In this document: piece by piece, positions 1-62,271 of the stretch | Layout of the letters: each line of letters starts with the position of its first letter | Numbering within the stretch: position 1 is the stretch's first letter | Assembly: GCA_025356015.1 (NCBI GenBank) | Contig: JANXYO010000075.1 | Coordinates: 1 to 62,271, forward strand | DNA from: Spirochaetaceae bacterium | GTDB taxonomy: Bacteria; Spirochaetota; Spirochaetia; Treponematales; Rectinemataceae | Length of the DNA stretch: 62,271 bases | Direction of reading: 5' to 3' | Position numbers and translations under genes: made by a program | The notes under the pieces: generated by a model | Seen by the model: the letters and a program-made list of their open reading frames with translations, nothing else | What the model was told of the DNA's origin: nothing | Databases searched by the model: none

Positions 1-48
1 ACTGTGGATTCAGGCCTTTACTATTTCAAGAAGGCCCGCGGCTTGTAG

Positions 49-67
49 AGCCGGTCTTTTTCCGGCT
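49..67 (+). promoter_or_regulatory. small hairpin just upstream of rdgB
   Basis: A perfect inverted repeat, AGCCGG and CCGGCT around a 7-base T-rich loop, ends immediately before the first possible ATG of rdgB. The T run is in the loop and not after the stem, so it is not a normal terminator. It may affect translation initiation or be the end of an upstream unit outside the window. Nothing else can be read in bases 1-48. Confidence 0.3.
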
Positions 68-79
68 ATGGTGGCGGCC

Positions 80-685
80 ATGGAACTTTTTGTGGCAACG
101 GGCAACGCGCACAAGCTCGTGGAGCTTGCTCCCGCTTTCCCCTCCCATGTCCTCAAGACCCCTGCCGATGCTGGCCATCCCCTCATCGATGTCGAGGAGG
201 ACGGCAAGACCTTCTTCGAGAACGCCTACAAGAAGGCGATCAGCCTCCACCGCCTCATCGGCGCCCCCTCCATAGCCGATGATTCTGGCCTGGTCGTCAG
301 GGCCCTCGGCGGTGAGCCGGGGATCTTCTCGGCCCGCTATGGCTCCCCAGACGGAGGCCGGAGCAAGCTTTCCTCGGGCGAGCGCAATGCCTACCTCCTG
401 GGTAAGATGGAAGGAGCGGATGACCGCTCCTGTGCCTTTGTCTGCTGCCTCGTCCTTGTCCTGTCCGAGGACCGCTTCTTTGTCGTGCAGGAGACCTGTC
501 CCGGAGAGCTCCTGCGCTCTCCCCGGGGCGAGGGCGGCTTCGGCTATGACCCCGTGGTCTACCTCCCCGCACTGGGAAAAAGCGTGGCGGAGCTCTCGGT
601 CGAGGAGAAGAACCATCTCTCGCACCGGGGACGGGCGGCCGCGAGGATGTGCAGCATTCTCTCGAGCCTGGAATCCAGTCCCTGA
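80..685 (+). CDS. rdgB: RdgB/HAM1 dITP/XTP pyrophosphatase
   Basis: This is a 201-residue house-cleaning nucleotidase that hydrolyses non-canonical purine triphosphates (ITP, dITP, XTP) to monophosphates and so keeps them out of DNA and RNA. The family signature ATGNAHK, with its substrate-binding Lys, lies at the N-terminus. ADDSGLVV and SARYG follow in the middle, and the GGFGYDPV motif lies in the C-terminal half, before the SHRGRA segment. All expected blocks are present and the length is normal for the family. An in-frame ATG at 68 would add four residues; ATG 80 was chosen because family members start right before the ATGN motif. Neither start has a clear Shine-Dalgarno. The gene converges on a pseudogene 21 bases downstream. 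Confidence 0.93.
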   Translation: MELFVATGNAHKLVELAPAFPSHVLKTPADAGHPLIDVEEDGKTFFENAYKKAISLHRLIGAPSIADDSGLVVRALGGEPGIFSARYGSPDGGRSKLSSGERNAYLLGKMEGADDRSCAFVCCLVLVLSEDRFFVVQETCPGELLRSPRGEGGFGYDPVVYLPALGKSVAELSVEEKNHLSHRGRAAARMCSILSSLESSP

Positions 686-706
686 CGCCTATTTCCCGGG
701 AGCGGA

Positions 707-1530
707 TCAGCAGCCCACTTCGACGATCAGTGAGAGGCTGCCGATGGTCCCCTGGCCTCCCGCCCTCAGTGAACCGAATTCCGTGCCCTTTCGCCCCAGG
801 TAGAAGCTTCCCTCGATTCCGATCTGGCAGTTGTCCACGTAGCTCGTGCTGATCCTGGCGCGAAGAAGGGAGCCCAGGTCGGCCGGATTCAGGAGCCAGG
901 TCAAAGACGCGGACAGGCGGTCCAGGGCCGGCGAGACGCGGGAGAAAAACGAGGACTGGCTGGCCGTGAAGGCCAGGTTGTGCCTGTAGGAGGAGCCCCG
1001 GTCAAAGACCGGCGATCCGTCTGAAGCCGCCGGCGGCAACTCCCGCAACCCGTCCTGAAGGTAGAGGTATTCCGCGACAAGGTAGGTTCCCCACACGGGG
1101 AGGGAGTAGCGGATTTCCCCAAGGCCATGGGGCTGCCAGGGGCGCTGAAAACCCGCCGTGGAATGCTCGAGCAGGGCAGCCTCGGCATGGATGCTCATGC
1201 CCGAAAGGGCCTGGGGGCATCGGGAAAGGGAGTGGCGTCAAAGGAGGCTCCCGCCTTGAGCCCCTCCAGCTTCGAAAGGAAGACAAGCAGGTTGATATCC
1301 GCGCCGCTGAGGACCGAGGATGACGAGAGTTTCGCCGCGTAGGCCGCGCCTCCGAGGCGGTCGGAGATTACGGCGGACTGCTCAAGGGCGTAAGTGGGCT
1401 TAAGGCCGAGCCCAAGGGTCTTCAGGTTCCCGGCAAGGCGGGTATAGAAGTTCGAGGCCGCTCGCCACCATTCGGCACGGAGCCTGGAGTCAGGTGAAGC
1501 CGTTTGTGCCAGGTTTTGGAGGTGTAAAAA
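707..1530 (-). pseudogene. C-terminal fragment of a beta-barrel-like envelope protein, frameshifted
   Basis: Two reading frames together encode a coherent, alternating hydrophobic/aromatic sequence typical of outer-membrane beta-strands. The upstream part runs from about 1530 to 1195 and contains NLKTLGLGLKPTYALEQSA; the downstream part runs 1198-707. The two are offset by one base, and the shift is best placed in the G5 run at 1213-1217. The upstream frame has no ATG, GTG or TTG with a Shine-Dalgarno and runs straight into the rpmE terminator, so the N-terminus and any signal peptide are missing. The single-base shift could be a sequencing error, but the missing 5' end cannot. I do not recognise the specific family. 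It shows no obvious similarity to the two barrel proteins at 15.7-19.2 kb. Confidence 0.6.
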
Positions 1531-1560
1531 AAAAGCCGCACCCCCTGGGGGATGCGGCTC
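1526..1560 (-). terminator. intrinsic terminator of rpmE
   Basis: On the minus strand a GC-rich stem (GCCGCATCCCCC pairing with GGGGGTGCGGC) is followed by nine T residues. It sits 23 bases after the rpmE stop codon. Confidence 0.88.
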
Positions 1561-1582
1561 TGCCTCGAAGCTGCGATGCAGC

Positions 1583-1801
1583 CTATTTCTCTTCTGGGGC
1601 TGCCTTGATACCGTACTTCCTGTTGAATCGCTCGATGCGGCCCGCGGTGTCTACGAGTTTCTGTTTGCCGGTAAAGAAAGGGTGACAAGCCGAGCAAATT
1701 TCGACCTGGATGTTCTTTACCGTCGAACGGGTCTCGATGACATTTCCGCAGGCGCACTTGATGTTGGTCATCTCATAGGTTGGATGGATGTCCTTCTTCA
1801 T
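1583..1801 (-). CDS. rpmE: 50S ribosomal protein L31, zinc-binding type
   Basis: This 72-residue large-subunit protein starts [20 protein letters not shown]. Cys16, Cys18, Cys36 and Cys39 form the zinc-binding set of the C+ form of L31, the form made when zinc is plentiful. The start at 1801 is fixed by a strong GGAGGT Shine-Dalgarno; the longer open frame upstream is not translated sequence. It lies 77 bases downstream of rho in the same orientation, with no hairpin between them, so the two may be cotranscribed, and it has its own terminator. Confidence 0.96.
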
Positions 1802-1878
1802 TGGAATACCTCCGTGCACACTGTCCTGGAAAGCCTGAAAACCGGCCATTAGGACGGCGAATTATCCTTAAAGATCCT

Positions 1879-3606
1879 CTAGTCGCTGCCGTTGTAGGGC
1901 GTGTTCATGGATCTCAGGAACGCGTCATTATTCTTGGATTTCATCATCCTGTCAATCAGGAGCTCCATGATCTCCACGTCGTCCATGGGGTTGATGACCT
2001 TGCGGAGGACCCATATCTTCTGCAGTTCCTCCTCGGACAGGAGGAGCTCTTCCTTTCGCGTCCCCGATTTCTTGATGTTTATGGCGGGGAAGAGGCGGCG
2101 GTCCGAGAGCCTCCTGTCGAGGTTGATTTCCATGTTGCCCGTGCCCTTGAACTCCTCGAAGATGACCTCGTCCATTCGCGAGCCCGTGTCGATGAGGGCG
2201 GTGGCGATGATCGTGAGCGAGCCGCCCTGCTCGATGTTGCGAGCGGCGCCAAAGAAGCGCTTTGGCTTGTGCAGGGCGTTCGAGTCCACGCCTCCGGACA
2301 GGATCTTCCCGCTTGTCGGCACCGTCTGGTTGTAGGCACGCGCCAGGCGGGTGATCGAGTCAAGGAGGATCACAACGTCCTTCCCGTGCTCGACGAGGCG
2401 CTTGGCCTTGTCGAGTACCATCTCGGCGACCTGGACGTGGCGCGTGGCCTGCTCGTCGAAGGTCGAGGAGATGACCTCGGCCTTGACGGTGCGCTCCATG
2501 TCGGTGACTTCCTCGGGTCGCTCGTCGATGAGGAGGACGATGAGGTAGACCTCGGGGTGGTTGGCGGTGATCGCGTTCGCGATCCTCTGCATCAGGATCG
2601 TCTTGCCGGTGCGGGGCGGAGACACGATGAGGGCGCGCTGGCCCTTGCCGATGGGGCAGAAGAGGTTGATGATCCGCGTCGAGATCTCGGTGGTCGTCGT
2701 CTCGAGGTTGAGCCTCTGGTTCGGGTAGAGGGGGGTGAGGTTCTCGAAGGGGATGCGGTTCTGGGCGACCGCCGGCTCGTCGAAGTTGACCTGCTCGACG
2801 CGGAGCATCGCGAAGAAGCGCTCGCCCTCCTTGGGGCTGCGGATCTGGCCATAGACCGTGTCCCCCGTCTTGAGGTTGAAGAGCCTTATCTGCGAGGGAG
2901 AGATGTAGATGTCGTCTGAACCCGGGAGGTAGGAGTTCTGGGGCGATCGCAGGAAGCCGTAGCCGTCGGGGAGGATCTCGAGCGAGCCGTAGGCGTAGAT
3001 GATGCCGCCGCGGTCAGTGTGGGCCTTCAGGATGTAGAAGATGAGCTCCTGCTTCTTGAAGGAGATCATCTCCTCGTGGTTGATGCCGTACTTGGCCCCG
3101 ATGTCCCGCAGGTCCTTGAGACCCATCTCGGTGAGGTCATTGATCGAGAGCCTCGAGCGGTTCTCGCCGAAGTCGCTCTTGCTGCCCTGGTCGCTCTGGC
3201 CCCGCTCTGCCGAGGCGCGCTCGAAGTTCTCCTGCCTGCGCACGAAGCCGGCCTGCATCGCGTCGCGGCCTTCCCTCTCTTCGGGGCGTGTCGAGGGCGA
3301 GGGGATGGGCTCACCCGAGAAGCCGCCGCCGCCGTCGGCCCGGGGGGCCTTTCGCTTCACGCGGATGCGAACGGGCGTCCGGTTCTCGCCCTCGTTCTCG
3401 CCCAGTGGCTCCTCGTCGGCGACAGCGGACTCGTAGCCCTCGTCGGCCTGGGAATTCTCCAGCCCGCCTTCGGCGGCGGGCGGCGCGTTGTCCGAACTCT
3501 GCTCGGCGGCTCCCAGGGAGAGCTCGGGCTGCTCGATGGCTTCGCCCTCGACGCGCTCCGCTCCCTCTGCTTGATCAGTAGGCCTCCGCTTGCGAATGAT
3601 GGCCAT
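1879..3606 (-). CDS. rho: transcription termination factor Rho with long N-terminal insertion
   Basis: A 575-residue RNA-dependent helicase that ends untranslated transcripts; E. coli Rho is about 419 residues. Residues 1-152 are low-complexity, acidic and Arg/Gly-rich and precede the Rho N domain, which begins near [18 protein letters not shown] (about 151-168). The cold-shock-like RNA-binding domain ([20 protein letters not shown]) follows, then the ATPase core with Walker A PPRTGKT at about 330-336 and Walker B VVILLD near 411-416. The Q-loop region ([20 protein letters not shown]) is intact. The start at 3606 has a GGAGAG Shine-Dalgarno; the frame stays open to 3783 but upstream ATGs lack one. 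A consensus promoter lies 262 bases upstream, leaving a long leader. Several convergent genes here overlap at their ends, where Rho-dependent termination would be useful. Confidence 0.97.
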
Positions 3607-3867
3607 GGGTCTCTCCGTATGATGGTCGTGGTTTTCCATGAAGTCATGGCGGGCCGTCAATGGCCCGGTACCTCGTCTGTGTTCCGATTCTTGTCGGGAT
3701 TGTGGCGCCTGCAGGGTAGCGAGTGGTGCGCACTCGCCGTTGGTGTCGCTGTTCAGGCGAGCAGCCATTCGTATGCTGCCCAAACCGGACTTCCTGAACG
3801 CGGCTCCATTGCCTTCATGCCGGGCCTGCGGTCGCTGACTAAAGGGCGCCGCTCGGCGCTCGTGTCA
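3607..3867 (-). promoter_or_regulatory. rho 5' leader, about 255 nt
   Basis: This is transcribed but apparently untranslated sequence between the predicted rho transcription start (about 3861) and its ATG at 3606. Close to the 5' end there is a hairpin with arms GCGCC and GGCGC around GAGC (3846-3859). The rho frame is open through the proximal 177 bases, but no start in it has a Shine-Dalgarno. In E. coli rho is autoregulated through its leader; that such control acts here is inference. Confidence 0.5.
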
Positions 3868-3896
3868 ACTATAGGCCGCCATGATCCCTCTGTCAA
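3868..3896 (-). promoter_or_regulatory. sigma70-like promoter of rho
   Basis: On the minus strand TTGACA, a 17-base spacer and TATAGT form a near-consensus promoter. It lies between the end of pncC and the rho leader. Confidence 0.8.
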
Positions 3897-3929
3897 TATC
3901 GGGCGTCCCTCGCCCCTTTCCGGCCTTCC

Positions 3930-4424
3930 TTAAGGCCTCATTCCGGCGGCTATCACCGCCGTCCGGACGATGGCCCGACTCGCCGCGGCCATGCGGATCT
4001 CCTCCCTGTCACCGTCGAGCCTTAAGACCTCGTCGAAGGCCTCGCCTTGCCTGGTGGCCCAGGCGAGCCATACAAGGCCGACGGGCTTCTCGGGCGTGCC
4101 GCCCCCGGGACCGGCGACACCCGTGATGGCGAGGCCTATGTCGGCCCCGCTCGCGCCAAGCGCTCCCTCGGCCATCTCGCGCGCTGTTTCGCGGGAGACC
4201 GCGCCGAAATCGTCTATCGTGCTGCTCGCCACCTTGAGGAGGCGGACCTTGCATTCGTTCGAGTAGGCGACCACCCCGCCCCAGAAGACATCGGAGGCTC
4301 CCGGTATGCCGGTCACCAGGGCGGCCACGAGGCCCCCGGTGCAGGACTCGGCGCTCGCCATGGAAAGGGATCGCTCTCTGAGGACGGCCACAAGCTCGCG
4401 CGCCTGGTCGTCCCGAGGCATCAT
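3930..4424 (-). CDS. pncC: PncC/CinA-C family nicotinamide-nucleotide amidohydrolase
   Basis: This 164-residue protein is a stand-alone CinA C-terminal domain, which deamidates nicotinamide mononucleotide to nicotinate mononucleotide in NAD recycling. Family motifs are AESCTGGLVAALVT near the N-terminus, GGVVAYSNECK in the middle and GLAITGVAGPGGGTPEKPVG with its conserved Gly-rich loop. The N-terminal MoaB-like domain of full-length CinA is absent. It is the last gene of a four-gene operon and overlaps the bactofilin stop codon by four bases (ATGA), so translation is probably coupled. The link between NAD recycling and the rest of the operon is not obvious. Confidence 0.93.
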   Translation of the reverse strand: MMPRDDQARELVAVLRERSLSMASAESCTGGLVAALVTGIPGASDVFWGGVVAYSNECKVRLLKVASSTIDDFGAVSRETAREMAEGALGASGADIGLAITGVAGPGGGTPEKPVGLVWLAWATRQGEAFDEVLRLDGDREEIRMAAASRAIVRTAVIAAGMRP

Positions 4425-4831
4425 TGGCCGGTCGCCACGGCGGGGATCTCGTTCTTGGCGAAGGGGCTGAAGGAGGAGGGATCCCGGATCATCTCGCAGT
4501 TGCCCTCGAAGACCACCCCGTCTGCGATGCGCAGCTTCGCCGTCCTCACGTTGCCGTATACCCGCGCGGTTGGGAGCATCTCGAGCCTGTCTGCGGCCTC
4601 GATGTCACCATGCACGGTCCCGCCCACTATGACGCTCGTGGCCCTGATCCTGCGCGCGTTCACGACGGCATCGGCGTCGATGATGAGCCTGCCCATCGCG
4701 TCGATCTCTCCCTCGAACTTGCCCTTGATGCGAAGGGAGTCCTTGAAGCGGAGGGTGCCCGAGAAGCTCGTTTCCTTGCCAAGGGTCGTCGCGATCAGTG
4801 GCGCTGTCTCGTCTTTCCTGGCCTTTGCCAT
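4421..4831 (-). CDS. bactofilin family polymer-forming protein
   Basis: A 136-residue protein with the repeating beta-helix pattern of bactofilins (DUF583): SFSGTLRFKDSLRIKGKFEG, then repeats ending in GGTVHGDI and YGNVRTAKL. Bactofilins self-assemble into nucleotide-independent filaments at the cell envelope and influence cell shape or local placement of enzymes. There is no signal peptide or transmembrane segment, as usual for this family. It lies between a small cyclase-tail-like protein (14-base gap upstream) and pncC (4-base overlap). The family assignment is firm; the cellular role here is unknown. Confidence 0.92.
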   Translation of the reverse strand: MAKARKDETAPLIATTLGKETSFSGTLRFKDSLRIKGKFEGEIDAMGRLIIDADAVVNARRIRATSVIVGGTVHGDIEAADRLEMLPTARVYGNVRTAKLRIADGVVFEGNCEMIRDPSSFSPFAKNEIPAVATGQ

Positions 4832-4844
4832 CTTTAGTTCGGCC

Positions 4845-5066
4845 TCACTTGGTCTTCATGACGAAGACGCCGTCCCAGTCCTCTGCAGGCGGGTTTTCGA
4901 CGTAGTGCTTGCAGCGGAGGTAGTACACTTTGGAGGGACCGTCTGACTGGTCTACCTTCAGGGCCTCTCCGAAAAACTTCTGGGCTTCCTGGAAGTCCAT
5001 CAACTTATAGAGCTTTCGCCCCTGGGTGAACAGCTCGAGTACTTTCCGTTTTTCCTCGGTGATCAC
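4845..5066 (-). CDS. free-standing cyclase-tail-like TPR peptide, 73 residues
   Basis: The protein consists of one or two TPR-like helices (FTQGRKLYKLMDFQEAQKFF) followed by a C-terminal block with the ending DWDGVFVMKTK. The same layout closes the class III cyclase at 39785-41473, which has FEAGLAEYYGGDWKKAATLW and ends NWNGIWAMTTK. This gene therefore looks like a detached cyclase C-terminal domain. It starts 10 bases after the response-regulator gene and precedes the bactofilin gene. A protein-protein interaction role with the regulator is plausible, but its function is not established. Confidence 0.85.
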   Translation of the reverse strand: MITEEKRKVLELFTQGRKLYKLMDFQEAQKFFGEALKVDQSDGPSKVYYLRCKHYVENPPAEDWDGVFVMKTK

Positions 5067-5076
5067 ACCCGCCCCC

Positions 5077-5781
5077 TTACGGAGCCGCCTGGCCCCGGAA
5101 CTTGCTCTTGATCGCCATGAGCTCGGTCTCGGCGTCCCTGAGGCTGTCGGCCTCCGCCTTCAATGATTCCACCGCGGCGTCGAGGGAGTCAAGCTTGGCA
5201 AGGGCGAGTTCGGTCTCGGCCCGCGCCCTTTCGACGAAGGGTCTGGCGCTCCCGCACTCGGGAGCCAGGACAGAGGCCTCGCGGGCGAGGGAGGACAGTG
5301 GCGCGCGAAGGCTGTCGGCGAACTCCAGGACCTTTGTCGAGATCTCGTCGGCGACCCTTATCCGCGCTTCCCTGCGCTCGATCTGGTGGATGAGTTCGTG
5401 TGTCCGGAGCACCGCCCTGATCCTGGCGAGAACCTCGCTGAAATTGAAGGGCTTGGTTATGTAGTCGTCGGCACCCATCTCGAGGCCTTCGACCTTGTCC
5501 TTCACGTCGTCCAGGGCCGAGAACATGATGATGGGAACCTCGGCGAAGTCCCGGAATTCCTCGCTCGTCTTGATGATCTTGGTCACTTCCCAGCCGGAGA
5601 GCCGGGGCATGATGTTGTCGAGGATGATGAGGTCGGGCTTCCAACGCTTCACAAGATCGAGGGCATCGGCGCCGTTGTCGGCCTTTTCGATCTGGAAGCC
5701 GAGCTTGGTGAGCATCACCTCGAAGAACTCGAGGTTGATCTGCTCGTCATCTACTAGAAGTATGCGCTTTTTGGTTTCCAT
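5077..5781 (-). CDS. response regulator with C-terminal coiled coil
   Basis: This 234-residue protein starts METKKRILLVDDEQINLEFF, a receiver domain with the acidic pair DDE, the phospho-acceptor Asp in LIILDNIMP and the conserved Lys in YITKPF. After the receiver (about residue 130) comes a long helical, coiled-coil-prone segment rich in Ala, Glu and Arg, with no DNA-binding or enzymatic domain. It is probably a protein-interaction output. The start at 5781 was preferred over an ATG 96 bases upstream because the receiver begins there and a GGAAG Shine-Dalgarno precedes it. It is the first gene of the operon with the cyclase-tail peptide, bactofilin and pncC. No kinase is adjacent. Confidence 0.92.
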   Translation of the reverse strand: METKKRILLVDDEQINLEFFEVMLTKLGFQIEKADNGADALDLVKRWKPDLIILDNIMPRLSGWEVTKIIKTSEEFRDFAEVPIIMFSALDDVKDKVEGLEMGADDYITKPFNFSEVLARIRAVLRTHELIHQIERREARIRVADEISTKVLEFADSLRAPLSSLAREASVLAPECGSARPFVERARAETELALAKLDSLDAAVESLKAEADSLRDAETELMAIKSKFRGQAAP

Positions 5782-5848
5782 GCGGGTCTTCCGTTCCGGT
5801 TTGGTTTGCCTCGCGCGACCATCTGCAGGTCGGGCCTCGGCTGCGCGC

Positions 5849-5877
5849 ATTGTCCCACGTTGCAGTTGGGTTGTCAA
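5849..5877 (-). promoter_or_regulatory. promoter of the response regulator/bactofilin operon
   Basis: Minus-strand TTGACA, 17-base spacer, GACAAT. The predicted start is about 60 bases before the response-regulator ATG. Confidence 0.7.
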
Positions 5878-5927
5878 TGCGAAGCGCCGGATTGCGGCCT
5901 GGCCGCTTGATGGACCGCCGCCGGCCC

Positions 5928-6266
5928 CTAGGCCTCGGCCTGGGCCTCGGGTTCCGAGGCGGGCGCCTCGGGGTTCACCGTCCAGGCGGCCTTCTTGAGT
6001 TCCCTTCCTGGCCTGAAGGATGCGACGCCGTGGTCCTCGACAGAGACGATGGCGCCTGTCTTGGGGTTGCGTGCGCGCTTGCGGCCCTTTCGCAGCTTGA
6101 CCTCGAAGGTGCCGAAGCCGCGGAGCTCCACCGTCTTGCCAGTGAGTATGGCCGTCTTGATCTCCTCGAAGAGGGCGTCAATGAGGCCATGTATATCCTT
6201 GCGGTTGAGCGACCTCCCGGCGTGGAGCGCTTCAATGAGCTCTGCCTTCGTGACTTTGCCAGCCAT
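5928..6266 (-). CDS. HU/IHF family DNA-binding protein
   Basis: A 112-residue nucleoid protein. MAGKVTKAELIEAL is the usual HU N-terminus, GFGTFEVKLRKGRKRARNPKTG is the start of the DNA-embracing beta arm, and the body ends near ELKKAAWTVN. A short Ala/Glu/Pro tail of about 16 residues follows, which most HU proteins lack. A GAGGA-type Shine-Dalgarno lies directly upstream. The sequence does not clearly separate HU from IHF, so no symbol is given. It lies downstream of rpsT on the same strand with a 71-base gap. Confidence 0.94.
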   Translation of the reverse strand: MAGKVTKAELIEALHAGRSLNRKDIHGLIDALFEEIKTAILTGKTVELRGFGTFEVKLRKGRKRARNPKTGAIVSVEDHGVASFRPGRELKKAAWTVNPEAPASEPEAQAEA

Positions 6267-6337
6267 GATCCTCTTCTCCGAGAACCGGGGGTTTCGCGCC
6301 GGCGGAGCGCGTTTGGCGCTGCGCCGGCGCCTTTAGT

Positions 6338-6607
6338 TCAGGCGCTGAGGGTATTCACCAGGCGCTGCATCCGCGACTTCTTGCGGGCGGCCGCGTTCTT
6401 TTTCACGATGCCCTTGCCGGCGGCGGTGTCGATCTTCTTGCTCATCTCAATGAGGGCAGCCTCGGCCGCGGCCTTGTCCTTGGCCTGGGCGGCGACAAGG
6501 ACTTTCTTGGCTGTGGAACGGATGGCGCTCTTCTCCATTTTGTTGCGGAGGCGCCGCTTCTCGTTCTGCCGCTGGCGCTTCTCGGCGGACTTGTTAGTCT
6601 GAGCCAA
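6338..6607 (-). CDS. rpsT: 30S ribosomal protein S20
   Basis: An 89-residue small-subunit protein with the typical basic helical sequence AQTNKSAEKRQRQNEKRRLR at the N-terminus. Translation starts at TTG 6607, preceded by a GGAGGG Shine-Dalgarno; the in-frame ATG further upstream would give an atypical extension. A UUG start is also known for E. coli rpsT, where it takes part in autoregulation, so poor initiation may be a conserved control here. A consensus promoter lies about 80 bases upstream, back to back with that of plsC. Confidence 0.96.
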   Translation of the reverse strand: MAQTNKSAEKRQRQNEKRRLRNKMEKSAIRSTAKKVLVAAQAKDKAAAEAALIEMSKKIDTAAGKGIVKKNAAARKKSRMQRLVNTLSA

Positions 6608-6682
6608 AGGAAATCCCTCCAATGATTGCTGTGTATAAGCTGCCGCCCCTGCCTCGTGTGGCGAACCGGCGACTGACATAAC

Positions 6683-6711
6683 AGGCTAGCAGAACGCCGG
6701 AGGGTTGTCAA
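6683..6711 (-). promoter_or_regulatory. promoter of rpsT
   Basis: Minus-strand TTGACA, 17-base spacer, TAGCCT, giving a leader of roughly 70 bases before the TTG start. Confidence 0.75.
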
Positions 6712-6724
6712 TACTTGGGCAGTC

Positions 6725-6753
6725 TTCACATAGCCTAGATTCCATAGTATAAC
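6725..6753 (+). promoter_or_regulatory. possible promoter of plsC
   Basis: TTCACA, 17-base spacer, TATAAC on the plus strand, 19 bases before the plsC ATG. The -35 box is only a fair match. Confidence 0.45.
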
Positions 6754-6772
6754 GATTTACCGGCGGTACACC

Positions 6773-7546
6773 ATGCTCAATGCCCTCATCGTCACGGTCA
6801 TCATCCTAGTATTTTCCTTTTACGAGGTCCTCATCCGCTTCAACCGGGTGTTCAGGCGCCGACGCTCCCTGGAAATCACCGAGCGTCTTGGCAGAAGGGC
6901 GGTATCGCGGATCTTCAGGCTGTTCCAGGTCTATGCGGGATTCCGCATAGGCTTCGAAAACCGCTCCGGAGAGCCCCTGCCCGAGCGCTTCCTCCTCCTT
7001 GCGAACCACCAGAGCCTCCTGGATATCCCCATAACAATGGGGCTTCTGCGCTCGCGCAGGCTCAGGTTTGTCGCAAAACGTGAGCTCGGCCTTGGCATAC
7101 CCCTCGTCTCGGTCCTCCTGCGGACCGAAGGCCATGCCCTCATACGGAGGACTGGTGACGCCATGCGGGCGATGACGACGATCGATGCCTTCGCGAAACG
7201 CTGCCGGAGCGACAACACCTGTCCGGTCATCTTCCCCGAGGGAACGCGTTCTCGGGATGGGGAGATCGGCCCCTTCCATACCGCGGGCGTCAGACGGGTA
7301 TTCGAGGAAGAAAGCCTGCCCATCGTCGTCGCCGCCATAGAGGGGGGGTGGAGGGTCGCTCGTTTTGGCGACCTGATCTCCAACCTCAAGGGAGCCAGCT
7401 ACTGCATGCGGCTCATCTCGGTCCTGCCGCCGCCAAAGGGCAAGAAGGAGACCCTCGAGGCTGTCCAGAAGGCGAGGGAACTTGTAATCGCCGCGATCAA
7501 GGACATGCGCGCCTCGGGATGCTCGGGAGCCCTCGCCACAGAATGA
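6773..7546 (+). CDS. plsC: 1-acyl-sn-glycerol-3-phosphate acyltransferase
   Basis: This 257-residue membrane-associated enzyme acylates lysophosphatidic acid to phosphatidic acid in phospholipid synthesis. An N-terminal hydrophobic anchor (LNALIVTVIILVFSFYEVLI) is followed by the HX4D catalytic motif in NHQSLLDIP and by the substrate-binding motif FPEGTRSRDG. Order and spacing fit the PlsC family. The ATG has only a weak Shine-Dalgarno (GGCGGT). It is transcribed divergently from rpsT and converges on the small zinc-ribbon gene, with a hairpin between them. A related lysophospholipid acyltransferase activity cannot be excluded. Confidence 0.9.
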   Translation: MLNALIVTVIILVFSFYEVLIRFNRVFRRRRSLEITERLGRRAVSRIFRLFQVYAGFRIGFENRSGEPLPERFLLLANHQSLLDIPITMGLLRSRRLRFVAKRELGLGIPLVSVLLRTEGHALIRRTGDAMRAMTTIDAFAKRCRSDNTCPVIFPEGTRSRDGEIGPFHTAGVRRVFEEESLPIVVAAIEGGWRVARFGDLISNLKGASYCMRLISVLPPPKGKKETLEAVQKARELVIAAIKDMRASGCSGALATE

Positions 7547-7550
7547 AATA

Positions 7551-7570
7551 GGGCCGTCTGTCGACGGCCC
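7551..7570. terminator. hairpin between plsC and the zinc-ribbon gene
   Basis: GGGCCGTC and GACGGCCC form a perfect 8-base stem with a TGTC loop, five bases after the plsC stop. The T tract is short on both sides, so it is a weak, possibly bidirectional terminator for the convergent pair. Confidence 0.5.
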
Positions 7571-7602
7571 TTAACGGATTACTTCGGTGATTCGCGCCTG
7601 GA

Positions 7603-7773
7603 TCAGGCGAAATCGCGGGGTCGGCGCTCCGTCCTCTTGCACTTCTCGCACTCGGCGATGTTTTTGACCTTCCCGCTCTCGAAAAGCGTCTTCATCTTGA
7701 TCTCGCCGCCACAGGGGCAGAAAAAGCGCTGGGTGGAGCTGGACGTACGAGCGTTCTTGGAAATCTGTGCCAT
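7603..7773 (-). CDS. small zinc-ribbon protein, 56 residues
   Basis: The gene encodes a short protein starting MAQISKNARTSSSTQRFFCP. It has one CPCGG knuckle and one CEKC knuckle about 27 residues later, so four Cys can bind zinc, and a basic tail rich in Lys and Arg. An AAGGAG Shine-Dalgarno and a near-consensus promoter directly upstream support it as a real gene. The overall pattern resembles small ribosome- or nucleic-acid-associated zinc ribbons, but I do not recognise the family. A longer open frame over the same bases is a shadow. Confidence 0.8.
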   Translation of the reverse strand: MAQISKNARTSSSTQRFFCPCGGEIKMKTLFESGKVKNIAECEKCKRTERRPRDFA

Positions 7774-7796
7774 TGATGACTCCTTCTCCTCCGCGG

Positions 7797-7825
7797 AGGA
7801 TAGCTAAAAGCCGCTTGCGTGTCAA
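7797..7825 (-). promoter_or_regulatory. promoter of the zinc-ribbon gene
   Basis: Minus-strand TTGACA, 17-base spacer, TATCCT, ending 23 bases before the ATG at 7773. Confidence 0.75.
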
Positions 7826-7864
7826 TTCTTTGGGATGGGGACCGGGCTTGGGAGCCACGGAACC

Positions 7865-7904
7865 AAAAAAAGCGCTCCCGGGGAAGGAGGAGAACCCCGG
7901 GAGC
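7865..7904 (-). terminator. intrinsic terminator of the TPR/phosphoesterase/ParB-like operon
   Basis: A perfect 10-base stem (GCTCCCGGGG with CCCCGGGAGC) with an 11-base loop is followed on the minus strand by seven T residues. It lies about 110 bases after the stop codon at 8013. Confidence 0.85.
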
Positions 7905-8012
7905 AGCACCACGAAAATGGAGGAATGGGCGGGTCCGTCTTCCCGACCCCTACATCAAGGTAACAACACTCGCCCCTCAAGGTTACCGCCGAGCTTCAAT
8001 CCCCCGGCTCCT

Positions 8013-8957
8013 CTAGTCGTCTGCCTTCCTTCCCATGCCCAGGCGGGCCGCCAGGGCGGCCATGTGGTGTGCGAGGGCCTCCCTGATCCTGGCCCCCTGG
8101 GACTTTCCGAACCTTGAGCCGAAGTCCCTTGCTGCCTCCCCTATGGGGTAGGCGAGGCCGTACTTTCGCTTGAGCTCGTCCCAGTACTTCACGATGAAGA
8201 CATAGAGGTCGGAGGGGGTCCTGCCTGGGAAGAGGGAGTGCAGGCCCTCCTCTTCGATCGCCATGACGACCGGGCGGTACACATTCTCGTGCCAGGACCA
8301 CACGGCCTCGGCGAAGCTGAGCTCCCGGGAGAGGTCCTGGTTCACAAAGTACTTGTGCACCAGGATGTGCTCGAGGATCTCGTCATAGCGGCCGGGGGTG
8401 CTGAAGGCGAGGTTGTAATCCCCGGTGAGCTGGCCGAACTCGGTCTTATCGTAGAAGCGCCTCTTCTCGTACAACAGGACCTCGCGCTTGAGCGCGTCGA
8501 GGGTCATGCCGGGGCTCAAGGGGACTATCGCGTCCAGGCTCGTCACCTCGGCGTCGATGCTCGCCTGGCCGCGCATGCGCGCCACCGACACCCTGTGGTT
8601 GCCATCCCTGACGAAATACAGGCCTCCGATCTCGTAGAGCCGCACTGCAGGGAGGGGCACGTCCTGGTAGTGGGCCATGTCCACCCTCACCCAGCGAGAG
8701 CGCAAATGCTCTCGGCGTGGAAGGAAATGGCGGTTGAAGTCCCGGTAGCGCCCCTCGCTGCCCACGATGAGGTCGACCGCGACGGCCTTCATTCCCACGT
8801 AGGTCTCGCTGCCTGGCTTCATGATGGCGAGGACATCCTCGAGGGGGAGGAGGCGGCCCCGCTCCGGGTCGAGGAGTCCCGCGATGCGCGACAGGAGCTC
8901 CCTGGTCCTTGCCCGGGCGAAGTCGCCCTCGGCCTGGGTCGCATACCAGTCGCTCAA
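8013..8957 (-). CDS. ParB/sulfiredoxin-like domain protein
   Basis: This 314-residue cytoplasmic protein contains YFVRDGNHRVSVARMRGQ around residues 115-135, the DGNHR turn typical of the ParB/Srx nucleotide-binding fold. A long helical C-terminal region follows, of the kind annotated DUF4032 in some bacteria. There is no helix-turn-helix as in chromosomal ParB, so a partition role is unlikely. The TTG start at 8957 has a strong GGAGG Shine-Dalgarno and overlaps the upstream phosphoesterase stop by four bases. It is the third gene of a tightly overlapping operon. The function is unknown; a nucleotide-binding or hydrolysing role is inference from the fold. Confidence 0.8.
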   Translation of the reverse strand: MSDWYATQAEGDFARARTRELLSRIAGLLDPERGRLLPLEDVLAIMKPGSETYVGMKAVAVDLIVGSEGRYRDFNRHFLPRREHLRSRWVRVDMAHYQDVPLPAVRLYEIGGLYFVRDGNHRVSVARMRGQASIDAEVTSLDAIVPLSPGMTLDALKREVLLYEKRRFYDKTEFGQLTGDYNLAFSTPGRYDEILEHILVHKYFVNQDLSRELSFAEAVWSWHENVYRPVVMAIEEEGLHSLFPGRTPSDLYVFIVKYWDELKRKYGLAYPIGEAARDFGSRFGKSQGARIREALAHHMAALAARLGMGRKADD

Positions 8958-9607
8958 GGCTCGACCTCCGTATCAAGGAGCCAGTGCCCGAAGGCGTTGA
9001 TCACCAGGGTTTCCTCGTAGCGGGAAATGCGCACGTCGGCGAGGTCATACAGGTGGATGTGGCCGTGGATGAGCCAGCGCGGCCTGAAGGTGCGCATGAG
9101 CCAGAGGAAGGAGCGGAAGCCGCGGTGGCAGGGGTCGTCGCGGTCGTGGATGCCCCTGGGTGCGGCGTGGGTGAGGACAAGGTCGACCGCCCTCCCCCTG
9201 AGGAGGCGGTTGAGGAGGAGGCGGGGCGCCAGAAGGAGGATGTGGAGAACCATGGAGAATTCGCTGTACTGGTTCGGGCCCCGGTTGTAAAGCATGGAGC
9301 CGGGGAGGCCCAGGATGATCAGGCCCTCCTGGCCGGTGATCCTGAAGCCGGTGTCAATCGCCCCATGGTCGGAAAGCGGATCGGGGGCGAAGACCGTCGA
9401 CCATGGCCCCGCCATCGAGAGGGCTCCCAGGTCATGGTTGCCCGCGACGAAGACCAGGGGCTTGTTCAGCATCGAGGTTATGAAGCCGAGGTACTCCATG
9501 GGGAGATCGCCCGCGCTCAGGACCATGTCGACATCGCGGAAACGCTCCCGGACCCGGGGCGAATACACGACCGGGTCGACCTGGTCCGAGACACATAGGA
9601 TCTTCAT
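8954..9607 (-). CDS. calcineurin-like metallophosphoesterase
   Basis: A 217-residue protein with the metallophosphoesterase motif series: a first block MKILCVSDQVD (Asp, but the usual DxH has DxV), then SAGDLP, VAGNHD, an LTHAAP block and HGHIH near the C-terminus. The fold binds two metals and hydrolyses phosphoesters; the substrate is unknown. The change of the first motif from DxH to DxV removes one usual metal ligand. The start at 9607 overlaps the TPR-Mrr gene stop by four bases, and the next gene overlaps its own stop, so all three are probably translated together. Confidence 0.87.
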   Translation of the reverse strand: MKILCVSDQVDPVVYSPRVRERFRDVDMVLSAGDLPMEYLGFITSMLNKPLVFVAGNHDLGALSMAGPWSTVFAPDPLSDHGAIDTGFRITGQEGLIILGLPGSMLYNRGPNQYSEFSMVLHILLLAPRLLLNRLLRGRAVDLVLTHAAPRGIHDRDDPCHRGFRSFLWLMRTFRPRWLIHGHIHLYDLADVRISRYEETLVINAFGHWLLDTEVEP

Positions 9608-10986
9608 CGCCGGCGGGCTGTGGCTGCCGGCAGATGGGCGAGCATCTCCTGGAGCTTTTCCTTCGTATAGAGCTCCACCGACCTGTTCTCGGCGAACTCG
9701 AGAGCTGTCCTGGTGAAGCCCGCGCTCGTGACAATGCCGCCCCTGACCACCCCGAGCTTCTTCATCTGGTCTATGAGGGAGCGGACGGCAGTGTCGTCGA
9801 CATTGTCCGAGATCCGGAGGAAACGGACGAGACGGGGCAGCTTCTTCGCACCGAGCCATTTCTCCGACTCGCCCTCCACGGCGATGATGTCGACGCCGTC
9901 AGACACCTCGGCGATGTCCCGGATGGAGAGGCTCATTGCATTCTGGATTATCGACTTGCATATCTCGAGGAACTCCTCCTTGCCGCAGGTGAGGAAGTCC
10001 TTCATCCGGTCATCAGTCCTGTATTCCTGGTACTGGGCGAGCTTCTCCGCGACATCCCTGAAGCCGGCCTTCTTCGAGTAGATCCTCTCCCACTGCTCGA
10101 TGGCCTTGTCGAGTTCGCGGTTCTTCTCCCTGCACATCGCGAGGAAGTAGCGCCCGTAGAGGGACTCGGGCGCGGTCTCGTCCTTGATCATCTTCACGGC
10201 CCGCTCGAGTTCGGGCACGGCCTTGTCGAGGGCTCCCTGGCTCATGTAGCAGCCACCGCGCTCGACCAGGGCTTTCTGCCTGAGCTCAGGAGAGCGCGCG
10301 GCCTTCTCGAAGGCGAGGAGGGCGGGGGTATAGTCGCTCCCTTCCTTGAGGATCTTGCCGAGGTAAAAATAAGCCTCGAAGTCGTCGGGATTCCACTTGA
10401 TGGCCGCCTCGAGCTCGGTTCGCGCTTCCATTGGATGCTTGGTGCGGTAGAGGATGAGGCCGAGGGTATGGTGGGCCTGGTAGAGGCGCTCGTCCATCTC
10501 GATCGCCTTGCGCAGGTATTTGAGCGCGACGTCGGTACGGTTTCGGTCCTCGAACAGGCGCCCGGCGTCGAAGAAGTGGGCTGCCCGGCCCGAGTCGACT
10601 TGGGTGAGGAGGATGTGCTCCTTGAGCGCCTCCTCGGTCTGGTTGAAGCGCTCGTAAAGGCTCGCGATGCGCGTCCGGAATTCGATTTCCGGGAGATCGG
10701 GCCCGAACTGGGAGATCTGGTTGACGGCTTTGAACTCCATGAGGGCAAGCTCTGGCTTGTTGTCCCCGAGATAGGCAAGGCCAAGGTACCAGTGGGCCAC
10801 GGCGTTCCTCGGGTCCTTGGAAAGGATCGCCTTGGCCGAGCGGATCGCCGCCGTGGCCCGCCCCTGCTTGAGCTGGTCGGCTATGGCCTTGGTCTGACGG
10901 GGGGTCGCGATCATGCGGATGATGAACCAGCTCAAGAAGCCGACCGCTACTCCGAGAATAATGATGAGAATCACAATGAATGACAT
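9604..10986 (-). CDS. membrane-anchored TPR protein with degenerate Mrr-like nuclease fold
   Basis: This 460-residue protein has an N-terminal transmembrane helix (IVILIIILGVAVGFLSWFII). About seven TPR-like repeats follow from residue 40 to 300. The C-terminal domain resembles the restriction-endonuclease type IV Mrr fold, with GVDIIAVEGE, GIVTSAGFTRTALEFAE and VELYTKEKLQEML. In active Mrr domains a QxK or ExK strand follows the first Asp; here that strand reads LVRFLRI, so the catalytic pair appears lost. It may bind DNA or act as a scaffold on the inner membrane. It is the first gene of an overlapping operon with a phosphoesterase and a ParB-like protein. Confidence 0.82.
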   Translation of the reverse strand: MSFIVILIIILGVAVGFLSWFIIRMIATPRQTKAIADQLKQGRATAAIRSAKAILSKDPRNAVAHWYLGLAYLGDNKPELALMEFKAVNQISQFGPDLPEIEFRTRIASLYERFNQTEEALKEHILLTQVDSGRAAHFFDAGRLFEDRNRTDVALKYLRKAIEMDERLYQAHHTLGLILYRTKHPMEARTELEAAIKWNPDDFEAYFYLGKILKEGSDYTPALLAFEKAARSPELRQKALVERGGCYMSQGALDKAVPELERAVKMIKDETAPESLYGRYFLAMCREKNRELDKAIEQWERIYSKKAGFRDVAEKLAQYQEYRTDDRMKDFLTCGKEEFLEICKSIIQNAMSLSIRDIAEVSDGVDIIAVEGESEKWLGAKKLPRLVRFLRISDNVDDTAVRSLIDQMKKLGVVRGGIVTSAGFTRTALEFAENRSVELYTKEKLQEMLAHLPAATARRR

Positions 10987-11026
10987 TCAGTATTCCATCC
11001 TAAAGGAGGGGCGGACCGAAGTGGCT

Positions 11027-11054
11027 TTGATGCCCTCCCGTGGTATTATACTAT
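11027..11054 (+). promoter_or_regulatory. promoter region between divergent TPR genes
   Basis: On the plus strand TTGATG, 16-base spacer, TACTAT. On the minus strand a perfect TATAAT overlaps the same bases (11046-11051), probably for the gene at 10986, but its -35 is poor. The two -10 elements interlock, so the two genes may compete for polymerase. Confidence 0.5.
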
Positions 11055-11124
11055 AGTCGATACGCATTGCTTGAAAACGGGCTCCCATGTGAAAGCGAAA
11101 AATACTCCCGCGGAGGTCAGAGGC

Positions 11125-11829
11125 TTGAGGGTTTTCCCATTCCTGGTCATCGCCTGCTTCCTCGTGGTCTCGCAGCGGCCTGTAGCCGCCGGACCCTTCG
11201 AGGACGGTGAGCGCCTTTTCCGGGAAAACAAGCCCCAGGATGCCGTCCTCCTCCTCGAAAGGGCCGTCACCGAGGGCGGAGTCGACGAGAGGGCCTGGAT
11301 CTATCTCGCCATCTCCTACCAGCAGTTGGGAAAGCTCGACGACGCGGCTTCCGCCCTCCGCCGTGGCCTCGGCTCTGCCCAGCGCCTCAAGCACCTGTTC
11401 TATTTCGACCTCGGGAACGTGTTCACCCTCCAGGGCAGAAACGCCTTCGCCGAGGACGCCTACAGCCAGGCCATCGGGAGCAACGCGAGCTATGCCCCCG
11501 CCTACCTAAACCGGGCCAATTCCCGGCTCAACCTCAAGAATTTCCCGGGCGCCCAGGACGATTATCGCCGCTATCTCGAGCTCGATGCCGCCAGCCCCCA
11601 GAGAGCCGCCATCGAGGAGATCCTCAGGCGCCTGGGCAACGCGATCGCGGATTCCCAGCGCCTCGCCGCCGATGCCCAGGCCAGGGCCCAGGCCGATGAG
11701 GCCGCGAAGAAGGCCCTCCTCGACCAGGTGACCTCCTCGCTCAAGGCGGCCGCAGACGAGACCACGAGCCTCTCGGCGGGTTCGGGAGCGGTCCAGGGTT
11801 ACGGAGATGAGCTCAAGATAGAAGAATGA
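11125..11829 (+). CDS. secreted TPR protein
   Basis: A 234-residue exported protein. The start at TTG 11125 is preferred over in-frame starts at 11071 (TTG) and 11089 (GTG), because GGAGGT lies seven bases upstream and the protein then opens with a clean signal peptide, RVFPFLVIACFLVVSQRPVA. Three to four TPR units follow, for example AWIYLAISYQQLGKLDDAAS and YAPAYLNRANSRLNLKNFPG. The C-terminus is Ala/Gln-rich and helical. It lies 28 bases upstream of another TPR gene and is probably cotranscribed with it. It likely serves as a periplasmic scaffold; no partner can be named. Confidence 0.85.
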   Translation: MRVFPFLVIACFLVVSQRPVAAGPFEDGERLFRENKPQDAVLLLERAVTEGGVDERAWIYLAISYQQLGKLDDAASALRRGLGSAQRLKHLFYFDLGNVFTLQGRNAFAEDAYSQAIGSNASYAPAYLNRANSRLNLKNFPGAQDDYRRYLELDAASPQRAAIEEILRRLGNAIADSQRLAADAQARAQADEAAKKALLDQVTSSLKAAADETTSLSAGSGAVQGYGDELKIEE

Positions 11830-11857
11830 GCGAGAATAACACAGGGAGAGCAGCCAC

Positions 11858-13807
11858 ATGACAAAGACATCGAAGGTCCTCCTCGGCGCGGCTGGGGCCG
11901 CCCTCCTCCTTGGCCTCGGGCTCTATGTCCTGCTGGGGCCGCTTAGCTCAGCCAGCACCAGACGCAATGTCCTCGCCTCGGCCAACTACTACATCCAGAA
12001 GGGCGACTACGGCCGGGCCCTCGACCTCCTGGACAAGCTCCTCATCGCGAACGCCTCGGATTCAGAGGCCCAGTCCCTCCGCGACAAGGCCATGGCTGGG
12101 AAGTCGGGGAACGATGCGGCCAAGGCAGCCGAGGTCGCCAAGGCGGAGGAGAGCGGCCAGGCCGCGATAGCAAGTTCCCTCGCCAAGCTCGGCCAGAACC
12201 TAAAGGGCGCCGTTCCTCCCCAGGCCGCCGCCGCGAGGCCACCGGCCGAGAATCCCGCGGACGCGAGCGCGAAGGCGAAGAAGGCCGAGGACGACGCGCG
12301 CAGGAAGGCCGAGGCCGAGGCCGAGGCGGCGCGCAAGAAGGCCGAGGCCGAGGAGCTCGCCAAGAAAGGCCGCGAGCTCCAGGACAGGATGCGCTCCGTC
12401 AACGACCTTGTCGACAAAGGCAAGCTGGCCATCGACAAGGGCAACTTCAAGGACGGAGACAGGCTCTTCACCGAGGCCCAGGCGGCCTTTCCCGAGGGAG
12501 AGGACAAATACGCGGGCCAGAAGCTCGCCGAGATAGCTGACGCCCTTTATGGCGCCTCGAAGAAGAATCCGGGCAGCGAGGCCGACGCGGCCCTGAAGGA
12601 ATCCATCCAGACGGCGCGCGATTCCAAGAAAAAGGATCCGAACAACGCCTTGCCTTACTACACCCTTGGAAAGATCAACTCAGACCTGAACCAGACAGAC
12701 AACGCGATAACCGAACTCAAGCAGGCTACCAGCCTCGATCCGAAGAACTACCTCTACTCCTACCAGCTGGGCATTGCCTACCTCAAGGCCCGCCGCTACG
12801 AGGACGCCCGCCAGGCCTTCGAGGCCACCATCACCCTCAATCCCCGCTTCGAGCGGGGCTTCTACAACCTCGGCACGACCTGGAAGGCTCTCGGAGACCA
12901 GAACAAGGCCCTCGACGCCTTCCGCAAGGCTGTCCAGGTGAAGAGCGACTACGGGATAGGCTGGCAGGAGATAGGCCGGATAATGGCGAGCCGCGGCGAC
13001 AGCAAGGCCGCCGTGGACTCCTTCGGCAAGGCGATCCAGGCCGACCCCTCGAATGCCCAGGCGATGCGCGAGCTGGCAGTCGTCGAGGCCGAGGGCGGGG
13101 ACAACAAGGCCGCCGAGGCCCTCTTCCAGCGCGCCCTTGGCGTGAAGGACGACGCCCTCACCAACTACAACATGGCCACGGTGAAGCTCAAGCTCGAGAA
13201 GGGCCCCGACGCGGTCAAGTACGCCGAGAAGGCCGTAGCTCAGTCGCCCAACGTGGCAATCTACCAGTACACCCTTGGGCTCTCCTACGAGAGGGCGGGG
13301 AACGTGGACGGCGCCATCACCGCCTATACCCAGGCCGCGGGCCTCGACAAGAAGTACGACGAGCCGCGGATAAACCTGGGGCGGATCTACCTCGACTCAG
13401 GCTTCACGGACAAGGCCCTCACCTGGCTCGATGGCGCCTACCAGGCCAATCCCAAGTCCTTCGAAGCCAACAACAACCTCGGCAACGCCTACGCGAAGAA
13501 GGGTCTCTTCGAGAAATCGGTCTTCCACTACGAGATCGCCCTGAGCCTGGCGCCAAGGGACTCCACGGTCCGACTCAATCTCGCCAAATCCTACGTGGGT
13601 GAGAACAAGCTCGACGCTGCTCGCGATGCCTATGTGGAGCTCCTCAAGCTCGCCCCCGCCCAGTGGGATGCGATGTTCGAGCTTGGCCGCCTGTACGCGA
13701 GCATGGGAAACGCCGCAGAGGCCAAGAAGATGCTGGGCGATCTCCTCGCGAGGAAGCCCGACTATCCGCGGCGTGCCGAGGCCGAGAAGATAATGGCGGG
13801 GATCTAG
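11858..13807 (+). CDS. large membrane-anchored TPR protein
   Basis: A 649-residue protein. An N-terminal helix (VLLGAAGAALLLGLGLYVLL) anchors it. Residues 90-190 are an Ala/Lys/Glu-rich coiled-coil segment with repeated EAEAARKKAEAEEL-like heptads. From about residue 240 to the end there are at least ten TPR repeats, such as LPYYTLGKINSDLNQTDNAI and AWQEIGRI-type units. The last repeats end in KKMLGDLLARKPDYPRRAEA. A GGGAG Shine-Dalgarno precedes the ATG. The stop codon TAG is formed on a CTAG palindrome that also gives the stop of mutL on the other strand. A scaffold role in the envelope is likely. Confidence 0.88.
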   Translation: MTKTSKVLLGAAGAALLLGLGLYVLLGPLSSASTRRNVLASANYYIQKGDYGRALDLLDKLLIANASDSEAQSLRDKAMAGKSGNDAAKAAEVAKAEESGQAAIASSLAKLGQNLKGAVPPQAAAARPPAENPADASAKAKKAEDDARRKAEAEAEAARKKAEAEELAKKGRELQDRMRSVNDLVDKGKLAIDKGNFKDGDRLFTEAQAAFPEGEDKYAGQKLAEIADALYGASKKNPGSEADAALKESIQTARDSKKKDPNNALPYYTLGKINSDLNQTDNAITELKQATSLDPKNYLYSYQLGIAYLKARRYEDARQAFEATITLNPRFERGFYNLGTTWKALGDQNKALDAFRKAVQVKSDYGIGWQEIGRIMASRGDSKAAVDSFGKAIQADPSNAQAMRELAVVEAEGGDNKAAEALFQRALGVKDDALTNYNMATVKLKLEKGPDAVKYAEKAVAQSPNVAIYQYTLGLSYERAGNVDGAITAYTQAAGLDKKYDEPRINLGRIYLDSGFTDKALTWLDGAYQANPKSFEANNNLGNAYAKKGLFEKSVFHYEIALSLAPRDSTVRLNLAKSYVGENKLDAARDAYVELLKLAPAQWDAMFELGRLYASMGNAAEAKKMLGDLLARKPDYPRRAEAEKIMAGI

Positions 13808-15558
13808 ACGAGCCTCCTGACGAGGCGGTAAAGCTGCTCCCTCGTGATGCGCGTCCACACAGGGCGGCCGTGGGGGCAGCGGGGCTCGGGCAGGCTGAGG
13901 GCACGCGCGATGAGCTCGGTCGCGGCCACCTCGTCGAGGATGTCCCCGTCCTTCACCGCCGCCCTGCAGGCGGCCATCGCACGCACCGAGCGCAGGGGGT
14001 CGGCCCCGGCCGCGAGATCGAGGGCGAGCTCCCGAACAGCGCCGACTGGATCGCCCTTGAGCATCGCGGGCACAGCGGTGACAAGCCAGGACACTCCTCC
14101 CTCGCGCTCGAGGCGGAAGCCCGACCTGGCCGCCGCGGAGGAGAAGAGCGCGAGCCTTGAGTCCTCCTCCTCATCCACGGCCTCGAAGTACTCCGGGACG
14201 AGGAGCTCCTGGACATCGCTATCGAGTGAGGCCAGCTCGTCGAAGATGAGCCGCTCGTGCGCCGCGTGCTGGTCGAGGAACCAGAGCTCGTCGCCTCGCT
14301 CGAACAGGAGGAAGGGGCCAAGGGCCCTCCCCACGTAACGGAAGGCCCCCTCGGCCGGGGCGGGGACCGCGGCCCGATCCGGGGCTCCTCTTTCCCTGTC
14401 CTCCTCGATTCTCTCCCGCACCTCCTCGAAGTCAGACCAGGAGGGACGCGACACAATATCGCCCAACGCGTTGAGCGACGGCCCTCCCGGGACTCCGCCC
14501 GCCGGGTAGGGAGCGCTCTCGAGGGAGAGCTCCTGCCAGGGCTCGGGGCTCATCGCCTCCGGAAGTCGGTGCGCGAGGCTTCCAAGGAAGGACTGCACAG
14601 CCGAGACGAGGGACTTTCTTATGGACTGCGCATCCTTGAACCTGACCTCCCGCTTGGCCGGATGGATGTTGAAGTCGGCCACCGAGGGGTCGATCTCGAG
14701 GAAGAGGAAGGCGCAGGGATGGGCCCCGCCAGGGAGGTATCCGGAGAACGCGTATTCGAGGGCCTGTACGAGGGACCACTCCTGGACCCGGCGGCGGTTC
14801 ACGAAGACCTGGAGGAGGCGCCTGTCCTGCCTCGAGTACGAGGGCCCGGCGGCCACGACCTGTCCCTCGAAGAGCTCTCCCGAGAAGCGTATTGTGTAGG
14901 CAAGCTTGCGCGGCATCTCGCTGCAGCAGGCGAGGCAGCGGGCAAGGTTGTCTCCGGGAAGGAGGATATCGCTCTGGGCGCTCCCCGAGCTCCAGGTGAA
15001 GCGGACGGCCGGGTGGGTGAGGGCCTTGTCGGTGAATGCCTGCCGGCAGAGTGCAGCCTCGGCCTGGGGGCGCTTGAGGAACTGCCTTCGCGCGGGGAAG
15101 TCATCAAAGAGGCCGGTCACGGCGACGGCCGTGCCCCGCCTTCCCGCGCTCGCCTCGATGCGGGTCTCGATCCCTGGCCCCGCGACCAGGCGGTGGGCGC
15201 TGGCCGAGAGCTCGTCCTTCGTGGTGATCTCGAGGCGCGCTGCTGCGGCGATCGAGGAGAGGGCCTCTCCGCGGAAGCCGAGGCTGCGGGTCCTGAGCAG
15301 GTCGTCTGCGGTGCGTATCTTCGAGGTCGCGTGGGGGAGGATGGAGAGCTCGAGGTCGCCGCGATCCATCCCGGAGCCGTCGTCGACCACCCTGATCAGG
15401 CTCGTCCCGCCAGCCTCGATGCTGACCGACACCTCCGAGGGCCCGGAGTCCAGGGCATTGTCCAGAAGCTCACGCAGGGCCGCTGCGGGTCTGTCGATGA
15501 CCTCTCCCGCTGCTATGAGGCGGGCCGTCTCGGGCGCGAGGACGCGTATGGTTCCCAT
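13804..15558 (-). CDS. mutL: DNA mismatch repair protein MutL
   Basis: A 584-residue mismatch-repair protein that links mismatch recognition to strand incision. The N-terminal GHKL ATPase is intact: LRELLDNALDSG, DDGSGMD and RSLGFRGEALSSI. The C-terminal domain has the endonuclease-type block DQHAAHERLIFDEL near residue 427 and CPHGRP near 561. That suggests an incising MutL, as in bacteria without MutH, although the motif DQHA(X)2E(X)4E ends in Asp here, with Glu one residue later. The start at 15558 gives the standard N-terminus, has no Shine-Dalgarno and lies seven bases after a TATACT box, so the mRNA may be leaderless. Its stop interlocks with that of the TPR gene. Confidence 0.96.
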   Translation of the reverse strand: MGTIRVLAPETARLIAAGEVIDRPAAALRELLDNALDSGPSEVSVSIEAGGTSLIRVVDDGSGMDRGDLELSILPHATSKIRTADDLLRTRSLGFRGEALSSIAAAARLEITTKDELSASAHRLVAGPGIETRIEASAGRRGTAVAVTGLFDDFPARRQFLKRPQAEAALCRQAFTDKALTHPAVRFTWSSGSAQSDILLPGDNLARCLACCSEMPRKLAYTIRFSGELFEGQVVAAGPSYSRQDRRLLQVFVNRRRVQEWSLVQALEYAFSGYLPGGAHPCAFLFLEIDPSVADFNIHPAKREVRFKDAQSIRKSLVSAVQSFLGSLAHRLPEAMSPEPWQELSLESAPYPAGGVPGGPSLNALGDIVSRPSWSDFEEVRERIEEDRERGAPDRAAVPAPAEGAFRYVGRALGPFLLFERGDELWFLDQHAAHERLIFDELASLDSDVQELLVPEYFEAVDEEEDSRLALFSSAAARSGFRLEREGGVSWLVTAVPAMLKGDPVGAVRELALDLAAGADPLRSVRAMAACRAAVKDGDILDEVAATELIARALSLPEPRCPHGRPVWTRITREQLYRLVRRLV

Positions 15559-15565
15559 GGGCCCT

Positions 15566-15571
15566 AGTATA
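15566..15571 (-). promoter_or_regulatory. -10 box of mutL, leaderless layout
   Basis: TATACT on the minus strand, separated from the mutL ATG by seven bases. No good -35 is visible, so this promoter is less certain than the others. Confidence 0.4.
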
Positions 15572-15607
15572 CCCCGCGGCAGGATGCGGGTGGGAGGACG
15601 CGGGAGC

Positions 15608-15638
15608 AAAAAAAGACGCTCCGGAAAACCGGAGCGTC
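15608..15638 (-). terminator. intrinsic terminator of the FecR/beta-barrel operon
   Basis: A perfect 10-base stem (GACGCTCCGG with CCGGAGCGTC) and four-base loop are followed on the minus strand by seven T residues, 46 bases after the stop codon at 15685. Confidence 0.88.
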
Positions 15639-15684
15639 GATCACCGCGGATAGGGAGGCGATGACCACCCTTCCGCAATAGTCC

Positions 15685-17853
15685 CTAGAAATGGAGCCTC
15701 ATCTCGATGGATATGGAGGGCTTGATCTCCATGGCGCCTGAGCTGTCGTACTGGACCAGACCGTCTACCCGCACAGGCACCGTCTGGAAGAGCACGGCCA
15801 GGTCGAGGTTGGGCGCGTTCGGGACGGGCATGACGACCTCGCCGCCGAAGGAGGAGTTGGCATCCAGGAGCCTGAAGGTCCCGTCCGAGATCGCCTGGGC
15901 CATGTTCCGCCTGTCGTAGCCGATCGAGCCGGAGAGGTCGAGGATGGGGATTAGTCCCTTGCGCACAACGAGCCTCGCGTGGAATTCATCGGGCTTCTGC
16001 CCAAACTGGTCCCTGATCGATGAACCGTCGGCCGACCAAGGATACATGTAGCCCAGGGTGAACACAAGCTTGTTCTTGAGCAGATTGAAGCCGCCCTCGC
16101 CGTAGATGCCCATTATTGGTGGAGCGGAAGCGAGGCTCGCCGGGTTGACAAGGTATCCCGCGTACTCCTGGGCGTACTGCCCTCGCTTGCGGTCGTAAGT
16201 CGAATCGAAGAAGGAGGGTCTGAAGGCGCCCTTGAAGTAGCGGAACTCGAGGCGCCAGTCGATGAAGAGGACGTTGCCGATAAAGCCCGAGGCCGCTCCC
16301 CAGTTCTGCAGCTTGCCGCCCGAGTACACCAGGTCTGTCTTGAGGCCCGTGCTCACGCCAGAGAAGGCCTGCCTCACATAGGGCGCCGTCGCGGCCATGT
16401 CGGCGAAGGCGCGGATGCCGAATACCGCGTTGCGCTCTATTATCGGAAGGTCGAGGTCGAGGCCGCCGCCGACCAGCCACATGTTGCCGACCGTCGCGGC
16501 TCCGGCCTCGAGGTCCTTGCCCGGCGCGGTGTCGAGGACGCCCGAGAAGCCAAAGGCGAGCTTGAAGTCGGGGATGGGCCGCAGATAGAAGCGGCCACCG
16601 TAGATGCTCGGGTCGGCAAGGTCGTTCACCAGGGCCTCGAAGCCCGCGGCGCCACCGTCCAGTCCCAGGTTGAGCCCCACACGGCGCACCGAGGGGAATT
16701 CGGTATTGTTGGTGTAGTTGCGCATGACGAGGCCGTGGCCGATCGTGAGGCCCTCAAGGTTGCCTGCCTTGATGAAGAATGGGTCGTCAAGCTGCCTGCC
16801 GTACTCGACGTACTTGATCTTGAGGGCGAGGTCCTTCCCGAAATCCTTGATACCCTTTACGTTGTCCTTCCCCCAGTACTCGCCGCCGAAGGACCACTCG
16901 TTGTTCCCGTCGGGATGGTACCAGCTGTTCGGCGAGAAGATGTCGGAGGTGTAGATCACCGGCAGGTAGAGGCCGAGCTTGAGCTTGCCGAAGCTTAGGT
17001 CGGGGGCAAGGACGGCCTTGGAGTAGCCGATCCCGTTGATGGTCACGGAGCCGATCTCGAAGCCCATGCTCTCGCGCAGCCATTTCACGAAGGCCGATTC
17101 GGGCTCGGCCGCCTTCTTGCCCTCGGCGCCCTGCTGCTCGCCAGAGGCCGGCTTCTCTGCGGTGGCGGGTTTTTCGGCCTCGGCCTGGGGTACATCGGTC
17201 TCGGCGAGCTTCTTGAAGCCGAGATCGCCGAATTCCTGGGCGAACTGGTCGGCCGAGAACTTGAAGGCCGCGAAGGCCGGGGCGAAGGCGTCGGCAGCCA
17301 TGCCCTGGGCCACGGGGATTGTGGCGACCACATTGCCTGCGGCGTCGAGCTGGCTGAAGTCGACCTGGCCCTTGGCGACGGAGAGGAGGGCCTTGGTTCC
17401 CTCCTCGACGTCGAAGGCGAAATCGGTGCCGCGCACCCCGGCGACGGCGGTCTGGGAGCTGAACTGGTACTGGGCCCCCTTGGCGGCGACAGTCCTGACC
17501 TTGCCGGCGAGGACCGCGAAGGCGTTCTTGTCCTGCGGTGCCGCGGCGAGGGCCGAGACCGTGAACGAGGTCGATTTGCCGAGCTTGATGATGCTGCCGT
17601 TGGGCGAAAGCTTGAGCTCGGCGAAGGTAGTGGCTCCCGTCTGGACGGTGGCCCCGGCGGGTATGGCATCGCCCTCGAGGATGCCGGAGCCGAGCTTGAG
17701 CACGGTCTTGTCCGCCGCGGTCACTGTGAGTTCGCTGCCATCGACGAACTCGAGGGTGAGCTTCTGAGGGCCGGAAGCCCCGGCCTTGGCCTGAGAGAAC
17801 GCGAGCGCGGGTAGCAAAAGGGCGACGAGGAGCCCGATCAGTATTCGCTTCAT
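15685..17853 (-). CDS. FecR-domain protein fused to a beta-barrel
   Basis: A 722-residue exported protein with signal peptide KRILIGLLVALLLPALAFSQ. Residues 30-190 form a FecR-type domain (GDAIPAGATVQTG, AELKLSPNGSIIKL, VAGVRGTDFAFDVEEG). After an Ala/Glu linker, residues 255-722 are a beta-rich, aromatic domain ending in MRLHF, a terminal Phe typical of outer-membrane barrels. This second part is clearly homologous to the upstream neighbour: both share a block with LTIGHGLVMRNY or LTLGNGFIVGNY and later SGVLDTAPG or TGAFDTAPD. A strong AGGAGGAA Shine-Dalgarno lies upstream. No sigma factor or TonB receptor is nearby, so FecR probably does not act in classical iron signalling here. Confidence 0.82.
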   Translation of the reverse strand: MKRILIGLLVALLLPALAFSQAKAGASGPQKLTLEFVDGSELTVTAADKTVLKLGSGILEGDAIPAGATVQTGATTFAELKLSPNGSIIKLGKSTSFTVSALAAAPQDKNAFAVLAGKVRTVAAKGAQYQFSSQTAVAGVRGTDFAFDVEEGTKALLSVAKGQVDFSQLDAAGNVVATIPVAQGMAADAFAPAFAAFKFSADQFAQEFGDLGFKKLAETDVPQAEAEKPATAEKPASGEQQGAEGKKAAEPESAFVKWLRESMGFEIGSVTINGIGYSKAVLAPDLSFGKLKLGLYLPVIYTSDIFSPNSWYHPDGNNEWSFGGEYWGKDNVKGIKDFGKDLALKIKYVEYGRQLDDPFFIKAGNLEGLTIGHGLVMRNYTNNTEFPSVRRVGLNLGLDGGAAGFEALVNDLADPSIYGGRFYLRPIPDFKLAFGFSGVLDTAPGKDLEAGAATVGNMWLVGGGLDLDLPIIERNAVFGIRAFADMAATAPYVRQAFSGVSTGLKTDLVYSGGKLQNWGAASGFIGNVLFIDWRLEFRYFKGAFRPSFFDSTYDRKRGQYAQEYAGYLVNPASLASAPPIMGIYGEGGFNLLKNKLVFTLGYMYPWSADGSSIRDQFGQKPDEFHARLVVRKGLIPILDLSGSIGYDRRNMAQAISDGTFRLLDANSSFGGEVVMPVPNAPNLDLAVLFQTVPVRVDGLVQYDSSGAMEIKPSISIEMRLHF

Positions 17854-17874
17854 GGAATTCCTCCTGATGCGTGC

Positions 17875-19239
17875 CTAGAACTTGAGCGATGCCGAGAGGC
17901 TGGACCTGACGTCGAACTGCTGGGTCGTCGTGTTCCACCTGGCATCGTACTTGAGGGTCAGGACCGATGCTCCGGTTTTATAGTTGATGGCGAGGCCGAT
18001 GACGGCATCAGCGGGATCGACGAGGTCTGGGAAGAAGGGCTTGGCAGCACCGATGAAGTACTTTTCGTACGATGCGTCGAAGAAGAAGCCGCCAAGGACC
18101 CCGTCGGCGAGGCGGAAGACCGCCCTCGCGTGGGGATAGTCGGTCTGGGCGGCCGTGGCTGGCCTGGGATCGGCCAGGCGCTCCGCCGCCTTGAAGGGCC
18201 CGTCGAGCGAGGCCATGAGCACGAGCTTGTCCCGCAGGAGGCTGGTGCCGAGGCTGGCGTACCATCCCACGAGGCCATTGCCCGAGGGGCTTTGCTGCAT
18301 GAAGTCGAATTTCTGAGCCTTGTAAAGATCATAGTTGGCATCGAAGTAGGTGGGGATGAAGCCCGCGCCGAGGATGCGGAGCTGGGCCCCGTAGGTGAAG
18401 ATCGCGATGATCCTGCCTCCGACCCCGACCATGCCGCCCGCGCTCTTGTTTGGCTCGTAGGCGAGATCAGCGAAGGCAGCCATCGGAAAGAGCCCGCTCG
18501 AGTTGAGGGGCACAAAGGTATCCATTCCAAAGACGCCTATCGTCTTGGCCGGGTTCGTCGTTGTCGCGTAGAGATCGGGCGCCGTGTCGAAGGCCCCGGT
18601 GAAGCCTAGCTGCAGACCCTTTAGTATTGGCATCTCGTTCGTGACAAAGGGCCGCACAAACAGCCGGCCGCCGACGACATCGAGGCGGGCGAGGTTCCCG
18701 GTGAGGCCCTCGAAGCCGACCATGGGGAAGTCGAACAAGGAGCCGTCAACGCCGAAATCCAGGCCGAACAGACGCAGATCGGGCAGGAAGCTCATGTTCG
18801 AGTAGTTGCCGACGATGAAGCCATTGCCGAGGGTGAGGTCGTTGATCGACCCTAGCTTCGCAAAGAGCGGATCCTCACCTTTGATCCCGTAGCGGATGTA
18901 CAGGAGCTTGGGTAGGTAGATGTCCAGGAAATTCTTGCCGTCTCCGGGAACCCAGTCATTCCTGTAGACGCGCATGGCGTTGCTTGAGCCTTCGGGATAG
19001 AGCTGGAACCTCAGGGTGAGGTCGAGGCCTATGCCGAATTTCCCGAATGATACTTCGGGCTGGAAGCCGAGCCTGGTCCAGCTTTCCACGGTGCCGCCCG
19101 CGCCGGTCGGGAGGGCGTCGGTCCCGAGATCGATGCCGCCCTGGAATGCGAACGGGTTGGCCGGCGTGCTCTGGGCATCCTGTGCGATGACTACTCCAAC
19201 AATTGCGATGGCCATGAGCGCCGCAAAAAGTTTTCTCAT
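17875..19239 (-). CDS. outer-membrane beta-barrel protein
   Basis: A 454-residue exported protein with signal peptide RKLFAALMAIAIVGVVIAQD. The mature part alternates polar and aromatic residues in barrel fashion and ends SASLKF, with the C-terminal Phe expected for BAM-dependent insertion. It contains the block LTLGNGFIVGNYSNMSFLPD, shared with the FecR-fused protein encoded 21 bases downstream. The start at 19239 has an AAGGAGG Shine-Dalgarno; 24 further codons upstream are open but unlikely to be translated. The two genes form an operon ending in a strong terminator. A porin-like or structural role is possible; the specific family is not recognised. Confidence 0.85.
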   Translation of the reverse strand: MRKLFAALMAIAIVGVVIAQDAQSTPANPFAFQGGIDLGTDALPTGAGGTVESWTRLGFQPEVSFGKFGIGLDLTLRFQLYPEGSSNAMRVYRNDWVPGDGKNFLDIYLPKLLYIRYGIKGEDPLFAKLGSINDLTLGNGFIVGNYSNMSFLPDLRLFGLDFGVDGSLFDFPMVGFEGLTGNLARLDVVGGRLFVRPFVTNEMPILKGLQLGFTGAFDTAPDLYATTTNPAKTIGVFGMDTFVPLNSSGLFPMAAFADLAYEPNKSAGGMVGVGGRIIAIFTYGAQLRILGAGFIPTYFDANYDLYKAQKFDFMQQSPSGNGLVGWYASLGTSLLRDKLVLMASLDGPFKAAERLADPRPATAAQTDYPHARAVFRLADGVLGGFFFDASYEKYFIGAAKPFFPDLVDPADAVIGLAINYKTGASVLTLKYDARWNTTTQQFDVRSSLSASLKF

Positions 19240-19277
19240 ATCGGTGGCCTCCTTCGGCTCCGAATTTAGCTTCGACT

Positions 19278-19300
19278 CACCAAGTATACAACCCTTGGTG
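19278..19300. promoter_or_regulatory. inverted repeat over the barrel operon promoter
   Basis: CACCAAG and CTTGGTG form a perfect 7-base inverted repeat with a 9-base spacer. A TATACT box on the minus strand (19283-19288) overlaps it, 43 bases before the start at 19239. This is the layout of an operator covering a -10 element. The cognate regulator is unknown and the -35 is unclear. Confidence 0.5.
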
Positions 19301-19361
19301 TCAAAATCCATGAGGACGGCGTGCGGAAGCCAGGTCGGACGAAGCCACCGGCCCGTGGCGC

Positions 19362-19390
19362 TGGACTAGCGAATGGCTCCGTGCTAGTCT
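19362..19390 (+). promoter_or_regulatory. promoter of pyrFE
   Basis: TGGACT, 17-base spacer, TAGTCT on the plus strand, ending 36 bases before the ATG. Confidence 0.55.
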
Positions 19391-19426
19391 CCACGCGGTT
19401 TTCCCACCCTGAAGGAGGCAGCAGCC

Positions 19427-20860
19427 ATGGCCTTTTTCGATCGCCTCGAATCCGTCGTGCGTTCACGGGGCAGTTGCCTCTGCGTCGGCCTCGACCCCCG
19501 CGCCGACCCCTCTTCGCCCGACCCAGCGGCCTCAATGCTCGCCGCCAACCGCAGGCTCATCGAGGCCACTGCCCCCTGGGTTGCCTGCTACAAGCCCAAC
19601 ATCGCCTTCTACGAGGCCCATGGCCGCCCCGGCCTGCTCGCCCTCGAGGAGACGATCGCCTTTGTCCCCGAGGGCATCCCTGTCATCATCGACGCGAAGC
19701 GCTGCGACATCGGCGCCACGGCCGAGGCCTACGCCCTCTCTATCTTCGGCCGCTTATCGGCAGACGCGGTGACCTTGAGCCCCTACATGGGCAGGGATGC
19801 CCTCGATCCCTTCCTGGCCTATGAGGACCGGGGGGCATTCATGCTCTGCCGCACCTCAAACCAGAGCGCGCCATGGCTTCAGGACCTCAAGGTCGGGAGG
19901 GACGGGAATCCGCTTTATTTAGAAGTCGCGCGTGAGTGCTGCTCGTGGTCGCCCTCGGTCGGCCTCGTCGTGGCGGGCAACGATCTCGAGGCGCTGCGAC
20001 GCGTCAGGGAAGCATGCCCCCACCCCTGGTTCCTCGCGCCGGGCATCGGCGCCCAGGGCGGGAAGGCCGACGAGGCTTTCGCGGCCGGCTGCAGGGACGA
20101 CGGACTCGGAATCCTGGTTGTCGCGGCCAGGTCGGTCGCCGAGGCCTCCGATCCCTCGGCGGCGGCAAAGGCCCTCAGGGACCAGATGAACGAGGCCCGC
20201 GACTCCCTTCGTGGTGGGAAGTCTTTCGCCATGGGAAGGCCAGCCCAGGACAAGGCCCGGGGACAAACGCTCAGGCAAGGCCTCATGAAGGCCCTCATCG
20301 AGACCGGGTGCTTCCGCCTCGGCGATTTCATCCTCAAGAGCGGGAAGAAGAGCCCTTTCTACATCGACCTCAGGCGCCTGGTCTCCGATCCTTCAGCCCT
20401 GTCCCTCGCGGGTGAGGCCTATGCCGAGCTCGCCAAGGGCCTGGCCTTCGACCGCATCGCGGGGATACCGGCCGCCGCCCTGCCTCTCGCGACGGCTGCC
20501 TGCCTGCGGATCGGGGCGCCGATGGTCTGGCCGCGGATGCCGGCGAAGGACCACGGCACAGGCAACCGCATCGAAGGCGAGTGGAGGAAGGGCGAGCGGG
20601 CCCTCCTTCTGGACGACCTCATCACGACAGGGGCCAGCAAGCTCGAGGCCGTGGATATCCTCCGGGGGGAGGGCATGGTGGTCGAGGACCTAGCTGTCCT
20701 GATCGAGAGGGGCACCCAGGGCCGAGCCGACATGGGAGCGAAGGGGATTGCCCTCCATGCCTTTGTGCATGTGAGGGAGCTGTTCTCGGCCTGCGAGAGC
20801 CTGGGCCTCATCGATGCCGCACGCAGGAGGGAGCTCGAGGCCTTTGTCGACTCGGAGTGA
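19427..20860 (+). CDS. bifunctional OMP decarboxylase - orotate phosphoribosyltransferase
   Basis: A 477-residue fusion that would carry out both last steps of UMP synthesis. Residues 1-265 are a type 2 orotidine-5'-phosphate decarboxylase: CVGLDPRADP at the start and the catalytic DAKRCDIGATAEAYA segment. Residues 280-477 are orotate phosphoribosyltransferase, with FILKSGKKSPFYIDLR and the PRPP-binding loop LLLDDLITTGASKLEA. The order, decarboxylase first, is the reverse of animal and plant UMP synthase and matches fusions described in kinetoplastids and some cyanobacteria. An AAGGAGG Shine-Dalgarno lies before the ATG. The gene stands alone here; no other pyr genes are in the window. Confidence 0.94.
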   Translation: MAFFDRLESVVRSRGSCLCVGLDPRADPSSPDPAASMLAANRRLIEATAPWVACYKPNIAFYEAHGRPGLLALEETIAFVPEGIPVIIDAKRCDIGATAEAYALSIFGRLSADAVTLSPYMGRDALDPFLAYEDRGAFMLCRTSNQSAPWLQDLKVGRDGNPLYLEVARECCSWSPSVGLVVAGNDLEALRRVREACPHPWFLAPGIGAQGGKADEAFAAGCRDDGLGILVVAARSVAEASDPSAAAKALRDQMNEARDSLRGGKSFAMGRPAQDKARGQTLRQGLMKALIETGCFRLGDFILKSGKKSPFYIDLRRLVSDPSALSLAGEAYAELAKGLAFDRIAGIPAAALPLATAACLRIGAPMVWPRMPAKDHGTGNRIEGEWRKGERALLLDDLITTGASKLEAVDILRGEGMVVEDLAVLIERGTQGRADMGAKGIALHAFVHVRELFSACESLGLIDAARRRELEAFVDSE

Positions 20861-20868
20861 AGCGAGGC

Positions 20869-21279
20869 CTAGGCCCCCACGATGATGTCGGCGATGGACT
20901 TGGAGTTCGCGAAGTCGCGCAGCTGGGCATCGAGGCCGATCCACACGGATTTCGCCGTGCAGGTCGCGATCCGGTCGCAGTGCTCCTTCTTGCCGCAAAT
21001 GCAGGGCATCACGCCTATCCCCTCACCCGAGGCTTCCAGGATGTCCATCAGGGAGATGTTGGTGAGGGGGCGCGCGAAATAGAAACCGCCTCCAGGACCG
21101 CGGACAGACTGGATGATCCCTGCCCGCCTGAGCCTGAAGAAGATCTGCTCGAGGAACTCCGCCGATATGTCCTCGCGCTCGGCAAGGGTCTTGATGGAAA
21201 CAGGCTTTCCGTCAGGACTCGCGTCCGCAAGGGCGAGGATCGCGCGGAGGGCATAGCGTCCCTTGGTCGTCACTCTCAT
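20869..21279 (-). CDS. Rrf2/IscR-like transcriptional regulator
   Basis: A 136-residue regulator of the Rrf2 family. The N-terminal winged helix-turn-helix starts MRVTTKGRYALRAILALAD and contains EFLEQIFFRLRRAGIIQSVR. The C-terminal part has four Cys in C-I-C-x5-C-x5-C arrangement (CICGKKEHCDRIATC); the last three have the C-x5-C-x5-C spacing of the IscR iron-sulfur ligands. An iron-sulfur or redox signal is therefore likely. No isc or suf genes are in the window, so the targets are unknown. The start at 21279 has a GGAGAAG Shine-Dalgarno. It converges on pyrFE with only eight bases between the stops. Confidence 0.9.
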   Translation of the reverse strand: MRVTTKGRYALRAILALADASPDGKPVSIKTLAEREDISAEFLEQIFFRLRRAGIIQSVRGPGGGFYFARPLTNISLMDILEASGEGIGVMPCICGKKEHCDRIATCTAKSVWIGLDAQLRDFANSKSIADIIVGA

Positions 21280-21310
21280 CGGCTTCTCCACATATTTAAT
21301 AGTTTTGGTT

Positions 21311-21339
21311 AGAATACTGCACCGATGGGCAATACGCAA
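21311..21339 (-). promoter_or_regulatory. promoter of the Rrf2-type regulator
   Basis: Minus-strand TTGCGT, 17-base spacer, TATTCT. The region between it and the ATG is AT-rich (AACCAAAACTATTAAATA), unlike the surrounding DNA, and could hold an autoregulatory site. Confidence 0.65.
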
Positions 21340-21346
21340 GGAAAAA

Positions 21347-22321
21347 TTAATTTATTTTTCCCAGGAGGCGCCAGCAGCGGTGGATCCTGGCGTCCCTGAA
21401 ATCCCTGGGGATTGTGGCCGCGCTTATGTCCTCGCAGGGGAGGGACAGTCTCGTCGCGTCCCATTTGAGTTTCCTTGAGTTCGTCGAGAAGTAGAGCCTG
21501 CCTCCGGGGGACAGGACCCTGGCGCAGGCCTCGATAAGCTCGGGCCAGTCCGAGTTGACGTCGAAGTCGGCAGGGGCGCTCTTTGAGTTCGAGTAGGTCG
21601 GGGGATCGGCCACGATCAGGTCCCAGGCCATGCCCGCCTCGGCCGCGTCGGCGAGGAAGGCCGGGACGTCGGCCTTCACGATGGGGTGGTCGCCGGTCGA
21701 AAAATGGTTCAGCTCGAGATTCCTCTGGGCCCAGGCGTTGTAGGTGTTCGAGAGGTCGACGCTCGTGACCGCGCTCGCCCCTCCGGCGGCGGCGTGCACG
21801 GAGAAGCTACCCGTGTAGGAGAACAGGTTGAGCACCCGCTTGCCAGCGGATTCGGCAGCCACCATGGCCCTCGTCGTCCTGTGGTCGAGGAAGAGGCCTG
21901 TGTCGATGTAGTCGGAGAGGTTCACCAGGAAGGAGAGGCCACCCTCGCGCACCGCGAGCTCGACGCTCTCCGCGCCGAGCTTCTCGTACTGCTCGAGGCC
22001 GCGGAGCCTGCGCCTGGTCTTGACGAAGAGCCTCCCGGGAGCGATGCCGAGGGCCTCGGACGCGGTCCGGGCCATCAGGTTGAGCCAGGCCGCCTCGAGG
22101 CCCTCGTCCTTGTCGTAGGGGCGCTCGTAGAGGGCCATGAGGAGGTAGGCTCCCGACTCGGGGCCGTAGCGGTCGACGGCAAGGGGGACTTCGGGGATGT
22201 CGTTGTCGTAGAGCCTGAGGGCCTCTATCCCCGCCGACCGGGCCCAGCGTCGCAGGTGGTGCTCGTTCTTCACGAGCCTGTTGCGGAAGTACTCGGCCTG
22301 CTGCTCGTCCTTGCTCGTCAT
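21347..22321 (-). CDS. RlmK-like class I SAM-dependent 23S rRNA methyltransferase
   Basis: A 324-residue methyltransferase resembling the RlmK half of E. coli RlmKL, which makes m7G2069 in 23S rRNA. The N-terminal block FRNRLVKNEHHLRRWARSAG and RLYDNDIPEVPLAVDRY match that domain. The SAM-binding motif is VLNLFSYTGSFSVHAA, and motif IV is DPPTYSNSKSA. It is free-standing, lacking the THUMP and RlmL domains of the fused enzyme. Its ATG overlaps the rex stop by four bases. The rRNA methylase assignment is firm; the exact target base is inferred from the E. coli homologue. Confidence 0.87.
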   Translation of the reverse strand: MTSKDEQQAEYFRNRLVKNEHHLRRWARSAGIEALRLYDNDIPEVPLAVDRYGPESGAYLLMALYERPYDKDEGLEAAWLNLMARTASEALGIAPGRLFVKTRRRLRGLEQYEKLGAESVELAVREGGLSFLVNLSDYIDTGLFLDHRTTRAMVAAESAGKRVLNLFSYTGSFSVHAAAGGASAVTSVDLSNTYNAWAQRNLELNHFSTGDHPIVKADVPAFLADAAEAGMAWDLIVADPPTYSNSKSAPADFDVNSDWPELIEACARVLSPGGRLYFSTNSRKLKWDATRLSLPCEDISAATIPRDFRDARIHRCWRLLGKIN

Positions 22322-22968
22322 TTGGCCAGGATGCGGGTCTTGCGGTTCTGCATCATCACGGAGAGGAGGGCGTAGCCCGAGGAGAGATCCTCCCTCTGGA
22401 CGACGATCTCGTCGGGCACCTTGAGCTTGGTGTTCGTGAAGTTCCAGATGGAGCTTATCCCGGCGCGGACGAGGGTCTCGGCCGTCGCCTGGGCGAAGGG
22501 CGAGGGGACGGTCAGGATGGCGATCTCGGCCTTGAGGTCCTTGATGCCGACCTCCAGTTCCGTCATCGATCTGATGGTCACGCCGTGTATCTTGGCGCCG
22601 ACCTTCGAGGGGTCGGTGTCGAAGGCAGCGGCGATCTTGAGCCCATGGAGCTGGAATTCCTGGTAGCCCATGAGGGCCGAGCCAAGGTTTCCCGCCCCGA
22701 CGAGGATTGCCTCGTGGGACTCGTCCCAGCCGAGGTAGTGCTCGATGGCCGCGATCAGGGCATCGACGGGATAGCCCTTCTTGGGCTTGCCAATGATCCC
22801 GGTGATCGCCAGGTCCTTGCGGACCTGGATGGGCTCGAGGTTGAGCTCCTGGGCGATGACCGTGCCCGAGATGTAGGGATCCCCATTGCCCTGGCACTGG
22901 CGGATTATATGGAGGTATGAGGGCAACCTTCGGACAGAAGGCGCGAACGAGACTTTCACTTTTGCCAT
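22318..22968 (-). CDS. rex: redox-sensing transcriptional repressor Rex
   Basis: A 216-residue repressor that senses the NADH/NAD+ ratio and controls fermentation and respiration genes. The N-terminal winged helix has VRRLPSYLHIIRQC and the recognition helix region QVRKDLAITG. The Rossmann domain has the dinucleotide loop VGAGNLGSAL, and the domain-swap helix lies at the C-terminus. A GGAGATGAA Shine-Dalgarno and a promoter with TTGCTT, 17 bases, TATAGT precede it. It is cotranscribed with the RlmK-like methylase gene. Confidence 0.96.
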   Translation of the reverse strand: MAKVKVSFAPSVRRLPSYLHIIRQCQGNGDPYISGTVIAQELNLEPIQVRKDLAITGIIGKPKKGYPVDALIAAIEHYLGWDESHEAILVGAGNLGSALMGYQEFQLHGLKIAAAFDTDPSKVGAKIHGVTIRSMTELEVGIKDLKAEIAILTVPSPFAQATAETLVRAGISSIWNFTNTKLKVPDEIVVQREDLSSGYALLSVMMQNRKTRILAK

Positions 22969-22988
22969 TTCATCTCCATTCAGAAAGG

Positions 22989-23017
22989 ACTATATCGGAA
23001 TCGATAAAAAAAAGCAA
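22989..23017 (-). promoter_or_regulatory. promoter of rex with internal inverted repeat
   Basis: Minus-strand TTGCTT, 17-base spacer, TATAGT. An inverted repeat TATCG-GAAT-CGATA (22993-23006) covers the -10 box and part of the spacer. It does not match the usual Rex operator TTGTTAA-N4-TTAACAA, so it could belong to another regulator. Confidence 0.7.
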
Positions 23018-23064
23018 TAAACGTGGTGGATCGCATGAGACCGGATGCGCGCTTGTCCGCCCCC

Positions 23065-23910
23065 CTAGTCCCACCAGACCCTGGCGAAGAAGTCCGGCCT
23101 CATGAGCGATCCAGCGTGGCGGATCGAGCAGGCAGTCCGCGACTCGGCGAAGAGGCGCGCGAGTCTGTGCGAAAAGAGCTCGAGGGTCGTTCCCTTCGCC
23201 ACGTCCTCGTCGTAGATCAGGGCCCTTCCACCGCTCCACGTGGAGAGCCAGACCTCGTCGGCGAGGGAGACTATCGGGGTCTCGTCCTTGCGCTTGAACA
23301 TCGAAAATCTGACAAAATAGAGGGGAAGGCCGAGGTATTCGGCCAGCAGCAGGGCGGGCATGATGGAGCCATGGGCAGCGGCGACGATTATCTCGGGCTC
23401 GAAGGACTTCCTGACCGAAGCCGCGAGCATGCCCAGCTTCTCGGGCTCCGATGCCCGCCAAGTGTACCTGTCCAGGCCACCTGTGTACACGAAGCTGGGC
23501 ACCTCCGAAGGGAGGCGGGCCCTGAAATCCTCGGCCCGGGACATCCAGGCGGGATCGAGGCGGTAGGCCGCCCTCGCGAGCTCGATCGATTCCCGGTAGA
23601 GGCGATTGGCCCTCTCTATCTCGGCGATCGGATGGTCGACCCTGTAGCGTCTGGCCTCAGCCAGCTCATAGTAGACCGTCGGATGCAGGGGGAGGCCGTG
23701 CTCAGCGCAGATCTTGTAGTTGAGGATGACATTGACCAAGGCCGGGACCCGCACGTAGAGCCGGACCGCGGCATCCCTGTCCCCCCCATCCGCCGCGAGA
23801 CGCGACAGGAGACCGCCTATCTCGCGGAGAAGCTCCCCGTACGGGGACTCGAAGGCCATTGAGGGGGGAGCCTCGTCCCAGTCCTCGCCGCCCAGATGGC
23901 TGTCAATCAC
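23065..23910 (-). CDS. phosphoribosyltransferase-like protein
   Basis: A 281-residue protein. The C-terminal half has a type I phosphoribosyltransferase-like PRPP loop, ALIYDEDVAKGTTLEL, with two adjacent acidic residues. The strand IIVAAAHGSIMPALLLAEYL is the usual fold element before it. The N-terminal 110 residues are helical with no recognised domain. The GTG start at 23910 has no Shine-Dalgarno and lies five bases after a TACTGT box, so it may be leaderless. Family members include nucleobase salvage enzymes and non-enzymatic regulators; the substrate cannot be named here. Confidence 0.75.
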   Translation of the reverse strand: MIDSHLGGEDWDEAPPSMAFESPYGELLREIGGLLSRLAADGGDRDAAVRLYVRVPALVNVILNYKICAEHGLPLHPTVYYELAEARRYRVDHPIAEIERANRLYRESIELARAAYRLDPAWMSRAEDFRARLPSEVPSFVYTGGLDRYTWRASEPEKLGMLAASVRKSFEPEIIVAAAHGSIMPALLLAEYLGLPLYFVRFSMFKRKDETPIVSLADEVWLSTWSGGRALIYDEDVAKGTTLELFSHRLARLFAESRTACSIRHAGSLMRPDFFARVWWD

Positions 23911-23915
23911 GATTT

Positions 23916-23945
23916 ACAGTAGCCTCGCCCTTTCCCGGGTGGAAA
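23916..23945 (-). promoter_or_regulatory. possible promoter of the phosphoribosyltransferase-like gene
   Basis: Minus-strand TTTCCA, 18-base spacer, TACTGT, with five bases to the GTG start: a leaderless layout. Confidence 0.45.
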
Positions 23946-23986
23946 GACCCCGGCGGGGCCCCCTTCGATCCCACGGCCCGGGCGGC

Positions 23987-24733
23987 CTAAGGCCCAGGCT
24001 CCGCCCCGCCGCCCATCTCGCTCAGGTATTTCCAGTATCGCTCCGGCATCAACCGTCTGCGCAGGAGCGGACTGGCCCGGCCGGGATTCCCGATGATGCC
24101 GAAGTAGCGCCGCCAGAGATCCCTCGCCTCATCCGCCCCTCCTCCGGGCAGGAGGGAGAGGACCTCCTCTCCCTCGCGCAGCGATGTGCGGCCAGCCCTC
24201 CTCTCCGCGGCCAGCAGCCGGCCCATATCCACGATTGCGTAGGGTGTAGCGCCAAATCGAAGGGCGAAACGCGGCATCAGGGCCGAGAGGATGTTGTGGT
24301 CGCTCTCGATGATGGCGGCGTAGAGGCCGTCGCGGCGGGGCGAGAAACGGGCGAGGCCGGTGAACCTGTCGATCTCGCGGTCGACCCTGGCGCGGGCGGA
24401 GCTTAGGGAGCGGACTGCCCGATTCGAGTAGTCCTCGAGGAAGCAGCTGCCCCTGGACCGGGTTTCCTGGATCACCAGCCGGAGCTCGTCCACAAGTCCT
24501 TCCTCGCTCATCCAGGTCTTCACCACCAGGTCGAGGAGGCGGGGGGAGATGGCGCGCAGCTCCCGAACCGCGCCCCCCGGATCGAAGCCTAAATCACAGC
24601 CCTGGGCCCCGGGGCTCCGAGGTTCGGGACCGAAGAGCTCACCCTGCGGGGCCACTTGAGGGGAATCCGGTGCGCCCTCACCAAGGGCGAGGGCGAGGAA
24701 GCTCTCGAACTCCACGGACAAACTGGCTTTCAT
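23987..24733 (-). CDS. DUF4130 / TIGR03915 family protein, partner of a radical SAM enzyme
   Basis: A 248-residue protein of the family annotated as a putative DNA metabolism protein (TIGR03915, DUF4130). It usually lies next to the radical SAM protein TIGR03916, as here. Recognisable blocks are GSCFLEDYSNRAVRSLSSAR, FSPRRDGLYAAIIESDHNIL and the C-terminal LWRRYFGIIGNPGRASPLLR with WKYLSEM. The start at 24733 is inside the radical SAM stop codon (ATGA overlap); the further upstream frame is a shadow. A role in DNA modification or repair is suggested by annotation of the family, not by direct data that I know of. Confidence 0.86.
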   Translation of the reverse strand: MKASLSVEFESFLALALGEGAPDSPQVAPQGELFGPEPRSPGAQGCDLGFDPGGAVRELRAISPRLLDLVVKTWMSEEGLVDELRLVIQETRSRGSCFLEDYSNRAVRSLSSARARVDREIDRFTGLARFSPRRDGLYAAIIESDHNILSALMPRFALRFGATPYAIVDMGRLLAAERRAGRTSLREGEEVLSLLPGGGADEARDLWRRYFGIIGNPGRASPLLRRRLMPERYWKYLSEMGGGAEPGP

Positions 24734-26001
24734 GGGAAGGCAAACTCCATCTGGCTCTCTACCGTCCGGCCGGGGCCAGGCTTGGAGGCGCCAGGGACCT
24801 CCCGCGGCCCCTCGGCGAGGAGGAGACGCAGGCTCTGCTCCTCGGGCGGGGCGCAAAGGGGCCTCCCGCCTGCCGAGAGGAACCAGCGGGCCTTCTTCAT
24901 GACGATGCCTAGCTTGCCGAGCTCGGCAGGCCCCAGGCTGACCTGCCTCCGGGTGGCTACTATTCGCCGCGCACCCCTGAGGCCTATTCCCGGGACCCGC
25001 AGGAGCTCGCCCAAATGGGCGGAGTTGACGTCCAGGGGAAAGAAATCCCGATGGGCGAGGGCCCAGGCGACCTTGGGATCGACGTCGGTCGGGAAATTGC
25101 CGTCGGCCTCCTGGACAAGCTCCTCAGCCTTGAAGCCGTAGAACCTGAGGAGCCAGTCGCACTGGTAGAGGCGGTGTTCCCTGAGGAGGGGAGGGGCCGC
25201 CGCCGCAGGCAGCCGGGGATCGGGCGCGACAGGCATGAAGGCCGAGTAGTAGACCCGTCTGAGGGCGTAGCGGCGGTAAAGGGACGAGGCGAGGAGGATT
25301 ATCGTGCGGTCGCTCTCGGGACTCGCTCCGACTATGAGCTGGGTGCTCTGACCAGCGGGGGCGAAGTTCGGCGTATGGCGGATCCTTCGGCTGTCCCTAG
25401 TGTGCTCGGATTCGGCATCGCCCATCGCCCTCATCGCGCCGAGGATCTCGGCTCCCGACTTCTCGGGGGCGAGGCGGACGAGGCTGGCGGCCGTGGGGAG
25501 CTCGATGTTGATCGACAGGCGGTCGGCGTAGAGTCCCGCGAGGCGCAGGAGGCGCTCACCGGCACCTGGAATGGCCTTGAGGTGGATATAGCCCCCAAAG
25601 CCTGCCTCGACACGCAGGACCCTTGCGACCTCTATGAGGCGTTCCATGACGATGTCGGGATCGCTGAAGATGCCCGAGGACAGGAAGAGGCCCTCGATGT
25701 AGTTGCGGCGGTAGAAGTCAAGGGTGAGGCGCACGAGTTCGTCCACGCTAAAGCTTGTCCTGACGATGTCGGAGGAAGCGCGGTTGGCGCAATAGGCGCA
25801 GTCGTTGCGGCAGGCGTTCGAGTACAGGACCTTGAGGAGGGAGATGCAGCGCCCGTCACCCGAGAAGGAATGGCAGACCCCTGAAGGAGCTCCGGCCCCT
25901 ATCCCTCCACTGCGGGGCCGGCGATCGCTGCCGCTAGAGGCGAAGGATGCGTCGCACCGGGCCGAAGCCGCCAGGATCTCGAGTTTTTCGCCCAATTCCA
26001 T
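24730..26001 (-). CDS. putative DNA modification/repair radical SAM protein (TIGR03916-like)
   Basis: A 423-residue radical SAM enzyme. The iron-sulfur motif CRNDCAYC lies near residue 70, preceded by CISLLKVLYSN. The helix-hairpin-helix motif VPGIGLRGARRIVATRR near residue 340 is typical of DNA-binding proteins. ELPTAASLVRLAPEKS and QSTQLIVGASPESD are family-typical. The start at 26001 has no Shine-Dalgarno and lies seven bases after TATAGT, itself 17 bases from TTGCAG, so the mRNA is probably leaderless. Together with the overlapping DUF4130 gene it forms a conserved two-gene unit. Confidence 0.9.
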   Translation of the reverse strand: MELGEKLEILAASARCDASFASSGSDRRPRSGGIGAGAPSGVCHSFSGDGRCISLLKVLYSNACRNDCAYCANRASSDIVRTSFSVDELVRLTLDFYRRNYIEGLFLSSGIFSDPDIVMERLIEVARVLRVEAGFGGYIHLKAIPGAGERLLRLAGLYADRLSINIELPTAASLVRLAPEKSGAEILGAMRAMGDAESEHTRDSRRIRHTPNFAPAGQSTQLIVGASPESDRTIILLASSLYRRYALRRVYYSAFMPVAPDPRLPAAAAPPLLREHRLYQCDWLLRFYGFKAEELVQEADGNFPTDVDPKVAWALAHRDFFPLDVNSAHLGELLRVPGIGLRGARRIVATRRQVSLGPAELGKLGIVMKKARWFLSAGGRPLCAPPEEQSLRLLLAEGPREVPGASKPGPGRTVESQMEFAFP

Positions 26002-26008
26002 GCCAAGT

Positions 26009-26037
26009 ACTATACAGGCGTATGGCTTCCGCTGCAA
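26009..26037 (-). promoter_or_regulatory. promoter of the radical SAM/DUF4130 operon
   Basis: Minus-strand TTGCAG, 17-base spacer, TATAGT, then seven bases to the ATG. This is one of the clearest leaderless promoter layouts in the window. Confidence 0.75.
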
Positions 26038-26056
26038 GGGCATCGGATCCCTCGGC

Positions 26057-26086
26057 TTGACCCCGGGCGCCCGGTTTAAGTAAGCT
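26057..26086 (+). promoter_or_regulatory. promoter of the ABC-F leader
   Basis: Plus-strand TTGACC, 18-base spacer, TAAGCT. The predicted start falls at or next to the ATG of a short ORF at 26094. Confidence 0.6.
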
Positions 26087-26093
26087 TTGAGCC

Positions 26094-26201
26094 ATGCTCT
26101 GCAATCAACCGCGACTTTCCCTGAGCCTGTGCCGGCGCGTCCAGGGTGGCTCAGACCTCAGCAGGGGAAGTCCATTCGCGGAGGGTTCTGGAGATATTTG
26201 A
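26094..26201 (+). CDS. putative leader peptide of the ABC-F gene, 35 residues
   Basis: A 36-codon frame (35 residues plus TGA) begins seven bases after the -10 box, so it would be leaderless. It encodes a short Arg/Ser/Leu-rich peptide beginning MLCNQPRLSLSLCRR. Its stop is 20 bases before the stem of an intrinsic terminator at 26221. That spacing is what is expected of a ribosome-controlled attenuator. No homology supports it; the evidence is position only. Confidence 0.45.
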   Translation: MLCNQPRLSLSLCRRVQGGSDLSRGSPFAEGSGDI

Positions 26202-26220
26202 GATATTTTCATCAAACAGC

Positions 26221-26260
26221 GCCGCGCGGCTTCCATTTCGGGACCGTGCGGCTTTTTTTT
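26221..26260 (+). terminator. intrinsic terminator inside the ABC-F leader (attenuator)
   Basis: GCCGCGCGG pairs with CCGTGCGGC (one G-T) around a 14-base loop and is followed by eight T residues. No gene ends upstream on the plus strand; the only transcript it can stop is the one from the promoter at 26057. A second GC-rich hairpin, GGCCGGGG-GCAT-CCCCGGCC, follows at about 26298-26317 before the ABC-F Shine-Dalgarno. Confidence 0.8.
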
Positions 26261-26345
26261 CCCTCAGAGGGAGCCGTACACGCGGTCCTGGCAGAAAGGC
26301 CGGGGGCATCCCCGGCCGTGGCAGCGCAGCACAAAGGAGCCAGGC

Positions 26346-28277
26346 ATGCCTCTCATCGAATGCATCGACCTCTCAAAGGACTGGGCCGGAAGCCGGGTCT
26401 TCACGAAGATTTCCTTTTCCCTCGAACCGGGGCAGAAGATCGGCCTCGTGGGGCGCAATGGCTGCGGCAAGACCAGCCTCCTGCGAATCCTCGCCGGTCT
26501 TGACGATGACTACCACGGGGTCCTGCGCAGGGAGGCCTCTTCCCTCTGCGCCCTCGTTCCCCAGCGCTATGAGCCTCCTCTCTCTCTGAGCTGTATCGAG
26601 GTCCTCATGGCTCCGGTCCTGGCCCTGCGCGCCGAGCTCAGGCACCAGGAGGAGGCCTTCGCCTCGGAGGGCCCGGAATCCGACGAAAGAGGACGCGAGC
26701 TCGCCCTCAGGGCCTACGGGGAGCTCTCCTCGCGCCACGAGAGGCTCGGCGGAGAGGGGGCAGAGGAGGCTGCCCGACGCCTCCTGTCCCGGACGGGCCT
26801 CGGCAAGGTGGCTGATGCCCCAGCCTCGGCCCTGTCCGGAGGGGAGAAGAATGTCCTCGCCCTCGCCCTCGCGCTGCTGGAGTCGCCCGAGCTCCTTCTC
26901 CTCGACGAGCCCGGCAACCACCTGGATTTCGCCGGCCTCTCCTGGCTCGAGGACTTTGTCCGGGGGGAGAGACGCTCCATCCTCATGGTTTCTCACAACC
27001 GCCACCTCCTTGACCGCTGCGTGGACCGCACCTTCGAGCTCGAAGGCGGGTCCCTGACCGAGTATGCAGGCGGCTGGTCGGCCTACAGGCTCGAGAAGCT
27101 CAGCCGCGCTGCCGGCCAGGGCAAGGACTGGCAGGCCGACCGCAAACGCCTGGACAGGCTCGAGGCCCTGGTGCGCCGCTTCGCCGAAATAGCCCGCGCC
27201 CGACCCGATCCCGCCTGGGGCAAGCGTCTGCGGGCACGCAGGAGTCAGCTGGAACGGGAGCGCGAGACTGCCACGGCGAGGCCCGAGCTCGGGGGCGCCA
27301 AGATGAAGGTGAGCTTCGACTCCAAGGGCTCGAAGGCCGACTATGCCCTGATCCTCAGGGGCTACAGGAAGGCCTTCGGAGAGCGAGTCCTCCTCGAGGG
27401 TGTCGACCTCGACCTCATGGTGGGAGAGAGGGCCGCGATCGTCGGGCCCAACGGCAGCGGCAAGACCTCCCTCATCCGCGACATCGTCGCCGCCGAGGGA
27501 GGCTGGGACGGGGGCGGGGCCATCCGGGTGGGCCCGAGCATGAGGATCGGCTATTGCGCCCAGGAGCAGGAGGTCTTCCGCGGCGAGCGCACGGTCGAGG
27601 AGGAATTCCGCGAGCTTGGGGCGAAGAGCGACGAGGCCTTCCGCCTCCTCAAGCGCTTCCTTTTCGAGCGGAGCGTGCTCGAGGCGAGGATCTCCTCGCT
27701 CTCGGGTGGCGAACGAAACCGCCTGCAGATTGCCCGCGCCGTGTACCTCGGCGCGAACTTCCTCATCCTCGACGAGCCGACCAACCACCTCGATATTGAG
27801 GGGAGGGAGGCCCTCGAGGAGGGCCTCGCCGATTTCGAGGGAAGCATCCTCGCTGTCTCCCACGACCGGTGGTTCCTTGAGAAGGTTGCCGAGCGCCTCA
27901 TCCTCGTCGAGGAGGGGAGGCTTGTCGCCTACGAGGGTAGCTTTGCAGAGTACTGGCGGGACCTCGGGTCGGCCTGGTCCACGCGCAAGGGAAGCTCGAT
28001 CGAGGGCAGAGTGGTCGCGGCAAGGGCCCCTGCTCGTGGGCCTTCCCCGGCCCGGAATGGCAGGGCAGGCAGAGAGGACTCAGCGGGTGACGAGCGGCGG
28101 CGCGGGATCGAGCAGAGAATCACCGAGGCCGAGGCCAGGAAGCAGGAGCTCGAGACTGCCTCGGCCAAGGCCACCGGGAGCAGGGACTATGCCCTCGCCG
28201 GCAGGCTCGCTCGTGACGCGGCCGAGCTTGGACGCAGGCTGGAACGGCTCTACGGCGATTGGGAGGCCCAGTGCTAG
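26346..28277 (+). CDS. ABC-F family ATPase
   Basis: A 643-residue cytoplasmic protein with two nucleotide-binding domains and no membrane segment, the hallmark of ABC-F translation factors and antibiotic-resistance proteins. NBD1 has Walker A GRNGCGKTS, signature LSGGEKN and Walker B LLLLDEPGNHLD, where Gly replaces the usual Thr. NBD2 has GPNGSGKTS, LSGGERN and ILDEPTNHLD. A Lys/Arg/Glu-rich linker of about 80 residues joins them, and a coiled-coil C-terminus ends the protein. An AAAGGAG Shine-Dalgarno precedes the ATG. The attenuator-like leader suggests induction when translation is disturbed, as known for vmlR- and msr-type genes. The subfamily and any drug spectrum cannot be read from sequence. 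Confidence 0.92.
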   Translation: MPLIECIDLSKDWAGSRVFTKISFSLEPGQKIGLVGRNGCGKTSLLRILAGLDDDYHGVLRREASSLCALVPQRYEPPLSLSCIEVLMAPVLALRAELRHQEEAFASEGPESDERGRELALRAYGELSSRHERLGGEGAEEAARRLLSRTGLGKVADAPASALSGGEKNVLALALALLESPELLLLDEPGNHLDFAGLSWLEDFVRGERRSILMVSHNRHLLDRCVDRTFELEGGSLTEYAGGWSAYRLEKLSRAAGQGKDWQADRKRLDRLEALVRRFAEIARARPDPAWGKRLRARRSQLERERETATARPELGGAKMKVSFDSKGSKADYALILRGYRKAFGERVLLEGVDLDLMVGERAAIVGPNGSGKTSLIRDIVAAEGGWDGGGAIRVGPSMRIGYCAQEQEVFRGERTVEEEFRELGAKSDEAFRLLKRFLFERSVLEARISSLSGGERNRLQIARAVYLGANFLILDEPTNHLDIEGREALEEGLADFEGSILAVSHDRWFLEKVAERLILVEEGRLVAYEGSFAEYWRDLGSAWSTRKGSSIEGRVVAARAPARGPSPARNGRAGREDSAGDERRRGIEQRITEAEARKQELETASAKATGSRDYALAGRLARDAAELGRRLERLYGDWEAQC

Positions 28278-28285
28278 GTGCGCTG

Positions 28286-28315
28286 TTGTCCAAGAGCAGC
28301 GGGCCGGCATAGCAT
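28286..28315 (+). promoter_or_regulatory. possible promoter of fdhD
   Basis: TTGTCC, 18-base spacer, TAGCAT on the plus strand, 29 bases before the fdhD ATG. Confidence 0.45.
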
Positions 28316-28344
28316 GGGTACATGATCATCAGGATGGAAAGGGC

Positions 28345-29100
28345 ATGACAGGCGGCAGGGTGGCGAAACCCCTCGCCCTGGAGGCGCCAGTCGAGATTGT
28401 GGTCAACGAGGCCCTCCTCGCGGTCCTCATGTGCACCCCCTTTGGCCTCGACGAGCTCGCGCTGGGCCACGCCTTCTGCAAGGGCATCCTGGGGGCCCTG
28501 GGCGAGCTGGTCTCTTTGAAGGTATGCGATGACCGCTCGGCCGTGAGGCTGGAGTGCTCCCGCCCTCCCGATGGGGAGCTCCGGGGCCCTGGTCAGCTCA
28601 TTCCCTCCTCCTGCGGCTCGGGAGGAGGGGGGATGCAGGAGGCAATGGCCCTTGCCAGAAGGGCGGCGGCCGGAATCCATCGCGCCCTGCCTGGCCTGAG
28701 CCTTCCCTGGCTCCAGGCCTGCTCGCGCGAGATGTTCGGCCAGGCCGAGCTCTACCGGCAGACCGGGGGCATGCACAGCGCGGCCCTCATCGCCGTGGAC
28801 GGAGGCCAGAGCGGGTACTTCGTTGTGAGGGAGGACGTAGGAAGGCACAACGCCGTGGACAAGGTGATAGGCCGGGGCCTCATGGACGGCGTCGACTTCT
28901 CGGCTTCCGTGCTCCTGTGCTCGGGCCGGATCTCGGCCGACCTTATGCAGAAGGCAGCCGCGGCCTCGATCCCCGTCCTCGCCTCGAGGAGCATACCGAC
29001 GAGCTCGGCCTACGATCTCGCCCTCGTGAGCGGCACCGCCATAGTGGGCAGGCTTGGATCGGCTGAGCCCGTGGTCTACACGAGGGAAGAGCTCTTCTAG
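28345..29100 (+). CDS. fdhD: FdhD-like sulfurtransferase for formate dehydrogenase
   Basis: A 251-residue protein of the FdhD family, which passes sulfur from IscS to the molybdenum cofactor of formate dehydrogenase. Family blocks are EAPVEIVVNEALLAVLMCTP, GHAFCKGIL, EDVGRHNAVDKVIG and SGRISADLMQKAA with ASRSIPTS. The catalytic loop usually carries CxxC; here it reads SSCGSGGGGM, so the second Cys is Gly. The start at 28345 has a weak AAAGGG Shine-Dalgarno. No formate dehydrogenase is in the window. Its TAG stop shares a CTAG with the threonine aldolase stop on the other strand. Confidence 0.88.
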   Translation: MTGGRVAKPLALEAPVEIVVNEALLAVLMCTPFGLDELALGHAFCKGILGALGELVSLKVCDDRSAVRLECSRPPDGELRGPGQLIPSSCGSGGGGMQEAMALARRAAAGIHRALPGLSLPWLQACSREMFGQAELYRQTGGMHSAALIAVDGGQSGYFVVREDVGRHNAVDKVIGRGLMDGVDFSASVLLCSGRISADLMQKAAAASIPVLASRSIPTSSAYDLALVSGTAIVGRLGSAEPVVYTREELF

Positions 29101-30122
29101 GAGAGCTGGCGCCTCAGGGCCGCGGCGAAGCCCTGGATATCCTCCTCGGTCGTGTCATAGCTCGTCATCCACCGGGAAAGGCCCCCCTCCCAGCCATAGA
29201 AGAAGTATTCCTCGCGCAAGCCCTCGGCCGCCTTCTGCGGCAACCGCGCGAAGAGGGCGTTGGTCTCGACGGGGTAGGCCAGCTCGAGACCGGGGAGGCC
29301 CCCGACGAGGGTAGCGAGCCGGCTGGTGGCATCGTTGGCGGCCGTGGCGTTGCGTTTCCAGACCTCGCCTGAGAGGTAGGCCTCGTACTGGGCCGAGATG
29401 AAGCGCATCTTCGAGGCCAGCTGGAGCCTGGTCTTTCTGAGGAAGGGGACCCGCCTCGCGAGAGCGGGCTTGAGGACGAGGAGGGCCTCGCCGAAGGCCA
29501 CTCCGTTCTTCATGCCGCCAAATGAGAGCAGGTCCACGCCCGTGGCCAGCTCGGCGAGGCCCAGGCCAAGGGCCACGGCGGCGTTCGCGTAGCGCGCTCC
29601 GTCCATGTGGACAAGAAGCCCTGCGCGATGCGCGATTTCGTAGAGCTCGGAGAGCTCGGCCATGGTGTACAGGGTCCCGAGCTCGGTCGGCTGGGAGACG
29701 GAGAGGCAGGAGGGTTGGGACTGGTGGACCGAGCCAAGCACCACGAGGGCCTCCTCGAGGGCCTCAGGCATGATCTTCCCCTGGCTGGACCTGAGCGGCA
29801 GAATCTTGCAGCCTATGTTGGCCTCCGGGGCCCCGGCCTCGTCCACGGCGACGTGGGCGGCCTCGGCGCAGAGCACGCTCTGGCCCTGGCCCGCGGCCAG
29901 GGAGAGGGCGAGGACATTCGCTCCCGTCCCGTTGAACACGAAGAAGGTCTCGGCGGCAGGCCCGAAGACGGCCTTGAAGGCGGCGCTGGCCCGGGCCGTC
30001 CAGGGATCGTCCCCGTACCCGACCGCGTGGTCGCGGTTCGAGGCGACGAGGGCCTCCATGACCTCGGGGCAGGCCCCCGAATTGTTGTCGCTCCCGAAGC
30101 TCCTGAAACCCGTGGTCGTCAT
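29097..30122 (-). CDS. low-specificity L-threonine aldolase
   Basis: A 341-residue PLP enzyme of the beta-eliminating lyase group that cleaves L-threonine/allo-threonine to glycine and acetaldehyde. It starts MTTTGFRSFGSDNNSGACPE. The PLP Lys lies in SFGGMKNGVAFGEA, and the conserved Asp in HMDGARYANAAVALG holds the pyridine nitrogen. A GGGAG Shine-Dalgarno and a TACACT promoter precede the start at 30122; the 61 upstream codons of the open frame are not used. It is convergent with fdhD and divergent from the helicase. Confidence 0.93.
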   Translation of the reverse strand: MTTTGFRSFGSDNNSGACPEVMEALVASNRDHAVGYGDDPWTARASAAFKAVFGPAAETFFVFNGTGANVLALSLAAGQGQSVLCAEAAHVAVDEAGAPEANIGCKILPLRSSQGKIMPEALEEALVVLGSVHQSQPSCLSVSQPTELGTLYTMAELSELYEIAHRAGLLVHMDGARYANAAVALGLGLAELATGVDLLSFGGMKNGVAFGEALLVLKPALARRVPFLRKTRLQLASKMRFISAQYEAYLSGEVWKRNATAANDATSRLATLVGGLPGLELAYPVETNALFARLPQKAAEGLREEYFFYGWEGGLSRWMTSYDTTEEDIQGFAAALRRQLS

Positions 30123-30146
30123 GCTTTCACTCCCTTTCGGCTGGAG

Positions 30147-30176
30147 AGTGTATCCGGCCCGATGAGGCGTCGACAA
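30147..30176 (-). promoter_or_regulatory. promoter of threonine aldolase
   Basis: Minus-strand TTGTCG, 18-base spacer, TACACT, ending 24 bases before the ATG. Confidence 0.65.
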
Positions 30177-30206
30177 GCGAGCTAGCAGGGCTCGTCTCCC
30201 GCGGTG

Positions 30207-30212
30207 TATGAT
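30207..30212 (+). promoter_or_regulatory. -10 box of the DEAD-box helicase gene
   Basis: TATGAT, followed by seven bases and the ATG at 30220. The -35 is weak. The layout again predicts a leaderless mRNA. Confidence 0.45.
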
Positions 30213-30219
30213 GAGGCCA

Positions 30220-32013
30220 ATGGATAAGACAGGATTCTCCTCGTTCGCCCTCGGAGCCGCGACCCTCGCGGCGCTCGAGCGCAAGGGTTTCGAAGAGCCG
30301 ACCACGATTCAGGCCCTCACGATACCGAAACTCCTCGCCCCCGGCCCCGACCTCATCGCCCGGGCACGCACCGGCACCGGCAAGACAGCTGCCTTCGGCA
30401 TTCCACTGGCCGAGCGCCTCAGCGGACCCTCTGACCACATCCGCGCCCTCGTCCTTGTGCCCACCCGCGAGCTCGCCCTCCAGGTGACCGGCGAGCTCAT
30501 CTCGCTGCGGGGCGCCGACCACCCCCGGGTCGCCGCAGTCTACGGCGGGGCCTCGATGGGCGAGCAGCTGCGCCGCCTCAAGTTCGGCGTCGACATCGTC
30601 GTCGGCACGCCCGGGCGGATCCTCGACCACCTGGGCCGGGGAAGCCTGGACGTCTCAAAGATCGAATTCCTGATCCTCGACGAGGCCGACGAGATGCTCG
30701 ACATGGGCTTCATCGAGGACATCGAGGCCATCCTCGAGAAATGCGCGCCCGAGCGGCGCGTCGTCCTCTTCTCGGCCACGATGCCCTCGGGGATCGTGCG
30801 CATCGCCAAGCGCCGCTTCGGCGCCTACGAGACCATCGAGGACTTTTCCGAGGCCGTCGCGACAGAGCTCGCGGAGCAGGTCTGGCTCGAGGTCCGCGAG
30901 TCCGACAAGCTCGAGGCCCTGTGCAGGATCATGGACGTCGAGGAGGACTTCTACGGGATAGTCTTCACCTCGACGCGGATCGAGGCCGACCGCATCTCCA
31001 AGTCCCTCGAGGAGCGCGGCTACGACGCCGAGCCCCTCCACGGCGAGATCACCCAGGACAAGCGCGAGCGCGTCCTCGCCAAGTTCAGGGAACGCCGGGT
31101 GCGGGTCCTCGTCGCCACCGACGTGGCGGCCCGCGGCATCGACATAGAAAAGCTCTCCCACGTCGTCAACTGGTCCCTTCCCCACGATCCCGACGCCTAC
31201 CTCCACCGCGTCGGCAGGACGGGGAGGGCGGGCAACGCCGGCACGGCCCTGACCTTCGTGACCCCCGAGGAATACCGCAAGCTCTTCCGCTTCAAGCAGG
31301 CAGCCGGAGCGAAGTTCAGGAAGGCCCCGGTCCCCGCAGTCAACGATGTCCTCGCCGCGAAGCGAAAGAGGATCTCGGGCAGGATCATCGCCAGGGCCGA
31401 GGGATTCATCGCCGACAAGGACGGCCTTGCCGACGATCAGGCAGGAGTGGCGCCGCCTCCCCCCGCCTCGCCCGCCACTGGCCCCGCGCCGGCAAGGACG
31501 CGGACCCCGAGGTCCCGCAAGTCCGACCCCGCAGCGGTCGCCGCCCTCTGGAGGGGCCTCGCAGACGAGCTCCTCGAGCGCCTCGATCCCCGTGATGTCG
31601 TCGCCGCCGCCCTCTTCGAGGCCTTCGGTGCCGACATCGATCCCGCGAAGTACCGCGAGATCGAGGACGTGTCAGTCGACGCGGCCGCGACGGCGAGGCT
31701 CTTCATAGGCCTGGGCAGGAGGGACAAGGCCACACCGAGGGACCTGGCCGACCTCATCCGGCGCGTGTCGGGCCTCCCCGACCGCCTCGTGGGCGGGGTC
31801 GAGATCTACGAGAACTTCTCCTTCGTCAACGTGCCCTTCGACGCCGCCGAGCGGGTGATATCAGAGGCCAGACGCTCGGGCGGCATGCCCCCGGTGAGGC
31901 TCGCGACCCCGAGGGGGGGCGGAGCCGACGACCGCGGTGGCGGCCGTCCCCAGCGGGCACCCTTCCGCAGGAACGGACCGCCTGGCAAGTGGAGCAAGGA
32001 CAGGAAAGGCTAG
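30220..32013 (+). CDS. DEAD-box RNA helicase with DbpA-type RNA-binding domain
   Basis: A 597-residue ATP-dependent RNA helicase. Motifs in order: I ARTGTGKTAAF, Ia PTRELALQ, Ib TPGRILD, II LDEADEMLD, III SATMP, IV IVFTSTRIEA, V VATDVAARGIDI, VI HRVGRTGRAG. After a Pro/Arg-rich linker the C-terminal domain with EIYENFSFVNVPFDAAERVI is the DbpA/CsdA RNA-binding domain, followed by a Gly/Arg tail. Such proteins unwind rRNA during ribosome assembly or help at low temperature. ATGs at 30208 and 30211 are possible but overlap the -10 box. Its stop interlocks with that of the ferritin-like gene on CTAG. Confidence 0.95.
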   Translation: MDKTGFSSFALGAATLAALERKGFEEPTTIQALTIPKLLAPGPDLIARARTGTGKTAAFGIPLAERLSGPSDHIRALVLVPTRELALQVTGELISLRGADHPRVAAVYGGASMGEQLRRLKFGVDIVVGTPGRILDHLGRGSLDVSKIEFLILDEADEMLDMGFIEDIEAILEKCAPERRVVLFSATMPSGIVRIAKRRFGAYETIEDFSEAVATELAEQVWLEVRESDKLEALCRIMDVEEDFYGIVFTSTRIEADRISKSLEERGYDAEPLHGEITQDKRERVLAKFRERRVRVLVATDVAARGIDIEKLSHVVNWSLPHDPDAYLHRVGRTGRAGNAGTALTFVTPEEYRKLFRFKQAAGAKFRKAPVPAVNDVLAAKRKRISGRIIARAEGFIADKDGLADDQAGVAPPPPASPATGPAPARTRTPRSRKSDPAAVAALWRGLADELLERLDPRDVVAAALFEAFGADIDPAKYREIEDVSVDAAATARLFIGLGRRDKATPRDLADLIRRVSGLPDRLVGGVEIYENFSFVNVPFDAAERVISEARRSGGMPPVRLATPRGGGADDRGGGRPQRAPFRRNGPPGKWSKDRKG

Positions 32014-32531
32014 TCCTCGAGGTCGAACTCGCGGAAGTCGAACCAGTGGCCCGTCCTCGACGCGAGGTCGAACTCGGCCCTGACAATGCGGGTGTGGCCC
32101 TCCTCTATCTCGATGAAGCGCGAGAACATCAGCGTGGCGTCGCCCTCGAGGAGGCCGACCTGGGACCGGTAATAGGCCGTGGTCTCCTCCTCCGACTTGA
32201 GGACCCGGGAGAGGGCCTCGACCCAGCCGCCCAGATCCTGGAGGGCCTTGCGCGAGTCGACGAGGCCTGCAGCTGCCCTGCGCGCGGCCTCCTCGACCCT
32301 GCCTGCCTCGGGCAGGGCCGAGGCGAGGCCCTCAAAGCTGATCAAGCCCTTGGTCTTCCACTCCTCGAGCTTGTAGGCGAGGTAGTCCACGTGGGACTGT
32401 TCGTCGGCCCCGAGGACCTGGTAGAACTTCCTGGCGGCCTCCTCGCCGGCTCGGCGAGCCGCCTCGGCGTAGAGCTCGCGTATTGAAACCTCGTAGCGCT
32501 GGGCCTCCCTGAGCACCTTTTCGATAGTCAT
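32010..32531 (-). CDS. ferritin-like diiron-fold protein
   Basis: A 173-residue helical protein. The first helix pair has VSIRELYAEAARRAGEEAAR and the second ADEQSHVDYLAYKLEEW; the C-terminal pair has KSEEETTAYYRSQVG and EIEEGHTRIVRAEFDL. The two E..E/DExxH sets, DEQSH and EEGH, could bind a diiron centre as in rubrerythrins, but there is no rubredoxin domain. An AAGGGGG Shine-Dalgarno and TAGTGT promoter precede it. A role in oxidative stress or iron handling is likely from the fold; no substrate is evident. Confidence 0.85.
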   Translation of the reverse strand: MTIEKVLREAQRYEVSIRELYAEAARRAGEEAARKFYQVLGADEQSHVDYLAYKLEEWKTKGLISFEGLASALPEAGRVEEAARRAAAGLVDSRKALQDLGGWVEALSRVLKSEEETTAYYRSQVGLLEGDATLMFSRFIEIEEGHTRIVRAEFDLASRTGHWFDFREFDLED

Positions 32532-32557
32532 GCGATCCCCCTTCCAGAAGCCAGGCT

Positions 32558-32610
32558 CCACACTAGCACCCATTCCCGACTTCCGCAAATTCACGGGAGC
32601 GTGCTAGACT
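32558..32610. promoter_or_regulatory. overlapping divergent promoters of the ferritin-like gene and ftcD
   Basis: Plus strand: TTCCGC (32581), 18 bases, TAGACT (32605-32610) for ftcD. Minus strand: TTGCGG, 17 bases, TAGTGT (about 32562-32567) for the ferritin-like gene. Their -35 elements overlap. Confidence 0.55.
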
Positions 32611-32638
32611 GCCGAACCGCATCGAAAAGGAGCCCTTC

Positions 32639-34315
32639 ATGTCCGCAGCCAAGATAGTCGAATGTGTCCCGAACTTCTCGGAAGGGCGCGACAGGAGCGT
32701 CATCGACGCCATCGCGCGCTCGATCTCCGGCGTCTCCGGCGTTTCCCTCCTCGACGTCGACCCCGGCGCAGACACTAACCGGACGGTCTTTACTTTCATT
32801 GGCGAGCCAGAGGCAGTCGGCCAGGCCGCCCTCGCCGCCGCGAGGACTGCCAAGGGCCTCATCGACATGGCCAAGCATTCTGGCGCCCACCCGAGGATGG
32901 GCGCACTTGACGTCTGCCCCTTCGTGCCCGTCTCGGGCGTGACGATGCAGGAGTGCGTCGAACTGGCGAAGAGGGTCGGCGAGCGCATGGGCGCCGAGCT
33001 CGGCATTCCCGTCTACCTCTACGAGAACGCCGCGACGAGGAGCGAGCGCCGGAACCTCGCTGATATCCGCGCCGGTGAGTACGAGGCGGTCGCTGGAAAG
33101 CTCGCCCTTCCCGAGTGGAAGCCCGACTTCGGGCCGGCCAGCTTTGTGCCCTCCTGGGGCGCCACGGCCGTGGGAGCCCGGGAGTTCCTGATCGCCTACA
33201 ACATCAACCTCAACACGAGGGACAAGAAGCTCGCGAACGAGGTCGCGATGACCATCCGGGAGGGCGGTCGGGCCGCGAAGGACGCCCAGGGCAACACCCT
33301 CAAGGACGCCCAGGGCAACACCGTAAAGGTGCCGGGTCTCCTCAAGGACGTGCGCGCGATCGGCTGGTACATCGAGACCTACAAGTGCGCCCAGATTTCC
33401 ATAAACCTGATCAACTACCGCGGCACACCGCTTCACCTCGTCTTCGAGACGGCGAAGGCCGAGGCCGAGAAGCTCGGCCTCCTCGTGACGGGCAGCGAGG
33501 TCGTCGGCCTCGTCCCCCTCGAGCCCCTTGTCATGGCGGGCAGGCATTTCCTCAGGAAGATGGGCAAGAGCGAGGGAGCCAATGAGGCCGAGCTCGTCGA
33601 GACTGCCATGAGGTCGATGGGCCTTGAGTCCGTCGGGCCCTTCGATCCCGCCAAGAAGATAGTCGAGTACGCAGGCCGCGCAGCTAGGCCCCTTGTCTCG
33701 ATGAAGGTCGACGCCTTTGTCGACGAGGTCGCTAGCGAGTCTCCGGCCCCGGGAGGCGGCTCTGTGGCGGCCCTCGCGGGAGCCATGGGCGCGGCCCTCG
33801 CGGCGATGGTCGCCAACCTCACGGTCGGCAAGAAGGGCTACGAGGCCGTCTTCGGCTCGATGTCGGAGCTGGCGGTGAAGGGGCAGGCGGTCAAGGACGC
33901 CCTCGTGCGAGCCGTCGACGAGGACACGGCCGCCTTCAACGACCTCATGGAGGCGATGAAGCTCCCCAAGGCCAGCGAGCAGCAGAAGGCCGCCCGGGAC
34001 GAGGCCATCCAGGAGGGCTACAAGAAGGCAGCCCTCGTCCCCCTTGAGACGGCCAGGACCTGCATCGAAGCCATCGCCCTCTGCAAGGCAGCGGCGGCCG
34101 CGGGGAATGCGAACTCGGCATCCGACGCCGGGGTAGGGGCCCTCATGGCGCGCTCGGGCGCCGAGGGCGCGGCGCTCAACGTCCTCATCAACCTCGGCTC
34201 GATCACCGATGCGGCCTTTGTCGCCGAGCTCAAGGCCAAGGCCGAGGCGATGGCCGAGGAGGCAAAGGTCCTGGCCGACGAGGCCATCGACCTTGTCAGG
34301 AAGAACCTGAAGTAG
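32639..34315 (+). CDS. ftcD: glutamate formiminotransferase - formiminotetrahydrofolate cyclodeaminase
   Basis: A 558-residue bifunctional enzyme of histidine degradation. It moves the formimino group of formiminoglutamate to tetrahydrofolate, then cyclises it with loss of ammonia. Residues 1-335 are the transferase (MSAAKIVECVPNFSEGRD; SGAHPRMGALDVCPFVP), and residues 350-558 the cyclodeaminase (ESPAPGGGSVAALAGAMG; NANSASDAGVGALMARSG). A GGAG Shine-Dalgarno precedes the ATG. An internal 24-base tandem repeat duplicates KDAQGNT in a loop of the transferase. No other hut genes are in the window. Confidence 0.95.
   Translation: MSAAKIVECVPNFSEGRDRSVIDAIARSISGVSGVSLLDVDPGADTNRTVFTFIGEPEAVGQAALAAARTAKGLIDMAKHSGAHPRMGALDVCPFVPVSGVTMQECVELAKRVGERMGAELGIPVYLYENAATRSERRNLADIRAGEYEAVAGKLALPEWKPDFGPASFVPSWGATAVGAREFLIAYNINLNTRDKKLANEVAMTIREGGRAAKDAQGNTLKDAQGNTVKVPGLLKDVRAIGWYIETYKCAQISINLINYRGTPLHLVFETAKAEAEKLGLLVTGSEVVGLVPLEPLVMAGRHFLRKMGKSEGANEAELVETAMRSMGLESVGPFDPAKKIVEYAGRAARPLVSMKVDAFVDEVASESPAPGGGSVAALAGAMGAALAAMVANLTVGKKGYEAVFGSMSELAVKGQAVKDALVRAVDEDTAAFNDLMEAMKLPKASEQQKAARDEAIQEGYKKAALVPLETARTCIEAIALCKAAAAAGNANSASDAGVGALMARSGAEGAALNVLINLGSITDAAFVAELKAKAEAMAEEAKVLADEAIDLVRKNLK
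33278..33325 (+). repeat. 24-base tandem repeat inside ftcD
   Basis: Two in-frame units begin AAGGACGCCCAGGGCAACAC. They differ only in the last codon (CTC or GTA) and encode KDAQGNTL then KDAQGNTV. Confidence 0.9.
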
Positions 34316-34412
34316 GACCCGTCCAGGCGGCGAGGTGGCGGGGCCTCCGGGTCCCGCCCCTTCTGTGTGGATGAAAGCGCGCGGGAAACTGCATGATTAT
34401 CCGTTCGATGTA

Positions 34413-34442
34413 TTGACGAAGCCGGGCCGGATTCCTTATACC
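34413..34442 (+). promoter_or_regulatory. promoter of the decayed pot operon
   Basis: TTGACG, 18-base spacer, TATACC. It looks intact although the genes behind it are broken. Between the ftcD stop and this site there is only a weak GC-rich hairpin near 34335-34363. Confidence 0.6.
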
Positions 34443-34473
34443 TTGCGCAGAAGATAGCCTACAGAGCGAGGGG

Positions 34474-34745
34474 CATGCTGGGGCGAAAGGTTCAGATGTA
34501 ACCGTTTCGGGATATCCAAGTCCTTCGGCGACTTCAGGGCGCTGAAGGACATCTCCCTTGAGATCAGGAAGGGCGAGTTCTTCTCCCTCCTTGGTCCCTC
34601 CGGCTGCGGCAAGACGACCCTCATTGCGGGTGATTGCGGGCTTCGAGGAGCCCGACTTCGGCATCGTGGGTATAGACGGGCGCGATGTGTCCGGCCTTCC
34701 GCCAGACAAGAGGCGCTGCAACACCGTCTTCCAGAGGGGCGGCGA
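34474..34745 (+). pseudogene. potA: potA remnant (polyamine ABC transporter ATPase)
   Basis: The N-terminal part of PotA is readable in two frames: [20 protein letters not shown] and [12 protein letters not shown], then after an extra base near 34622 [20 protein letters not shown] and [13 protein letters not shown]. The C-terminal two thirds, including Walker B, are missing and the sequence runs into potB. Confidence 0.85.
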
Positions 34746-34756
34746 GAGGCCGAGTG

Positions 34757-35411
<655 letters not shown>

Positions 35412-35719
35412 CGGCTGAAGGCGGCGGAGAGGCTCATCAACGAGTCGTGGAAGCCCAACCTCCTCAAGTTCGACGCCGAGGCGTTCGCCAAGGGCTTCGC
35501 CTCGAGTTCATCAACTTCATCCACCGGCCCGAGATCTATGCGGAGTTCGTCGATGCCTTTGGTTTCCCGGCGACGGTCAACTACGCCGCGCGTCCCTTGA
35601 AGAAGGGGGACATGTGGTACAAGGCGGAGGACCTCGCCAAGTACGAGATCAAGAGGGACCTCGGTCCCGCGCTCGACGAGTACAACAAGATCTGGCAGGA
35701 GATCAGGGTAGGGAAGTAG
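35412..35719 (+). pseudogene. potD: potD remnant (spermidine/putrescine-binding protein)
   Basis: A middle segment (LKAAERLINESWKPNLLKFD) is fused, out of frame, to the PotD C-terminus LEFINFIHRPEIYAEFVDAF. NYAARPLKKGDMWYKAEDL and a stop at 35719 follow. The signal peptide and most of the binding domain are gone. Confidence 0.85.
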
Positions 35720-35749
35720 GAACGGGCCTCGAGCCCTTGGCTAGGCGAG

Positions 35750-35784
35750 GGGGGCGGCGGCCAGTGAGCCAACCGCCCCCTTTT
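35750..35784 (+). terminator. intrinsic terminator of the pot operon remnant
   Basis: GGGGGCGG pairs with CCGCCCCC around a 15-base loop and is followed by TTTT, 30 bases after the potD stop. Promoter and terminator of the operon thus both survive. Confidence 0.75.
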
Positions 35785-35794
35785 CATTGTGCGC

Positions 35795-36586
35795 TCAACC
35801 GTAGCTATGGAGACCGGAGAGGAGGTAGTTGACCCCGAAGAAGGTGAACAGGGCGCAGAGGAAACCGATGACCGCCAGGAGCGAGGGCAGGGAGTCCCTC
35901 CTCTTGCGGATGAGCCTGAGGTGGAGGTAGGCAGTGTACACGAGCCAGGTGACCAGGGCCCAGGTTTCCTTCGGGTCCCAGGACCACCATGAGCCCCAGG
36001 CGTTCTCTGCCCAGATGGCTCCAAAGACGAGGGCCCCGACCGTGAAGATCGGATAGCCGGCGGCAATGGCCGTGTAGGCGATCCTATCGTAGCGCAGCCG
36101 CCTGGCCTCGTCCCTGGTCGCGAGGAAGGCGGCCGAGGCGAAAAAAGAGCAGACTAAGAAGGACTCGCCGACGAATGAGAGGGCGACATGGGCGACGAGC
36201 CAGCCCGAGCGGAGGGCCGGAATGGGCGCGAGCAGGGCCTGGGGCGCGATGGGCGAATTCGCCACCGCGAGCAGGGCGAAGGCCGCGATCGTCGCACCGA
36301 ACTGGACTCCCGGAGAGTAGGGGACCCGGGTCTGGAGACGATAGGCGAAACAGATCAAGCAGACGAAGGCCGCGTAGAAAACGAGTGACTCATAGCTTCC
36401 GGTGAGGGCGGGGAAGCCGATCAACATGCTCCGCCAGGTGATCACGGTGGCGAGGAGGGCGGCCGAGAGGGCAAGGAGCCAGTGGGACGCCTTCTCGGGT
36501 GGTCGTCCAGGGCGGAAGAGCCAGACTAGCTGGACAAGGGCCGAAAACAGCATCAGTGCGGCCGAGGCGGTGGGGAGCAGGTTCAT
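35795..36586 (-). CDS. ccsA: cytochrome c biogenesis protein CcsA
   Basis: A 263-residue inner-membrane protein of the system II cytochrome c assembly machine, which delivers haem to apocytochromes. The tryptophan-rich WWD motif WGSWWSWDPKETWALVTW and the flanking helices are intact, and candidate haem-ligand His residues occur in VAHVALSF and GLHSYG. About eight transmembrane helices are visible. It overlaps the resB stop by four bases and is the last gene of a five-gene operon that begins with a class III cyclase. No c-type cytochrome gene is in the window. Confidence 0.92.
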   Translation of the reverse strand: MNLLPTASAALMLFSALVQLVWLFRPGRPPEKASHWLLALSAALLATVITWRSMLIGFPALTGSYESLVFYAAFVCLICFAYRLQTRVPYSPGVQFGATIAAFALLAVANSPIAPQALLAPIPALRSGWLVAHVALSFVGESFLVCSFFASAAFLATRDEARRLRYDRIAYTAIAAGYPIFTVGALVFGAIWAENAWGSWWSWDPKETWALVTWLVYTAYLHLRLIRKRRDSLPSLLAVIGFLCALFTFFGVNYLLSGLHSYG

Positions 36587-37518
36587 GCGGTCTGGTCTCC
36601 GATTTTCTGGGCGAGGCTCAAGGCAATTCCCGCGGCCGCGAGGACGAGGGCGGCGAGCACGATCGGGAAGCCGGGGTCGGCGACGGCCTGGAGGCCCGAG
36701 ACCTCGACATCCTTGAACCCGGCGAGTTTCATCGAGCCGAGGGCATCGCCGATCGCGAGCCTCAGTGGGCTTGCCCTCGCGGCGCCTTGCTCGAGGAAGC
36801 TGGCCTGTCCCTTCCCGTCGTCGGTCTGCAGGAGAAAGAAGGACTTCCCCTCGACCTGCAGCCTGTCACCGGCCGAAAGCAGGCGCTCCGGACCAATGGC
36901 ATCCTTGAGCACCAGCAGGCGGTTCGTCGAATGGCTCGCTTGATAGATGGAGAACCGCCCCAGTTTGAGGGGATGGTTCACCCTGATCGCGAAGGCGGCT
37001 AGCCTGGTCTCGGAGCCCTTGGTGACACTCACGGTGCTTATCCAGTCCCGGGGCCTTCCATCCGCGTACTTGAGGAACTCGAAATTGTCCAGACTGAGGT
37101 CGCTGCCGTCGGCGAGGCGTGCCGATTCGCCCACGGCCAGCTCGACATAGCTTGTCTGCCGTCCGGCAAAGGAAAGGACCGAACCGACGCACAGAAGGGC
37201 AATCCCGAGGTGAAGGAGGTCGGGCCCGAAGCGCTTTCGTCCGCGCTTTCCGAGCTCCCGTACAAAGCGGTAGACGGCGCAGGCGCAGAGGTTGACGAAG
37301 AGGAGCAAGGCCGGCCCGAGGAAAAGGGGCGAGGAGAAGAAGTGGTCGAATCCCGAGCCCAGTATCACCAGGGAGAGGGCTTCGGGATAGCGGCCCGAGT
37401 AGAAGGCGCCCTCCCTGCCCTGGGGGATGAGGGTCGAGACGGCGCTCAGGGCGGTCAGGACCGAGATGAGGATGATCGCGAGCCTGACTGATCGCAGGAA
37501 ACGGAGGATTGCGGCCAT
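36583..37518 (-). CDS. resB: ResB-like cytochrome c biogenesis protein
   Basis: A 311-residue membrane protein of the ResB/CcsB family, the partner of CcsA in system II haem export. The N-terminal helix contains AIILISVLTALSAVSTLIPQ, the last motif being typical of the family. Helices near LFVNLCACAVYRFV and DLLHLGIALLCVGSVLSF follow. A large periplasmic domain lies between the third helix and the C-terminal one (LAALVLAAAGIALSLAQKIG). It is shorter than many ResB proteins. The start at 37518 gives a helix close to the N-terminus; the upstream frame is not supported. Confidence 0.88.
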   Translation of the reverse strand: MAAILRFLRSVRLAIILISVLTALSAVSTLIPQGREGAFYSGRYPEALSLVILGSGFDHFFSSPLFLGPALLLFVNLCACAVYRFVRELGKRGRKRFGPDLLHLGIALLCVGSVLSFAGRQTSYVELAVGESARLADGSDLSLDNFEFLKYADGRPRDWISTVSVTKGSETRLAAFAIRVNHPLKLGRFSIYQASHSTNRLLVLKDAIGPERLLSAGDRLQVEGKSFFLLQTDDGKGQASFLEQGAARASPLRLAIGDALGSMKLAGFKDVEVSGLQAVADPGFPIVLAALVLAAAGIALSLAQKIGDQTA

Positions 37519-37546
37519 GAGTGTGCGAGGTCCCGTTCCTGGAGGG

Positions 37547-38386
37547 CTACTGGCTCTCGCCGAACTTGACGGCAAAGACTATGTCGATCTCCTTGGCGCT
37601 AACGTTCATGCCGGCGGCCTTGAGGGCTGCCGCCGCTCCCTTCCTGTCCAGGGCGGGACTGGCGGCCTTGAGCTCGACGAGCTTTGCGACCATGGCCGCG
37701 TTCAGGGGCTTTGGCCCTCCGAAGAATCCCTTGTTCATTGTCGCCATGAGGGAGTTCTGTGAGTCCTCGAGGGCCTTCCTGAGCGCCTTGACCGTGGCCG
37801 ACTGATCGGCGTCGGCCTTCTGGAGATCGGTGATCATGGCGTTGAACTCCGCCATCCTGCGGATCGCATACTGCGGATCGCGCTGGGCGAGGTAGGCGAC
37901 GGGGTCCTTGAGCGCTGACTCGACGAGGCCCATGAGCTCGCCCTCGGGTCCAAAGAAGCCCCTTATCCTCACGATGTAGTCGCCTGCCTTGACGCGGAAG
38001 TCGTACTCGACGGCCGAGACGAAATAGAATACAAGGCCCCCTGGCAGGGCAGAGACGAGATCCTGGCCATTGTACTCGACCTTGCGGGGAACGACGGTAA
38101 GGATGAGCCGGTCGCTTTCGTTCACCGCCCTGATGGCGGCGATGTCGAGGCTCTTCCAGCTGCGCAGAGTTCCCTCGAGTTCCGAGAGGGCCTTGAGCCT
38201 CGTGGCCGAAGGCTCGGGCTCGGAGCGGAACTGCAGCTCATTTCCGTCCTTGTTCGCGAGGATAGTGTAGCTGACACCGTCGATGGTCTTCTCCCCGCGG
38301 TTCTGGTAGCCAAAGTCGGCGAAGTCGGCCGCACAGAGAGCCGAGGCGAGACTTGCGCAGGCGAGGACGATCAGCATCTTTTTCAT
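37547..38386 (-). CDS. exported protein of unknown function
   Basis: A 279-residue protein with signal peptide KKMLIVLACASLASALCAAD. The mature part has a mixed alpha/beta domain (TILANKDGNELQFRSEPEPS, GGLVFYFVSAVEYDFRVKAG, DYIVRIRGFFGPEGELMGL) and a helical C-terminus rich in Ala, Lys and Gln. I do not recognise a family. It lies 13 bases after the coiled-coil gene and 28 bases before resB, so it belongs to the cyclase operon. Confidence 0.75.
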   Translation of the reverse strand: MKKMLIVLACASLASALCAADFADFGYQNRGEKTIDGVSYTILANKDGNELQFRSEPEPSATRLKALSELEGTLRSWKSLDIAAIRAVNESDRLILTVVPRKVEYNGQDLVSALPGGLVFYFVSAVEYDFRVKAGDYIVRIRGFFGPEGELMGLVESALKDPVAYLAQRDPQYAIRRMAEFNAMITDLQKADADQSATVKALRKALEDSQNSLMATMNKGFFGGPKPLNAAMVAKLVELKAASPALDRKGAAAALKAAGMNVSAKEIDIVFAVKFGESQ

Positions 38387-38399
38387 GGCTGCACTCCCT

Positions 38400-39806
38400 T
38401 TATTGCTCGGAGCCCGCAGCGGCGTGCACCAGGATTGTATCGAATGGTTTCAAGGCTTCTCCGGCGACAACTTCGACGACCTTGGCTGTGGTTGCATCGC
38501 CACTCACACGGAAGACCACAGTGGCTATGGCCTTGTCTCCCCTCACCACGTAGCCCGTCGACTGGTCCACGACGGGGACTGCGGGGTTGATGGCGACGCT
38601 GATGTTCTCGGGATCCCTGGGATCCAGGACGTAGCCGCCTTCGCGATTCTCCTGCACATACTCCGAGACCGCCCAGTTGAAGCGGTCGAGGTTCGCCTGG
38701 ATGACCTTGGCGCGTTCCTGGAGCTGGCTGATCTGGTCGTCCCGGGCCTTGAGGCCCCCCGCGGCCTTGGCGAGGCTGGCCCTGTAGGCTACGATTGAGT
38801 TGAAGGCCTCGGTCTCCATCCTTGCGAGGGCAGGCGGGACTGAGTTGATGTAGGGCACGGCGCGGAGCTTGCCGGATATATAGAGGAAGTCCGACAGGGA
38901 GCGGTCGAGCTTTCCGCCACCGCCCGCGTCGATGAAGCCGTTTTGCTCGAGATAGGGCGGAAGGGTCTGGGCGGCGGAAGGCTGTGACTTGGGGAAGGTC
39001 CCGGCGAGGAGACCCGCGCTCCTTTCGTCGCTGAAGGTCGGGTTGTAGCGCGCGGTCAGGGCAGCGGCCAGCTCGTCCCGCTGTCGGGTCAGCTGGGCCA
39101 TGTCGGCCTTGCGCCTCGACTCCTGGTCGGCGATCCGCGTCTCATAGAGGTCGGCCTGCCGCTTCTTCTCCATCTCGAAGACGCGTCGCGCGTTGTCCAG
39201 GATGGCCTGCTGCTGGTTCGCCTGGTCCATGAGGCGCTGATCGTACTTGTCGATCCGCGACTGGATCTCGGCTATCTGCGCCTTGATCTTGGCCGAAGCC
39301 ACGTTGTAGGCAGCCTGGAGCTGCTGCCGCTTCGTGTTCCTGACGATCCCGGCGGCCGAGATCCTGGAGCTCTCGCCCGCCCCGCCCTGCAAGCGGGAGG
39401 ACTCAACGGCCGCGGCGTAGTCCCGGTCGACCGAGTCCAGGCTTGACCTAAGGTCGTAGTCTAGCTTGAGGAGGTTCTGTTTCGCCAGATTCATGTCGGT
39501 CTCGTTGCGCTTGGCGGTGTCAAGGAGGTCCTTCAGGTTGAGGTCCTCGAAGGCCTTGAGCTCGACCGGGGCGGTCGCTGTCTGCCGCTCGACTATCTTC
39601 ACGACGCCGAAGGCCGCCGCGCCCAGGGCCAGGATGGTGAGAACGGTCGCGCCGACCACCATCAAGCTGCGGTTCTTCCTCGTCTGCGCGAACTCGAACT
39701 CGAAATCGTATTTGGCGCCGACCGCCGTGGTCTCGAGGAGGGCGCGCTTGAGCGAGGTTTCGGATTCGCGGCGGATCAGCGCCCTTATTTCGTTGTCATC
39801 GCCCAT
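38400..39806 (-). CDS. single-pass membrane protein with long coiled coil
   Basis: A 468-residue protein. Residues 1-45 are cytoplasmic (MGDDNEIRALIRRESETSLK), followed by a transmembrane helix (LMVVGATVLTILALGAAAFG). Residues 100-260 are coiled coil (KIKAQIAEIQSRIDKYDQRL, QQQAILDNARRVFEMEKKRQ), probably periplasmic. The C-terminal domain (YVLDPRDPENISVAINPAVP, VVRGDKAIATVVFRVSGDAT) is beta-rich. It overlaps the cyclase stop by 22 bases. It is probably a structural or signalling partner of the cyclase; the family is not recognised. Confidence 0.8.
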   Translation of the reverse strand: MGDDNEIRALIRRESETSLKRALLETTAVGAKYDFEFEFAQTRKNRSLMVVGATVLTILALGAAAFGVVKIVERQTATAPVELKAFEDLNLKDLLDTAKRNETDMNLAKQNLLKLDYDLRSSLDSVDRDYAAAVESSRLQGGAGESSRISAAGIVRNTKRQQLQAAYNVASAKIKAQIAEIQSRIDKYDQRLMDQANQQQAILDNARRVFEMEKKRQADLYETRIADQESRRKADMAQLTRQRDELAAALTARYNPTFSDERSAGLLAGTFPKSQPSAAQTLPPYLEQNGFIDAGGGGKLDRSLSDFLYISGKLRAVPYINSVPPALARMETEAFNSIVAYRASLAKAAGGLKARDDQISQLQERAKVIQANLDRFNWAVSEYVQENREGGYVLDPRDPENISVAINPAVPVVDQSTGYVVRGDKAIATVVFRVSGDATTAKVVEVVAGEALKPFDTILVHAAAGSEQ

Positions 39807-41473
39807 ATGCCATTCCAGTTTTCGGGTGCGTTGGCACCCTCAATGCGATCTCTGAAGATCTCGATGAGAGGGAGGGTGACAGGCTTCCAGAGGGTGGCGG
39901 CCTTCTTCCAGTCGCCGCCATAGTACTCGGCGAGACCCGCCTCGAAATGCCTGAACTCCTGTTCCATCGCCTCATCCACGAATTGCGTCCTCACGGGCCA
40001 GTAGATGCGCTTGCCCTCTGTCTTGCCCTTGACCTGGACCTTGTCGAGCTCCACGAAGCGGAAGCCTTCGCAGCAGCCCTCGACTTCCTTGTAAATCGCC
40101 TCCGAGACGACCACGGGTACGCGGTAGATCCTGGTGAGGCCCTCGAGGCGGCTCGCCGAGTTCACGTTGTCCCCGATGACCGTGTTGGTCATGCGCTCGT
40201 AGGATCCTATGTTCCCGTAGAAGACCTCGCCGCCGTCGATTCCGACACCGACCTCGAGGAGGACGGCGCGGTAGACCCTCTCCTCGGCGTCGGTGAGGGC
40301 CCCGCGGCGCTTCACGATCAGCTCTCGCTGCGCTGCGATATCCTGGCGGAGCTCCGCGGCCACATCCTGGATGAGGTATGCGGCCTTGAGGGCCTCGTGG
40401 GACTTGTTGGTGGTCCCCGCCGAGAGCGTGCCGAAGACCGCGAGCAGGGCATCCCCGATGATTGAGCCGACTATCCCGTTCTCATCGTGGATCTTCTTGA
40501 TCGCCCTCTGGTAGTGGAGGTTGAGGACGTCGATTATGTCGGTGCCCAGGGTCTCCGTCATGAAGGTGAAGCCCTTGATGTCGGAGAAGAGGATGGTGAG
40601 CTGCCGAGTCGTGCCTTCCAGCCTGACCTCGCGCTCGCTGTATGCCCTCTGGGCGATGTCCTTGGTGACGAAGCGCCTGAAGATCGACATGAGGTTGTCA
40701 ATGGTCGAGGAGAGCTGGTTGAAGGAAGCGCCGAGGTAGGTGACATCGTCGTTCGGGGCGCCCTTGAGGTCGATGAGCTCGAGCTTCTGGCCGGTCTGCA
40801 TCTTCATGATGCTCTGCGTCATGCGGCTCACGAAGCGCAGGATGAACTGCACGAGGAAGGCCCCGACCGCGAGGCAGACCGCCGTCATTATGAGGATGAT
40901 CACAGAGACGCGGACGAAGATCGCCTGGGTCTGCTCGTTGAACTCCTTCTGCTCCTCGGCGCGGACCAGATAGGCGTCCCATTTGTCGTTGTACTTGTAG
41001 ACCCCAAAGTAGGTGGCGCCCCCCTGGCGGAAGCTGAGCTTGCCCTCGGGCGAGCCCGAGGCCGTCATCGTCTTGAGGGCGTCGGCGTCGTCGAAACGCG
41101 CGGGCTTCGCGTCCTTTGAGGACCAGAACAGGTAGCTGCCGTCCTTGCGGACACCGAAGGCCGTGGAGTGCTGGCCCGAGAGGTCCTTGGCGGCGCTTTG
41201 CTCGATCGCCTTCACAGCCTCTTCCAGGTTCTTGTTGAAGACGAAGATCTCATTCTGGGTCGAGGCGAAGCCGTAGACACCGGCGAGATCCTTGACAAGT
41301 ATCCTGTTCGCCAGCCTGACCTGCTCACCCTGGTTGAGGACGAGGTTGATGTAGTTGGAGGCGAAGTTGGATGCCAGAAGGAAGACCGAGAACAAGGCCA
41401 CGATCTTTGTCACGATGGGCACGACGCGCACTCCCGCGACTTTCGGCCCAATGATCGACTTTAATGGATCCAT
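39785..41473 (-). CDS. class III adenylate/guanylate cyclase with HAMP domain
   Basis: A 562-residue membrane enzyme. The first transmembrane helix is near residues 19-45, followed by a periplasmic sensor domain; the second helix (VSVIILIMTAVCLAVGAFLV) leads to a HAMP region. The cyclase domain has TILFSDIKGFTFMTE with the metal-binding Asp, GIVGSIIGDALLAVFG and GDNVNSASRLEG. The C-terminal tail FEAGLAEYYGGDWKKAATLW ends NWNGIWAMTTK. The promoter TTGATC, 17 bases, TAAACT lies 10 bases before the ATG. cAMP is the likelier product, judged by family alone. It is the first gene of the operon that ends with ResB/CcsA. Confidence 0.93.
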   Translation of the reverse strand: MDPLKSIIGPKVAGVRVVPIVTKIVALFSVFLLASNFASNYINLVLNQGEQVRLANRILVKDLAGVYGFASTQNEIFVFNKNLEEAVKAIEQSAAKDLSGQHSTAFGVRKDGSYLFWSSKDAKPARFDDADALKTMTASGSPEGKLSFRQGGATYFGVYKYNDKWDAYLVRAEEQKEFNEQTQAIFVRVSVIILIMTAVCLAVGAFLVQFILRFVSRMTQSIMKMQTGQKLELIDLKGAPNDDVTYLGASFNQLSSTIDNLMSIFRRFVTKDIAQRAYSEREVRLEGTTRQLTILFSDIKGFTFMTETLGTDIIDVLNLHYQRAIKKIHDENGIVGSIIGDALLAVFGTLSAGTTNKSHEALKAAYLIQDVAAELRQDIAAQRELIVKRRGALTDAEERVYRAVLLEVGVGIDGGEVFYGNIGSYERMTNTVIGDNVNSASRLEGLTRIYRVPVVVSEAIYKEVEGCCEGFRFVELDKVQVKGKTEGKRIYWPVRTQFVDEAMEQEFRHFEAGLAEYYGGDWKKAATLWKPVTLPLIEIFRDRIEGANAPENWNGIWAMTTK

Positions 41474-41483
41474 AGATGAATCG

Positions 41484-41512
41484 AGTTTACCCCTTCTTCG
41501 ACGGGGGATCAA
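41484..41512 (-). promoter_or_regulatory. promoter of the cyclase operon
   Basis: Minus-strand TTGATC, 17-base spacer, TAAACT, ten bases before the ATG at 41473. The spacer holds a CCCC...GGGG inverted repeat. Confidence 0.7.
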
Positions 41513-41531
41513 TCTAATTTTTCCTTTTCGC

Positions 41532-42299
41532 TCAAATTAGGCGGGAAAGGGCGTAAAGGAAGATCGCCGCGGCCGCCGCGAGGTTAAGGGAGTCAACCTT
41601 CCCCGCCATGGGAAGAGTTAGGCTATCTCGGCAGGCAACGCGCCAAGAGCCGGATAGGCCCTGATCCTCGTTCCCGAGGATCAGGATCAGGAGCTCCGGC
41701 CTTATGTAGTCGGCCAGCAGGGTGGCGCCGGGGTCAAGGACGCAGGCCGCGGCCGTGAATCCGGCCTCGAGGAAGGGCTCCAGATCGCCTGGCAGGCCGA
41801 GCCTGGCCCATGGGAGGGAGAGGGAGGCGCCCATCGAGACCCTCAATGCGCGCCGCGACCATGGGTCGGGGCCAGAGGGCCCGAGCAGGAAGGCATCGCA
41901 ACCCAGGGCCGCGGCGCTGCGGATCGCGGCGCCGAGGTTCTCGGGGTCTCCAGTCTCCGGCATCGCGAGGATGGTTCCCCGCTCGAGACCTGCCAGGGAT
42001 GCCGCGAGCTCGGCTGCCGTCAGCGGCCTTGGCCGCCTCGCGATGCCTATGACGCCGCGGTGGAAGGGGTAGCCCGCGATCCGGCCAAGCTCAGCCTCGT
42101 CCCTTGCCTCGATGGGAACAGCTCCCCGGGAAAGCTTCCTCGCCCAGCCCTCCCTCGCCGGGACGCAGCGGATGACCTGGAAATCCAGGCCAGCCGCGAA
42201 GCCTCGTTCGACCAGATGCGCCCCCTCGAGGACGAGGAGGCCGCTTTCCCTCAGCTCACTGTCTCTAAGCTCGGCCGCGGCCAGGTCGGAAGGCAGCAT
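41532..42299 (-). CDS. SpoU/TrmH family RNA methyltransferase
   Basis: A 255-residue RNA 2'-O-methyltransferase of the SPOUT class. The knot motifs are ILAMPETGDPENLGAAIRSA, LILILGNEDQGLSGSW and LPMAGKVDSLNLAAAAAIFL, the last being motif 3 with the SLN triplet. The N-terminal L30e-like domain is recognisable as a substrate-recognition part. The gene starts two bases after the stop of the flavoprotein gene. Whether it modifies tRNA or 23S rRNA cannot be decided from the sequence. Confidence 0.9.
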   Translation of the reverse strand: MLPSDLAAAELRDSELRESGLLVLEGAHLVERGFAAGLDFQVIRCVPAREGWARKLSRGAVPIEARDEAELGRIAGYPFHRGVIGIARRPRPLTAAELAASLAGLERGTILAMPETGDPENLGAAIRSAAALGCDAFLLGPSGPDPWSRRALRVSMGASLSLPWARLGLPGDLEPFLEAGFTAAACVLDPGATLLADYIRPELLILILGNEDQGLSGSWRVACRDSLTLPMAGKVDSLNLAAAAAIFLYALSRLI

Positions 42300-42301
42300 T
42301 T

Positions 42302-43570
42302 TCAGGACTCCCTGCCGGCGCCGGCCCGCGCGGACTCAAGAGCCCTCCTGGCGGCGGCACTTCCTGCCATGGCTCCGGTGGAAAAGGCCGCCTGCAGGTT
42401 GTAGCCGCCCGTGTCGCCGTCGATGTCGAGAAGCTCTCCTGCGAAGAACAGGCCCGCAACCAGGCGGGAGCCCATGGTTTTCGCCTCGACCTCGGGGAGC
42501 GCCACCCCGCCCCGGGTTGCCATGGCCTCTTTCCATCCGCCGAGGGTGGCTACGGTGAAGGGCTGTTCCGCGAAGGCATCCACGGCCAGCTTGCGCTCGG
42601 CCCGGGTGACCAGGGAGGCCTGGCGGGATGGATCGATCCCCGAGAGGACCAGGGCTCGCTCGGCAAGGCGCTCCGCTATGCCGATGCCCTGGGCGCAGCG
42701 AAGGAGGCTCCGCTTGCCGTGGGCGTCGAGCTCGGCGAGGAGCCTGGCCTCGAGCTCAGCCTTGGAACCGACTGCGGCGAGTGTGGCGAGGATGAGGTCC
42801 CCCGGCCTGATCCCCCGCGATGAGTCGAGGATGAGGGGACCCGAGAGCCCGCGATGGGTGAAAAGGAGGTCCCCCTCGGCCACGAGCACGGCCTTGCCCC
42901 CGCGCAGGATCCTGATCCTGCAGCCCTGGACAGAAATGCCGGCGCACTCCGCGAAGGCAAATGGTGTTACGAAGATTGGTGCTAGGCAGGGGCCAGTCTC
43001 GGCGATCGAGTGCCCGAAGGAAGCCGCGACCGCGTAGCCATCCCCTGTCGAGCCCAGTTTCGACCACGACCTGCCCCCGGTCGCGAGGACGAGGCAGGCG
43101 GCGCCGAGCTCGCCACCCGGGACCTCGATGGCAAAGCCATGGCTGGCCTTCCTGGCCCCGGCTAGGGGAGAGCCGCATTCGACCCTTGTCCCCAGGCGGG
43201 AGAGTTCGGCGAGGAGGAGGTCGAGCACGTCCCTCGACCGACCGCTCGAGGGGAAGAGCTTCCCCTCCTCGGTCTCCACGAGCTCGAGGCCGCGCTCTGA
43301 GAAGAAAGTACGCAGGGCGCTGCCGTCGAAGGATCTGAGGGCGGGACCCAGGAAGCGGCCGTGGCCGCCATAGTGCTCAAGGAGATCCTCGGCCGAACCC
43401 GAGTGGCTCACGTTGGCCTTCCCCGACCCGCTCGCCAGCAGCTTGAGGCCAGGCCTGGCCATCTTCTCGAGGACAAGGGTCCTGGCCCCCGCCTGGGCCG
43501 AACGGATCGCGGCCATGAGTCCCGCCGGGCCCGATCCCGTCACGATGACGTCGTATGCGCTTGGTTCCAT
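42302..43570 (-). CDS. BaiN/HI0933-family FAD-dependent oxidoreductase
   Basis: A 422-residue flavoprotein. The N-terminal Rossmann motif is VIVTGSGPAGLMAAIRSAQA, and KLLASGSGKANVSHSG is typical of this family. A second dinucleotide motif is LATGGRSWSKLGSTGDGYAV, and the C-terminal FAD motif is GLFFAGELLDIDGDTGGYNL. Such proteins are annotated as aminoacetone oxidase-like or NAD(P)/FAD-dependent oxidoreductases; the substrate here is unknown. It is divergent from uup and cotranscribed with the SpoU methylase. Confidence 0.92.
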   Translation of the reverse strand: MEPSAYDVIVTGSGPAGLMAAIRSAQAGARTLVLEKMARPGLKLLASGSGKANVSHSGSAEDLLEHYGGHGRFLGPALRSFDGSALRTFFSERGLELVETEEGKLFPSSGRSRDVLDLLLAELSRLGTRVECGSPLAGARKASHGFAIEVPGGELGAACLVLATGGRSWSKLGSTGDGYAVAASFGHSIAETGPCLAPIFVTPFAFAECAGISVQGCRIRILRGGKAVLVAEGDLLFTHRGLSGPLILDSSRGIRPGDLILATLAAVGSKAELEARLLAELDAHGKRSLLRCAQGIGIAERLAERALVLSGIDPSRQASLVTRAERKLAVDAFAEQPFTVATLGGWKEAMATRGGVALPEVEAKTMGSRLVAGLFFAGELLDIDGDTGGYNLQAAFSTGAMAGSAAARRALESARAGAGRES

Positions 43571-43626
43571 TCATTGGAGGATGCAGGCCGGGGAGCTTCC
43601 CTGTCTACGGCCCCGAGAGGGCGCGA

Positions 43627-43656
43627 TTGTCCAAGGGGGGGGAGGCAGGATATAGT
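43627..43656 (+). promoter_or_regulatory. promoter of uup
   Basis: TTGTCC, 18-base spacer, TATAGT on the plus strand, nine bases before the ATG: a leaderless layout. Confidence 0.65.
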
Positions 43657-43665
43657 CGGGGCCGC

Positions 43666-45564
<1,899 letters not shown>

Positions 45565-45578
45565 ACAAGGAGTCCTAA

Positions 45579-45905
45579 GTGAAAATCACGCAAAAGCACC
45601 TGACCTGGATCCTCATGGGTCTCTTTGTCATCCTTGTAGGCTACGCGATCATCAGGGGCCTCACCTCGATCAGGCTGCCCCCGAAGGTCGACGAGGAGCT
45701 GCCAAACTTCATCATGGTCGGAGCGGTCGCCGTCTTCCTGTACGGGCGCAAGCTCCGCGCCGACGCCACGAAGGAGGCAGCCGTCAAGGCCGCCGCCGAG
45801 AAGGCCGAAGCCGAGGCCCTCCAGGCCGAGAAGGCCGAGCTTGACGATCCTGAGCTCCAGGACGGGGAAGGGGAGGATGGCGGCGGTGGACGCGGGCGCA
45901 GCTAG
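45579..45905 (+). CDS. small membrane protein with coiled-coil tail
   Basis: A 108-residue protein starting at GTG 45579 with AAGGAG six bases upstream. Two hydrophobic helices (LTWILMGLFVILVGYAII and NFIMVGAVAVFLYG) precede an Ala/Glu/Lys-rich tail and a Gly/Asp-rich end. It is not a recognised family. The last 29 bases overlap srkA. It lies 14 bases after uup and may be cotranscribed with it. Confidence 0.7.
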   Translation: MKITQKHLTWILMGLFVILVGYAIIRGLTSIRLPPKVDEELPNFIMVGAVAVFLYGRKLRADATKEAAVKAAAEKAEAEALQAEKAELDDPELQDGEGEDGGGGRGRS

Positions 45906-46941
45906 GCTCGGCTCCTTCACCGCCCTCAGCCCCGAGGCCGTCTCCCTCTCCGTCGAGGCCGTCCTCGGGGCGGGGACGGACGGGACCATCGTCTCCTATC
46001 CGAGCTACATAAACCGCGTCTACGGCCTCAGGCTCGACTCAGGCGGCGAAGGTGATGATCCCCGGTCCAGGGAGCTCATAGCGAAATTTTACCGGCCCGG
46101 CCGCTGGTCACGCCCTGCCCTCCTCGAGGAGCATCGTTTCCTGCTCGACTGTGCCGCCGCGGAGATACCCGTTGCGGCTCCGCTGGGCCTCCCCAGTGGC
46201 GGCACCCTCGGGGAGACCCTGGTCGAGGCGGAGGACGGGAGCGAGGCCGCCTTCAGCTTCGCCCTCTTCCCGAAGAAGGCCGGCCGGAATTTCGACGCCG
46301 AGGGTGACGAGGACTGGTTGCGCCTCGGTTCCCTGCTCGGGCGCTGCCACAGGGTGGGCCGTTCCAGGAAGGCTGTCCACCGCTCGGTCTGCACCCCTGG
46401 CTCCTTAAGCCTCCCCTTCGTCGACGAGCTCCTCGACGGAGGACTCGTCCACCCCAGCCAGCGCGAGGAGTTCTCGGCTCTCTGCCGGAGCACCCTGAAC
46501 CGGGTCGCCCCCCTCTTCGAGGGCGTCGAGCTCGGCCGCATCCACGGCGACTGCCACCGGGGCAACATCCTCGACAGGAGGGACGAGGGCCTCCTTGTCA
46601 TCGACTTCGACGACATGCTCGTCGGGCCCGCCGTCCAGGACCTCTGGCTCCTCCTTCCCGACCACGCCGATTCCTGCCGCAGGGAGCTGGGCCTCATCGT
46701 CGAGGGCTACGAGATGTTCATGGAGTTCGACCGCAGGGAGCTGGCTCTGATCGAGCCACTTCGCTTCATGCGCATGGTCTATTTCCTCGCCTGGCGAGCC
46801 CGCCAGAGGGAGGACCTATGGTTCAGGGAGAGCTTCCCGGACTGGGGCGACGAGGATTTCTGGGTCCTTGAGATCGGCGACCTGCGCGACCAGGCCGAGC
46901 TCGTACTGGCTTCACTTGCTTCCGGGGGAATATCGGACTAG
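45877..46941 (+). CDS. srkA: SrkA/YihE family stress-response kinase
   Basis: A 354-residue kinase-like protein of the APH fold. It matches E. coli SrkA in SYPSYINRVYGLRL and IAKFYRPGRW, then in LFPKKAGRNF and in the catalytic HGDCHRGNIL with the metal-binding VIDFDDMLVGP. The E. coli enzyme phosphorylates Ser/Thr residues and protects cells from stress-induced death. The start at 45877 has a GGGGAGG Shine-Dalgarno and gives the usual N-terminus; a longer in-frame start at 45841 is possible. The last bases hold the promoter of the next gene. Confidence 0.9.
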   Translation: MAAVDAGAARLGSFTALSPEAVSLSVEAVLGAGTDGTIVSYPSYINRVYGLRLDSGGEGDDPRSRELIAKFYRPGRWSRPALLEEHRFLLDCAAAEIPVAAPLGLPSGGTLGETLVEAEDGSEAAFSFALFPKKAGRNFDAEGDEDWLRLGSLLGRCHRVGRSRKAVHRSVCTPGSLSLPFVDELLDGGLVHPSQREEFSALCRSTLNRVAPLFEGVELGRIHGDCHRGNILDRRDEGLLVIDFDDMLVGPAVQDLWLLLPDHADSCRRELGLIVEGYEMFMEFDRRELALIEPLRFMRMVYFLAWRARQREDLWFRESFPDWGDEDFWVLEIGDLRDQAELVLASLASGGISD

Positions 46942-46944
46942 ACT
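46916..46944 (+). promoter_or_regulatory. promoter of the cNMP/GGDEF genes
   Basis: TTGCTT, 17-base spacer, TAGACT, then eight bases to the ATG at 46953. It overlaps the end of srkA. Leaderless layout. Confidence 0.7.
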
Positions 46945-46952
46945 TGCGGATA

Positions 46953-47981
46953 ATGCAAAAGTCGAAAGCCCAGCCGGAGCAGGTGCCCGGCGAGCTTCTG
47001 TCCCCTGCCGAGACGAAACCATGGCTCCGCAGGTCGGAGCTCTTCTCCTCCCTCGACGACGACGAGCTCGAGGCCGTGGCCGCTGACAGCTCGGCATGCC
47101 GTTTTCCCGCGCTCTCGAGCATCTTCGAGCCCGGCTCACCCGGAGAAGCCCTCTACATCGTGGTCGAGGGAAGGGTGAGCATCGGGGGGGACAAGCCCCA
47201 GGGGCCGGTCATCGCGGAGCTTGTCCAGGGCGACTCCTTCGGGGAGCTCGAGCTTCTCTCCTCAAGGCCCCGCAACGCGCGGGCCTCGGCCGCCACCGAT
47301 TCCCTCCTCATCCGCTTCCCGCGGGAAGGCTCGGGCTTCGAGGCGATACAGGCGAAGAACCCGGCCCTCTCCGCGAGGATCCTCGAGGAGTGCCTCGCCT
47401 CCGTGGCCCGGAGGATCAGGCACGCAAACTCCCTTCTCAAGGACAACTCCCCCTGGGTCCAGGAGCTCAGGCGCCAGGCCTACGCCGACAAGCTCACCGG
47501 CCTCAACAACAAGGCCTTCCTCGAGGAGAGGCTCGCTGAGCTCGTCTCGGCCAAGGGCGGCCGCCTCGCCCTCCTCATGTTCAAGCCCGACAATTTCAAG
47601 GAGATCAACGACAGCTATGGCCACGAGGCCGGAGACGCTACCCTTGTTGCCCTCGCGGGGGAACTCGCGCGGTCCATCGGCGAGGGCGACGCGGCGGCAC
47701 GGTACCTCGGCAACGAGCTCGCGGTCATACTGCCGGGCCGTGACCGGGCAGCCGCCCTCGAGGAGGCCAGGCGCCTGCAGTCCAGGCTCAAGGGCATCGA
47801 CCTCGGCCCCCTGATCGGGGGGGCAGCCCTGAGGCTCGGCCTCTCCTTCGGCATCGCACTGTATCCCGAGCACGGGGCGAAGGCCGAGGATCTGATCGAG
47901 GCTGTCCGCGGCCTTCCCCTCGTCGGGCGGGAACGGGGCGGCAACCTGATCGTCTTCCCCGAGGATGCGCAGCATGCCTAG
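46953..47981 (+). CDS. cyclic-nucleotide-binding protein with degenerate GGDEF domain
   Basis: A 342-residue cytoplasmic protein. Residues 30-150 are a CRP-type cNMP-binding domain with the phosphate-binding cassette FGELELLSSRPRNARASA, where Glu and Arg are kept. Residues 180-335 are a GGDEF-fold domain starting DKLTGLNNKAFLEERLAELV. The active-site loop reads ARYLGNELAVIL, so GGDEF has become GNELA and diguanylate cyclase activity is unlikely. It may act as a cyclic-nucleotide sensor or a pseudo-cyclase partner of the next gene, which overlaps its end by eight bases. There is no Shine-Dalgarno. Confidence 0.9.
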   Translation: MQKSKAQPEQVPGELLSPAETKPWLRRSELFSSLDDDELEAVAADSSACRFPALSSIFEPGSPGEALYIVVEGRVSIGGDKPQGPVIAELVQGDSFGELELLSSRPRNARASAATDSLLIRFPREGSGFEAIQAKNPALSARILEECLASVARRIRHANSLLKDNSPWVQELRRQAYADKLTGLNNKAFLEERLAELVSAKGGRLALLMFKPDNFKEINDSYGHEAGDATLVALAGELARSIGEGDAAARYLGNELAVILPGRDRAAALEEARRLQSRLKGIDLGPLIGGAALRLGLSFGIALYPEHGAKAEDLIEAVRGLPLVGRERGGNLIVFPEDAQHA

Positions 47982-48942
47982 GACCTCAACCGGACTCGAA
48001 GGCATCGGAATCTTTTCTGGGCTCACTGCCGAGGAGCTGGGATCGGTCCTCGACTGCATGCGCCGCCGCGTCTGCCGCAAGGATGAGCTCCTGTTTAGCG
48101 AGGGCGACGCCGGCGACGAGCTCTACGTCGTGCTCGAGGGCTCCGTGTCGATATCCCTCCACCTGCCCGACGGGGTCGAGCTTCCCGTCTCCCAGGCCGC
48201 GGCGGGGAGCTTCTTCGGCGAAATGTCAATAATCGAGAGGGCTCCGCGCTCTGCGACCTGCCGGGCCTCGAGCGACAGCGTCCTGTTGTCCCTCCACGCC
48301 GACGATTTCCACGGCCTGGTCAGGACCCAGCCGGTCCTCGCGGCCAGGGTCATGCAAAGGATGCTGACCATCGCGGCGGGCCGTCTCCTCGACACGGGCT
48401 CCCTGCTCTCGCAGATGGTCCAGTGGGGGGAATCGGCGCGCAAGCGTGCCGTCACCGACGAGGCGACCGGCCTCTTCAACCGCCGCTTCCTCGACGATTC
48501 GCTCGAGAGCCTCTTCTCGCGCTCGAGGCTCGAAGGCAGGCCTTTCTCGATCGCCATGTTCGACCTCGACCACTTCGGGGACATAAACCGTGCCCACGGC
48601 CAGGCCTTCGGCGACAAGGTCATTGTCGAGGCCTCGAGGGTCTTCCCTGAGGTCTTCAGGAAGGGCGACTTCCTCGTGCGATACGGCGGCGACGAGTTCA
48701 CCTTCATCCTCCCGGCGACCGAGAGCGCCGAGGCCAAGGAGCTTTGCACCGGAGTGTGCCGCGCGGTCGCGTCGGTGCGCTTCGCTGAGCTGCCTGAGCT
48801 CCGGCTCTCGGCGAGCCTCGGAGTGGCATCCTTCCCTGAGCACGCCGAGGGCCTCGAGGAGCTCAAGGCCCAGGCCGACAAGGCGCTGTACAAGGCGAAG
48901 GAAAACGGGCGGGGCAGGGCGGAGATCCCTGCCCGGGCCTAG
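47974..48942 (+). CDS. cyclic-nucleotide-binding diguanylate cyclase
   Basis: A 322-residue protein with the same architecture as its neighbour. The cNMP-binding domain has GSFFGEMSIIERAPRSATCR with the key Glu and Arg. The GGDEF domain has DEATGLFNRRFLDDSLESLF, SIAMFDLDHFGDINRAHGQA and an intact active site VRYGGDEFTFIL. It should make c-di-GMP under control of cAMP or cGMP. ATG 47974 was chosen because GAGG lies nine bases upstream; ATG 47965 is also in frame. It is followed after 49 bases by a DHH phosphoesterase. Confidence 0.91.
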   Translation: MPRTSTGLEGIGIFSGLTAEELGSVLDCMRRRVCRKDELLFSEGDAGDELYVVLEGSVSISLHLPDGVELPVSQAAAGSFFGEMSIIERAPRSATCRASSDSVLLSLHADDFHGLVRTQPVLAARVMQRMLTIAAGRLLDTGSLLSQMVQWGESARKRAVTDEATGLFNRRFLDDSLESLFSRSRLEGRPFSIAMFDLDHFGDINRAHGQAFGDKVIVEASRVFPEVFRKGDFLVRYGGDEFTFILPATESAEAKELCTGVCRAVASVRFAELPELRLSASLGVASFPEHAEGLEELKAQADKALYKAKENGRGRAEIPARA

Positions 48943-48991
48943 GCGATCAAGGCACATGTCAGGAACGGGGGAGCGACCAAGGGGGTTAGGG

Positions 48992-50185
48992 ATGGCGGGC
49001 AGGGGCGAGGTCACGAAGGGACGCATTGGATCGATCGCGGCGAGGAATTCAGTCGTCCGCAACATCGTGCGCAGCCTCGAGGAGCGCGACGGCTTCCTCC
49101 TCATCGGCCACCACAACCCCGACGAGGACTGCATCGCCTCGATGGTCGCCTTTGGCCTGATCGCGAGCAAGTTCAACCGGAACGTCTGCATCTACACCTG
49201 CGGGGCCGTCCAGGAGCAGTACGGCTACCTCTTCAAGATCTGCACCTACAACTCGATCGCGGTGGTCGACGACTGCTCCGACATAGACTTCCCGGTCGGG
49301 GCTGTTGTCGCCCTGGACACGCCCAAGCCCGACATGCTGGAGCTCAACGATTCCATCCGCGGCCTTCTTGCCGACACATCGATCGTCAGGATCGAGATCG
49401 ACCACCACCTGGGCTCGGATTCCAGCTTCTTCGGGGACGAGGGATACTGCCTCGTCGACGAGGCCTCGTCGGCGAGCGAGCTCGTCGGCCTCCTCGCGCT
49501 GAAGATGGAGGACAACCGCGAGCTCATGGCTCGCCACCAGCTGCACGAGCTCATGACCAGGAACCTGGTCCTCGCCATCCTGACCGGGATCATCGGCGAC
49601 TCGAGGATGGGAAAGTACCTTAAGACCAGGCGCGAGCGCTGGTTCTACGAGCGCTTCAGCGCGATCTTCGACCTCATGCTCGCCCAGAAGACCAGGCGCG
49701 GGACGAACAACTTCACCTCAAAGGAGGAGGTCTTCGACGCCATTGCCTCCTTGTCCACCGAGGAGGAGAAATGCTTCCGCCAGATGGCCAGGCACCGCAG
49801 GAGCGCCGAATCGGTCGAGTATGTGGTGCTCTCGGCCGAGGAGGCCCAGGCTATCTACAAGGACTTCGGCGGCGACACAATGAACGCCGTCGCCAAGTCC
49901 CTGGCGGACGCGATGGCCGAGGAGGGCGGGGCCTTGAGCCTCATCGCCTACCCCGATCCGCCCGAGGTCTCGAACCTCGTCCAGTTCAGGGTCAGGCGGA
50001 GCCAGTCCTACCGCGATCTCGACCTGCGCGAGGTGCTCGCCCGGCTCGGGGTCGTCAATGGCGGGGGGCATCCGGGGGCAGTCGGTTTCCGCTTCGAGAA
50101 GGCAGAGGTCAAGGAACTCGACGGCCTCGCCGGGGACATCGTCTCGAAGCTGAGCGGATACGTTCGGGAGGCCAAGCCTCTGTAG
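48992..50185 (+). CDS. DHH/DHHA1 family phosphoesterase
   Basis: A 397-residue protein. The DHH part has GHHNPDEDCIASMVAFGLIA, ALDTPKPDML and EIDHHLGSDS, and GIIGDSRMGKY follows. The C-terminal DHHA1 domain has VNGGGHPGAVGFRF. The N-terminal motif reads HNPDED, a variant of the usual HxNPDGDxxGS. Members include NrnA-type nanoRNases and c-di-AMP phosphodiesterases. Its position after two cNMP/GGDEF genes suggests a role in nucleotide second-messenger turnover, which is inference. A GGGGGTTAGGG run precedes the ATG. Confidence 0.88.
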   Translation: MAGRGEVTKGRIGSIAARNSVVRNIVRSLEERDGFLLIGHHNPDEDCIASMVAFGLIASKFNRNVCIYTCGAVQEQYGYLFKICTYNSIAVVDDCSDIDFPVGAVVALDTPKPDMLELNDSIRGLLADTSIVRIEIDHHLGSDSSFFGDEGYCLVDEASSASELVGLLALKMEDNRELMARHQLHELMTRNLVLAILTGIIGDSRMGKYLKTRRERWFYERFSAIFDLMLAQKTRRGTNNFTSKEEVFDAIASLSTEEEKCFRQMARHRRSAESVEYVVLSAEEAQAIYKDFGGDTMNAVAKSLADAMAEEGGALSLIAYPDPPEVSNLVQFRVRRSQSYRDLDLREVLARLGVVNGGGHPGAVGFRFEKAEVKELDGLAGDIVSKLSGYVREAKPL

Positions 50186-50199
50186 TGTCACCCGTCTGC

Positions 50200-51237
50200 T
50201 CACCGGCCAAGCTGGCCGCAGGCAGCCATGATCGAACTGCCCTTGGCCGCACGATGCCGCAGCTCGAGGCCTTCTTCCCTGAGCCAGGAGGCGAAGCTAC
50301 CAAGCTCCTCGGGGCTCGGGGCGCGCGCGATGGGATGCGATCCGGGGTTGTAGGGGATGAGGTTGACCATGGTGCGACCCACGCGGGCGCAGAAATCCGC
50401 GACGCCCTTCGCCTGGTTCCTCCCGTCGTTGACGCCCGGGATCAGGCAGTAGTTGATAGCGAGCACGAAGTTGCCGCGCTGGGAATAGTCCGAGGCCTCG
50501 GACGCCAGGGCTGAGAGTCCCTGCGAGTGGTTGACGGGCATCAGGGCGTCACGGGTAGCGTCGTCTCCCGCATTCAGGCTGATCGAAAGGTTGAGGCGCC
50601 TCAGGCCCAGGGCGCGAAGGCCGGCGATCCCTCCCGGGGGGCCCGAGCTGCACACTGTTATCCGCTCCCATGAATAGGAGAAGCCCCGGCGGTCAGTCAG
50701 CACACGGAGGGCCGCCGACACCTGGTCCAGGTTGTCCAGGGGCTCGCCCATGCCCATGAACACGATGTTACCGCAGTCCCAGCCCAGCGCGAAGCGCGCG
50801 GTGTGCACCTGGGCGACGATTTCCGCTGCGAGGAGGTTCCGGCTTAGTCCCGAGCGTCCCGTCTCGCAGAAGGCGCAGGCCATGCGGCAGCCCACCTGAG
50901 AGGAGATGCAGAGAGTCGACTTCCCTCCGTGCATTGGGATCCTCACGCACTCGACGCGCGCTCCGTCGCCGCACTCCATGATGGCCTTCGAGGTGGGGCC
51001 GAGCTCACCCTCCTCCTCGGCGAGACCGCGGACCTCGAGGAGGCCGATGCCGAAGCCCTTCCTCCATGCCTGCGCCGACCGGGCCGACATGCCGAAGGCC
51101 TCGGGCTCGAAGCTGCCCTTCTCGAATACCCTGGCGTAGATCCGCCCGGCAAGGCCGGCCCCCGATGGCAGGGAGCGGCGAGCCTCCTCGATCAGGGCCT
51201 CCGAGCCCATGCCAAGTACGTCCTGCCACACTTCCAT
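50200..51237 (-). CDS. rlmN: RlmN-like 23S rRNA/tRNA adenine-C2 methyltransferase
   Basis: A 345-residue radical SAM methylase. The cluster motif is CRMACAFC, preceded by CISSQVGC. FMGMGEPLDNLDQV and RLNLSISLNAGDDATRD are family signatures, and the C-terminal catalytic Cys is in IMAACGQLG. RlmN makes m2A2503 in 23S rRNA and m2A37 in tRNA. The length is close to Cfr, but the CETGRSGLSRNL region is RlmN-like. The start at 51237 follows TACACT by six bases, without a Shine-Dalgarno. It is divergent from the histidine kinase gene. Confidence 0.9.
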   Translation of the reverse strand: MEVWQDVLGMGSEALIEEARRSLPSGAGLAGRIYARVFEKGSFEPEAFGMSARSAQAWRKGFGIGLLEVRGLAEEEGELGPTSKAIMECGDGARVECVRIPMHGGKSTLCISSQVGCRMACAFCETGRSGLSRNLLAAEIVAQVHTARFALGWDCGNIVFMGMGEPLDNLDQVSAALRVLTDRRGFSYSWERITVCSSGPPGGIAGLRALGLRRLNLSISLNAGDDATRDALMPVNHSQGLSALASEASDYSQRGNFVLAINYCLIPGVNDGRNQAKGVADFCARVGRTMVNLIPYNPGSHPIARAPSPEELGSFASWLREEGLELRHRAAKGSSIMAACGQLGR

Positions 51238-51243
51238 GGGGCT

Positions 51244-51273
51244 AGTGTAACGAAGATTGTGGGTCGGGAACAA
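51244..51273 (-). promoter_or_regulatory. promoter of rlmN
   Basis: Minus-strand TTGTTC, 18-base spacer, TACACT, six bases before the ATG. Confidence 0.65.
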
Positions 51274-51345
51274 CGCTTCCCTGCCCAGGGTGCGCAGGAC
51301 CCGGCTCCTAGGGAACCGTACACGAGGCGGGCCGCGGGATTTCCC

Positions 51346-51374
51346 TCGCCAAAACGGGTTATCGGGATTACAAT
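51346..51374 (+). promoter_or_regulatory. promoter of the sugar-sensing operon
   Basis: TCGCCA, 17-base spacer, TACAAT on the plus strand. The kinase start codons at 51410 and 51521 lie downstream. Confidence 0.55.
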
Positions 51375-51520
51375 CCCTCGAATCAAGAACGTGTCCGTAC
51401 ACGGATGCGATGAGGCAGATGAAGAACCCGGCAAGACCCCAGATCCCTGAGCCCCGCGACCCCTCCCCGGCACCGGCCGGAATGCCAGTCCCGGTCCCCG
51501 CTCCGGGCGCGAGGCGCACC

Positions 51521-53281
51521 ATGAGCATCAGGATCAAGCTCATGCTCTACTTCCTCGCCCTCGTCCTCCTGCCCATTCTCACCCTCGGCATCCTCGGCCC
51601 CGTGCTCTACGCGAGGGCCATCGAACGCGAGACGACAGACCACACGGTGAGGATGATCAGCCAGGTCACGATGAACATGGAGTTCCACGTCCTTGAGATG
51701 GAGCGTCTCATCGATCTCCTGGCATCGACGAAGGCCGTGGCCGCCTTCTTCGCCCAGGGCAGGACTGCCAGCGGGGGCAGCGCCGACATCCTCGAGACCC
51801 TTGCCGCCGTATCGGGCACCCATCCCGAGATAGCCGGCATCCTCCTGGTCAGCGAGAGCGACGAGTGGGTGAGCGGGGACTTCTACCGCATCACCCGTGA
51901 TCCCCTGGTCGAGGAGCGCTGGTATCTGGGCGCGCGGGAGGATCCCGGCAAGGTGAGGCTGATCTCAAGGCCCTTCGGACGGAACATAAGGAGCACGGTC
52001 GGCTACGGCGCCGACGAGGTGGTCTCACTCGTGAAGTCGATTGTCGACCCCCGCGCAGGCAAGGTCCTCGGCGCCGTCCTGATCGACATGAAGCTCGCCA
52101 CGATGGAACAGGTGCTCAGGGACACCTCGCTTGGCAAGAACGGCTTCCTTTTCATCGCCGACTCGAGCGGGGAGATCGTCTACGCGCCGGCAAACAAGGT
52201 GATCTACCGGGTCCCCTTGAGCTCCCTGTCCGGGGATTCAGCGTCGGCCTACATGAAGATCGGGGGCACCGAGTACCAGGTCGTGGCTCAGCGCTCAACC
52301 TACACGGGATGGAAGACCCTCGGGGTCTTCTCGGTCGAGGAGGCTCTGCGCGAGGTCTGGCTGATACGCTACTGGTCCTACGTGATCGGTGGCATCACGA
52401 TGGCCCTGGCGATCATCGCCGCGTTTTTCTTCACAGCCTCGATAGCCCGCCCCGTCCTCGGCCTGAAGAAGCTCATGAAACGCGCGGAGCAGGGCGACCT
52501 CTCGGTGCGCTTTGACGGTGATTCCGGGGACGAGATAGGCGAGCTGGGCCATGGCTTCAACGAGATGATAGCGCGCATCCAGAGCCTCATCGACCAGGTC
52601 TACAGCGAGCAGCAGGCCAAGAGGGATGCCGAGCTGCGGATCCTGCAGGAGCAGATCAAGCCCCATTTTCTGTACAACACCCTCGACACGATCCAGTGGA
52701 TGGCGCAGGAGCACCGGGTCGACGACGTCGTCACCATGGTGGGGGCCCTGACGAGCCTGTTCAGGATCGGCCTCAACAAGGGGCGCGAGCTGATCGACCT
52801 CTCCGAGGAGCTCGAGCATGTCGAGAGTTACCTCTGCATCCAGAAGATGCGCTACGAGGATAAGTTCGACTACCAGATCGTGGCCGAGCCCAGCCTCGGC
52901 ACCTACAAGGTGCTCAGGCTCGTCCTCCAGCCCCTCGTCGAGAACGCCATCTACCACGGCATCAAGGAGAGGCGGGGGCACGGCAGCCTCCATGTCTTCG
53001 CGCGCCTGTGCGAGGGAGACCTCGAGCTCTCCGTGCAGGACGACGGAGCGGGCATCGCCGAGGAGAGGCTAGCCGAGCTCAATGCCCTGCTCGCCCATGC
53101 CGACCCTTCGGCGGCGAGGTTCTTCGGAGGCTACGGAATCAGGAATGTGCACGAGAGGATCGTGCTTAGCTTCGGAAAGCCCTACGGGCTCTCCTTCACG
53201 AGCGCCCTGGGACATGGGACCGAGGTGAGGATACGCCACCCGCTCCTTCACGCGGAGGACCCACGATGTGGAAAGTGCTGA
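51521..53281 (+). CDS. YesM-type sensor histidine kinase
   Basis: A 586-residue inner-membrane sensor kinase. The first transmembrane helix (LMLYFLALVLLPILTLGILG) is followed by a periplasmic Cache-type sensor of about 260 residues. A second helix (GGITMALAIIAAFFFTASIA) leads to a HAMP domain. The His_kinase domain has LQEQIKPHFLYNTLDTIQWM with the phospho-His, and the ATPase domain has LVENAIYHGIKE and DDGAGI. Such kinases pair with AraC-type regulators, as here, and usually govern sugar uptake. ATG 51521 has GAGG six bases upstream and starts just before the helix; ATG 51410 would add a Pro-rich extension. The 3' end overlaps the regulator gene. Confidence 0.92.
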   Translation: MSIRIKLMLYFLALVLLPILTLGILGPVLYARAIERETTDHTVRMISQVTMNMEFHVLEMERLIDLLASTKAVAAFFAQGRTASGGSADILETLAAVSGTHPEIAGILLVSESDEWVSGDFYRITRDPLVEERWYLGAREDPGKVRLISRPFGRNIRSTVGYGADEVVSLVKSIVDPRAGKVLGAVLIDMKLATMEQVLRDTSLGKNGFLFIADSSGEIVYAPANKVIYRVPLSSLSGDSASAYMKIGGTEYQVVAQRSTYTGWKTLGVFSVEEALREVWLIRYWSYVIGGITMALAIIAAFFFTASIARPVLGLKKLMKRAEQGDLSVRFDGDSGDEIGELGHGFNEMIARIQSLIDQVYSEQQAKRDAELRILQEQIKPHFLYNTLDTIQWMAQEHRVDDVVTMVGALTSLFRIGLNKGRELIDLSEELEHVESYLCIQKMRYEDKFDYQIVAEPSLGTYKVLRLVLQPLVENAIYHGIKERRGHGSLHVFARLCEGDLELSVQDDGAGIAEERLAELNALLAHADPSAARFFGGYGIRNVHERIVLSFGKPYGLSFTSALGHGTEVRIRHPLLHAEDPRCGKC

Positions 53282-54465
53282 TAGCCGACGACGAGCCGAA
53301 GATACGCCGGGGCCTGCGCAGCCTTCTGGGACGCTGCGCCCCGGGGCTCGAGGTCGTCGGCGAGGCCGAGGACGGGGAGATGGCCCTGGAGCGCGCCCTC
53401 GCCCTCGAGCCCGACATACTCCTCATAGACATCAGGATGCCCTTCAAGAGCGGGATCGAGCTGATCACGAGCCTGAACGAGGCCCTCCCCAACAGGATCA
53501 TCATCATCGTCTCGGGCCACGACGAATTCGAGTACGCCCAGGCAGCCATAAAGCTCAGGGTCTTCGACTACCTCCTCAAACCCCTGGTCGCCGAGGTCTT
53601 CGCCCAGGTCATCGAAAGGGCTGTCGCTGAGCTGGAGCAGAGGGCCCAGACGGGCAAGTACGCGGCCTGGGCCAGGGAGCAGCTTGAGCGGAACATTCCC
53701 GTGCTCAGGGAAAGGTTCCTCAGGGACTGGGTGACGGGAACGCTCTCGCGCACCGAGCTTTCGGAGAGCCTGGCATTCCTCAGGGTCAGCCTCGAGCCCC
53801 CGACCACCCTCATCGCCGCCCGCTTCGCCGAGCTCTTCGCCCCGGCCTCGTCCAACGGCCTTCGCAGGCTCGAGCTTGTCGCCCTCAGGACAATCATGGA
53901 GGAGTCCCTGCCGAGGCAGGTCTCATATGTCTTCGAGGACGAGACCGAGGCCGTCCTCGCCGTCACCTCGGCCCTGGACGAAGCCGCGATCATCGCGGCC
54001 AAGGAGGAGATAGAGCGCCGCGCCGGCTCCCAGGCCCTCCACCTGCCCGTCATCGCTACCCGGACCCTTGCGGATCCGATCGCCAGAATGAGCGACGCGT
54101 ACGAGGAGCTCCGCGAGGAGCTCGCGGTCGGAGACAAGTGCGAGGCCCATGTCATCCTCGCCCGCAACTACATAGACAAGGAGTACTGGAAGCCGGGCCT
54201 GAGCCTCGAGGATGCGGCAGAGACCCTCCAGCTAAGCCCCGGCTACCTCTCCCGCCTCCTCAAGCGCGAGACGGGCTGCTCCTTCGTCGAGTACCTGACC
54301 CGCATCCGCATTAGGAAGGCGATGCACCTCATGGGCGACCCCTCGGCGAAGATCTACGAGGTGGCGGAGCGCGTGGGCTACCGGAGCCAGCACTACTTCA
54401 GCCGCGCGTTCAGGAAGGTCATGGGTTTCGCGCCCACGGACTACCGCAAGGGCGGAGCCGCTTGA
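53266..54465 (+). CDS. AraC-type response regulator
   Basis: A 399-residue regulator. Receiver domain: MWKVLIADDEPKIRRGLRSL, phospho-Asp in DILLIDIRMP, Lys in YLLKPL. A middle region of about 160 residues follows. The C-terminal AraC domain has two helix-turn-helix units (SLEDAAETLQLSPGYLSRLL and YEVAERVGYRSQHYFSRAFR). It overlaps the kinase gene by 16 bases and is the obvious partner of that kinase. Its stop TGA is overlapped by the TTG start of the next gene. Confidence 0.94.
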   Translation: MWKVLIADDEPKIRRGLRSLLGRCAPGLEVVGEAEDGEMALERALALEPDILLIDIRMPFKSGIELITSLNEALPNRIIIIVSGHDEFEYAQAAIKLRVFDYLLKPLVAEVFAQVIERAVAELEQRAQTGKYAAWAREQLERNIPVLRERFLRDWVTGTLSRTELSESLAFLRVSLEPPTTLIAARFAELFAPASSNGLRRLELVALRTIMEESLPRQVSYVFEDETEAVLAVTSALDEAAIIAAKEEIERRAGSQALHLPVIATRTLADPIARMSDAYEELREELAVGDKCEAHVILARNYIDKEYWKPGLSLEDAAETLQLSPGYLSRLLKRETGCSFVEYLTRIRIRKAMHLMGDPSAKIYEVAERVGYRSQHYFSRAFRKVMGFAPTDYRKGGAA

Positions 54466-56336
54466 GCTCGGCCCGCGCCGGACGGAGGCGCGCTATCCGG
54501 AGCCTCCTCCTTCTTCTCGCCAGCCTGGCCCTCGGATCCTGCCAGCCCGAGGGAAGGAAGGCGGAGAGCCTGCATTTCCTCATCGGCTTCTCCCAGGCAA
54601 ATCTTTCCGAACCCTGGCGCATCGCCATGACCGAGGAGATACGCAGCGAGGCCGCGCGGTATTCGGACATGCGGATCATCTACACCGACGCGGCTGATTC
54701 CACGGGACGCCAGATCGAGGACGTCAACCGCCTCATGCACTACGGCATCGACCTCCTCATCATTTCTCCGACGGACTCGCGGGCCCTGACCCCCATTGTC
54801 CGCGAGGTCTACTCCCAGATCCCCGTCATCGTGCTCGACCGTGCCGTCGAGGGCTATGACTACAGCCTCTTCATCGGACCGGACAACGAACGCCTCGGGC
54901 GCGAGGCCGGGGGCGTCATCGCAGAGCTGCTCGGCGATCGTCCCGGCAGGGTGCTCGAGATCCAGGGTCGCTCGGGCTCGCCTCCGGCCCTTTCCAGGAG
55001 CCAGGGGCTAAGGGAGGTCCTCTCCAAGCACCCCAACATCAAGATCGCCGACGTGATCGTCGCAGACTGGCTCCGCGACACGGCCGAGGACAAGGTCGCG
55101 GCCCAGGTGCGGGTCCTCCCGCGCATCGACGCGATCTTCGCGCAGAACGACGCCATGGCCTTCGGTGCCTGGCGGGCCACGAGCACGGCCGGCCGCCGGG
55201 GAATACGCTTCATCGGGATCGACGGACTGCCGGGTCCGACGGGGGGCATAGAGCTGGTCAGAAAGGGAGTCCTCTCGGCGACCTTCACCTGCCCGACCGG
55301 CGGCAAGGAGTCGGTGGCCTACGCACGGGACATCCTCCAGCACAAGGAGGGAATCCCGAAGAAGATCTTCCTCCGGCCGAGCAAGGTGACACCCGATCTC
55401 CTCCTGCAGATCCGCAGCGCCGAATCCATCAGCAGGGAATTCCGGGCGGCGCCCGGGCGTCCCATCGTTCTCGGCTTTGCCCAGGTTGGATCGGAGAGCG
55501 AGTGGCGGGTCGCCAATACCAAATCCATAAAGACGGCGGCGGCCAAGGTCGGGATAGAGCTCCTCTTCGAGGACGGGAAGCAGCACCAGGAGAACCAGAT
55601 CGCCGCGATACGTTCCTTCATAAGGCGCAAGGTTGACGTCATCGCCTTCTCTCCCGTCGTCGAGTCGGGCTGGGACGAGGTTCTCAAGGAGGCCAAGGCC
55701 GCAGGCATACCTGTGATCCTTTCGGACCGTGCCGTGGACCTCAAGGATGACTCCCTTTGGCTCAGCTTCATCGGCTCCGATTTCATCGAGGAAGGGAGGC
55801 GGGCCGCGCGCTGGCTCGTCGAGAACTCAAAGGCCTCAGGGCCGGTAAACATCGTCGAGCTCCAGGGAACGATCGGCTCGGCACCTGCGATCGACCGAAC
55901 CATCGGATTCGAGGAAGTGATCAAGGACTATCCAAATTACCGGATCATAGACTCTGAGAGTGGCGATTTCTTCCGTGACCAGGGCTACGAGGTCATGAAG
56001 AAGATCCTCCTGCGCGAGACGAAAAAGATAGACGCCCTCTATGCCCACAACGACGACATGGCGATCGGAGCCATCCAGGCGATGGAAGAGGCTGGACTGA
56101 AGCCAGGCAAGGACATCATCGTGGTCTCGATAGACGCCGCCCACGGCGCCTTCAAGGCCATGATCGAGGGGAAGCTGAGCTGTACCGTGGAATGCAATCC
56201 CCTGCTCGGTCCCCAGCTCATGAAGGCGGTCAAGGACTACATGAGCGGCAAGGACCTGCCTATTCGGATGATCACCTCGGAAGAGGTCTTCCCCGCTTCG
56301 ACGGCGAAACTCAAGCTGGCTGGTCGCGAATACTAA
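54462..56336 (+). CDS. lipoprotein with two fused sugar-binding-protein domains
   Basis: A 624-residue predicted lipoprotein. The signal peptide is RSLLLLLASLALGSC, where the lipobox LGSC gives Cys at the cleavage site. Residues 38-325 are one type I periplasmic-binding domain (FLIGFSQANLSEPWRIAMTE; LIISPTDSRALTPIV). Residues 345-624 are a second (VLGFAQVGSESEWRVANTKS; NIVELQGTIGSAPAIDRTIG) that closely resembles YtfQ encoded downstream. Two binding domains in one chain are unusual. The TTG start at 54462 has GGAG upstream and overlaps the regulator stop. It probably presents ligands to the kinase sensor; transport use is less likely because a separate YtfQ exists. Confidence 0.88.
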   Translation: MSSARAGRRRAIRSLLLLLASLALGSCQPEGRKAESLHFLIGFSQANLSEPWRIAMTEEIRSEAARYSDMRIIYTDAADSTGRQIEDVNRLMHYGIDLLIISPTDSRALTPIVREVYSQIPVIVLDRAVEGYDYSLFIGPDNERLGREAGGVIAELLGDRPGRVLEIQGRSGSPPALSRSQGLREVLSKHPNIKIADVIVADWLRDTAEDKVAAQVRVLPRIDAIFAQNDAMAFGAWRATSTAGRRGIRFIGIDGLPGPTGGIELVRKGVLSATFTCPTGGKESVAYARDILQHKEGIPKKIFLRPSKVTPDLLLQIRSAESISREFRAAPGRPIVLGFAQVGSESEWRVANTKSIKTAAAKVGIELLFEDGKQHQENQIAAIRSFIRRKVDVIAFSPVVESGWDEVLKEAKAAGIPVILSDRAVDLKDDSLWLSFIGSDFIEEGRRAARWLVENSKASGPVNIVELQGTIGSAPAIDRTIGFEEVIKDYPNYRIIDSESGDFFRDQGYEVMKKILLRETKKIDALYAHNDDMAIGAIQAMEEAGLKPGKDIIVVSIDAAHGAFKAMIEGKLSCTVECNPLLGPQLMKAVKDYMSGKDLPIRMITSEEVFPASTAKLKLAGREY

Positions 56337-56476
56337 AGACGGGGCCGATATAGGGCCGATTACTGCACAAAAAAGCCGGAGCGTCCAAAGCGCAAACGGC
56401 CAAATGGCCGCACAATACTAGAAGAAAGCTGATTCCATCCATAATGAAAGCAGACCGCACATACAGGAGCCAGGAT

Positions 56477-57124
56477 ATGAGAATAGCTATGGGAGCGATG
56501 GCGACAATCGCGGCGCTTCTGCTCATCCCCGCGATGGACGGTTACGCGGCAGACGCGAAAACCGGGACCCTGACCTGCGTCGGACTCTACTCGGAAACCA
56601 GCGATGGATATATCAGCGCCAGGGTCGCGGCAAAGGGCGAATGGGTCGCTGTCAAGGTCGGCGACGTCTTGCCTGCGAAAGCCGAGCTGCGCCTCAATGT
56701 CGACCGGGACTGGATTGAGCTGATCCCCACGGGGAATCCGCTCTCGGTGTACGAGATCGCGGGTCCTCAATCGAACAGCGAGCTCGTGCTCAAGACAGCC
56801 GACATCCTCAAAGGCAAGCCGCGGGCTGTGGCTTTCCCGAAGGGAACGGCCGCCAAACCAGACTCGAAATACCGGGACAAGCTTGTCGTGACCCAGTATC
56901 TGGGCAGGCAGATCTATATGGCTGCTGATGGATCCTCCAAGGACATCAAGTACGGGGATGTGCTGGACCAGAAAGCAAGGGTGAAGATCATCGCGATAAA
57001 CAACACCCTGACCCTCATGAATTCGGGGGGGGAGATCACCAAGGTGATCGGCCCCTTGAGTTTCAATGTTGTCGATGTCCTGACCAACAAGAACCTCTAC
57101 AAGTTCCTGAATGTCCAGAAATGA
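56477..57124 (+). CDS. exported protein of unknown function in the sugar operon
   Basis: A 215-residue protein with signal peptide RIAMGAMATIAALLLIPAMD ending near GYAAD. The mature part is beta-rich (VKVGDVLPAKAELRLNVDRD, KDIKYGDVLDQKARVKII), with two GD-V-L-x-K-A segments that look like a duplicated small domain, somewhat FecR-like. ATG 56477 has AGGAG seven bases upstream; ATG 56444 would delay the signal peptide by 11 residues. It lies between the double-binding lipoprotein and ytfQ. The preceding 140 bases hold short repeats (GGGCCGAT twice) and an inverted repeat CGGCC-AAAT-GGCCG, but no clear terminator. Confidence 0.75.
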   Translation: MRIAMGAMATIAALLLIPAMDGYAADAKTGTLTCVGLYSETSDGYISARVAAKGEWVAVKVGDVLPAKAELRLNVDRDWIELIPTGNPLSVYEIAGPQSNSELVLKTADILKGKPRAVAFPKGTAAKPDSKYRDKLVVTQYLGRQIYMAADGSSKDIKYGDVLDQKARVKIIAINNTLTLMNSGGEITKVIGPLSFNVVDVLTNKNLYKFLNVQK

Positions 57125-57178
57125 CGCTTTCCAGCATGGGAAGGCGGCGCTGAAACTGGTTTCCATGCCTCTCCCGTG

Positions 57179-57209
57179 CCGATCGCATTCGGTAGGGGGC
57201 AGCGATCGG
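57179..57209. promoter_or_regulatory. inverted repeat upstream of ytfQ
   Basis: A perfect 8-base inverted repeat, CCGATCGC and GCGATCGG with a 15-base spacer, lies 34 bases before the ytfQ ATG. It has no T run, so an operator or mRNA hairpin is more likely than a terminator. Confidence 0.5.
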
Positions 57210-57242
57210 AAATACGCATTTATTCTTCTCTAGGAGGGGTTT

Positions 57243-58223
57243 ATGAGAAAGTGGAAGATGGCACTCGCGATCCTCGTGGTTGCGGCACTGGTGTTCACAA
57301 TGGTGGGTTGCGCGAAGCCAGCGGGCAAGAACTGGGTCGTAGGCTTTTCGCAGATCGGCTCCGAGAGCGAGTGGCGGACCGCCGACACGATCTCCGTCCA
57401 GAACGCCTTCAACGAGGATCCCAGCTTCACCCTGATCTACTCCGACGCCCAGCAGAAGCAGGAGAACCAGATCAAGGCAGTGCGCTCCTTCATCGCGAGG
57501 AAGGTCAATGTCATCCTCTTCACCGCCCTCGTTGAGACCGGCTACGGGCCCGTCCTCCAGGAGGCGAAGCAGGCAGGGATCCCCGTCGTCATGATCGACC
57601 GCGATGTCCAGGAAGCCGACAGGGGCCTCCGTCTCACGATCATGGGCTCGGATTTCGTCAAGGAAGGCGAGAAGGCAGCGGCCTGGCTCGGCGACTATCT
57701 CAAAAAGATCGGCAAGGACGATGGCAAGAAGGCCATCAACATCGTCGAGCTCCAGGGAACCACCGGCTCAGCCCCGGCAATTGACAGGAAGACAGGCTTC
57801 GCGAACGGCATGAAGGATCATCCCAACTGGAAGATCACCCGCTCGCAGACCGGCAACTTCACGACCGCCGAGGGCAAGGCTGTCATGGAAGCCTTCCTCA
57901 AGGCCGACAAGAAGATCGACGTCCTTTACGCCCACAACGACGGAATGGCCCTGGGCGCCATCCAGGCCATCAAGGAAGCAGGCCTGAAGCCTGGCAAGGA
58001 CATCATCGTCATCGGCGTCGACGGCGTTAAGGGAGCCTTCCAGGCAATCGTCGCCGGCGAGCAGAACGTGACCGTCGAGTGCAGCCCCCTCCTCGGGCCC
58101 CAGGCCGTCCAGGCCATCAGGGACCTCCGCGACGGGAAGAAGCTGCCCGGAAGAATCTGGACGATCGAAAGCATCTTCGACGCGAGCAACGCGGCCGCAG
58201 CCCTCCCGACCCGCCAGTACTGA
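57243..58223 (+). CDS. ytfQ: YtfQ-like galactofuranose-binding lipoprotein
   Basis: A 326-residue solute-binding lipoprotein with signal peptide ALAILVVAALVFTMVGC (lipobox MVGC). The mature protein has NWVVGFSQIGSESEWRTADT, QENQIKAVRSFIARKVNVIL and INIVELQGTTGSAPAIDRK, matching YtfQ of the galactofuranose importer. An AGGAGG Shine-Dalgarno lies before the ATG. It would capture furanose sugars and feed the YtfR/YtfT/YjfF complex encoded next. The exact sugar is inferred from the homologue. Confidence 0.92.
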   Translation: MRKWKMALAILVVAALVFTMVGCAKPAGKNWVVGFSQIGSESEWRTADTISVQNAFNEDPSFTLIYSDAQQKQENQIKAVRSFIARKVNVILFTALVETGYGPVLQEAKQAGIPVVMIDRDVQEADRGLRLTIMGSDFVKEGEKAAAWLGDYLKKIGKDDGKKAINIVELQGTTGSAPAIDRKTGFANGMKDHPNWKITRSQTGNFTTAEGKAVMEAFLKADKKIDVLYAHNDGMALGAIQAIKEAGLKPGKDIIVIGVDGVKGAFQAIVAGEQNVTVECSPLLGPQAVQAIRDLRDGKKLPGRIWTIESIFDASNAAAALPTRQY

Positions 58224-58253
58224 CCTAGACATCGGCTGGTCCACAAGATCATG

Positions 58254-58282
58254 AAGGCCACCCCGAGGCTCGGGGTGGCCTT
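58254..58282 (+). promoter_or_regulatory. intercistronic hairpin between ytfQ and ytfR
   Basis: A perfect 12-base stem (AAGGCCACCCCG with CGGGGTGGCCTT) and five-base loop lie 31 bases after the ytfQ stop. No T run follows. Such hairpins often protect the mRNA of the highly made binding protein or cut read-through to the ATPase gene. Confidence 0.65.
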
Positions 58283-58328
58283 GCAATGATCCTGGCATCG
58301 GCCAAGACTATCAGCGGGAGGCACTTCA

Positions 58329-59855
58329 ATGTCCGGCATGACCCCGATCGTGGAAATGAAGAAGATCAACAAGTTCTTCCCGGGCGTAAAGGCCCTCTCG
58401 GGCGTGGATTTTCGCCTTTTCGAGGGCGAGGTCCACGCCCTCATGGGCCAGAACGGAGCCGGGAAATCGACCCTGGTCAAGGTGATGACAGGGGTCTACA
58501 AACAGGACGCCGGGGAGATGCTGCTCGAGGGCAGGCCAATGCGTCCGGACACGCCTCTGGCTGCCCAGAAACTCGGGATCAACACGGTCTATCAGGAAGT
58601 GAACCTCTGCCTCAACCTCTCCGTCGCCGAGAACATCTTCATCGGCAAGGAGCCGAAAAAACTGGGGAGGATCGACTGGAAGCTCATGAACCAGAGGGCG
58701 GCTGAGGTCCTCAAGCGGCTCAACATCAGCGTCGATGTGACCCGGATCCTCTCCTCCTATTCCGTAGCTGTCCAGCAGATGGTCGCCATCGCCCGGGTAC
58801 TTGATACCTCGGCCAAGGTCCTCATCCTCGACGAGCCCACCTCGAGCCTCGACGAGACCGAGGTGGCCCAGCTCTTCAAGGTCATCAGGAAGCTCCGGGA
58901 CGAGGGCATGGCCATCCTCTTCATCACCCATTTCCTCGACCAGACCTACCAGATCTCCGACAGGATAACGATCCTGAAGAACGGGGAATTCATCGGGGAA
59001 TACGAGACGGGGAAACTCCCGAAGCTCGAGCTGATCGCCAAGATGCTGGGGAAGGAACTCTCCGAGTTCGCCTACACGACGAATCCCGACGAAAGGAAGA
59101 AGGCGGCAGCCGAGGCGGCCAGCGATTCAGGCACGGTCCTGAGCGCGAAGGCACTCGGCCTCCAGGGCTCGATCGCGCCTTTCGACTTGAGCCTCATGGA
59201 AGGCGACGTCCTTGGCCTGGCCGGCCTCCTGGGCTCGGGCAGGACCGAGATGGCCCGCCTGCTTTTCGGAATAGACTATGCCGACCAAGGCGAGATCTTC
59301 GTGAAGGGGAAGAGGGTCGCCATCAGCTCTCCCAAGAGCGCCATGATGGCAGGCCTTGGCTTCTGCTCCGAGGACAGGAAGAACGAGGGGATATTCGCCG
59401 AACTCTCCATTAGGGAGAACATTATCCTCGCCCTCCAGGCCAAGAAGGGAGTCTTCAGATACCTCGCGGCGAAGAAGCAGCTCGAGATAGCTGACGAGAT
59501 GATCAGGGCCCTCGGGATAAAGACCCCGAACTCCAGGAACGAGGCTAGACAGCTCAGCGGAGGCAACCAGCAAAAGGTCCTCCTGGCCAGGTGGCTCACC
59601 ACCGAGCCCATCATCCTCATCCTCGACGAGCCCACCAGGGGCATCGACGTCGGAGCGAAGCTCGAGATCATGGAACTGATCCTGAACCTCTCGAGAAAGG
59701 GCTTAGGCGTCATATTCATCTCCTCGGAGTTCGAGGAGGTCCTTCGCTGCAGCACGAGGATCGCGGTGCTCCGGGACAAGGTGAAGATAGCCGAGCTTGC
59801 CGGGGAGAACATGACGGAAAGCGGCATCATGCGCACCATCGCTGGAGGAAAATGA
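58329..59855 (+). CDS. ytfR: YtfR-like sugar ABC transporter ATPase
   Basis: A 508-residue double ATPase of the ribose/galactofuranose type. First half: GQNGAGKST, SVAVQQMVAIARVL (signature area) and LILDEPTSSLDETE. Second half: GLLGSGRTE as the usual degenerate Walker A, LSGGNQQKVLLARWL and LILDEPTRGIDVGAK. A GGGAGG Shine-Dalgarno lies upstream. It energises uptake through YtfT and YjfF. Confidence 0.95.
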   Translation: MSGMTPIVEMKKINKFFPGVKALSGVDFRLFEGEVHALMGQNGAGKSTLVKVMTGVYKQDAGEMLLEGRPMRPDTPLAAQKLGINTVYQEVNLCLNLSVAENIFIGKEPKKLGRIDWKLMNQRAAEVLKRLNISVDVTRILSSYSVAVQQMVAIARVLDTSAKVLILDEPTSSLDETEVAQLFKVIRKLRDEGMAILFITHFLDQTYQISDRITILKNGEFIGEYETGKLPKLELIAKMLGKELSEFAYTTNPDERKKAAAEAASDSGTVLSAKALGLQGSIAPFDLSLMEGDVLGLAGLLGSGRTEMARLLFGIDYADQGEIFVKGKRVAISSPKSAMMAGLGFCSEDRKNEGIFAELSIRENIILALQAKKGVFRYLAAKKQLEIADEMIRALGIKTPNSRNEARQLSGGNQQKVLLARWLTTEPIILILDEPTRGIDVGAKLEIMELILNLSRKGLGVIFISSEFEEVLRCSTRIAVLRDKVKIAELAGENMTESGIMRTIAGGK

Positions 59856-59857
59856 AA

Positions 59858-60880
59858 ATGGCGATCCTGAAATCCTTGAGCCGCGCCAAGATCTTCTGGC
59901 CAATTGTCGCCCTCGCCGTGCTCATGTGCTTCAACCTCTTCTTCACGCCCAATTTCTTCCGCGTCGAGATAAAGGAAGGACACCTCTACGGCAACGTGAT
60001 CGACATCATCAAGAACGCCTCCCCCATCATGCTCCTGGCGGTGGGTCTCACCCTCGTCATCGCGACGAAGGGGATAGACATCTCGGTAGGATCGATCGTG
60101 GCGATATCGGCCGGCGTCGTCGCCATGCTCATCGGTGGGGACCTCCAGGGCGTCCCCAAGTACCCCATCCCCTACGCGATGGGCGCCGCCGTCCTGGTGT
60201 CCGTCCTGGCGGGCATGTGGAACGGCATGCTGGTCTCCCGGATCGGGATGCAGCCCATCATCGCCACCCTGATCCTTTCGGTAGCGGGGAGGGGCATCGC
60301 GATGGTGACCACCAACGCGATGATCGTCTGGCTCTACGCCAAGCCCTTCGCCCTTCTCGGGCAGGGATACTTCCTGGGCCTTCCCTTCTCGATCTACATA
60401 GTCGCGGCCCTCGTGCTGCTCACGGCCCTTGTCACCAGGCGCACGGCCCTGGGGCTCTTCATCGAGGCCGTGGGAATAAATCCAACGGCGGCACGGTTCG
60501 CCGGAATCAACGCGAAGAACATCCTCTTCGGGGTCTACGCCTTCAGCGGGCTCTGCGCGGGCATCTCCGGACTCGTCGTCTGCTCGACGGTCATGAGCGC
60601 CGACGGAAACAACGCCGGCCTTGGCTATGAGCTGAGCGCCATCCTCGCTGTGGTCCTGGGAGGAACCTCGCTCAACGGGGGCAAGTTCTACCTCTTGGGG
60701 AGCCTGGTCGGCGCCCTGATCGTCCAGACCCTCACGACAACCATCTACGCCTTCGGCGTGCCGCCGGAGATAGCCAAGGTCGTCATCGCCATGGTGGTCC
60801 TCGTCGTCAGCCTGCTGCAGTCCTTCAAGTTCCGCGCGATGGTGGCGGGGTTCTTCGGCAAGAGGGAGTTTTCCGTATGA
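59858..60880 (+). CDS. ytfT: YtfT-like sugar ABC permease
   Basis: A 340-residue inner-membrane permease with about nine to ten helices. GLTLVIATKGIDISVGSIVA is the conserved permease block, and GLGYELSAILAVVLGGTSLN the second. ATG 59858 is nine bases from GGAGG; ATG 59852, which overlaps the ytfR stop, is only three bases away and less likely. Together with YjfF it forms the membrane channel. Confidence 0.93.
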   Translation: MAILKSLSRAKIFWPIVALAVLMCFNLFFTPNFFRVEIKEGHLYGNVIDIIKNASPIMLLAVGLTLVIATKGIDISVGSIVAISAGVVAMLIGGDLQGVPKYPIPYAMGAAVLVSVLAGMWNGMLVSRIGMQPIIATLILSVAGRGIAMVTTNAMIVWLYAKPFALLGQGYFLGLPFSIYIVAALVLLTALVTRRTALGLFIEAVGINPTAARFAGINAKNILFGVYAFSGLCAGISGLVVCSTVMSADGNNAGLGYELSAILAVVLGGTSLNGGKFYLLGSLVGALIVQTLTTTIYAFGVPPEIAKVVIAMVVLVVSLLQSFKFRAMVAGFFGKREFSV

Positions 60881-61893
60881 AGCCGAAAATCAGCTTGAAC
60901 TCGAGGAACCTTCCCACCCTCGTCACCCTTGGGCTCTTCGTCCTTATGTTCGGCGTGGGCTCAATCTCCTTCTCGGGCTTCCTGGCCCCCCAGAATTTCC
61001 TCAACCTCTTTATCGACAACTCCTATCTCCTGATCCTCGGCGTCGGGATGACCTTTGTCATCATCTCCGGTGGCATCGACCTTTCCGTCGGCTCCATGCT
61101 TGCATTCTCCACCATGCTGTCCTCGAGCCTCCTCGAGAAGTCCCACTGGAACCCGATGCTCGTGATACCCGTGGTCCTGCTCTCCGGCGTGGCCTTGGGC
61201 CTCCTCATGGGCTACATCATCCAGATCTTCGAACTGCCTCCCTTCATCATCACCCTCGCCGGCCTGTATCTCGCGCGGGGCCTCTGCTATGTCATCAGCA
61301 TCGACACCATCGGAATCACGAACCAGTTCTGGCAGGATGCCGCGCATGCGCAGGTCGTGCTGATAGGGGGCGCGTTCATTTCGCCGAGCGTCGTCATCGC
61401 CCTGGTGGTCGTCATGGCGGGCATGTTCGTCTCCCGCTCGACTAAGTTCGGGCGAACGGTCTACGCCATCGGGGGGAATGAGCAGTCTGCCATCCTGATG
61501 GGCCTTCCCGTGGCGCGCACCAAGATCCTCATCTACGTCTTCTCGGGCTTCTGCTCGGCCCTCGCGGGCATTGTGTTCACCTTCTACACCCTCTCGGGCT
61601 ACGCCCTCAACGGAGCCAACATGGAGATGGACGCCATCGCCACGGTGGTGATCGGCGGCACCCTCCTCACGGGCGGTGTGGGCAGCGTGCTCGGGACGGT
61701 GTTCGGGGTCATGGTCTATGGCACGATCCAGGTCCTCATCGTGTTCCAGGGAACCCTCAACTCCTGGTGGACGAGGATCGCGATAGGTTTCCTGGTCTTC
61801 CTGTTCTGCCTCATGCAGAGGCTCTTCGAATCGAGGAAGGGCGCCAGGGGACGCAAGCGCGTACCGCCCGCCTCGGCCGCCGCGGCTAGCTAG
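60877..61893 (+). CDS. yjfF: YjfF-like sugar ABC permease
   Basis: A 338-residue permease paralogous to YtfT, with GVGMTFVIISGGIDLSVGSM and AIATVVIGGTLLTGGVGSVL. Its ATG overlaps the ytfT stop (ATGA). Its TAG stop is part of a CTAG that is also the stop of the convergent MFS gene. A terminator follows ten bases later, inside that gene. Confidence 0.94.
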   Translation: MKPKISLNSRNLPTLVTLGLFVLMFGVGSISFSGFLAPQNFLNLFIDNSYLLILGVGMTFVIISGGIDLSVGSMLAFSTMLSSSLLEKSHWNPMLVIPVVLLSGVALGLLMGYIIQIFELPPFIITLAGLYLARGLCYVISIDTIGITNQFWQDAAHAQVVLIGGAFISPSVVIALVVVMAGMFVSRSTKFGRTVYAIGGNEQSAILMGLPVARTKILIYVFSGFCSALAGIVFTFYTLSGYALNGANMEMDAIATVVIGGTLLTGGVGSVLGTVFGVMVYGTIQVLIVFQGTLNSWWTRIAIGFLVFLFCLMQRLFESRKGARGRKRVPPASAAAAS

Positions 61894-62271
61894 TGGCTTT
61901 CGCCCCCGGGCTTGTATCTCCTTGGGCCCGGGGGTTTTTTCCGCCATGTCTTGGTCCTCGCCTCCGCCCCGACGGGTGCCTTCCCCTTCGAAAAGCTCCG
62001 GTACAGCAGAAGGTCGTAGCCGATCTTGAGGCCTCCCGCTATGAAGAAGGGTATGCCGGCGAGGGCGCTGTGGCCCATGAGCTGGCCCGCGATCGAGGGC
62101 GATATGGCGGCTCCTGTCGTTCGCGCGATGCCGGTCACCCCAGCGGCGGCCGACCTCTCGTCAGGTTCCACCACCGACATGACATAGGACTGCCGCGTCG
62201 GCACATCCATCTGCGAAATCGCGAAGCGGGCCAGGAGGACGGCGATCGCGAGCTCCGGGCTCGGCATGAGG
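61890..62271 (-). CDS. MFS transporter, C-terminal part (truncated by the window edge)
   Basis: The C-terminal 126 residues of a major facilitator superfamily protein: the last helices include LAIAVLLARFAISQMD, DVPTRQSYVMSVVEPDERSA with its loop, GVTGIARTTGAAISPSIAGQ and FFIAGGLKIGYDLLLYRSF. The rest lies beyond base 62271, so the ATG at 62267 is probably internal. The substrate cannot be inferred. The tail, rich in Lys/Pro/Gly, is encoded over the terminator of the opposite operon. Confidence 0.82.
   Translation of the reverse strand, partial: LMPSPELAIAVLLARFAISQMDVPTRQSYVMSVVEPDERSAAAGVTGIARTTGAAISPSIAGQLMGHSALAGIPFFIAGGLKIGYDLLLYRSFSKGKAPVGAEARTKTWRKKPPGPRRYKPGGESH
61903..61940 (+). terminator. 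intrinsic terminator of the ytfQ-yjfF operon
   Basis: CCCCCGGGC pairs with GCCCGGGGG (9 bases, 14-base loop), followed by six T residues. It is placed inside the last codons of the convergent MFS gene. Confidence 0.88.

Follow-up and report, generated by a model that had tools for sequence, protein, structure and literature searches.

A putative ribosome-controlled attenuator with a long, probably leaderless leader ORF precedes an ABC-F gene in Spirochaetota

Why should a short ORF and a strong intrinsic terminator lie in front of the gene for an ABC-F ATPase in a Spirochaetaceae bacterium? The initial annotation of this locus described, on the plus strand, a promoter, a 35-codon ORF, a terminator, a second hairpin, and the Shine-Dalgarno (SD) sequence and ATG of the ABC-F gene, and proposed that ribosomes on the short ORF control the terminator. 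Hereafter, the window means the whole stretch of DNA analyzed (62,271 nucleotides). When the sequence was re-read, all of these elements were present in their places (Table 1), and seven bases were counted between the -10 box TAAGCT and the leader ATG at position 26094. The terminator stem (26221-26234/26240-26252) has a folding energy of -23.8 kcal/mol, with a z-score of -3.25 against shuffled sequences. Its T8 tract is the sole T8 run on the plus strand of the window, and the leader terminator is among five strong terminators found on both strands of the window. A simple promoter and terminator scan had picked up neither the leader promoter nor the leader terminator, because the promoter matches the consensus at 8 of 12 positions, where the limit of the scan was 9, and because one base of the terminator stem is unpaired. 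The upstream neighbor is a divergent radical SAM gene on the minus strand (24730-26043, start at 26043). Thus, it was borne out that no plus-strand gene ends at the terminator, which sits in the 5′ region of the ABC-F gene, as does the leader ORF ahead of it. The second hairpin (26298-26317) lacks a T-run, and no counterpart of it was seen in the orthologues.

Table 1. Positions of the leader elements and the ABC-F gene, numbered from the first letter of the window
Feature	Position	Strand	Evidence
Promoter: -35 TTGACC (26057-26062), 18-base spacer, -10 TAAGCT (26081-26086)	26057-26086	+	Sequence
Leader ORF, 35 codons, MLCNQPRLSLSLCRRVQGGSDLSRGSPFAEGSGDI, stop codon TGA 26199-26201, probably leaderless	26094-26201	+	Sequence; homologous leader ORFs in >30 loci
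Strand 1 (anti-antiterminator 5′ strand), GACUUUCCCUG, within the leader ORF	26113-26123	+	11 bp with strand 2, -17.1 kcal/mol; co-variation
Codons 14-18, Arg-Arg-Val-Gln-Gly, R(S/R/T)xxG motif, proposed stall region	26133-26147	+	Motif counts
Strand 2 (switch strand), CAGGGGAAGUC; family consensus RGGAKAGGUSYGYYC	26162-26172	+	Conserved in orthologues; alternative pairing with strands 1 and 3
Hairpin (26189-26198/26202-26211) whose loop is the leader stop UGA, inside the antiterminator loop	26189-26211	+	Fold
Strand 3 (terminator 5′ arm), alternative partner of strand 2	26221-26234	+	Swap test, p<=2e-5
Strand 4: terminator 3′ arm (26240-26252) and T8 (26253-26260)	26240-26260	+	Fold; orthologue terminators at the equivalent place
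SD sequence AAAGGAG of the ABC-F gene	26333-26339	+	Sequence
ABC-F ATPase, 643 aa, regulated gene	26346-28277	+	Two ABC domains, ABC_tran_Xtn; fold; tree

What kind of ABC-F is encoded here? According to Pfam, the protein has two ABC domains joined by the ABC-F linker. Its structure model (pLDDT 87.5) has the fold of a ribosome factor, and the nearest folds are those of ribosome-bound EttA, VmlR2, and PoxtA. By curated score, it does not fall into a described ARE-ABCF subfamily: the generic resistance ABC-F model NF000355 of NCBIfam gave 354 bits against a cut-off of 380, and the specific ARE models stayed far under their cut-offs. All of the plasmid ABC-F matches listed had less than 36% identity to the protein. 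In the phylogenetic tree, it belongs to a Spirochaetota clade with nested or adjacent sequences of Acidobacteriota, Chloroflexota, and Planctomycetota, apart from EttA, Vga, Msr, and OptrA. At E<=1e-110, this ABC-F occurs in 28 of the 394 genomes of the order, a patchy distribution. A second ABC-F gene of the window is Uup-like and may have almost no 5′ leader, with a TATAGT 9 bases before its ATG at 43666 (43651-43668); no attenuator was seen in front of it.

Is the leader found in relatives? The predicted recurrence was confirmed: the leader and terminator precede most of the orthologues in one Spirochaetota clade. These leaders, before orthologues of about 40-67% protein identity, have a -10 box, then the start codon of a 24-46-codon ORF with a conserved segment (consensus RGGAKAGGTSYGYYC; strand 2 in the window), and then a GC-rich terminator and its T-run; most of them also have a small hairpin where the ORF stops. 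The leader gives no match in Rfam at the gathering threshold. An RNA model was built from 19 leaders and run on the 394 genomes of the order. It gave one strong match per genome in 22 of them and recovered four leaders outside its training set (L130, L131, L142, and L143). Each match with a visible downstream gene precedes this ABC-F gene or a degraded remnant of it (L143). Elsewhere in the genomes or before other genes, the model gave only chance-level matches, and no such leader was seen before the five other ABC-F paralogues of the source genome. The presence of the leader follows the ABC-F tree, in one clade with few losses. It is absent before the orthologues L019, L020, L013, and L027; of these, L019 and L020 are Spirochaetota orthologues nested within the leader-bearing clade, yet without the leader.

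Some loci of this comparison are of interest in their own right. L013 is from a metagenome-assembled genome of Holophagaceae (Acidobacteriota) whose orthologue, which lacks the leader, is 63% identical to that of the window, and transfer or a mis-binned contig is possible. In L143 (1300-1800), the leader and terminator are kept before an ABC-F gene apparently degraded into fragments. Rex-like and methyltransferase genes lie directly upstream of the leader in L130 (28-1228) and about 3 kb off in the window (21347-22968), which hints at an old synteny. In L076, a Latescibacterota orthologue, the strand 2 consensus AGGGGATAGGTGTGTCC was found upstream of the ABC-F gene, right after a masked run of N (around 3790-3870).

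How is translation of the leader ORF started? In 25 of 32 homologous leaders, the start codon lies 6-8 bases after the end of a TANNNT box, and the gap is exactly 6 in 15 of the 32. By chance, 0.24 would be expected per position across the 32 leaders; the nominal p of 8e-24 is too strong, since the species are related. The spacing is kept though the surrounding sequence changes. With a gap of 6 bases, the usual transcription start would be the first base of the start codon itself; the gap is 7 in the window. Thus, the leader ORF is probably leaderless, and the conserved spacing lends support to the leaderless start that had been proposed from the window. Four leaders (L021, L040, L114, and L115) have no -10 box at this place and have an SD sequence instead.

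Does the RNA hold alternative pairings? In the window, GGCUUCC (26228-26234) of strand 3 can pair with GGAAGUC (26166-26172) of strand 2. For this window alone, the 2:3 duplex is no stronger than that with a shuffled strand 2 (z -0.26). The family was compared by swap tests, since RNAalifold on a plain MAFFT alignment gave a poor terminator core only, because the registers of the arms differ. Among 17 representatives of the clade, strand 2 and its own strand 3 gave -18.5 kcal/mol vs. -15.7 kcal/mol for swapped partners, and none of 50,000 permutations was as good (p 2e-5 with 13 representatives), some effect of shared ancestry being left in such tests. In a position scan for the partner of strand 3, strand 2 with a few following bases was best on average. 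The partners change together, as in AGGTCTGT/ACAGACCT of L022, GGTCTGC/GCAGGCC of L021, GGTCTGT/GCGGACC of L023, and GGAAGTC/GGCTTCC of the window. The pairing of strands 1 and 2 was supported likewise (own -17.5 vs. swapped -14.7, p<0.001), with a sharp peak 56-64 bases upstream of strand 2 that is gone on either side. Strand 2 of the window deviates from the family consensus, and both strands 1 and 3 match the changed strand 2. A sequestering hairpin directly 5′ of strand 2 was also considered and rejected (swap p=0.96); the true partner lies further upstream, in strand 1.

Folding is consistent with a switch. With the upstream RNA removed, which mimics a stalled ribosome, the 2:3 pairing is predicted for each of the 26 leaders folded; with the upstream RNA present, this pairing is weaker in 21 of the 26, and the expected pairs fall from 12.3 to 1.2 in the window. 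The antiterminator 2:3 and the terminator 3:4 exclude each other, with co-variation in the swap test behind the former. At the level of pairing, 1:2 is supported as an anti-antiterminator by the swap test and by the folding of 21 of 26 leaders, and the off state is a prediction. Co-variation of terminator and antiterminator pairs, which the initial annotation had named as a check, was thus positive, and the swap tests brought out the anti-antiterminator as well. In the window, the completed terminator (-33.7) is more stable than the antiterminator state (-26.3) by folding. Therefore, the switch must be kinetic and act during RNA synthesis, as known attenuators do.

What could the ribosome sense? 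Among the terminator-type leaders, 27 of 32 encode the pattern [KR][STR]x(1-2)G, where shuffling would give 5.3; for the SD-type leaders of sister clades, the figures are 8 of 8 and 1.2. These counts are descriptive because the pattern was defined after inspection. In most leaders, 27-30 nt separate the Arg codon of R(S/R/T)xxG from strand 2 downstream, and this codon lies between strands 1 and 2. The Arg codons vary (CGC, CGT, CGA, CGG, AGA, and AGG), as do the Ser codons (TCC, TCT, TCA, and AGC), and this synonymous variation argues for selection on the residues. For the whole leader ORF, pairwise substitution tests for purifying selection gave p values of 0.006-0.87, a weak support. Strand 2 is read in another frame in L022, L095, and L032; thus, the 3′ part of the peptide is not conserved. 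From the comparison of the leaders, it is the RNA strand and the peptide motif that are conserved, not the remaining peptide. In each of the 26 leaders measured, the ORF runs past strand 2 before it stops, and 19-35 nt separate the stop codon from the terminator stem, although the distance from strand 2 to the stop varies from 17 to 81 nt (L107 was taken from a wrong start here; its proper value is the usual 36). The stop-codon hairpin is present at the same place in most terminator-type leaders, with a variable sequence (CAGTATTTTGAATACTG in L022).

Do the sister clades use the same output? Their orthologues (L026, L041, L059, L061, L062, L075, L057, and L153) have an SD-led leader ORF of 18-20 residues with [KR][ST]xxG (MTHFFIRSAGTSIWSFRS and MKWLLYKSVGGRTLSSFRT). 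No comparable terminator was found in such leaders as L026, L041, L059, L062, and L075. By folding, the end of the ORF can pair, in several of the sister-clade leaders, with a segment that otherwise pairs with the SD sequence of the ABC-F gene; for L061, L057, and L153, little or no change in the exposure of this SD sequence is predicted. According to these models, the sister clades appear to keep the motif of the leader peptide yet switch translation of the ABC-F gene, not its transcription.

The following mechanism may be proposed. Transcription would start at or beside the leader AUG, and the leader ORF would be translated without an SD sequence. If it is not translated, strand 1 (around codons 7-10 of the ORF) would pair with strand 2, and the terminator 3:4 would form. 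A ribosome that translates the whole ORF would pass over strand 2, and the terminator would form again. A ribosome held at or just past the Arg-Arg-Val-Gln-Gly codons would sit between strands 1 and 2 and free strand 2, which could then pair with strand 3; the terminator would be blocked, and RNA polymerase would read on into the ABC-F gene. Comparison of sequences shows the elements and how they are conserved, that 1:2 and 2:3 co-vary, and where the motif and the stop codon are placed. The predicted RNA switch itself, with its mutually exclusive pairings, is highly likely, and the locus very probably carries a ribosome-controlled four-strand transcription attenuator. The recurrence of the leader and the co-varying pairings among the orthologues speak for the ribosome-controlled reading made from the window. 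In this reading, ribosomes would stall at the motif, and the transcript would be truly leaderless. The trigger would be a ribosome-targeting drug or the defect that the ABC-F repairs; induction by an antibiotic is somewhat favored, and the ABC-F may be a resistance protein. A drug class cannot be assigned from the motif, which differs from the macrolide +x+ motif.

The same RNA switch could have another input. In an autoregulatory rescue circuit, the nascent R(S/R/T)xxG peptide would stall its own ribosome and the ABC-F would relieve the stall, so that a low level of ABC-F would give antitermination and more ABC-F, with no antibiotic involved. A long leader peptide with one internal motif kept though the RNA output differs points to a peptide-specific stall, and this ABC-F falls outside the known resistance families. 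There are also precedents in the action of EttA on a leader peptide, MgtL (PMC11282234), and in MsrD, a repressor of its own expression via its leader (PMC10314930). However, the patchy occurrence (28 of 394 genomes) suits an accessory function better than a housekeeping one, and I regard autoregulation as possible but rather unlikely. Just as tentative is the idea that [K/R][S/T]xxG represents a new class of ribosome arrest signal in the ABC-F leaders of Spirochaetota, read by a terminator switch and by an SD-sequestering switch, with the arrest relieved by the controlled ABC-F. If this is true, each leader would be a built-in reporter of the natural substrate of its ABC-F.

Far less probable is an amino-acid attenuator, in which scarce charged tRNA-Arg or tRNA-Ser would stall the ribosome as in the trp and his leaders. 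The motif does keep its Arg and Ser codons at a constant distance from strand 2 (27-30 nt), but there are only one or two Arg codons and no codon run, the six Arg codons used call for different tRNAs, Ser, Arg, or Thr can follow the first Arg, and the ABC-F gene is not biosynthetic. It is hardly credible that a constitutive partial terminator merely lowers ABC-F expression beside an incidental ORF: nearly all these genomes have a strong terminator and the leader ORF is fast-evolving, but the co-variation of 1:2 and 2:3, the start spacing, the stop placement, and the peptide motif would be left unexplained. Equally improbable is a short transcript acting in trans as a small RNA or small protein, like rnTrpL/peTrpL of Sinorhizobium (PMC7298713, where attenuated leaderless transcripts can act in trans), with an ABC-F promoter downstream of 26260, since no promoter-like site was seen in 26260-26333 (in the scan that missed the leader promoter) and the RNA model finds the leader before this ABC-F only.

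How does this attenuator relate to known systems? Trp-type attenuators have a four-strand layout; the 1:2, 2:3, and 3:4 pairings and a leader ORF over the first strands are shared, but here there is no run of cognate codons, and the ribosome is proposed to stall between strands 1 and 2. The logic is like that of Bacillus subtilis vmlR (PMC9226507), an ABC-F gene with a leader ORF, an exclusive set of anti-antiterminator, antiterminator, and intrinsic terminator, and a hairpin at the antiterminator apex, where stalling frees the antiterminator. In contrast, the vmlR ORF has 3 codons (MIN) with an SD sequence, and the ORFs here have 24-46 codons, are for the most part probably leaderless, and carry a conserved internal motif. 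No sequence relation to the vmlR leader was found (no Rfam match). The leader ORFs of cplR, vmlR2, and lsaA (PMC10201436) also give stall-dependent ABC-F control, and cplR adds sequestration of the SD sequence, as proposed here for the sister clades; however, their peptides (MR[I/M], MK[L/Q], and MAGN) have 3-4 residues and are from Gram-positive bacteria. The msrDL-msrD system (PMC10314930) shares a leader peptide on which macrolides stall the ribosome, a Rho-independent terminator, an ABC-F output, and feedback by the ABC-F. It differs in its 6-residue peptide MYLIFM, which stalls at its stop codon, and in that unwinding of the terminator is ascribed to the stalled ribosome itself.

Attenuators whose sensor is a short leaderless ORF are known from S. 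meliloti trpL (PMC7298713) and from C. glutamicum ilvBNC, discussed alongside leaderless initiation (PMC11857589), and are reported for the polycysteine leaderless short ORFs of mycobacteria. Unlike the present leader, these sense amino acids, and none is known to control an ABC-F gene. In the open-access literature searched, no spirochaete case, no leaderless ABC-F leader, and no [KR][ST]xxG arrest motif was found, and the logic is vmlR-like; therefore, the present system is seen as a variation on the vmlR/msrD-type attenuators. The ribosome-sensing ABC-F attenuators of that literature are Gram-positive, with leader peptides of a few residues. The present one is set apart by the Spirochaetota host, the probably leaderless start, the long peptide with a conserved internal motif, and a four-strand switch that can be traced. 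If the motif is an arrest signal, the leader would be a ready reporter to find the drug or substrate of this uncharacterized ABC-F clade. The apparent exchange of a transcriptional for a translational output between sister clades, with the motif kept, offers an uncommon evolutionary comparison.
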